A stretch of DNA of 30,522 bases from Peptococcaceae bacterium BRH_c23 (GTDB lineage Bacteria; Bacillota_B; Desulfitobacteriia; Desulfitobacteriales; Desulfitobacteriaceae). The stretch's first letter is position 1. Each line of letters starts with the position of its first letter. The DNA is taken from positions 1 to 30,522 of the forward strand of contig LADV01000186.1 of the NCBI GenBank assembly GCA_000961805.1. Direction: 5' to 3'. The position numbers and the translations under genes are program-made. Below the pieces are notes generated by a model. It searched no databases. It was given only the letters and a program-made list of their open reading frames with translations, and was not told the DNA's origin. Positions 1-30,522 of the stretch are shown here, in pieces.

Positions 1-990
1 TTTGTCTCGGGTGCAGGTTATCCCATTTACCGGACCGACCTACCTCAAGCCTCTGCCATGATCAAGGTCAATGAGGACGGTAGTGCGGCGACACTCTATA
101 CCGGCGCGACAGATATTGGCCAAGGGTCAGATACTGTCCTTTGTCAGATGGCGGCAGAGGCTATGGGATACCGCTATGAAAACATGAAGATCATTGCGGC
201 TGATACTGAAACAACGCCCCATGATTTTGGCGCCTATGCCAGCCGTCAGACCTTAATGTCGGGTACGGCCGTTAAGAGGGCAGGCGAGGAAATCAAAAAA
301 CAGGTACTGGACATGGCCTCCACGTTGATGAACTTACCGCCTGAAGACCTAGAGTGCCGGGAAGGGATTATTTTCTCAATATCTCGTCCTAAGGCTAACA
401 CGCTAACCTTTGAGGAAGTGGCCCGTCGTTTCTTTGTCCTACGGGGTCTTCTCTTAGGCCGTGGAGTCTACTCTGTTCCCCGCTTAGGGGGGACATTCAA
501 AGGAGCCGCAGTGGGTACCTCGCCAGCTTATAGCTATTGTGCTCAGATCAGCGAGGTTCAAATCGACGAGGAAACGGGTGAAATCGATGTTCGAGAAGTG
601 TGGGATGTCCATGATTGTGGAAAGGTGATCAACCCTATGCTTCTGCACGGGCAAGTACACGGAGCCCTGTATATGGGCATGGGAGAGTCGATCTGGGAAC
701 AGGTTTTGTTTGATGATCAGGGACGAATTCTTAACCCCAATCTCGGCGAATATAGATTACCTACCGCACTCGACATGCCTCAGATTCATTCCGAATTAGT
801 CGACAGCTATGAGCCGGCTGGACCATGGGGGGTAAAGGAAGTCGGTGAAGGAGCAACCAATCCGACCATGGGTTGTTTCTCGAACGCCATCTTTGATGCC
901 ATGGGTGTGAGAATCAATAGTTTGCCACTCACTTATGAAAAAGTCTGGCGCGCTATGAAAGAAAAGCGTGAGGGCAAAACAGAAGCCTGA
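1..990 (+). CDS. hcrA: Molybdenum hydroxylase large subunit, 3' part (4-hydroxybenzoyl-CoA reductase alpha-like)
   Basis: The frame is open from base 1, so the 5' part lies outside the window; the ATG at 58 is internal. About 330 residues remain, covering the C-terminal molybdopterin-binding half of a xanthine dehydrogenase-family large subunit. Visible family features are TGATDIGQGSDT (Mo-cofactor loop), DCGKVINPMLLHGQVHGAL, MGMGESIWE, and a terminal GVKEVGEGATNP segment holding the probable active-site Glu. MGMG, the HDCG...NP stretch and the SRQTLMSGTA stretch recall HcrA of Thauera more than xanthine dehydrogenase. HcrABC reductively removes the para-hydroxyl of 4-hydroxybenzoyl-CoA to give benzoyl-CoA. 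That role fits the downstream arylsuccinate pathway if the substrate is p-cresol. Family assignment is firm; substrate is inferred from resemblance and context. The gene symbol is tentative. Confidence 0.6.
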   Translation, partial: FVSGAGYPIYRTDLPQASAMIKVNEDGSAATLYTGATDIGQGSDTVLCQMAAEAMGYRYENMKIIAADTETTPHDFGAYASRQTLMSGTAVKRAGEEIKKQVLDMASTLMNLPPEDLECREGIIFSISRPKANTLTFEEVARRFFVLRGLLLGRGVYSVPRLGGTFKGAAVGTSPAYSYCAQISEVQIDEETGEIDVREVWDVHDCGKVINPMLLHGQVHGALYMGMGESIWEQVLFDDQGRILNPNLGEYRLPTALDMPQIHSELVDSYEPAGPWGVKEVGEGATNPTMGCFSNAIFDAMGVRINSLPLTYEKVWRAMKEKREGKTEA

Positions 991-1421
991 GGCCAGAAGC
1001 AGAGGTTAGAAATCAAAGGTTGAGGCGCGTAGTTCGAGATAATATGATGAATATATCAAAAAAAGTGGCAGCCTAAACTAAGAAAAATATACCCTAAGTA
1101 TGAAATCTCTTCATACATTTTTATAACACTTGCTTTTTGTTTTCTTATCTTCCGAGAAAAGCTGGTGTTTTTTATTTTGAGAATCAATTCTCGTTGATCT
1201 TTGGCAAAGCTGGCCAAAAACCTCGGCGAATTTGGGAGGAATGTATTCCTACATTATGTAGATAAGTAAAAATTTGTGGACAAGGAACCCATTATGAATT
1301 ATGATTTGCTCAGTAGTATACTTAAATGGGATACGTAAAACATTGGATTTTATAAAGGGGCTAGAATGAGCAGAGGCACCGTCTTTTAAAGACCAGGGTT
1401 AAAGGAGAAGGAGATGAATCT
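991..1421 (+). other. 431-bp intergenic region upstream of the fumarase gene
   Basis: No gene is supported here. The stretch is AT-rich and holds three small dyads: GTATGAA-N5-TTCATAC at 1098-1116, TTTGGC-N7-GCCAAA at 1200-1218 and CTACAT-T-ATGTAG at 1249-1261. The first could weakly terminate the upstream operon because ATTTTTAT follows it. The other two could be operators. I found no GG-N10-GC sigma-54 element and no convincing -35/-10 pair. A strong ribosome site (AAAGGAGAAGGAG) ends the region. Confidence 0.5.
1098..1120 (+). terminator. Weak hairpin after the hcrA-like gene
   Basis: A 7-bp perfect stem (GTATGAA/TTCATAC, loop ATCTC) is followed by ATTTTTAT. It lies about 110 bp after the stop at 990. 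The stem is AT-rich, so termination would be weak. Confidence 0.35.
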
Positions 1422-2840
1422 ATGAAAGTAATTCACACTGATGAAATCATTGCAGCTGTGGAACGGCTTTGCATTGAGGCCAATTATTTCCTTGGGGAAG
1501 ATGTACTCAAGGCCTTAGATAGATGTAGGGCACTTGAGGAAAGTCCGCTAGGAAAGAATACCTTTACTCGGTTGATTGAAAATGCTGCGATTGCTAGAAA
1601 AGAACGAGTACCTATCTGCCAGGACACTGGTATGGCTGTTATCTTTGTTGAGCTGGGTCAGGGGATGCATGTAGAGGGTATGGACCTTACTGAAGCAATT
1701 AACGAAGGTGTACGCCGAGGTTATGTCAATGGGTTTTTACGTAAATCTATTGTCCAAGACCCTACTTTTAACCGGATTAATACGAAGGATAATACGCCAG
1801 CCGTCATTCATTATGATATTGTACCAGGTGATCTTTTAAAGATAACCGTAGCCCCTAAGGGTTTTGGTAGTGAAAATATGGGTGATATCAAAATGCTAAA
1901 AGCTTCCGAAGGTATAGAAGGAATCATTAAATTTGTGGTTGATACAGTAGATCGTGCTGGGGGGAATCCCTGTCCGCCTATAATTATAGGTGTGGGAGTA
2001 GGCGGCAATATGGAGAAGGTAGCAATACTTGCTAAAAAATCACTTCTAAGAACCGTTGGAGAACATAATCTTGATCCGAATTGGAGTAAAGTTGAAGACG
2101 AAATTCTTGAACGAGTAAATAAACTTGGAATTGGCCCTCAGGGTTTAGGTGGAACTCAAACAGCAATGGCAGTATTTATTGAAACCTATCCCACTCATAT
2201 TGCCGGTATGCCGGTTGCTGTGAATATAAACTGTCACGCGGCGCGCCATAAATATATTGAAATGAGTGGTAGAGAGACCATAGTAACTGAGGGGAATCAG
2301 ATTATTCAGACTCCCTTGACTAAGGAAAAGGTTGCAGATTTAAAGGCCGGTGATTCTGTGTTAATAAGCGGAACTATCTACACGGGTAGGGATGCGGCAC
2401 ACAAAAAGATAGTGGAAGCTATTGATCGTGGGGAGGAATTGCCCTTTGATATCAAAGATCAAATCATTTATTATATGGGACCAAGCCCGGGGAAACCAGG
2501 TCAAGTTATAGGTTCTGCAGGTCCGACTACGAGTTATCGTATGGATTCTTATGCGCCAAAACTAATCGCTAACGGTTTAACAGGGATGTTGGGGAAAGGA
2601 ATTCGATCAGCCGAAGTTATTAAGTCAATGATAGAACATGGCGCTGTTTATTTTGTAACTACGGGTGGGGCAGGAGCCTTTTTATCAAAGTGTATCAAGT
2701 CGGTGGAGGTTATTGCTTATCCTGAACTTGGTCCGGAAAAGATAAGCAAACTTATAGTAGAAGATTTGCCAGCTATCGTAGCTATCGATGCCAGTGGCAA
2801 TGATATATATGAAATGGGCAAAGCTAAGTACCGTAGGTAA
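1422..2840 (+). CDS. fumA: Class I fumarate hydratase, fused alpha-beta single chain
   Basis: The 472-residue protein joins an alpha (TtdA-like, about 1-290) and a beta (TtdB-like, about 295-472) domain; many anaerobic Firmicutes encode these separately. It interconverts fumarate and malate using an oxygen-sensitive 4Fe-4S cluster. The cluster cysteines are probably Cys66 (PICQDTG), Cys184 (GNPCPP) and Cys271 (NINCHAARH). The beta domain keeps GPTTSYRMDSY, whose Thr and Arg bind the substrate carboxylate in class I fumarases, plus a GKG lysine and the terminal AKYRR. ATG 1422 follows a strong ribosome site. The gene stands alone between two intergenic regions, ahead of the regulator. It may keep the co-substrate fumarate available to the fumarate-adding enzyme; that link is inferred from context. 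Confidence 0.9.
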   Translation: MKVIHTDEIIAAVERLCIEANYFLGEDVLKALDRCRALEESPLGKNTFTRLIENAAIARKERVPICQDTGMAVIFVELGQGMHVEGMDLTEAINEGVRRGYVNGFLRKSIVQDPTFNRINTKDNTPAVIHYDIVPGDLLKITVAPKGFGSENMGDIKMLKASEGIEGIIKFVVDTVDRAGGNPCPPIIIGVGVGGNMEKVAILAKKSLLRTVGEHNLDPNWSKVEDEILERVNKLGIGPQGLGGTQTAMAVFIETYPTHIAGMPVAVNINCHAARHKYIEMSGRETIVTEGNQIIQTPLTKEKVADLKAGDSVLISGTIYTGRDAAHKKIVEAIDRGEELPFDIKDQIIYYMGPSPGKPGQVIGSAGPTTSYRMDSYAPKLIANGLTGMLGKGIRSAEVIKSMIEHGAVYFVTTGGAGAFLSKCIKSVEVIAYPELGPEKISKLIVEDLPAIVAIDASGNDIYEMGKAKYRR

Positions 2841-2884
2841 TATTATTTGCTAAAGAAGCTAGATAAATCTAATAAGATAGAATT

Positions 2885-2922
2885 AAGACGAACGTTGGAT
2901 TATCAACTATGCGTCTTTTTTT
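2885..2922 (+). terminator. Rho-independent terminator after the fumarase gene
   Basis: AAGACG (2885-2890) pairs with CGTCTT (2912-2917), with an inner GTTG/CAAC helix, and runs into an unbroken T tract. It lies about 45 bp after the fumarase stop. Confidence 0.8.
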
Positions 2923-3254
2923 TATTGCAAAAGTTTTAAATAAATTAAAACCTATTTTAAACTTGTATTACATAATTTTCAAAAAGGCACTTGCTATTGA
3001 TTGTGACTTATCATACTATTAAAAAAAGTCATAATATTCAATTTTAACTATTTTTTCCCCTAAAAATGATGGTTTCCATGAGTTACAGACGGCAGACTCT
3101 CTTTAAAAAGTCGGTCGTAGAAGCATTATTGGGTGTTCTGGAGCGGTATTAGTATCCTATAGCTACTTTCGCAGCTGGGCATTCCTGAAAAGTAGTTTTT
3201 AGAAAGAGGTCCATACCTAGGAATAACTGTGAAGGGTTTAAGGAGGAATAATTT
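2923..3254 (+). other. 332-bp intergenic region upstream of the regulator gene
   Basis: AT-rich DNA with no supported gene. A TGACTT/AAGTCA dyad spans roughly 3004-3032. No GG-N10-GC sigma-54 element and no TGATG-N8-CATC dyad were seen, so self-activation by the downstream regulator is not indicated. The region ends with the ribosome site AAGGAGGAATAAT before the TTG start at 3255. Confidence 0.45.
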
Positions 3255-5339
3255 TTGAGAATCAAAGTTAAAGACTTCATGACGACTAATGTTATTAAAC
3301 TGCAATGGGGCGATTCAATTCAGAAAGCTATCAACATTATGGTGCAATATCGTATTGACGGTATGCCAGTTGTTGATAATTACAACAAACTAGTAGGCAT
3401 ATTTACGAAGACCCATGCTTTAAGGGCTATAGGATTGGACGAGAAGGTTACTGTTGGTGAACTAATGAAGCAAGATGTAATCACGGTTAGAGAAGATGCA
3501 CAACCTGAGGAAGCCTTACAGCTTCCGGTTGGAAGACTACCAGTGGTTGATTATAATGGAGAGCTTGTGGGTATTATCACAAGAACCGACATAATGAAGG
3601 CGTTCCAGCGGCAACTAGAGTATGCGGTAGAAGAACATAATGCAATTATCAATTCAGGGCATAATGCGATAATTGCGGTTGACAAAAATGGGAAAATTAT
3701 AGTCATTAATAAGTCTGCCGAAAGGCTGATAGGGGTACCACTGGAAGAAGTTATTGGTAAATCAATCGAGGATTTAATTCCTGAATTGAATTTAACCAAC
3801 GTGATGCATACGGGGGTTGCTGAGCTAGTTCGGAAAATTGTTATTGGTCAGAAGGTGTTATTGGTTAATAAGAACCCTATTATTAGCAGAGGTGAAGTCA
3901 TTGGCTCAGTGGGTATATTTCAGGATATTTCTGAGCTGGAACATATTTCTCATGAACTTAAGACTGTTCAGGAAATTAATAAAGAGTTAAACACAATCCT
4001 TGATTTTTCCGCCGATGGTTTTGTTATCGCCAACGGTCAAGGGATTGTCCTTAGAGACAATAAATCTAGCCGTAAAATGCTTGGTATCCAAGAAGTAAGC
4101 ATAGTCGGGCGGCATGTCAACTGGCTTATTGAAAGTGGCTATACCTTTGAGTCGGTGACACTAAAAGTGTTGGAAAAGAAGGGACCGATAACCATCTTTC
4201 AGCACCTTAGTTCGGGCCGTGAAATCGTTCATACTGGCACACCAATTATGGATGAGAATGGCGTTATTACACGGGTAGTCGTGAATTTGCGTGATTTATC
4301 GGAACTGAACTTTTTACGGGAGCAACTTAGAGAGGCTCAAACATTATCCGTCAAATACTTTAATGAACTGGATAAGTTCCGCAAGGAACAAATGAGTTCG
4401 GACATCATAATTCGAAGTGCCGTCATGGCGGAGAAGATTGAAACCGTTATCAAGGTAGCCCAAGTGGATTCTACAGTTCTGATCTTAGGTGAGTCTGGAG
4501 TAGGCAAAGAGCCGATTGCTGGCATCGTGCATAAAGCGAGTAACCGGGCTAATAATCCCTTTATTAAATTAAATTGTGCTTCCATTCCAGCCAATCTCAT
4601 AGAAGCAGAGCTTTTTGGGTACGAAGGCGGGTCGTATACTGGTGCAAACAAGGAAGGTCGTCCAGGCCTGTTTGAAATTGCCAACAGCGGAACACTGTTT
4701 CTAGACGAGATCGGGGAGTTGCCTTTTGATATGCAATCCAAACTGTTAAGAGTTTTACAAGAAAGGGAAATATACCGGGTAGGGGGACGAAAATCCATCA
4801 AATTGGATGTACGCATTGTCGCAGCAACCAACAGAGACTTGGAGCATATGGTTAGGGTCGGTAAGTTTCGTTCAGATTTATTTTACCGCCTTAATGTGAT
4901 ATCAATCTGGATTCCGCCTTTAAGGGATAGAAAAGAAGACATTCCACCACTCATTCATTATTTCTTAGAGAAATATAACAAAAAATATAATAAACATAAA
5001 AATGTTTCTCCTCAATTAGTGGAAAGATTTATCTACTGCCAATGGCAGGGCAATATCAGGGAACTGGAGAACACAATCGAAAGAATGGTAGTTCTGAGTC
5101 ACGGGGACCTCATAGATACGGATTTTCTAACTGAAGGGGAACGCAGCCTACCGTTAACGGAACCCACAAGTATGAATCTGAAGGACATTTTGGATCAGAC
5201 TGAGAGAAACTTAATTCAGCGAGTTTATGAAGAATGTAAAAGTACTCGAAAAGCTGCCAAGATATTAGGTATAGACCAATCGACGATCGTTAAGAAAATG
5301 AAAAAGTACTCCGAGACTGATTCTTTACGTAATCAGTGA
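3255..5339 (+). CDS. Sigma-54-dependent activator, CBS-CBS-PAS-PAS-AAA+-Fis HTH
   Basis: The 694-residue bacterial enhancer-binding protein starts at TTG 3255, which has the only good ribosome site (AAGGAGG). Domains in order: CBS pair (about 1-117), PAS (about 128-230), PAS (about 243-350), AAA+ sigma-54-interaction domain (about 383-615) and Fis-type HTH (about 663-685). Walker A is GESGVGKE (412-419), the sigma-54 contact loop is GSYTGA (459-464, usually GAFTGA), Walker B is TLFLDEI (480-486) and the arginine-finger region is FRSDLFYR (538-545). It lacks a receiver domain, so ligand sensing by PAS or CBS is likelier than phosphorylation. The second CBS motif seems about four residues short before RLPVVD. 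It sits just upstream of a sigma-54 promoter and repeated dyads, so it very probably activates the bss-type and bbs operons; effector unknown. Confidence 0.93.
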   Translation: MRIKVKDFMTTNVIKLQWGDSIQKAINIMVQYRIDGMPVVDNYNKLVGIFTKTHALRAIGLDEKVTVGELMKQDVITVREDAQPEEALQLPVGRLPVVDYNGELVGIITRTDIMKAFQRQLEYAVEEHNAIINSGHNAIIAVDKNGKIIVINKSAERLIGVPLEEVIGKSIEDLIPELNLTNVMHTGVAELVRKIVIGQKVLLVNKNPIISRGEVIGSVGIFQDISELEHISHELKTVQEINKELNTILDFSADGFVIANGQGIVLRDNKSSRKMLGIQEVSIVGRHVNWLIESGYTFESVTLKVLEKKGPITIFQHLSSGREIVHTGTPIMDENGVITRVVVNLRDLSELNFLREQLREAQTLSVKYFNELDKFRKEQMSSDIIIRSAVMAEKIETVIKVAQVDSTVLILGESGVGKEPIAGIVHKASNRANNPFIKLNCASIPANLIEAELFGYEGGSYTGANKEGRPGLFEIANSGTLFLDEIGELPFDMQSKLLRVLQEREIYRVGGRKSIKLDVRIVAATNRDLEHMVRVGKFRSDLFYRLNVISIWIPPLRDRKEDIPPLIHYFLEKYNKKYNKHKNVSPQLVERFIYCQWQGNIRELENTIERMVVLSHGDLIDTDFLTEGERSLPLTEPTSMNLKDILDQTERNLIQRVYEECKSTRKAAKILGIDQSTIVKKMKKYSETDSLRNQ

Positions 5340-5354
5340 TGGTAATTGGCATCG
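5337..5354 (+). promoter_or_regulatory. Putative enhancer site 1 of the bss-type operon
   Basis: Dyad TGATG-N8-CATCG, starting on the stop codon of the activator gene. Its centre is about 130 bp upstream of the -24 GG. The same dyad with the same 8-bp spacer recurs at 5404 and three times before bbsA. Confidence 0.65.
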
Positions 5355-5403
5355 ACGATATTTACTAACAGGAGTCCATAGTTTTTTATTAATGTATAAA
5401 AAA

Positions 5404-5421
5404 TGATGAAGAAGCGCATCA
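5404..5421 (+). promoter_or_regulatory. Putative enhancer site 2 of the bss-type operon
   Basis: Dyad TGATG-N8-CATCA. Its centre is about 63 bp upstream of the -24 GG and 67 bp from site 1. It fits a binding site for the Fis-type HTH of the adjacent sigma-54 activator; that assignment is inferred. Confidence 0.7.
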
Positions 5422-5472
5422 GTGTTTATTTGAAAATTCAGAAATTTGGGCATATTCAAACCTTTTATAAGG

Positions 5473-5490
5473 TTGGCACATTATTTGCAT
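5473..5490 (+). promoter_or_regulatory. Sigma-54 (-24/-12) promoter of the bss-type operon
   Basis: TTGGCAC-N5-TTGCAT matches the sigma-54 consensus, with the required 10 bases between the GG (5475-5476) and GC (5487-5488). Transcription would start near 5500, leaving a leader of about 110 nt before the gamma-subunit gene. No other element in this gap looks like a better promoter. Confidence 0.9.
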
Positions 5491-5557
5491 TGTAATTGGT
5501 AAAATAACACACTTCATCACCTAGTAAACGTTATTTTTGGCGCTTATGGAGGTGGTA

Positions 5558-5582
5558 TTGTACTGCAGCTATTGTAGTACAA
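5558..5582 (+). other. 5'-leader hairpin just before the gamma-subunit ribosome site
   Basis: TTGTACTGCA (5558-5567) pairs with TGTAGTACAA (5573-5582) through ten pairs including one G-U, around a GCTAT loop. It sits in the mRNA leader of the sigma-54 transcript and may protect the message or tune initiation. Confidence 0.5.
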
Positions 5583-5608
5583 CAATTTAAATGAGGGGAG
5601 GTACATTT

Positions 5609-5791
5609 ATGGCAAATTGTTCACAATGTAAGTCCTTCTTTGAAATTCCGGAAGGCGCTGATGATTTTACACCCGGCAAAGGTGATTGTGTGCGTCAAGA
5701 GCAGGATGCAAAAGGTAAATGGTATGAATCCAAACCAGTAATGGGCGATACAGCGAGCGACAAATGTCCAAAATTTGCTCAGAAGAACTAA
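5609..5791 (+). CDS. bssC: Arylsuccinate synthase gamma subunit (BssC-like, Fe-S small subunit)
   Basis: A 60-residue protein with four cysteines at 4, 7, 27 and 53 (NCSQCKSF, GDCVRQ, DKCPKFA), the pattern of the small HiPIP-like 4Fe-4S subunits of benzylsuccinate synthase. In Bss, BssC binds alpha away from the active site and is needed for a stable, active complex. I chose ATG 5609 over the in-frame ATG 5591 because the ribosome site GGGGAGG lies between them, 7 nt before 5609. The alpha gene follows after 23 bp, in the canonical C-A-B order. Which small subunit (B or C) is judged mainly by order. Confidence 0.85.
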   Translation: MANCSQCKSFFEIPEGADDFTPGKGDCVRQEQDAKGKWYESKPVMGDTASDKCPKFAQKN

Positions 5792-5814
5792 GAATTAGGA
5801 GGAGGGGATAAGGA

Positions 5815-8409
5815 ATGGCAACCAGACATCAACCGATAGAATATAAAGGGAAAGTCATTGATTTTCCTTTTGATAATCCGGCGGAAGAAACTATCCCAGA
5901 TTCAGAAGTTCATGAACATTTAGCTAATCCAACGACTGAGCGGACTAAAAGACTGAAGGCCAGATGTCGTTGGAAGCACTCCGCTGGTGGTGAGTTTGTT
6001 GAAGGAGACGTAAAAGCAGGAATTGAACGGATGCGCTTAATTACTGAGGCTTATAAAACAAACACAGGAAAGCCACACGTTATTCGAAGAGCCAATCTAT
6101 TATCGAATCTTCTCAATAATTGTACAGTAATTGTCCAAGAAGATGAACTCATCGTCGGCTTTAATGCCGAGAATCCTAACTATGTTCCGCTATATCCTGA
6201 GCAGTCCTATATGGCTTGCATGGATTATATTTTAGACCCAAAAATTGCTCCCCAGCCGGTAGAAGAAGCCAGAGAATTGGCTGAGTATTGGATCGAGCAT
6301 TCTCTTCAAAAGAAATGTGAAACATATTTTACACAACATGAGCTTGAAGTTATGTACTCCATGAGTACCTTAGAAACACCTGGTTTTGCGACTGGCTTTA
6401 ACAGTGTTGTTCCTCCGTATGAAACAGTAATAGAAGATGGACTGTTAAAGAGAATCGAGTTAGCAGAGCGACACATCGAGGCTGCTAAGGAAGTACTAGG
6501 ATCAGAAAACTGGGATGCTCCTGCAAGACTAAAACTACTTCCCCAAATTGATCTCTGGCAAGCTATGATTATTGCCTCCAAGGCAGCAATTTCATGGGCC
6601 AGGAGACATGGTCGACTCTGTAGGATTATCGCAGAAAACTTTGAAACCAATCCCCAACGTAAAGAAGAGCTGCTAATGATGGCTGAGATTTGCCAGCGGG
6701 TTCCGGCTGAACCGTGCCAAGGGTTGCGGGATGGCATGCAGGCTAAATGGTTCACATTCCTGATATGTCATGCTCTCGAACGTTACAGCAGCGGCTACGC
6801 GCATAAACCCGATAAACTGTTTTGGCCGCTTTATAAGGCTAGTGTAATAGATAAGAGTTTCCAGGCCATGAGCCATGAAGACGCTGTAGAGCTCTTCGAA
6901 TGTGAACGTCTAAAAATCTCCGAGAATGCCCCTGGAAAGTCTAGAGGCTATCGTGAAGTTTTCCCTGGATCAAACGATCTATTCATTTTTACGTTGGGCG
7001 GTCTGGAGAGAGATGGTTCTGACGGGTGTAATGACTGTACAGACGCTATTTTAGAAGCTGCTCGAAATATCCGAACAACTGAGCCTTCCATTGTTTTCCG
7101 TTGGAACCCTAAGGGTCGACTTAAAACTAAAAATCTAGTCTTTCAATGTGTTAGAGATGGATTGGGCTACCCGTCAATTAAACATGACATCATAGGTACT
7201 CAACAGATGGTGTATTATTCCCAGTTTAGCCAAAACAAGAACGGTGCTACTTTAGAAGAAGCACATGATTGGGCTAATGTGCTTTGTATGTCTCCAGGGC
7301 TTGTCGGAAGGAGAAAGACCCAGAAATCCAGGAGTGAAGGCGGTGGGTCCATCTTCCCGGCGAAGATCATGGAAGTTACCCTTAATAACGGGTTTGACTG
7401 GAGCTTCACCGGCATGCAATTGGGACCACAAACTGGTAATGTTGAAGACTTCAAGACCTTTGAGGATTTATGGGAAGCCTTCCGTAAACAGTATCGTTGG
7501 GGCATGGACTTGATGATCAGGGCTAAGGATGTCTCCAGGTACTGGGAAACTAAAATTCTCGAGAACCCGTTTATCTCAGCAATAGATGACGGCTGTATGG
7601 AACTGGGTAGAGAATCGATGGAATTGTCCGAGCAACCCAATGGTTGGCATAACCCCATTACGACCATCGTTGCGGCAAACTCCCTGATTGCCATTAAGAA
7701 GCTAATTTTTGATGATAAAAAATATACCTTCCTGGAACTGAAGAAAGCTATGCATAGTAACTGGGAAGGGTATGAAGAAATGCGTAAGGACTTCCTGAAT
7801 GCTCCGAAATGGGGTAATGACGACCCGTACGCAGATGACATTGTTAAGGCTTTCTATGAAGATATTATTTCCGGTGAAATGAGAAAGATTGTTAACTACT
7901 CCGGTGGTCCTGTGCTTCCAACCGGCCAGGCGATAGGTTTGTATATGGAGATTGGTTCTCGTACAGGTCCTACCCCTGATGGTCGGTACGGAGGAGAAGC
8001 ATGTGATGACGGTGGTATCTCACCTTATATGGGAACCGATAAGAAAGGACCCACCGCTGTACTGCGTTCTGTATCCAAAGTAAATGCGGCTACCCAAAAG
8101 GCTAATCTTTTGAACCAGCGTTTGTCAGCCCCCATTATGCGGAGCAGTAAAGGCTTTAAGATCTGGCTGGCCTATATGAATACGTGGAACGATTTAAATA
8201 TTGATCATATCCAGTTCAACGTCGTAAGCAATGAGGAAATGCAAGCTGCTCAGCAAGAACCGGAGAAACATGGCGATTTAATAGTCCGTGTTGCTGGTTT
8301 CAGTGCCCGCTTTGTTGATTTATCAACCTATGCTCAAAATACCATTATGGCTCGCCATGAACAAGACTTTGAAGCGAAGGATTTTGATTATCTAGGTCTT
8401 GATCTGTAA
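5815..8409 (+). CDS. bssA: Arylsuccinate synthase alpha subunit, glycyl radical enzyme (BssA/HbsA type)
   Basis: The 864-residue catalytic subunit adds the methyl group of an aromatic to the double bond of fumarate. The radical-storage motif RVAGFSARF places the glycyl radical at Gly828. The thiyl cysteine is Cys491 in VLCMSPGLVG. Both lie within a residue or two of benzylsuccinate synthase numbering, and the length matches BssA. Arg506, Trp611 and Gln705 correspond by a 2-residue offset to BssA residues I recall as contacting fumarate. Other recalled pocket positions give Phe195 (Tyr in BssA) and Ile707 (Val in BssA). The small Fe-S subunits, MoxR/VWA pair and bbs genes exclude pyruvate formate-lyase and hydroxyphenylacetate decarboxylase. 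Substrate is undecided among p-cresol, toluene and xylenes; the hcrA-like gene favours p-cresol. Confidence 0.93.
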   Translation: MATRHQPIEYKGKVIDFPFDNPAEETIPDSEVHEHLANPTTERTKRLKARCRWKHSAGGEFVEGDVKAGIERMRLITEAYKTNTGKPHVIRRANLLSNLLNNCTVIVQEDELIVGFNAENPNYVPLYPEQSYMACMDYILDPKIAPQPVEEARELAEYWIEHSLQKKCETYFTQHELEVMYSMSTLETPGFATGFNSVVPPYETVIEDGLLKRIELAERHIEAAKEVLGSENWDAPARLKLLPQIDLWQAMIIASKAAISWARRHGRLCRIIAENFETNPQRKEELLMMAEICQRVPAEPCQGLRDGMQAKWFTFLICHALERYSSGYAHKPDKLFWPLYKASVIDKSFQAMSHEDAVELFECERLKISENAPGKSRGYREVFPGSNDLFIFTLGGLERDGSDGCNDCTDAILEAARNIRTTEPSIVFRWNPKGRLKTKNLVFQCVRDGLGYPSIKHDIIGTQQMVYYSQFSQNKNGATLEEAHDWANVLCMSPGLVGRRKTQKSRSEGGGSIFPAKIMEVTLNNGFDWSFTGMQLGPQTGNVEDFKTFEDLWEAFRKQYRWGMDLMIRAKDVSRYWETKILENPFISAIDDGCMELGRESMELSEQPNGWHNPITTIVAANSLIAIKKLIFDDKKYTFLELKKAMHSNWEGYEEMRKDFLNAPKWGNDDPYADDIVKAFYEDIISGEMRKIVNYSGGPVLPTGQAIGLYMEIGSRTGPTPDGRYGGEACDDGGISPYMGTDKKGPTAVLRSVSKVNAATQKANLLNQRLSAPIMRSSKGFKIWLAYMNTWNDLNIDHIQFNVVSNEEMQAAQQEPEKHGDLIVRVAGFSARFVDLSTYAQNTIMARHEQDFEAKDFDYLGLDL

Positions 8410-8489
8410 TTAAGTTAAATAGGTACAGGGGAGTGCTGGGGTGCTAGTACTCCCTTGCTCAAACACTGTGTTGCCTTTATTTATCCAAT

Positions 8490-8660
8490 CGTAAGACTCC
8501 CACTTCTACAAGTGGGAGTGGTACCCCCGGCTCCGCTTCGGTGGGGGTAGAGTCCATCCTACGGCGCGAATGTATTCGTCAGTTGTCTGCGCCTTCGGCG
8601 TAAGTCTCCACTGGAGACTTACGTCACCGAAGACTCGATGTTCAACTTTAGTTGAACGAG
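8490..8660 (+). mobile_element. Hairpin-rich element resembling an IS200/IS605-type end or derived MITE
   Basis: No gene fits the 283 bp between the alpha and beta genes, but about 170 bp is packed with dyads. These are ACTCCCACTT/AAGTGGGAGT (8496-8519, loop CTAC), TACCCCC/GGGGGTA (8522-8549), CGAAT/ATTCG inside GGCG/CGCC (about 8562-8594), CGTAAGTCTCCA/TGGAGACTTACG (8599-8623) and GTTCAAC/GTTGAAC (8640-8657). It is more GC-rich than its surroundings. Short imperfect terminal hairpins of this kind, without terminal inverted repeats, are typical of IS200/IS605 ends and their palindromic remnants. No transposase or TnpB frame remains. It lies inside the operon transcript, so it also forms a structured spacer in the mRNA. 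Identity rests on resemblance only. Confidence 0.45.
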
Positions 8661-8692
8661 TTCACTAAACTATAGGTAGGAGTGAGAAATGT

Positions 8693-8911
8693 ATGGCAGG
8701 TAGTTATGATATGGTTATTGAGATGGGGACCACCAAGGCCTGTTCGAGTTGTAAATGGGGTAACGCTGACTTCGTTAACCCTTTAAGGGGAAACTGTGTT
8801 GGTGCAAAGAACCATATGGGCGGTATCTGGAAAAGAATGATTCAGGATTATTATAATTGTACTTGTGGTAAATACGAAGAAGGGGACGTCAATTTCAGAG
8901 AACACGTATAA
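8693..8911 (+). CDS. bssB: Arylsuccinate synthase beta subunit (BssB-like, Fe-S small subunit)
   Basis: A 72-residue protein with cysteines at 17, 20, 35, 56 and 58 (ACSSCKWG, GNCVG, NCTCGKY), consistent with the HiPIP-like 4Fe-4S fold of BssB. In benzylsuccinate synthase, BssB sits over the active-site channel and controls how open the alpha subunit is. ATG 8693 follows GGTAGGAGTGAG. Unlike typical bss operons, where A and B nearly touch, 283 bp of structured DNA separates this gene from alpha, so its dose may be set separately. A perfect 18-bp hairpin follows it. Confidence 0.85.
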   Translation: MAGSYDMVIEMGTTKACSSCKWGNADFVNPLRGNCVGAKNHMGGIWKRMIQDYYNCTCGKYEEGDVNFREHV

Positions 8912-8916
8912 GGATA

Positions 8917-8956
8917 GTTAATAACATGTACTCCGTAAGGAGTACATGTTATTAAC
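8917..8956 (+). terminator. Perfect 18-bp hairpin with GUAA tetraloop between bssB and bssE
   Basis: GTTAATAACATGTACTCC (8917-8934) and its exact complement (8939-8956) enclose GTAA, a GNRA-type tetraloop. A six-T run comes only about nine bases later, so it may be a leaky terminator, an RNase-stop stabiliser or a processing element. It would keep structural-subunit mRNA above that of the downstream accessory genes. Confidence 0.55.
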
Positions 8957-9108
8957 ATATGCTCTTTTTTGTACAGGCTTACCTCTATATGTTGTATTGG
9001 GAATTCTGTGCACTGTATCGGTGGCGTTGACTCTCCCTTCGTCGCGAAGTGTTCCTTTTGGATTTATGTCTTCTGCCAAATAATAATAAAAACTGGGGGG
9101 TCAGTATC

Positions 9109-9987
9109 ATGGCAAATGATAAAAAGCTTGTGAGTTTAACAGTCCCCAAACTAGATCCATTTTTTTATATTGACAAAGAACTTCGCGTGATCCTGGAAAG
9201 AATGGAAAATCTTTCTAGAAAGCACCCTATAAATATCTTGGTTAGCGGAAAACAGGGTTGTGGAAAGTCTTCTTTGGTCAGTCAATTTGGAGCGGTCTAC
9301 AACCGGCCAACAGCTCATTTCCAAATCGGAATATTATCCGAACCAGGGCAATTGTTTGGTGAACAGACTTTGAAAAACGGGGAGACGAGTTATCGACCCT
9401 ACCTATTTCCGGAAGCGCTTCAAACCCCAGGCTGTGTTATTCATTTAGAAGAAATCAACCGACCAGAAAACCCCAAAGCCTTGAACATGCTGTACTCGAT
9501 TTTGGCTGAAGATAGGGAGATCTGGATGGATGAATTAGGTTTAATTAAGGTGGCTGATAATGTGGTCTTTTTTGCAACCATGAATGAAGGGGAAGAATAT
9601 ATCGGAACTGAAATGCTTGACCCGGCCTTAAGAGACCGATTTTATACAGTCCTGATGGATTACATTCCTCCAGAAGTAGAGGCAGAAGTCATGGCTCAAA
9701 AAGCTGGTATTAGTCGAGAGCAAGCGCTAGAAATCGTCGGAATTATTAATAAGTTGCGAGGGCATTCCCAATTCCCCATTGATGTCTCTACCAGAACCAG
9801 CTTGATGATCGCCGAATTAGTTGCTTTGGGGACTACAATCAGGGATGCTATAGTGTACAGTTTACAAACAACTAAAGAACATCTTGAATCGATCCTTCTC
9901 ACCCTTCACTTAGAGAACGGAAATGTAGAAAGTAAGGCGAGTGAATATATTCTATTTAATCGGGATATTGAAAAAGTTGCCCGATAG
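9109..9987 (+). CDS. bssE: MoxR-type AAA+ ATPase (BssE-like)
   Basis: A 292-residue MoxR/NorQ-class AAA+ protein. Walker A is GKQGCGKS (47-54), Walker B is VIHLEEIN (110-117), sensor 1 is FFATMN (154-159) and the arginine-finger stretch is DPALRDRF (171-178). BssE follows the synthase subunits in known bss operons and is thought to act as a chaperone or activating ATPase; its exact task is unproven. ATG 9109 has the ribosome site GGGGGG about 8 nt upstream. An in-frame ATG at 9049 has none. It is paired with a VWA protein 18 bp downstream, as NorQ/NorD and CbbQ/CbbO are. About 150 bp of apparently gene-free DNA separates it from the preceding hairpin. Confidence 0.9.
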   Translation: MANDKKLVSLTVPKLDPFFYIDKELRVILERMENLSRKHPINILVSGKQGCGKSSLVSQFGAVYNRPTAHFQIGILSEPGQLFGEQTLKNGETSYRPYLFPEALQTPGCVIHLEEINRPENPKALNMLYSILAEDREIWMDELGLIKVADNVVFFATMNEGEEYIGTEMLDPALRDRFYTVLMDYIPPEVEAEVMAQKAGISREQALEIVGIINKLRGHSQFPIDVSTRTSLMIAELVALGTTIRDAIVYSLQTTKEHLESILLTLHLENGNVESKASEYILFNRDIEKVAR

Positions 9988-10005
9988 ATAAAGGGGGTGG
10001 AGCGC

Positions 10006-11706
10006 ATGACACAAAAACCCAAAGACATAATAACTAAGTTTGTTTATTCGGGAGGGGAAGGAATATCTGACTACTGGAGAACGAATAAATCCCCGATTGA
10101 AACAAAAGAATTAGCCAATTTGTTGCGTTCTACTAGGAGAATTACCAGCTTTATTGGACCTAATGTAGGAAATGTTATTTGGAATGGGATGCGTTCTATC
10201 TCAGTGGATACCGATATTGCCTTAGATCCGCAACTTGTACTGGGCAGGTACCCCATTCCAAGTGATAAGACGGATATTGCGATTGGTACTGTTATTATTA
10301 AAGCATTAAATCAAGCCGAATGGAGTCAGCGTGCCATTGATCAAACATTCGCGAAGTTTGCTAAATCACAAGTGGATGTAAATTACAAGCTGAAAATGTT
10401 TCTGGAAATGGCTGAACAGATTTATATAGATACTGTTTCTAACCGTTCTGTTTTAGGGTTATATACAGAAATGCACCGCAAAGCTACCTTTCAGGAAACA
10501 AAAAGGTATTTTGTGCAGCCACCTTCGCTGGGGGAGTTAATGAATATTTGGTGGATAATGGGCGGAGACAGAAGTGGATGTAAATACCAAGAGGAATTTT
10601 CGCGTGAAATTCATAACGTACGAGGATATGAGCTGGAACAACATTACAAAGGACCACTCTCTCTGCTCAATTCAATTGTCAGAGAACTAATTGAGGAATG
10701 TCCTAAGATCAAGAGCGTAGTGGATCGCTGTACTTATCGGGTGGGTCTTTATTCTAGAGTTTGGAGTGAGCTGAAAGACATAACCAAATTCTGGACAGGG
10801 GATAGATTCGATCCTCTAATGTTGCAAAAGCCCTCTGAAAATAATGATATCCTCGAGGGATCAGCTGAGCTGCAAAAAACCATTCAGTCAAAATTAGCCG
10901 AAGAGGTTGAATCGAATTTGACTGAGGAAGTTTTTGACCTTACAGAAGATATTGGCCGTATTTTAGGTGAAGATTCGGATGTAGTGCCAATTAAAGTTAC
11001 GGATAATGTTATACCGTTTATTGAGCCTTTAGACAGAGAACTGATGTACAAGTTATACATTGCATTAAGGAGTCATGCGAAAAAAAGAAATATCTTCAAT
11101 AGGGGACTGAAAAGTGGCAAGCTTGATTCTAGGCGCTTGTATAGAGCCCCCATTAACGGGAATATTTTTTGCTATAAAAAACAAGAACTCGAGATGAATA
11201 GTGATGTTGTTCTATTGGTAGATGCTACGGGTTCACTGGGTGGACCAAAATGGAAACTTGTGCAGAAAATATACCGGGCTCTATTTGAAGCTGTAAACAG
11301 CTTTAACAGTAATACCCGGATCTTTAGTTATTCAGAAGTTAAAGGAGAATGTACTCTTACAGAACTGACCCCTTCGCATGGAATGTTTTATACAGTGATC
11401 CCCAGGGGCAAGACTGCATCTGCTGAGGCAATTATCGCCACTGCTTTAATGTTGAAAAAGCATGCCAAGCGTCCGTTTATTATACATTTAACGGATGGAG
11501 CTTCAAACTGGGGGAGCGAGGTTAAGCTAGCCATTGATTACTGTAAACAAAAAAAAATTAGCTTGAAGACCCTTGGTTTTGGCTGCTCGTCAAGTAATAT
11601 GGTTGGCTTAAAAGAAGAGTATGACAACCAGGTCGTGTTTGTGGAGGGCTTAAAAGAACTTCCCAAAGAATTCGCCAAATTATTGGCGAATACGAATTAT
11701 TTATAA
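10006..11706 (+). CDS. bssF: VWA-domain protein, partner of the MoxR ATPase (BssF-like)
   Basis: A 566-residue soluble protein with a C-terminal von Willebrand A domain. The metal-ion-dependent adhesion motif is D406-A-T-G-S410 (consensus DxSxS or DxTxS), followed by GKTAS and HLTDGASNWG segments. The N-terminal 380 residues have no motif I recognise, apart from an acidic stretch around 295-325 (LAEEVESNLTEEVFDLTEDI). MoxR-VWA pairs remodel or insert cofactors into partner enzymes, so this pair probably services the glycyl radical synthase. ATG 10006 is preferred over GTG 9997 because AAGGGGG lies 8 nt before it. The assignment to BssF is by operon position rather than by motif. Confidence 0.78.
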   Translation: MTQKPKDIITKFVYSGGEGISDYWRTNKSPIETKELANLLRSTRRITSFIGPNVGNVIWNGMRSISVDTDIALDPQLVLGRYPIPSDKTDIAIGTVIIKALNQAEWSQRAIDQTFAKFAKSQVDVNYKLKMFLEMAEQIYIDTVSNRSVLGLYTEMHRKATFQETKRYFVQPPSLGELMNIWWIMGGDRSGCKYQEEFSREIHNVRGYELEQHYKGPLSLLNSIVRELIEECPKIKSVVDRCTYRVGLYSRVWSELKDITKFWTGDRFDPLMLQKPSENNDILEGSAELQKTIQSKLAEEVESNLTEEVFDLTEDIGRILGEDSDVVPIKVTDNVIPFIEPLDRELMYKLYIALRSHAKKRNIFNRGLKSGKLDSRRLYRAPINGNIFCYKKQELEMNSDVVLLVDATGSLGGPKWKLVQKIYRALFEAVNSFNSNTRIFSYSEVKGECTLTELTPSHGMFYTVIPRGKTASAEAIIATALMLKKHAKRPFIIHLTDGASNWGSEVKLAIDYCKQKKISLKTLGFGCSSSNMVGLKEEYDNQVVFVEGLKELPKEFAKLLANTNYL

Positions 11707-11728
11707 ATTAAAACCTAGGAGGGATCTT

Positions 11729-12715
11729 ATGTCTACAGAGGCGTTAAAAATAGAAACAGAGATAAGAGAGCCTTTGATATCTAATATTCAGCGTTACTCC
11801 CTTCAGGACGGACCGGGATTTAGAACAACTATATTTTTTAAGGGATGTCCCTTACGGTGTCCTTGGTGTCATAATCCGGATACGCACTCCATCGAACCGG
11901 AAATAAGTTATTATTTTGAAAAGTGCATCGGTTGTGGGAGATGCGCCGAGGGTTGTTCAACTGGGGCAACCTATACTGAAGTGAAGGGGCAAGGGTCAGT
12001 TCTAAGGTATGATAGAAGCAAGTGCAGTGGTTGCGGAAAGTGTGCAGAGGCTTGTTTATCAGGGGCAAGGGATATCGCTGGTCGAAAAATGCCGCTGAAG
12101 GAAATTATTCGAGAAGCAACTGCAGACGCGATGTTTTTTTTCAATTCCGGCGGGGGCGTGACGATAAGTGGTGGAGATCCTATGTTATTCCCAGACTATA
12201 CTATAGAATTGGCAAGGCTCCTTAAAAAAGAAGGGCTTCATGTAGCGCTTGAGACCTCAGCGTTTGGTCAATGGCAACATCTTGAAAGACTACTAAACTA
12301 CATAGATTTATTTTTAATCGATATTAAGACAATGGATGCAGATAAATGTAAAAATGTGATTAAGGGAGATTTGAAGGTTATCTTAGGAAATTTTGAGAAA
12401 CTAGTTGAAGCCGGCGCCTCTGTACGGGCAAGATTACCGATTATACCAGGTTTTAATAATAGCCAGAGTGATTATGAAGCTTATACCGAATACCTAAGCA
12501 AATTTGTCGGGAAAATTGATGCTGTAGACCTTTTGCCATTCCATAGTTACGGCGAAAAAAAGTATCAGTTGCTGGGGAGAATGGAAAGTTATCAGTTTCA
12601 AAATGTACACTCCCTAGAGTCTAAAGAACTAAAGCCTTTTTTAATCATGCTAATTGAAGCGGGTTTTATCTCCGGCCAAAGTCTGACAGTCGGTGGTTTA
12701 ATAGGCGTAAAATAA
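11729..12715 (+). CDS. bssD: Glycyl radical enzyme activase, radical SAM (BssD-like)
   Basis: A 328-residue radical SAM enzyme that installs the glycyl radical on the alpha subunit. The SAM-cluster motif is C40-PLR-C44-PW-C47. Two ferredoxin-type 4Fe-4S motifs follow (C66, C69, C72, C76 and C99, C102, C105, C109), as in BssD and other activases with a two-cluster insert; PFL activase lacks these. SGGGVTISGGDPML is the usual activase signature. ATG 11729 has the ribosome site AGGAGGG. The gene is last in its operon, whereas bssD is first in Thauera and Azoarcus. It is followed by the bbs control region. Confidence 0.93.
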   Translation: MSTEALKIETEIREPLISNIQRYSLQDGPGFRTTIFFKGCPLRCPWCHNPDTHSIEPEISYYFEKCIGCGRCAEGCSTGATYTEVKGQGSVLRYDRSKCSGCGKCAEACLSGARDIAGRKMPLKEIIREATADAMFFFNSGGGVTISGGDPMLFPDYTIELARLLKKEGLHVALETSAFGQWQHLERLLNYIDLFLIDIKTMDADKCKNVIKGDLKVILGNFEKLVEAGASVRARLPIIPGFNNSQSDYEAYTEYLSKFVGKIDAVDLLPFHSYGEKKYQLLGRMESYQFQNVHSLESKELKPFLIMLIEAGFISGQSLTVGGLIGVK

Positions 12716-12778
12716 GTAAAAGCTGTTGGTCACATTTTATCTTTACCAAGGAGTTTGGTATCATAAGTTCTCAAAAAC

Positions 12779-12796
12779 TGATGAATCCAAACATCG
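12779..12796 (+). promoter_or_regulatory. Putative enhancer site 1 of the bbs operon
   Basis: Dyad TGATG-N8-CATCG. Its centre is about 161 bp upstream of the bbs -24 GG, and 19 bp (about two helical turns) from site 2. Confidence 0.65.
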
Positions 12797-12797
12797 T

Positions 12798-12815
12798 AGA
12801 TGACATTTGTCATCA
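12798..12815 (+). promoter_or_regulatory. Putative enhancer site 2 of the bbs operon
   Basis: Dyad AGATG-N8-CATCA, one base off the consensus. Inside it, GATGACA-TT-TGTCATC (12799-12814) is a perfect palindrome. The centre lies about 142 bp upstream of the -24 GG. Confidence 0.65.
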
Positions 12816-12861
12816 ATACAGGTATCTGTTGGTATACGCTAATCTTTTATAAGGTTCCTAC

Positions 12862-12892
12862 AAAACTGATGATATATTTCATCAGTTTTTTT
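12862..12892 (+). terminator. Terminator of the bss-type operon
   Basis: AAAACTGATGA and TCATCAGTTTT form an 11-bp stem around TATATT and run into seven Ts. It lies about 150 bp after the activase stop. It contains the third copy of the enhancer-like dyad, so one sequence may serve both purposes. Confidence 0.65.
12867..12884 (+). promoter_or_regulatory. Putative enhancer site 3 of the bbs operon
   Basis: Dyad TGATG-N8-CATCA, identical in arms and spacing to the site at 5404. The centre is about 73 bp upstream of the -24 GG and 69 bp from site 2, close to the 63/67-bp geometry upstream of bssC. Confidence 0.65.
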
Positions 12893-12945
12893 CACAATAA
12901 TTTTAATATTCTAATAATACTGCGCAATTAGTGACTGTGCTGAGT

Positions 12946-12963
12946 TTGGAATGAATCTTGCAA
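12946..12963 (+). promoter_or_regulatory. Sigma-54 (-24/-12) promoter of the bbs operon
   Basis: TTGGAAT-N5-TTGCAA has exactly 10 bases between GG (12948-12949) and GC (12960-12961). The -24 block is less ideal than TTGGCAC, so this promoter may be weaker than that of bssC. It predicts a leader of about 225 nt before bbsA, in which I see no gene. Confidence 0.82.
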
Positions 12964-13198
12964 TGATTAACGATATTAATGATTACCTATGTGTAATGTC
13001 AACTGTATGTACCAAATGAAATAGGCTAGTTCTGGTTAAGGCCAAGTGCAACTCATTGAAGAAAATTTGGTAAAACCAAGTCTCGACTAAAACAAGGTGT
13101 AATCATACCCTGTGACAATCAAAACAAAGGAGGGAACGTTTATTTACAACGACAATCAAGGTTTCGTCTAGAAATTATAAAAGAATGGAGCTGTTAGA

Positions 13199-13624
13199 AT
13201 GAGCGGTCAACCTACTATTGACACCAATGAACCGGTTTTTTTTCACCCTGATTTATTCGTCGTTCCAACGAACGGGGAAGCACCTTACCTTTTGGGGTAC
13301 AAATGTGAGGATTGTGGTAAAGTATGGTTTCCAAAATTAGAGATATGTCCCGAGTGTTGGACGGATTTAAAACAAATTACCTTAAGTAGAAGTGGGAAAT
13401 TGTACAGTTATTCTATTATTCATATAGGTCAAAGAGGGATCAAGTCCCCATACGCAGTTGGTTATGTGGATTTTCCAGAAGAGGTACGAATCTATGCTCA
13501 ATTGGCCATTCCACACGAAAAATTAAAATTGGGAATGGATGTGGAAGTTATTGAGGGTGTTGTTAGGTTGGATAAAAATAGTAATCCAGTCATGCTCAGC
13601 TATATGTTCAAAGCAGTAGAGTAA
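13199..13624 (+). CDS. bbsA: Zinc-ribbon/OB-fold subunit of the aroylsuccinyl-CoA thiolase (BbsA-like)
   Basis: A 141-residue DUF35-type protein: an N-terminal rubredoxin-like zinc ribbon (C36-x2-C39-x10-C50-x2-C53) followed by an OB-fold. In BbsAB of toluene degraders this subunit pairs with the thiolase BbsB, and the complex cleaves (S)-2-benzoylsuccinyl-CoA into benzoyl-CoA and succinyl-CoA. ATG 13199 has a modest ribosome site (GGAG, about 10 nt away). A better one at 13126-13134 precedes no ATG, GTG or TTG frame. It is the first gene of an operon that keeps the bbsA-to-bbsH order, with the thiolase 29 bp downstream. Confidence 0.88.
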   Translation: MSGQPTIDTNEPVFFHPDLFVVPTNGEAPYLLGYKCEDCGKVWFPKLEICPECWTDLKQITLSRSGKLYSYSIIHIGQRGIKSPYAVGYVDFPEEVRIYAQLAIPHEKLKLGMDVEVIEGVVRLDKNSNPVMLSYMFKAVE

Positions 13625-13653
13625 ATACCTTTACATAGAAGGAGGGCTAACAG

Positions 13654-14799
13654 ATGAGAGAAGTATATGTTGTGGGGGTCGGGATGACTCCTTTTGGTAA
13701 GTTTCCGGATAGGCCTTATTATGATTTAGGAAAAGAGGCAGTTGTTAAAGCGGTCAAAGATGCGAATGTCGACAAACGTGAGATTCAAGCTGGTTATGTC
13801 GGAAATGTTAAAGCAGGAATGGCCCCCGGCCAAAAAGTGTTTAAAACATTAGGCATGACCGGAATGCAAATTGTCAACGTAGAAAACGCTTGTTCTAGCG
13901 GACAAACAGCCCTTAATTTAGCTTATTCGGCTATAGCCAGTGGACAATATGATATGGTCATGGCTGTAGGATGTGAGAACTTGACCGGTGGTAGGACTAG
14001 CGGAGAGGCCTTGGCTCCCGATCAGGATGACATTGAAGGAATTTTGGGTAATGTTATGCCAGCAATCTATGGTATGCGGGCTAAGAAATATATGGAGCAA
14101 TATGGCGCTACTCCTGAAGATTTGGCGCTTGTTGCGGTGAAAAATCATAAACATAGCTCATTAAATCCTTATGCGCAATTTCGTAATTTAGTGACTATAG
14201 AAGAAGTTTTGGCTTCGCGGATGGTAGCCGAGCCCTTCACTCTTTTGCAATGTTGCCCGATAGCAGATGGGGCAGCAGCAGCGGTTGTCTGTTCGAAAGA
14301 GAAGATGCTGCAACTGGGTGCTAAGGGAGTTAAAATTGATGCTTCGATTCTGGTTTCCGGTTTATTCAAGAATCAACCCAGTGATCTGACTGTTCCGGAA
14401 ATTACCCAGAGAGCTAGTCGCTTAGCCTATGAAATGGCAGGCATGGGACCGGTAGATATCAATATGGTAGAGTGTCATGATGCGTTTACGATTGCTGAAT
14501 TTCTCTACTACGAAACGTTAGGTTTCTGTGAAAAGGGTGAAGCTGCTTCCTTTATACGAAGTGGTGCAGCTGAATTAGGGGGCAAACATGTTTTCAGTGT
14601 CAGGGGAGGTTTACTATGCATGGGACATCCTCTAGGAGCTACAGGGGTTGCTCAGACAGTTGAAGCAGTATGGCAGTTGCGAGGGCAGGCTGGAGATCGG
14701 CAGATTCCAGGAGCAAAAACGGCTATGATCCATATTACTGGGGGCGGGGTATCTGGAATGGATAACGCTGCCTGCGGTGTACACATCTTTACAGTTTAG
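13654..14799 (+). CDS. bbsB: Aroylsuccinyl-CoA thiolase catalytic subunit (BbsB-like)
   Basis: A 381-residue thiolase of the SCP2-like, DUF35-partnered class. The nucleophilic cysteine is Cys80 (NACSSGQTALN). His275 (ECHDAFT) and His325 (MGHPLGATG) are the other active-site residues. The usual C-terminal Cys before the glycine loop is absent: HITGGGVSGMDNAAC has its cysteine at 374, after the loop. That departure is typical of this subclass. It catalyses the last step of the pathway, releasing the aroyl-CoA and succinyl-CoA. ATG 13654 has the ribosome site AGAAGGAGGG. Confidence 0.9.
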   Translation: MREVYVVGVGMTPFGKFPDRPYYDLGKEAVVKAVKDANVDKREIQAGYVGNVKAGMAPGQKVFKTLGMTGMQIVNVENACSSGQTALNLAYSAIASGQYDMVMAVGCENLTGGRTSGEALAPDQDDIEGILGNVMPAIYGMRAKKYMEQYGATPEDLALVAVKNHKHSSLNPYAQFRNLVTIEEVLASRMVAEPFTLLQCCPIADGAAAAVVCSKEKMLQLGAKGVKIDASILVSGLFKNQPSDLTVPEITQRASRLAYEMAGMGPVDINMVECHDAFTIAEFLYYETLGFCEKGEAASFIRSGAAELGGKHVFSVRGGLLCMGHPLGATGVAQTVEAVWQLRGQAGDRQIPGAKTAMIHITGGGVSGMDNAACGVHIFTV

Positions 14800-14831
14800 A
14801 AAACTATCAGTAGGCGAAAGGAGAACTTCTT

Positions 14832-15590
14832 ATGTCGATTAAGGATAGGGTTGCCCTAATCACCGGCGCGGGAAGTGGGATCGGTGAGGTAGTCGCGAAG
14901 ACCTTTGCACAACATGGGGCCGCGGTAATTGTTAATGATGTTAGTTCTGAACAAGCAAACCGGGTTGCGGATGAAATTACGAAGAGTGGTAACCGCGCCT
15001 TAGCGATCTGTTCAGATGTTTCCAAGAAACCACAGGTTACGGAAATGTTCAAAGCCGCAATGGATACTTTCGGTCGTATTGATATTTTGATCAATAATGC
15101 AGGCATTGATAAACCTAAGGGAATAGTCGGAATAGCTGAAGAGGACTGGGACAGGATTATCAATATTAACCTCAAAGGACAATTCTTATGCTGTCAGGCA
15201 GCAGCTGCCTCCATGAAAGCGCAAAACTATGGTCGGATCATTAATATCTCTTCTCGCGCTTGGTTGGGTGGAGTTGGGCAGACCTGTTACTCCGCTTCTA
15301 AAGGTGGAGTGGTAAGTTTGACTAGAACCTTGGCCCTGGAGTTGGCCAAGAATCAGATCACTGTCAATTGTATTGCCCCAGGAATTATTGAAACTCCTCT
15401 CTTTAGAACTCTTCCTGAAGATGCCATTGAGAGATTAATGAAGATGCAGCCAACTGGAAAGATAGGAAAGCCGGAAGACATTGCCTTAGGAGCGGAGTTT
15501 TTCGCAGATGACGACGCGAGCTATATCACTGGCCAGGTCATCTATATTTGCGGTGGCAAAAGCATTTACAGTTCACTTTCAGTTATGTAA
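14832..15590 (+). CDS. bbsC: Short-chain dehydrogenase, BbsC-like subunit
   Basis: A 252-residue SDR. It has the NAD(P)-binding motif TGAGSGIG (11-18), NNAG (88-91), Ser140 or Ser141, and Tyr153-x3-Lys157 (CYSASKGG). With BbsD it oxidises the beta-hydroxyacyl-CoA, 2-[hydroxy(aryl)methyl]succinyl-CoA, to the 2-aroyl form. From memory, the Thauera BbsC partner is catalytically degenerate. Here the Ser-Tyr-Lys set and nucleotide motif look intact. It is a close paralogue of the next gene, sharing ISSRAWLGG and SLTRTLALEL. Confidence 0.87.
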   Translation: MSIKDRVALITGAGSGIGEVVAKTFAQHGAAVIVNDVSSEQANRVADEITKSGNRALAICSDVSKKPQVTEMFKAAMDTFGRIDILINNAGIDKPKGIVGIAEEDWDRIININLKGQFLCCQAAAASMKAQNYGRIINISSRAWLGGVGQTCYSASKGGVVSLTRTLALELAKNQITVNCIAPGIIETPLFRTLPEDAIERLMKMQPTGKIGKPEDIALGAEFFADDDASYITGQVIYICGGKSIYSSLSVM

Positions 15591-15606
15591 AGAGGGGGGT
15601 GGCAGC

Positions 15607-16359
15607 ATGCATTTTGATAAACGTGTGGCTATGATTACGGGTTCAGGCGGCGGAATCGGTGAGGGTGTAGCCAAAAAACTAAGCGAATTAGGGGTTAAAG
15701 TTGTTATTAACGACGTTGACCAGGCAAAAGTAGATCGGGTGGTTCAAGAAATTAACGATAATGGCGGGGAAGCGGTGGGCATAGTCGCTGACATAACGAA
15801 GCTCGATGAAGTGGAAAACATGTTCAAGGCTATCGTAAGTCGGTTTGGAAAAATTGATATATTGGTCAATAACGCTGGGATTGCCAAAGATAGGGCGCTT
15901 AGGAAAATGACTGTGGAAGATTGGGATTCGGTCATTGCCGTAAATCTCAAGGGACAATTTCTGACTTGCAAAATTGCTTCAGAATACATGCGTGAGCAAA
16001 GCTTTGGTCGGATCGTTAATATTTCCTCCCGTGCTTGGTTAGGCGGGCCGGGTCAGGCAAACTATTCTGCTTCCAAAGGGGGAGTTGTAAGTTTGACCAG
16101 GACCTTGGCTTTGGAGCTTGGTAAGAGAGGGATCACGGTGAACTGTATTGCTCCGGGTTTAATCGAAACGCCCTTGTGGGAGACCCTCCCAGATGATGTA
16201 AAGCAGCGGTTGTTAAAGGCGCAACCCACAGGCAAAATTGGTTCTCCAACGGATATAGCCCATGCAGTAGCGTACTTTGCTTCAGATGATGCGAACTATG
16301 TTACAGGACAGACTATTTTTGTTTGCGGTGGTAAAAGTCTGTTTGCTAATATCGGCTAA
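15607..16359 (+). CDS. bbsD: Short-chain dehydrogenase, BbsD-like subunit
   Basis: A 250-residue SDR with TGSGGGIG (11-18), NNAG (88-91), Ser140 or Ser141, Tyr153 and Lys157. It is the presumed active partner in the BbsCD dehydrogenase. ATG 15607 follows GAGGGGGGTGG; the frame stays open further upstream, but that part overlaps bbsC and has no ribosome site. The close similarity to bbsC suggests an in-place tandem duplication that later specialised. Confidence 0.88.
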   Translation: MHFDKRVAMITGSGGGIGEGVAKKLSELGVKVVINDVDQAKVDRVVQEINDNGGEAVGIVADITKLDEVENMFKAIVSRFGKIDILVNNAGIAKDRALRKMTVEDWDSVIAVNLKGQFLTCKIASEYMREQSFGRIVNISSRAWLGGPGQANYSASKGGVVSLTRTLALELGKRGITVNCIAPGLIETPLWETLPDDVKQRLLKAQPTGKIGSPTDIAHAVAYFASDDANYVTGQTIFVCGGKSLFANIG

Positions 16360-16389
16360 GTGGGTAGATATTCGAAAGGGGGGGGACTA

Positions 16390-17634
16390 GTGCAGAATAA
16401 AACAGCGGAGGGGACCGTTTTTAGTAACATGAGGATCGTCGAACTTGCTGGTGAATTAGGTGCTTATACGGGCAAGCTCTTTGCGGATCTGGGGGCTGAC
16501 CTAATTCGTATTGAGGCTATGGAGGGAGATCCTACCCGGTTAGAAAAGCCCTTTTTTAATGAAACCCCTGGAATTGAAAATAGTCTTAGATATCAATATC
16601 TAAACACAAATAAAAAAGGAATTGTATTAGATATAACATCTCCAGAAGGGAAAGAGGTTTTTCTTAAGCTAATCAAAACAACCGATTTGCTAATTGAAAG
16701 CTTTCCTCCCGGACATCTTGAAAGTCTAGGTTTGGGGTATGAAGTACTTTCGGCAATCAATCCTAAACTGGTGCATACTGCCATTACACCCTATGGTCAG
16801 TTTGGGCCTTATAAGGACTATCCTTTTTCAGACTTAACTTGCTTGGCTATGGGCGGAATGTTGTATCTAGCTGGTACCGAGAACGAAAAACCAGCTCAAG
16901 TTCCCGATAAACAGTCCTTTTTTCAGGCGGATTTGTATGCTGCCTATGGAAGTATGGTGGCCTTAATTAATGCCGATCTGACCTTAGAAGGGCAATATAT
17001 TGATGTGTCCATACATGAGAGCGTTGCCACGGCACAAGAGAACGCGATTCAAACTTATGATTTGGAAGGACGGATTCGCCGTGGACTGGGCTTGATAGAA
17101 GCAGGTAATGGAACCTATAAATGTCAAGATGGCTATGTCTATATTGTAGCTGCTATGGGAAGCAATGCTCATTTATGGTACCCCTTAGTGGATTGGATGA
17201 TTGAAGAAAAGATACCCGATGCTGAAGTTTTACGAGGCGAAGAATGGGCAATAAGTGACTATCGAAAAAGAGAAGAATCCATGGAAACATTCAAAATAAT
17301 CTTTGAGAAATTCTCTGCAAAGTATACCAAACAAGATCTTTATCAAGAAAGCCAAAAGCGAAAAGTTGTGATTTATCCAGTTAACACAGCAAAAGACGTT
17401 TTAGAAAACCCTCAACTTAATTATAGAAAGTATTTCAAAGAGAGGTACTCGGAGTCAGTGAACGGTACAATCACCTATCCAGGATGTCCTTACGAATTAG
17501 AGAAGATACCTTGGGAGTTAAAGTGTGGAGCCCCTGCTTTCGGGCAACACACCGCCGAAGTGTTAAGGAACTTGGGTTACTCGACAGACGATATGAAATC
17601 CTTTGTGAAAAGGGGTATCAGCTATGCCAAATAA
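16390..17634 (+). CDS. bbsE: Class III CoA-transferase subunit (BbsE-like)
   Basis: A 414-residue CaiB/BaiF-family protein. With BbsF it moves CoA from succinyl-CoA to the arylsuccinate, giving arylsuccinyl-CoA plus succinate. The N-terminal Rossmann signature ADLGADLIRIEAMEGDP is clear. The Asp in FFQADLYAAYG occupies the position of the catalytic aspartate that forms the acyl anhydride in this family. GTG 16390 is chosen because AAAGGGGGGGG lies 4-5 nt before it; an in-frame GTG at 16360 has no ribosome site. The end overlaps bbsF by 11 bp. Confidence 0.88.
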   Translation: MQNKTAEGTVFSNMRIVELAGELGAYTGKLFADLGADLIRIEAMEGDPTRLEKPFFNETPGIENSLRYQYLNTNKKGIVLDITSPEGKEVFLKLIKTTDLLIESFPPGHLESLGLGYEVLSAINPKLVHTAITPYGQFGPYKDYPFSDLTCLAMGGMLYLAGTENEKPAQVPDKQSFFQADLYAAYGSMVALINADLTLEGQYIDVSIHESVATAQENAIQTYDLEGRIRRGLGLIEAGNGTYKCQDGYVYIVAAMGSNAHLWYPLVDWMIEEKIPDAEVLRGEEWAISDYRKREESMETFKIIFEKFSAKYTKQDLYQESQKRKVVIYPVNTAKDVLENPQLNYRKYFKERYSESVNGTITYPGCPYELEKIPWELKCGAPAFGQHTAEVLRNLGYSTDDMKSFVKRGISYAK

Positions 17635-18844
17635 GCGACCTTTAGAAGGGGTAAGAGTTTGCGATTTTTCCTGGGTAGGCGCTGGTCCGTCCACAACCCG
17701 CCTATTATCGGAATATGGAGCAGATGTTATCCGCCTGGAAAGTAAGTCGAGATTGGATCTCCTTCGTCTAATCGGGCCGTATAAAGACGGCATTGCTGGC
17801 ATCGAGCGGAGTGGTTATTTTAGTAATCGTAATCCTAATAAAAGAAGTATAGATATTAATATGAAAAACCCACAAGCTAGGGATCTAGTCGTTAAACTGA
17901 TCAAAGAAAGCGATATTGTCATTAACAATTTTACTATGGGGGTCATGGAAAAATGGAACCTGGGCTACGAAGAGGTAAATGAGATTAAGCCTGATATCAT
18001 TTATGTCACAATGCCTACTCAGGGTTCAACGGGTCCCCACAAGAACTATATGGGTTTTGGGATAACCATGAATGCGTTGGTGGGGATACATTATCTTACT
18101 GGTTATCCAGATAAGGTACCCTTTGGGATGGGAACGAACTATCCTGACCATGTGCCGAATCCTGTGCATACTGCTTTTGCTATTGCGGTAGCTCTTTTGC
18201 ACCGGCGGAAAACAGGCCAAGGCCAGTTGATCGATGTTTCTCAAACTGAGGCAGCTTTGGCTGTATTACCTACCTCAGTTATGAATTATGCGGCAAATGG
18301 TAAGGTACTAGAGCGACGGGGCAACCGTGACCTAAACGTAGCGCCTCATGGGGTCTATGCCACTAAAGGCGACAGAAGGTGGATTGCGATTGCTGTTTTC
18401 AATCAATCGGAATGGGCAGCTTTATTAAACGTAATGGGAAACTCTGAATGGTCTAATAGCGAAAAGTTTTCTTCTGCGGCAAGTCGTTTGGAAAATCAAG
18501 ATGAGCTTGACGAGATGATTGAAACGTGGACCAATCAACATGAAGCATATCAACTAATGGATCGACTGGCCCAAGCTGGGGTTAGAGCCGGAGTTCTGCA
18601 AAATTCTAAGGATTTGTTGGAAGACCCGCAGCTTAATGAGAGAGGTTTTTGGGCTTACCTAAACCATCAGGAAATGCGCAGACATGTCTATAATGTTTCG
18701 CCAGCTCATCTATCCAAAACTCCCGCGCAATTATATTCGCCTGCCCCACTATTGGGGGAGCATACGGATAGGGTGTTGAAGGAAGTCTTGGGGTTAAGCG
18801 AGGCGGAGATTGTGAAGTTAAGGGAAGAAAAAGTCATTGGATAA
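17624..18844 (+). CDS. bbsF: Class III CoA-transferase subunit (BbsF-like)
   Basis: A 406-residue CaiB/BaiF-family protein, partner of BbsE. The N-terminus has VCDFSWVGAGP and YGADVIRLES. A candidate catalytic Asp lies in NYPDHVPNPVHTAF, ahead of LLHRRKTGQGQLIDVSQ. ATG 17624 lies inside the bbsE end (11-bp overlap), suggesting coupled translation and an equimolar heteromer. In known BbsEF only one subunit type may do the chemistry; both here keep a plausible Asp. Confidence 0.88.
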   Translation: MPNKRPLEGVRVCDFSWVGAGPSTTRLLSEYGADVIRLESKSRLDLLRLIGPYKDGIAGIERSGYFSNRNPNKRSIDINMKNPQARDLVVKLIKESDIVINNFTMGVMEKWNLGYEEVNEIKPDIIYVTMPTQGSTGPHKNYMGFGITMNALVGIHYLTGYPDKVPFGMGTNYPDHVPNPVHTAFAIAVALLHRRKTGQGQLIDVSQTEAALAVLPTSVMNYAANGKVLERRGNRDLNVAPHGVYATKGDRRWIAIAVFNQSEWAALLNVMGNSEWSNSEKFSSAASRLENQDELDEMIETWTNQHEAYQLMDRLAQAGVRAGVLQNSKDLLEDPQLNERGFWAYLNHQEMRRHVYNVSPAHLSKTPAQLYSPAPLLGEHTDRVLKEVLGLSEAEIVKLREEKVIG

Positions 18845-18869
18845 TAGCCTAAACGGGGAGGACAACTTA

Positions 18870-20066
18870 ATGGATTTTAGAATATCGGATGAATATGTAG
18901 CATTAAAAAAAATGGTGCGAAAATTTACCGAAAATGAATTGTTTCCTTTAGAACAAGATGTCATTGACCGTGAGTCAGCAAGGGGCACCAGTGATGCTCC
19001 ATCCTTAGCACCGGAAGTAGAAATGCAATTAATGAAGAGAACTGAGGAATTAGGCTTATGGGGGATTGAGGTTCCCGAAGAATTTGGCGGACAAGATCTG
19101 GGCGCATTGGCCAAAGTTATTGTTGTAGAAGAAATGAATCGATCAATTGTTCAATTTACGTTACCCCCAGATGCTCCAAACCTTAATTTCTTAAAAGAGT
19201 GCTGCACTAAGGAACAATACGATCGATACCTGACGCCTTATGCCACGGGAAAAAAGCGTTCTGCTTTGGCCATGACGGAGCCCAATGCCGGATCAGACGC
19301 ATCTGCTATTGAAACCCGGGCTGATTTTAAAAATGGCAAGTGGATTCTAAACGGAACTAAGGCATTTATCAGTTTTGCACCAAAAGTCGATTTTTTTATC
19401 GTGATTGCCTTATCGGATAGAGAAAAACGCAAAAAAGGCGGATTTACGGCATTTTTAGTGGATAAAGGAACTCCGGGATTGCAGATCGTCCGCAATGTTA
19501 ATACTGTTGGCGATATGTTAGCCTACGAACTCGTTCTCGAAGACGTCGAGTTAGACCCAGGCCAGGTCTTGGGTGAGGTAGGGAATGCATTTATTCCGTT
19601 ACAAAACCGTTTTGGAGTAAGGAGAATGGAGCTTGCTGCTCGGTGCTTAGGTTATGCAGATCGTCTCATTCAGCTGATGATTGAGCAAGCAAATATTAGA
19701 ACGACCTTTGGTAAACCTTTAGCAGATCGGCAGGCAGTTCAGTGGTGGATATCAAATTCAACGATGGAACTGCACGCTGCCCGTTTAATGGTGTATCATG
19801 CCGCTTGGAAAGTTGATCAGGGTCATAAGGATATGCGCAAAGAAGCGGCAATGTTGAAGGTGTATTGTACAGAAATGCTTTCCAAAATTGCTGACCGCGC
19901 TATTCAGGTCCACGGTGGCCTGGGGCTTTCCAAAGAAATGCCAATCGAATATATTTATCGCTTAGTTCGCGTCTTCCGAATTGTTGAGGGCCCCTCGGAA
20001 ATCCATAGGTGGCTACTGGCTAGGGAAATCCTCAAAGACGGTAAACCCTACGATGCATTTAGATAA
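18870..20066 (+). CDS. bbsG: Acyl-CoA dehydrogenase, (R)-benzylsuccinyl-CoA dehydrogenase type (BbsG-like)
   Basis: A 398-residue FAD acyl-CoA dehydrogenase. It has the family signature ALAMTEPNAGSDAS, the C-terminal RAIQVHGGLG, and the catalytic base Glu373 in RIVEGPSEIHR. It oxidises arylsuccinyl-CoA to the alpha,beta-unsaturated E-arylidenesuccinyl-CoA, passing electrons to an electron-transfer flavoprotein not encoded in this window. ATG 18870 follows GGGGAGG; an in-frame TTG at 18837 lacks a ribosome site. It is the seventh gene in the bbs order. Confidence 0.9.
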   Translation: MDFRISDEYVALKKMVRKFTENELFPLEQDVIDRESARGTSDAPSLAPEVEMQLMKRTEELGLWGIEVPEEFGGQDLGALAKVIVVEEMNRSIVQFTLPPDAPNLNFLKECCTKEQYDRYLTPYATGKKRSALAMTEPNAGSDASAIETRADFKNGKWILNGTKAFISFAPKVDFFIVIALSDREKRKKGGFTAFLVDKGTPGLQIVRNVNTVGDMLAYELVLEDVELDPGQVLGEVGNAFIPLQNRFGVRRMELAARCLGYADRLIQLMIEQANIRTTFGKPLADRQAVQWWISNSTMELHAARLMVYHAAWKVDQGHKDMRKEAAMLKVYCTEMLSKIADRAIQVHGGLGLSKEMPIEYIYRLVRVFRIVEGPSEIHRWLLAREILKDGKPYDAFR

Positions 20067-20099
20067 TATACTTGCCAAATTGAAAGGGGTATGAAGAAA

Positions 20100-20867
20100 A
20101 TGGGTGTGCTTTTTAACAAAGAAGGACATGTTGCTTATATTACATTAAACAGGCCAGAACAATTAAATGCCTTAGACCCTGAATCATGGAAGGAACTTCA
20201 TGAAATTTTAAGGATGGCAAAAGCTGATTTGGATATTCGCGTTTTAGTTTTGACGGGGGCAGGTGAGAAGGCATTCTGTACTGGATCGGATCTAAAAAAG
20301 AGTATGCCACCGCAAACCAGTTTTGCTTCAACTTATTTTGACGAGGATAATTTACTGGCTCCTATGGAAATGTGGAAGCCAATCATTTGCGCGATTAACG
20401 GTTATGCAATCGGTGGGGGTTTGGAAATGGCCCTGGCTTGTGATATTCGCATTGCATCTGAGAAGGCCTCCTTTGGTTTGTCGGAGGTTAAGGTAGGTAG
20501 TTTATCGGGATTAGGAGGTACCCAGAGACTGATAAGGGCTATTCCGAAGGCAGTTGCCATGAGAATGCTGCTAACGGGAGATAGGATTGATGCTCAAGAA
20601 GCGTACCGGATTGGTCTGATCAGTGACGTTGTTCCTGCAGATAAGTTAATGGAGACTGCTAAAGCCATAGCTGAAAAGATTGCGTCTAATGCTCCTTTAT
20701 CAGTTAAAGCTGCAAAACAAGCTGTGGTAATCGGAGGAGATTTACCAGTCAAACAAGGTTCTCAACTGGAAGGATTGCTTTGGGGCATATTGCGTGATTC
20801 CGAAGATAGGATTGAAGGACGTGTAGCGTTTGCAGAAAAAAGACCTCCCAAATATAAGGGTAAATAA
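20100..20867 (+). CDS. bbsH: Enoyl-CoA hydratase, arylidenesuccinyl-CoA hydratase type (BbsH-like)
   Basis: A 255-residue crotonase. The oxyanion-hole and catalytic segments are intact: GGGLEMALACDIRIA carries the first Glu and GLSEVKVGSLSGLGG the second. It hydrates the double bond made by BbsG to give the hydroxyacyl-CoA that BbsCD oxidises. ATG 20100 sits 10 nt after AAAGGGG. The ATG at 20091 lies only 1 nt after it and is less likely. This is the last bbs gene. Confidence 0.9.
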   Translation: MGVLFNKEGHVAYITLNRPEQLNALDPESWKELHEILRMAKADLDIRVLVLTGAGEKAFCTGSDLKKSMPPQTSFASTYFDEDNLLAPMEMWKPIICAINGYAIGGGLEMALACDIRIASEKASFGLSEVKVGSLSGLGGTQRLIRAIPKAVAMRMLLTGDRIDAQEAYRIGLISDVVPADKLMETAKAIAEKIASNAPLSVKAAKQAVVIGGDLPVKQGSQLEGLLWGILRDSEDRIEGRVAFAEKRPPKYKGK

Positions 20868-20897
20868 AGAGTGCAACTAAAACTCAAATTTAGAATG

Positions 20898-20938
20898 CTC
20901 ACCTTTTTTGGAGGAAAAAACCTATCCAAAAAGGTGAG
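20898..20938 (+). other. Stem-loop after the bbs operon
   Basis: CTCACCTTTTTTGGA (20898-20912) pairs with TCCAAAAAGGTGAG (20925-20938), with one unpaired T. No T run follows, so it may protect the 3' end of the bbs message rather than stop transcription. Nothing else is seen between bbsH and the next gene. Confidence 0.5.
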
Positions 20939-21092
20939 GTATATAAGAATGAGATGGTTAAATCTTATTTATCAAATGCTTAAATGGCTAATAAAAAATC
21001 AGAATTTTTAGAGTATTTATACAATTAAAAGACGCCGCCTAATTTGTCAAGTTCTTCTTAGAGTAGGATCTTTATGTTTAGGAGGTTTACAA

Positions 21093-21650
21093 ATGATGGA
21101 TGTAATTCGGATTGAAGTTCCATTAAGCCGTGATAAAGTCAGTTTTCTTAAAGCGGGTGATAACGTTCTTCTCAGTGGTACTGTGTATACTGGGATGGAT
21201 GTAGCTCAGCGTAAAATTGTGGAAACGTTAACACGGGGTGACCGCCTTGAGTTTGATTTGTGTGACCAGCTATTTTATTTTGTAAACCCCTCCCCTACAA
21301 AACCAGGGCAGATTATTGGATCTGCTGGTCCGCAAGCTAATGGTTGGATAGATGAGTATTCATTAAAGTTGCTTGAACTGGGAATTACCGGAATTATTGG
21401 TAAGGGACTATGTTCTCAAGGCATAGTTGATGGATTTAAGGAACATGGTGCGGTATTCTTTGGGGCAATTGGTGGAATAGGTGCCTTAATTGCTAAAAAA
21501 ATAATCTCTGCAGAAGTCATTGCCTACCCGGAATTAGGGCACGATGCTATCAATCGTATTGAAATTAAAGATTTCCCAGTTGTCGTTATCGTTGATAGTC
21601 AGGGGAATAATTATTACGAGAGCGCTAAAGCCAAGTACAGAAGAGTCTAG
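21093..21650 (+). CDS. Orphan fumarase beta-subunit-like protein with altered substrate motif
   Basis: The 185-residue protein is a full-length class I fumarase/tartrate dehydratase beta domain. It aligns along its length with residues about 295-472 of the fused fumarase at 1422-2840: both have KAGD-VL-SGT-YTG, SPxKPGQ-IGSAGP, GKG, EVIAYPELG and AKYRR. No alpha partner is nearby. The substrate-binding GPTTSYRMD is replaced by GPQANGWID, losing the Thr and Arg that hold the dicarboxylate in class I fumarases. It is therefore unlikely to hydrate fumarate as standard. It could pair with another alpha chain for a different substrate, or be regulatory. ATG 21093 has the ribosome site AGGAGG. It lies 225 bp after bbsH. 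Confidence 0.85.
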   Translation: MMDVIRIEVPLSRDKVSFLKAGDNVLLSGTVYTGMDVAQRKIVETLTRGDRLEFDLCDQLFYFVNPSPTKPGQIIGSAGPQANGWIDEYSLKLLELGITGIIGKGLCSQGIVDGFKEHGAVFFGAIGGIGALIAKKIISAEVIAYPELGHDAINRIEIKDFPVVVIVDSQGNNYYESAKAKYRRV

Positions 21651-21698
21651 GAATTAAGATTGGGATAATATTGAGCTAGCCGTTTGAATGCGTTTACC

Positions 21699-21727
21699 TT
21701 GACATCCTTTACAAGTCTAGCTAAAAT
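21699..21727 (+). promoter_or_regulatory. Sigma-A-type promoter upstream of pyrG
   Basis: TTGACA, a 17-bp spacer and TAAAAT make a near-consensus promoter. Transcription would start near 21734, giving a leader of about 220 nt before pyrG with a terminator-like hairpin inside it. Confidence 0.8.
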
Positions 21728-21823
21728 AGAACAGTGAGATAAAGAAAAATAGCGAGACACCTATTGAATCGTTGCCCGAGTTGTACCTATACACAAAACA
21801 TAGTCTTTCTGACAGGAAAAATA

Positions 21824-21852
21824 AAAGCTAGTGCGGTTCTCGGACTAGCTTT
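21824..21852 (+). terminator. Terminator-like hairpin in the pyrG leader (possible attenuator)
   Basis: AAAGCTAGT and ACTAGCTTT form a 9-bp stem around GCGGTTCTCGG, followed by the T-rich ATTTATGTGTTTTGTT. It lies downstream of the promoter at 21699 and about 100 bp before pyrG, where B. subtilis pyrG also has an attenuator. Confidence 0.6.
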
Positions 21853-21940
21853 ATTTATGTGTTTTGTTGCAGAAGATAGTCTTGTAAGATAGTCTACTGC
21901 TTGAGAAATAGAGGAACTCTGTTTACATTTAAAGGTCTGA

Positions 21941-23563
<1,623 letters not shown>

Positions 23564-23616
23564 TTCGAAGTTCGAATTAATGTACGATATTCGTGCATCG
23601 TAAGGGTTCATATTTG

Positions 23617-23653
23617 CGAGGCGCGGGGTTCAATATTCGAACCTCGCGCCTCG
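23617..23653 (+). repeat. REP-like extragenic palindrome after pyrG
   Basis: A 15-bp stem, CGAGGCGCGGGGTTC/GAACCTCGCGCCTCG (one G-U pair), encloses AATATTC. It is flanked by TTCGAA-rich DNA (23564-23580 and 23656-23664). It is far more GC-rich than its surroundings and resembles dispersed intergenic palindromes. A fainter TTCGAA-type patch occurs at about 26140-26155. Confidence 0.5.
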
Positions 23654-23668
23654 TACTTCGAACCTCAA

Positions 23669-23720
23669 CAGGAAGAGTTCTGCTAAACCTGGATTAAGGG
23701 TCAAGCATGAACTCTTCCTG
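23669..23720 (+). other. Long-loop inverted repeat upstream of the FemX-like gene
   Basis: CAGGAAGAGTTC (23669-23680) and GAACTCTTCCTG (23709-23720) are perfect 12-bp arms around a 28-nt spacer. TATAAT (23721-23726) follows directly, so the right arm fills the -35/spacer area of a possible promoter. It could be an operator or a pyrG terminator without a T run. Confidence 0.4.
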
Positions 23721-23755
23721 TATAATAGTGAGTTACTGATTAGAGGAGCAAGACC

Positions 23756-24874
23756 ATGGCAAGAATGAAGAGAGGAAGGGGACTGAACCGGATGCCCTAT
23801 GTTGCAAGATGGATCGATAAAAATGAACATATGCGATTTAATGCTTTTTTAGCTAAAGATTCCAAAGGACACGTGCTCCAGTCGTGGGAGTGGGGAGAAA
23901 TTAAGAGCAGGACAGGCTGGGTACCCTGGCGTTTGATAGTCGAAGAAAACAATGAGATCGTTGCAGTGGTCTCTATTCTTGAACGGAAAATACCGGTTAT
24001 AGGGATTCCTATTTTTTACGCTTCACGAGGGCCGGTACTCAACTTAAAAAATAGTGCATTATTAGACTTAGTTTTAAAGGAAATTAAAACGTTAGCTAAG
24101 GCTCGAGGGGCTATTTTCCTAAAAATTGATCCAGATGTGTCTTCTTCAGAAAAAGAACTGGAGCAGTATTTGCTTTCGAGAGGATTCAGATCTGCTGAGA
24201 GCGGCAAGGGTTTTGAAGGGGTTCAACCAAAGTATGTGTTTCGGCTAGATATATCTCCAGATGAAGCAACCCTGCTCGCAAATATGCAACAGAAAACACG
24301 CTATAACATCCGTCTTGCCCAGAAAAAGGGGGTTCAGATCAGGCGAGGAAAACGAGAAGATTTGCCGGAATTTTATCGCGTATTGAAAGAAACGACCGAG
24401 CGCGATCGCTTTTTGGTGCGGGCTTATTCTTATTTTGAAGACCTTTATGATTCCTTGGTCCCGGCGGGCTTAGGGGAATTATTTATCGCCGAATATGAAG
24501 GGAATATTGTAGCCGGAACCTTGGCATTTGTCATAGGGGATAAGGCTTGGTACATATACGGGGCTTCCTCAAACGCTCACCGCAATGTCATGCCGAACTA
24601 TTTAATTCAGTGGGAAATGATTCGGTGGGCAAAATCCCTGGGCTGCACTCTCTATGATTTTCGAGGGGTGCCCGGACATTTAACGGAAGATAATCCACTT
24701 TATGGGCTTTATCGATTTAAGAAGGGATTTAACGGAGAGTATACAGAGTTCATCGGAGAATGGGACCTAGTGTATCGCCCCATGGTTTATTTTCTTTGGA
24801 ACCATCTAGAGCCCATCTATTCTGATTTGTTAAAGGGATTAATCACAAAGCTGCGGCGAATGCGGAGGGGATAA
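23756..24874 (+). CDS. femX: FemX/FemAB-family peptidyltransferase
   Basis: The 372-residue protein has the double-GNAT FemAB layout. The first half includes LQSWEWGEIKSRTGW, the second KTRYNIRLAQKKGV, the family's YxYGASS-like motif as WYIYGASSNAHRN, and YLIQWEMIRWAKSLG. FemX-type enzymes use aminoacyl-tRNA to add the first amino acid of the peptidoglycan cross-bridge to lipid II. The alanine racemase gene starts 4 bp downstream, supporting a cell-wall role. ATG 23756 follows GAGGAGC; in-frame ATGs at 23765 and 23792 are alternatives. The amino acid transferred cannot be read from sequence. Confidence 0.85.
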   Translation: MARMKRGRGLNRMPYVARWIDKNEHMRFNAFLAKDSKGHVLQSWEWGEIKSRTGWVPWRLIVEENNEIVAVVSILERKIPVIGIPIFYASRGPVLNLKNSALLDLVLKEIKTLAKARGAIFLKIDPDVSSSEKELEQYLLSRGFRSAESGKGFEGVQPKYVFRLDISPDEATLLANMQQKTRYNIRLAQKKGVQIRRGKREDLPEFYRVLKETTERDRFLVRAYSYFEDLYDSLVPAGLGELFIAEYEGNIVAGTLAFVIGDKAWYIYGASSNAHRNVMPNYLIQWEMIRWAKSLGCTLYDFRGVPGHLTEDNPLYGLYRFKKGFNGEYTEFIGEWDLVYRPMVYFLWNHLEPIYSDLLKGLITKLRRMRRG

Positions 24875-24878
24875 CGCA

Positions 24879-26087
24879 ATGGCTGGGACCTGGATTGAAG
24901 TAGACCTGGATTCCTTAGTTGGAAATTATCAAGAAGTCATTAAGCATCTTCGTCCCGGCTCAAGGTGTATGGCAGTTGTAAAATCTGATGCTTATGGCTT
25001 GGGAGCGATTGAAGTTGCGCATTCCTTACAACGTGCTGGATGTGATGCGTTTGCGGTCACGAGAATAGAAGAAGGGCTAATCTTACGTGAGCACGGAATT
25101 GAGGGACTCATTCTAGTTTTGGGACCCACACTAAAGGAAGAATGGCCCATGGCTATCGCAGCAAAGTTACAGCTAACAATGACTGAACTAGCCTGGATTG
25201 CGGAGTTAAATGAAACGGGTTCGAAATTGGAATTGCAGCTTGATCAGCCAATCCAGGTACATCTGAAGGTAGAGACTGGAATGGGGAGAACTGGGTTCCG
25301 GTTCTCTGAACTTGAAGAACTTAGTATGGCCTTGTCCAAATCCAATCATATTCAGGTTGTGGGAGTATATACTCATTTTGCCAGGGCTGCCCAAAGGGAT
25401 AAACGCTTTACTCTAGAGCAGTATGAACGCTTTAAGTCTTTCTCGGCCCGTTTAGAGGAACTAGGAATTCATCCTACTTGGAAGCACGTCTGTAACAGCG
25501 CTGCGTTTCTCGGCTATCCTGAATGGCATCATGATTTTGTGCGCATCGGGACTCTTTTGATCGGGCATTATCCAGGGCCAGGTTTTTCGGGAAAATTAAC
25601 CTTGCGTGATCCCTGGCTTGCTAAAAGCCGGATTGTTCATCTGCGCAAAGTCCCTAACGGAACGTATGTAGGATATCAAAGTATTTATCGGACGAAGAAA
25701 GCTACACAGCTGGCAGTGATCCCTGTGGGATATGCAGATGGATTTGGGGTAGCGCCACATTTTGTTCCCCAAGGCTGGATAGATTTTTTTAAAATTATTA
25801 TCAAGAATTTTGTAGCCTTGTTTGGTATTTCTCTCGGTCAGGAAAGGGTAGAACTCCAAGGTCGGACGGTTCAGGTTGCTGGAAAAATCGGAATGCAGCT
25901 TACGGTGATTGATGTGGGGATGCAGGAATGCTCTTTGGGGGATGATGTGAGGATTCCACTGCGTAGAACCGTAGCAAATCCACGTATCCTTAGGAAATAC
26001 AGACAAGATGGACAAATATTGTCAGAGAGATTTTTAGAAGAAGGAATTTCACTAGAACATAAAGAATATTCATTTCTTAGAGAATAA
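24879..26087 (+). CDS. alr: Alanine racemase
   Basis: A 402-residue fold-III PLP enzyme that makes D-alanine for peptidoglycan (and, in spore formers, can affect germination). The PLP lysine is Lys35 in AVVKSDAYGLG. GRTGF, HVCNSAA and GYQSIYRTKK, with its probable catalytic Tyr, are present, as is PVGYADGF. The segment HFVPQGWIDFFKIIIKNFVALFG is longer and more hydrophobic than in typical Alr. It is co-transcribed with the FemX-like gene (4-bp gap). Confidence 0.95.
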   Translation: MAGTWIEVDLDSLVGNYQEVIKHLRPGSRCMAVVKSDAYGLGAIEVAHSLQRAGCDAFAVTRIEEGLILREHGIEGLILVLGPTLKEEWPMAIAAKLQLTMTELAWIAELNETGSKLELQLDQPIQVHLKVETGMGRTGFRFSELEELSMALSKSNHIQVVGVYTHFARAAQRDKRFTLEQYERFKSFSARLEELGIHPTWKHVCNSAAFLGYPEWHHDFVRIGTLLIGHYPGPGFSGKLTLRDPWLAKSRIVHLRKVPNGTYVGYQSIYRTKKATQLAVIPVGYADGFGVAPHFVPQGWIDFFKIIIKNFVALFGISLGQERVELQGRTVQVAGKIGMQLTVIDVGMQECSLGDDVRIPLRRTVANPRILRKYRQDGQILSERFLEEGISLEHKEYSFLRE

Positions 26088-26109
26088 GAAACTTGCGTTA
26101 TCATAAGTT

Positions 26110-26140
26110 TGGTTAGAGCTTATCTAAAACCAGTTTGTTA
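26110..26140 (+). terminator. Weak terminator after alr
   Basis: TGGTTAGA pairs with TCTAAAACCA (two-base bulge) around GCTTA, followed by GTTTGTTATT. The stem is short, so it is a tentative end of the femX-alr operon. Confidence 0.4.
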
Positions 26141-26214
26141 TTCGATATTCGAATGATGAACTACGAACCAGGATTCAGACTAGAGGAGAGACTTGAGGAA
26201 TAGGGGGTTATGGG

Positions 26215-26577
26215 GTGGCAAAAGTTCTTATCGTAGACGACCAATTGGGTGTGCGTCGTCTACTCTTTGAGACCTTCAGGGAAGATCAACATGAGGTTGA
26301 AATGGCTGCGAATGGTACGGATGCTGTTCAGTTACTTAAGACCTTTAAGCCTGACCTCATCTTAATGGACATGAAAATGCCAGGAATGAACGGGCTAGAA
26401 ACATTAGGAAAAATTCGTGCAATAGACCGTCAAGTTGGCGTGATTATGATGACCGCCTACGGTGATGCACAGAATATGGAACAAGCTAAGGATCTGGGGA
26501 TTCTCTATTATATGAGTAAACCCTTTGATTTATTTGACCTTAGAAAACGGGTGAAGGAAATATTACAAACCTCGTAG
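26215..26577 (+). CDS. spo0F: Single-domain response regulator, Spo0F type
   Basis: A 120-residue stand-alone receiver domain. The acidic pocket is Asp8-Asp9, the phosphorylation site is Asp52 (LILMDMKMPG), and Thr80 and Lys102 complete the switch. Spo0F relays phosphate from sporulation kinases to Spo0B. The assignment rests on length, resemblance and position upstream of fba, as in B. subtilis. The start is GTG 26215, giving MAKVLIVDD; the ATG at 26209 is out of frame. About 105 bp with a T-rich patch but no clear hairpin follows. Confidence 0.88.
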   Translation: MAKVLIVDDQLGVRRLLFETFREDQHEVEMAANGTDAVQLLKTFKPDLILMDMKMPGMNGLETLGKIRAIDRQVGVIMMTAYGDAQNMEQAKDLGILYYMSKPFDLFDLRKRVKEILQTS

Positions 26578-26684
26578 CTTTACGACAATAGTTTCGCCGC
26601 TTACTACTTGCTTTTTTTGTTAATCAAAAGGCAGGAAATTCTTTATGCATGACGAAGTATATGCAGTAGGAAGAGGTGGGAATT

Positions 26685-27368
26685 ATGATTCTAACAACAA
26701 ACTCAACAATTGCTATGCAGTGTTCCCAATGTGGAGAGCTAGAATTTCATGCCCTCTCTCTCTTTGCATTTTCTCGACCAGGACGTAAGAATCTGCATTG
26801 CAGTTGTGGTTTTCAGTCTATGTCGGTAACCAGCCGTAACAGTCAGCAGTTCAATATTGCTTATGATTGTGCTTACTGTGGGGAGACCCATTATTTAAGA
26901 TTAAACCGACATGCCATTTGGGGGAGAGATGCTTTGCCGCTCACTTGCCCCGACGTAGGCGCTTCGGTCGGATATATAGGGCCAAAGCAGAAGGTTAACC
27001 ATGCTTGTCATGAACGTGAAAAATCCATGGAATTGGCAGTAGAGTTAGGTTATGAGGAAGAGTTTGAAAATCCGGAAGTGATGCTTTGGATTTTAGATCA
27101 TCTTCATCGTCTCGCAAAGCAAGGAGATTTAGGGTGTGCCTGTGGAAACCATCAGTTAACCTTTGAATTGTTGCCGGACCGCATCGAGCTTTATTGTGAA
27201 TGCTGTGAAGCGGTAGGAGTGGTCTATGCAGACAGCTCAGATAATGTTCGTCAATTTGAAGGTATAAATTCCTTGTATTTGAAGGAGAATAAAACTTGGC
27301 TTATTAATAGTCCACTACGAGGGCAACATATATCAAGAAAAATTGAGGAGGAAAAAAAATGGCGTTAG
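26685..27368 (+). CDS. Conserved hypothetical protein with repeated zinc-ribbon cysteines
   Basis: The 227-residue soluble protein is not one I can name. It has successive cysteine pairs: QCSQCG, LHCSCG, DCAYCG, GCACG and YCECC. This suggests two or more zinc ribbons around a mixed middle section that is partly helical (MLWILDHLHRLAKQG). ATG 26685 follows GAGGTGGG; a GTG nine bases earlier is less likely. It overlaps fba by 10 bp, so the two are probably translated together. B. subtilis also has a small zinc-type protein (ywjG) near here; I cannot claim they are orthologues. Confidence 0.75.
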   Translation: MILTTNSTIAMQCSQCGELEFHALSLFAFSRPGRKNLHCSCGFQSMSVTSRNSQQFNIAYDCAYCGETHYLRLNRHAIWGRDALPLTCPDVGASVGYIGPKQKVNHACHEREKSMELAVELGYEEEFENPEVMLWILDHLHRLAKQGDLGCACGNHQLTFELLPDRIELYCECCEAVGVVYADSSDNVRQFEGINSLYLKENKTWLINSPLRGQHISRKIEEEKKWR

Positions 27369-28213
27369 TATCGATGATTGAATTATTAGACAGGGCGCAA
27401 AAAGAACGTTATGCAGTAGGGGCATTTAATTGCAACAATATGGAGATTGTCCAGGCTATCGTGGCTGCTGCTGAGGCTGAAAAGGCTCCCGTTATTATTC
27501 AAGCTAGTCAAGGCGCGATTAAATATGCGGGAATTGAATATATTACCGCGTTGACAAAACTGGCGGCAGAAAAGGCCAGCGTACCTATAGCTCTGCATCT
27601 TGATCATGGAACTAGTTTCGCACAGGTTATGCAGTGTGCGCGAAACGGATTTTCTTCCGTGATGATCGATGGTTCCAAACTTGCGTTAGAAGACAACATT
27701 GCTTTGACCAACAAAGTCATTGAGGCAGTTCGACTTTTAGGGGTTTCCGTAGAGGCTGAATTGGGCAAAATAGGTGGAACGGAAGATGATATTACCGTAG
27801 ACGAGCGAGAGGCGTTGTTTACGGATCCGGCTGAAGCAGAGTACTTTGTTCAAGCGACAAAGGTAGATGCCTTAGCAATAGCTATCGGGACAGCTCATGG
27901 TCAATATAAAGGGATTCCGAAACTCGACTTTGAACGGCTAACGAAAATTCGAGAACGAGTTTCCACGCCGCTTGTATTGCATGGTTCCTCCGGAGTTCCA
28001 GATGAGGCACTGATCGAAGCGATTTCACGGGGTGTCTGCAAAGTAAACATTGACACAAATATCCGCGAAGCGTTTGTATGGGCTGCTCGCCAAGTGCTTG
28101 AAGGGGACGCCCAAGAAATTGACCCGCGCAAAATGTTGGGTCCTGCTCGAGAAGCTGCAACCAAAATAATCCGCGAGAAAATCCGGATTTTTGGAAGCAA
28201 CGGGAAAGCATAA
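27359..28213 (+). CDS. fba: Class II fructose-bisphosphate aldolase
   Basis: A 284-residue zinc aldolase cleaving fructose-1,6-bisphosphate to dihydroxyacetone phosphate and glyceraldehyde 3-phosphate. The catalytic Asp82 and zinc ligand His83 lie in ALHLDHGTS. Two further zinc histidines are in GTAHGQYKG and LHGSSGVP. GAFNCNNMEI is the usual N-terminal signature. ATG 27359 has the ribosome site GAGGAGG and overlaps the zinc-ribbon gene. It is part of a glycolytic/gluconeogenic run with tal and glpX. Confidence 0.96.
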   Translation: MALVSMIELLDRAQKERYAVGAFNCNNMEIVQAIVAAAEAEKAPVIIQASQGAIKYAGIEYITALTKLAAEKASVPIALHLDHGTSFAQVMQCARNGFSSVMIDGSKLALEDNIALTNKVIEAVRLLGVSVEAELGKIGGTEDDITVDEREALFTDPAEAEYFVQATKVDALAIAIGTAHGQYKGIPKLDFERLTKIRERVSTPLVLHGSSGVPDEALIEAISRGVCKVNIDTNIREAFVWAARQVLEGDAQEIDPRKMLGPAREAATKIIREKIRIFGSNGKA

Positions 28214-28231
28214 AAGAAAGAAGGCAATAGA

Positions 28232-28870
28232 ATGCAGTTTTTTTTAGACTCCGCAAATATCGGAGAAATAAAGCAAGCTTGGGATATGGGAGTTATCGCA
28301 GGCCTAACGACAAACCCCAGTTTAGTTGCTAAAGAAGGACAGGACTTCCACGAGCTTCTAAACACGATCATTGGGATTGTCGACGGCCCGATCAGTGCAG
28401 AAGTAATAGCCCTTGATCATGAAGGGATGTTACAGGAAGCACATGTTTTAGCGGGGATTCACCCAAACATTGTGATTAAGGTTCCGATGACGGAAGATGG
28501 TCTTAAAACTGTTAAAGTATTATCGTCTGAGCAAATCAAAACGAATGTCACACTCGTATTTACAGCGAATCAAGCGTTACTAGCAGCACGGGCAGGTGCA
28601 ACCTATGTAAGTCCTTTTCTAGGGCGACTAGACGACATCGGTGAAAATGGACTCAACTTGTTGGCTGATATATGTGATATTTACCAAGTACATGGTATCG
28701 AAACAAAAACTATTGCGGCTAGTATTCGGAACCCAGTCCATGTAACGGAATCCGCCAAAATCGGAGCTGATTTTGCAACGATTCCCTTTGGAGTTTTAAG
28801 ACAGCTATTTCGTCATCCTTTAACTGAAGCTGGGATCGAAAAGTTTTTAGCAGACTGGAATAAACGATAG
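28232..28870 (+). CDS. tal: Small transaldolase (TalC/FSA family)
   Basis: A 212-residue single-domain transaldolase. [11 protein letters not shown] and GLTTNPSL are N-terminal signatures. The Schiff-base lysine is Lys83 in NIVIKVPMT. It moves a dihydroxyacetone unit between sugar phosphates in the pentose phosphate pathway, though the family also includes fructose-6-phosphate aldolases. It starts 18 bp after fba, the same order as fbaA-ywjH in B. subtilis. Confidence 0.95.
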
Positions 28871-28925
28871 ATAACTATACTATTTGATTAATACTGCTAG
28901 TAAGGTTAAGGTTATAAACGACCTC

Positions 28926-28985
28926 AAACATTGGCATCTGCTTGTCTGAAACCAGATAGATAGATGCCAATGTTTCTATCTATCT
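28926..28985 (+). promoter_or_regulatory. Two overlapping, mutually exclusive hairpins between tal and glpX
   Basis: Hairpin A pairs AAACATTGGCATCT (28926-28939) with AGATGCCAATGTTT (28962-28975), 14 perfect pairs. Hairpin B pairs AGATAGATAGA (28954-28964) with TCTATCTATCT (28975-28985), 11 perfect pairs. They share bases, so only one can form at a time. No T run follows either. It may be a terminator variant or a switch; the rest of the 295-bp gap has no gene. Confidence 0.5.
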
Positions 28986-29165
28986 CAAGAGGAATCGAGA
29001 CCATTAAGGTGTTGAAAACTCTTTTAAAGTATGTCACAATAAGAGTATAGGCGATCAATGTGATAACATAATTAAGGATTACTTACATAGAAGTAACTCG
29101 TTTGTTTAAGTCAGCTAAGTAGAAATAAGGGTAATACTATGGGTTAATTTAAGGAGGAGTCGAAA

Positions 29166-30137
29166 ATGGAAAGAGAACTAACAATGGAATTTGCTAGAGT
29201 GACAGAGGCTGCGGCGCTAGCTTCGGCACGTTGGGTAGGGTTAGGGGATAAGATAGCCGCTGATAATGCTGCTGTTGAAGCGATGCGGGCAGTTTTTAAC
29301 ACAATTCACATGGATGGTACAGTGGTGATCGGCGAAGGGGAAATGGATGAGGCCCCGATGCTCTACATTGGGGAACGTGTCGGAAATGGAGACAGTCCGG
29401 AATTGGATGTTGCAGTTGATCCTCTAGAGGGCACCAATAGTTGTGCGAAAGGAGTGGCAGGGGCGATTGCTGTTGTAGCGATTGCCAAGAGGGGCTGCTT
29501 ACTCCACGCTCCAGATATGTATATGGATAAGATTGCGGTAGGTCCTGCTGCTGTTGGGAAGATAAGTTTAGATGCCACAGTGCGTGAAAACGTCTCGAAT
29601 GTAGCTAAAGCGTTAGGGAAAGATATGAAAGACATAACGGTCGTCATTTTGGATCGCCCACGTCATCAGAAATTGATTCAAGATGTGCGTGATTGCGGAG
29701 CGCGGGTGCGGCTTATTACCGATGGGGATGTTTCTCCGGCTGTGGCCTGTGCATTTGAAGATACGGGTGTCGATATGATGATGGGGGTTGGCGGAGCGCC
29801 TGAAGGGGTCCTAGCAGCTGCGGCCTTGCGTTGTATGGGCGGGGAAATGCAAGGCCGCCTGTGGCCGGAAAACGAAGAAGACGTCGCTCGAGCTAAAGCC
29901 TTAGGGATTGAGGACGTCCAAAAATTATTAACGATGGATGACTTGGTGAGTACTGATGATGTCTTTTTTGCAGCGACTGGGATTACAGAAGGCCCTTTAC
30001 TACGCGCTGTAACCTATACCTCTAAAGGTGCATTGACTCACACTGTTGTCATTCGAGGAAAAACGGGGACAGTTCGCTTTATTGAAGCACGTCACTGCTT
30101 TGACAAGAAGCCTGATTATGCTATGAAGGGCTGTTAA
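29166..30137 (+). CDS. glpX: Class II fructose-1,6-bisphosphatase
   Basis: A 323-residue GlpX-family phosphatase of gluconeogenesis. The metal and substrate motifs GEGEMDEAPM (56-65) and DPLEGT (85-90) are intact, as are DRPRHQKLI and the GVGGAPEGVLAAAALRC loop. ATG 29166 has the strong ribosome site AAGGAGGAG. Gluconeogenic control would matter to an organism growing on aromatic compounds through acetyl-CoA. In B. subtilis rho lies between this gene and rpmE; here it does not. Confidence 0.96.
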   Translation: MERELTMEFARVTEAAALASARWVGLGDKIAADNAAVEAMRAVFNTIHMDGTVVIGEGEMDEAPMLYIGERVGNGDSPELDVAVDPLEGTNSCAKGVAGAIAVVAIAKRGCLLHAPDMYMDKIAVGPAAVGKISLDATVRENVSNVAKALGKDMKDITVVILDRPRHQKLIQDVRDCGARVRLITDGDVSPAVACAFEDTGVDMMMGVGGAPEGVLAAAALRCMGGEMQGRLWPENEEDVARAKALGIEDVQKLLTMDDLVSTDDVFFAATGITEGPLLRAVTYTSKGALTHTVVIRGKTGTVRFIEARHCFDKKPDYAMKGC

Positions 30138-30157
30138 ATAGGCCGCTAACAAGATCC

Positions 30158-30187
30158 TTGACCAGCGGATACTATTTGTGCTAGAAT
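30158..30187 (+). promoter_or_regulatory. Probable sigma-A promoter of rpmE
   Basis: TTGACC and TAGAAT are separated by 18 bp, ending about 85 bp before rpmE. A G(T/G)TCAAG...CTTGATC dyad in the leader (about 30226-30248) may fold. Confidence 0.6.
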
Positions 30188-30270
30188 AGTAAGAGTTGAC
30201 TGGAATTTTGTCATGAGCAGGCGTGGTCAAGAAAGCCGCGCCTTGATCTAAACGGGAAAGAGGTGAAGAC

Positions 30271-30468
30271 ATGAAAGAAAAAATTCACCCGAAATACGAA
30301 CAAACCACGGTGACATGTGCTTGCGGAGAAGTCATTCCAACAGGCAGCACAAGAATGAACATAAAAGTGGAAATCTGTTCGAAGTGCCATCCCTTCTATA
30401 CCGGGATACAGCGGTTTGTCGATGCAGGCGGACGGGTTGATCGGTTTAAAAAGAAATACGGGATGTAA
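30271..30468 (+). CDS. rpmE: 50S ribosomal protein L31, zinc-binding form
   Basis: A 65-residue L31 of the large ribosomal subunit. Cysteines in TCACGEV and [10 protein letters not shown] form the zinc site, so it is the zinc-containing (C+) paralogue rather than the YtiA type made in zinc shortage. The ending RFKKKYGM is typical. ATG 30271 follows AAAGAGGTG. It closes the pyrG-rpmE core block. Confidence 0.97.
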
Positions 30469-30495
30469 ACAACGGCCTGCGGTCGTTGCTGGTGG

Positions 30496-30522
30496 AAAAG
30501 CAGAGCGCAAGCTCTGCTTTTT
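30496..30522 (+). terminator. Rho-independent terminator after rpmE
   Basis: AAAAGCAGAGC and GCTCTGCTTTT form an 11-bp stem around GCAA, running into Ts at the window end. Confidence 0.85.

What the first reader, a model, noticed from the sequence alone, without database searches (positions are those of the whole stretch)
5337..12963. A shared TGATG-N8-CATC(A/G) dyad marks two sigma-54 operons as one regulon
Five copies with an invariant 8-bp spacer lie at 5337, 5404, 12779, 12798 (first base A) and 12867, all in or at the edge of the two intergenic regions that carry -24/-12 promoters. Distances from dyad centre to the -24 GG are alike: about 63 and 130 bp for bssC, and about 73, 142 and 161 bp for bbsA. 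A sigma-54 activator with a Fis-type HTH is encoded immediately upstream. This predicts the activator's operator and one regulon for fumarate addition and the following beta-oxidation. Thauera and Azoarcus instead use a two-component system (TdiSR/TutCB) for these genes.
Basis: partly seen in the sequence, partly recalled or inferred. Interest (0 to 1): 0.75.

Follow-up and report, generated by a model that had tools for sequence, protein, structure and literature searches.

The report
Shared activator sites for toluene operons
An oxygen-free toluene-degrading bacterium appears to switch on its two toluene-breakdown operons with one activator protein that reads the same short mirrored DNA word in front of both, and the same word sits in much the same place in related bacteria.

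Summary
Five GATG-N8-CATC dyads (5337, 5404, 12779, 12798, 12867) lie upstream of GG-N10-GC promoters at 5473 (bssC) and 12946 (bbsA). The window's own genome is not held, so relatives were used. Of 15 bss/bbs promoter regions from five sources (window, G015, G026, G037, G169), 14 carry the dyads: 29 sites, shuffle mean 0.07, against at most 3 at any other spacer; G026 bbs has none. Distances to -24 recur (about 62/129, 72/140/160, 82/169). In five held genomes all 13 tandem-dyad matches lie at bss or bbs operons. The likely binder is the CBS-PAS sigma-54 activator encoded just before bssC: among 195 homologous activators, dyads near the gene follow one helix-turn-helix type (fitted set 19 of 21 versus 0 of 90; held-out 8 of 9 versus 9 of 75). 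So the dyad is the operator of a wider activator clade, not of this regulon alone; toluene sites favour TGATGA-N6-TCATCA, paralogs TGATGC/T. Geometry equals the TyrR/GcsR box. Sigma-54 was not found in two of the assemblies. Binding, inducer and transcription starts are untested.

The parts
3255..5339 (+). one-component sigma-54 activator: 2 CBS, PAS, AAA+ (GSYTGA loop), C-terminal Fis/TyrR-type HTH
   Evidence: Pfam; GSYTGA at residue 459; below the PrdR equivalog cut-off
5241..5297 (+). HTH core STRKAAKILGIDQSTIVKK (residues 663-681) of the activator
   Evidence: residue and base numbers counted by hand
5337..5354 (.). distal bss dyad TGATGGTAATTGGCATCG; its TGA is the activator's stop codon
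5404..5421 (.). proximal bss dyad TGATGAAGAAGCGCATCA
5473..5489 (+). -24/-12 promoter TTGGCACATTATTTGCA before bssC
5609..5791 (+). bssC (60 aa), first gene of the bss operon
   Evidence: translation; homologs in relatives
5815..8409 (+). bssA, glycyl-radical catalytic subunit
   Evidence: PFL-like and Gly_radical; 74-94% identity in relatives
8693..8911 (+). bssB (72 aa)
   Evidence: translation; homologs in relatives
9049..9987 (+). AAA+ MoxR/NorQ-like ATPase (BssE-like)
   Evidence: label recalled
9997..11706 (+). VWA-domain protein
11729..12715 (+). bssD, radical-SAM activase
   Evidence: TIGR04003 best hit, below its cut-off
12779..12796 (.). bbs dyad 1 TGATGAATCCAAACATCG
12798..12815 (.). 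bbs dyad 2 AGATGACATTTGTCATCA
12867..12884 (.). proximal bbs dyad TGATGATATATTTCATCA
12946..12962 (+). -24/-12 promoter TTGGAATGAATCTTGCA before bbsA
13199..13624 (+). bbsA, first gene of the bbs beta-oxidation operon
   Evidence: NF053627 best hit, below its cut-off

Best explanation
The dyads are upstream activating sites for the CBS-PAS sigma-54 activator encoded at 3255-5339. Dimers bind two (bss) or three (bbs) 18-bp boxes of consensus TGATGA-N6-TCATCA, 60-170 bp upstream of the -24/-12 promoters; an inducer or energy signal read by the CBS/PAS domains lets the AAA+ domain assemble and remodel sigma-54 RNA polymerase. The bss and bbs operons are thereby induced together. Shown by sequence: sites, spacings, conservation, and association with the HTH type. 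Inferred: binding, oligomerisation, signal and direction of control (activation).
For: 14 of 15 bss/bbs promoter regions examined carry the dyads: 29 sites, shuffle mean 0.07 and maximum 2 in 2000 shuffles, 29 hits at spacer 8 and at most 3 at any other spacer from 0 to 24. Spacing to -24 recurs in sets. All 13 forward tandem matches in the five held bss/bbs-bearing genomes, at 11 promoters, lie at bss or bbs operons (one search places read). HTH type goes with dyads: 19 of 21 versus 0 of 90 in the set used to write the rule, then 8 of 9 versus 9 of 75 held out, p = 4.5e-6. Same geometry (18 bp, G-N14-C) as TyrR boxes and the sigma-54-dependent GcsR sites, three of them upstream of an RpoN site (PMC4374768 and PMC4894688, passages). 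The best-scoring solved HTH by sequence is a TyrR homolog (E = 0.0007).
Against: No binding or expression data. Sigma-54 was not found in assemblies G037 and G169 by two profiles, though both have such promoters; they are 90% and 85% complete. G026 has bss dyads but no dyad and no good promoter before its bbsA. The promoter that fits G026 bss spacing has TCGC in place of TTGC and was chosen by hand; a canonical one lies 168 bp further down. Activators L140 and L141 of G015 have no dyad within 600 bp; for L140 the next dyad is about 0.9 kb off, before the divergent bbs operon, and L141 lies some 8 kb downstream of the bss2 dyads. L221 has a matching HTH and no dyad. The tandem pair also occurs in 49 of 393 other genomes, and one reversed-control match falls in G169. 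The promoters, and the activators, are related by descent, so the p values overstate.
Confidence: 0.87

Rival explanations
1. The dyads are operators of a different regulator (for example a repressor or global factor), and the adjacent activator uses other sites.
For: No binding data here; other short shared elements exist, such as TTCAGAA 33-35 bp upstream of -24 in 3 of 12 promoters plus TTCCGAA in a fourth.
Against: Dyads sit beside activators of one HTH type in several genera, often at or near the activator's stop codon, with different downstream genes; activators with clearly other HTH types mostly lack them (within 200 bp: 1 of 157 under a relaxed, post hoc rule).
Confidence: 0.08
2. The palindromes act as RNA hairpins: terminator of bssD at 12867 (A-run, stem, T-run) or attenuators.
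For: 12867 is flanked by AAAAC and GTTTTTTT.
Against: The consensus scan found no terminator-like site at 12650-13250; the A and T runs are not kept in the relatives' regions printed; the arms keep one sequence rather than compensating (GATG/CATC, by construction of the search); the sites lie upstream of the predicted starts of the operons they precede.
Confidence: 0.03
3. Chance, or shared descent of unconstrained DNA.
For: Single loose dyads occur at 25 places in G001.
Against: Spacer letters and flanks have diverged among relatives while arms and spacing persist; shuffles give a mean of 0.07 against 29 sites.
Confidence: 0.02

Closest known systems
TyrR boxes / GcsR sites (TyrR-like enhancer-binding proteins)
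   Same: 18-bp palindrome with G-N14-C (TyrR 6-N6-6); for GcsR, three sites upstream of an RpoN promoter next to the regulator gene (PMC4374768, PMC4894688, passages)
   Different: half-site TGATGA instead of TGTAAA/TGTAACG; regulator has CBS-PAS sensors; targets are toluene genes
Clostridiales sigma-54 regulons incl. PrdR (PMC6615313, abstract, outline and passages)
   Same: one-component PAS/CBS activators beside sigma-54 promoters with UAS sites
   Different: PrdR and 14 further groups are reported as TGT-N10-12-ACA; no GATG string occurs in the main text; the motif figure and supplement could not be read, so a GATG motif there is not excluded
TdiSR control of bss-bbs in Azoarcus sp. CIB (PMC5874301, one passage)
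   Same: one operator type proposed for both PbssD and PbbsA
   Different: two-component system, -35/-10 promoters, operator GGTGTTCGCACC; not found in the window with up to 2 mismatches
Geotalea/Geobacter bss with sigma-54 Fis-family regulators (PMC11497800, passages)
   Same: sigma-54 activator gene next to bss
   Different: regulator gene divergent from bss there; no operator named in the passages seen; not compared by sequence here

Membership tests
sigma-54 one-component enhancer-binding protein | AAA+ sigma-54 interaction domain and Fis-type HTH | tested here: met
   PF00158 230 bits, PF18024 57.9, PF02954 27.1
sigma-54 one-component enhancer-binding protein | GAFTGA loop | tested here: met
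   variant GSYTGA at residue 459; variants such as GSFTGA and GAYTGA are accepted in PMC6615313 (passage); GSYTGA itself is not named there
sigma-54 one-component enhancer-binding protein | -24/-12 promoter downstream of the sites | tested here: met
   both window promoters and 14 of 15 regions examined; G026 bss weak and hand-picked, G026 bbs none
sigma-54 one-component enhancer-binding protein | rpoN in the genome | tested here: inconclusive
   found in G001, G015, G026; not in G037 and G169; the window's own genome is not held
TyrR/GcsR-type box | 18-bp palindrome with G-N14-C | tested here: met
   G at 2 and C at 17 in 29 of 29 sites, by construction of the search; outer T in 24 of 29, outer A in 18 of 29
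TyrR/GcsR-type box | TGTAAA/TGTAAC half-site | tested here: not met
   half-site TGATGA
PrdR equivalog (NF041552) | curated score cut-off 795 bits | tested here: not met
   537.6 bits
TdiSR system | GGTGTTCGCACC operator | tested here: not met
   0 matches with up to 2 mismatches in the window
any of the above | protein-DNA binding shown | not testable with these tools
   needs EMSA or footprint

The most novel reading that the evidence does not exclude
TGATGN-N6-NCATCA is the operator of a whole clade of CBS/PAS sigma-54 activators in Bacillota-type anaerobes, readable from the HTH sequence ([ST][ST]R followed by [DN]QST.V[RK]K). Within it the recognition-helix residue K680 (R in the paralogs) sets half-site base 6 (A instead of C/T), so the toluene activator became insulated from sister activators of acyl-CoA-type operons by a single-residue change.
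Probability: 0.3. Interest if true: 0.65.

Novelty: new variant of a known kind. Interest (0 to 1): 0.55.

Why it matters
It gives a testable operator, regulator and regulon for anaerobic toluene activation in a Desulfosporosinus-like lineage; the listings of searches showed no paper on such control in Gram-positive degraders. It also suggests an HTH-to-operator rule that could assign targets to many unassigned sigma-54 activators.

Tried and rejected
Rejected readings: RNA terminator or attenuator; TdiR-type operator; a known Rfam element (none in the window at gathering threshold); PrdR membership.

Weak leads. Helical phasing of sites: Rayleigh p about 0.04-0.06 for proximal and 0.004-0.2 for distal distances depending on the period; distances were partly hand-picked and promoters are related by descent, so I claim only recurrent spacing sets. 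D/N at the start of the recognition helix does not predict base 6 (by eye). K/R does correlate (A at base 6: K-type 11 of 18 half-sites versus R-type 6 of 100; 44 of 58 in the 14 toluene promoters), but all K-type loci with dyads are bss activators, one lineage, and five K-type loci have no dyad (L140, L141, L163, L164, L221). The only held-out K-type locus of the strict class, L221, has none, so that prediction is untested and stays a hypothesis. The R-type prediction (A in under 20%) held: 5 of 34.

Failed part of my own prediction: I wrote beforehand that class-negative held-out activators would have dyads in under 5%; the result was 9 of 75. Four of these (L250, L296, L304, L267) have near-class HTHs; five (L235, L266, L277, L289, L301) have single dyads 270-500 bp away. 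A relaxed rule written after seeing this gives 30 of 38 versus 6 of 157 within 600 bp and 1 of 157 within 200 bp; it is post hoc. Some held-out dyad places (G225, G391, G179, G363, G241) had appeared in the list before, though not their HTHs.

Rows dropped: G026 bbs (no dyad, no promoter) is left out of the 14 promoters. G001's bbs region, which repeats the window's three dyads, is not counted either. The 195 activators are those I fetched, not all matches, whose lists were capped; one of 112 stretches given to (L215) returned no activator. L061 was counted by hand as having a dyad; one search counts it by rule.

Slip: my bssC and bssB queries were translated one or two bases out of frame, so their rows there mean nothing; one search repeats them in frame for L074, L077, L078, L079 and L129.

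The genome-contig scan with the activator gave 13 loci, best 34-44% identical; not used. A BssA search in the order of G169 added nothing: 1 of 4 genomes, G169 itself.

Full report
What is there. The window holds the activator (3255-5339), bssC-A-B, an AAA+ ATPase, a VWA protein and bssD (5609-12715), and bbs (from 13199), all on +. The five dyads and the two GG-N10-GC promoters are as reported, within 1 bp on distances. The first dyad starts on the activator's TGA stop codon; the same exact overlap occurs in five other activator loci (L037, L039, L156, L212, L234).

Relatives. The window's own assembly is not held. G001 shares 43% of its words; its contig C24 encodes the bss 3' part and bbs at 97-100% amino-acid identity and carries the three bbs dyads at the same spacing, but starts inside bssB. 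Four of 398 genomes have a BssA at E <= 1e-200: G015, G026, G037, G169. Their clusters were fetched. G015 has, on contig C242, two bbs operons and a third, more distant bss-type operon with a 59% identical BssA and a 54% identical BssC.

Footprint. Distances from dyad centre to -24 GG (some worked out by hand from its offsets): window bss 129/62; G015a 126/60; G015b 130/66; G037 129/62; G169a 168/82; G169b 83, with a one-mismatch copy at 170; G026 bss 173/86 only if a weak promoter is taken, 341/254 for the canonical one. bbs: window 160/141/72; G037 159/140/72; G015 66, with one-mismatch copies at 131 and 152; G169a 170/82; G169b, before the o16360-type gene, 168/82. G015 C242 adds two regions (139/86/65 and 128/65, counting, one lower). 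G026 bbs has none. Over 14 regions, leaving out G026 bbs: 29 sites, 14 of 14 with at least one, shuffle mean 0.07 and maximum 2; the spacer scan 0-24 gives 29 at 8 and at most 3 elsewhere. Consensus TGATGA-N6-TCATCA: A at base 6 in 27 of 29, T at base 13 in 17 of 29.

Genome-wide. In G001, TGATGN8CATCR has 25 distinct places (33 strand-matches, reversed control 9), so a lone loose dyad is weak evidence. The stricter TGATGA-N6-TCATCR has 5 places in G001: one at bbs, three inside ORFs, one intergenic about 300 bp before a promoter-like site. The tandem GATG-N8-CATC pair occurs in 54 of 398 genomes. In G001, G015, G026, G037 and G169 the forward matches are 2, 4, 1, 3 and 3; all 13, at 11 promoters, lie at bss or bbs operons. 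The reversed control gives 0 in the first four and 1 in G169. Among the 29 genomes of the genus, 12 have a pair: 3 are G001, G015 and G026; of the other 9, 7 lie directly beside an activator homolog listed (G009, G012, G016, G017, G019, G023, G027), G008's pair has no activator within 1.5 kb and neither has G004's. Reversed control in these 29: 0. I did not place the pairs of the remaining 40 genomes one by one.

Who binds. I tabulated the C-terminal HTH and dyads within 600 bp for 111 activator homologs. A rule [ST][ST]R[KRS].A..LG[IV][DN][QH]ST[IV][VI][RK]K separates them: 19 of 21 with dyads versus 0 of 90. The rule was written on these data, so I recorded a prediction and tested 84 loci from genomes not used for the rule: 8 of 9 versus 9 of 75, p = 4.5e-6. 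All 195 together, uniform counting: 27 of 30 versus 9 of 165. The sister group in the same genus (HTH STRKAASMLGINQSTVVRK) has the same plan, dyad at the end of the activator gene, second dyad 63 bp on, then in most a promoter, ahead of an SDR/MeaB-like operon or an MFS transporter (gene labels are mine from the translations). So the dyad belongs to an activator clade. The toluene sites differ at base 6.

Mechanism and comparison. The 18-bp box with G-N14-C equals the TyrR box, and GcsR shows that such a protein can drive a sigma-54 operon from three boxes. In Fis, Arg85 makes the main base contact and Asn84 a minor one (PMC4784862, passages); by hand alignment these correspond to Q675 and D674 here (Fis sequence recalled, not computed). 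The signal is unknown: CBS domains often bind adenine nucleotides and PAS domains small ligands (recalled), so toluene or benzylsuccinate and energy state are candidates.

Prior work. In the listings of searches (1 paper; 14; 4; 12 of 39 shown) I saw no paper on control of bss in Gram-positives; the Desulfosporosinus Tol-M paper (whole text) does not treat regulation. Nie et al. (abstract and passages) report TGT-N10-12-ACA for PrdR and 14 other groups; their motif figure was not readable. The D. vulgaris sigma-54 paper (passages) has no GATG string in its main text. A sigma-54 activator beside bss is already proposed in Geotalea daltonii.

Noticed in passing
window 5462-5474 and 12844-12856: A second identical 13-mer CTTTTATAAGGTT lies in both promoter regions, just upstream of -24 in bss and between dyads in bbs; among the fetched loci it recurs only in G001's copy of the bbs region.
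   Followed up: partly
window 5437-5443 and relatives: TTCAGAA lies 33-35 bp upstream of the -24 GG in window bss, G015a bss and G037 bss, TTCCGAA at 35 in G037 bbs; absent or elsewhere in the other 8 of 12.
   Followed up: partly
window 8500-8660 and 8925-8955: Hairpin-rich spacer between bssA and bssB and a long inverted repeat after bssB (by eye); no Rfam match in the window.
   Followed up: no
L129 2306-10239 (G015 contig C242): A third, diverged bss-type operon (BssA 59%, BssC 54%) with its own dyads and promoter; it may serve another aromatic substrate.
   Followed up: partly
G037 and G169: No sigma-54 gene found by PF04552 or PF04963 despite sigma-54 activators and promoters; perhaps assembly gaps.
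   Followed up: partly
G026: Size and contig number (3.0 Mb, about 210) resemble Desulfosporosinus sp. Tol-M (3.0 Mb, 206 scaffolds), which would hint at the window's genus; not proven.
   Followed up: no
L080 7593-8748: In G001 the CoA-transferase-like gene o16360 is matched in two pieces (residues 1-118 and 179-424), a gap or break in that assembly.
   Followed up: no
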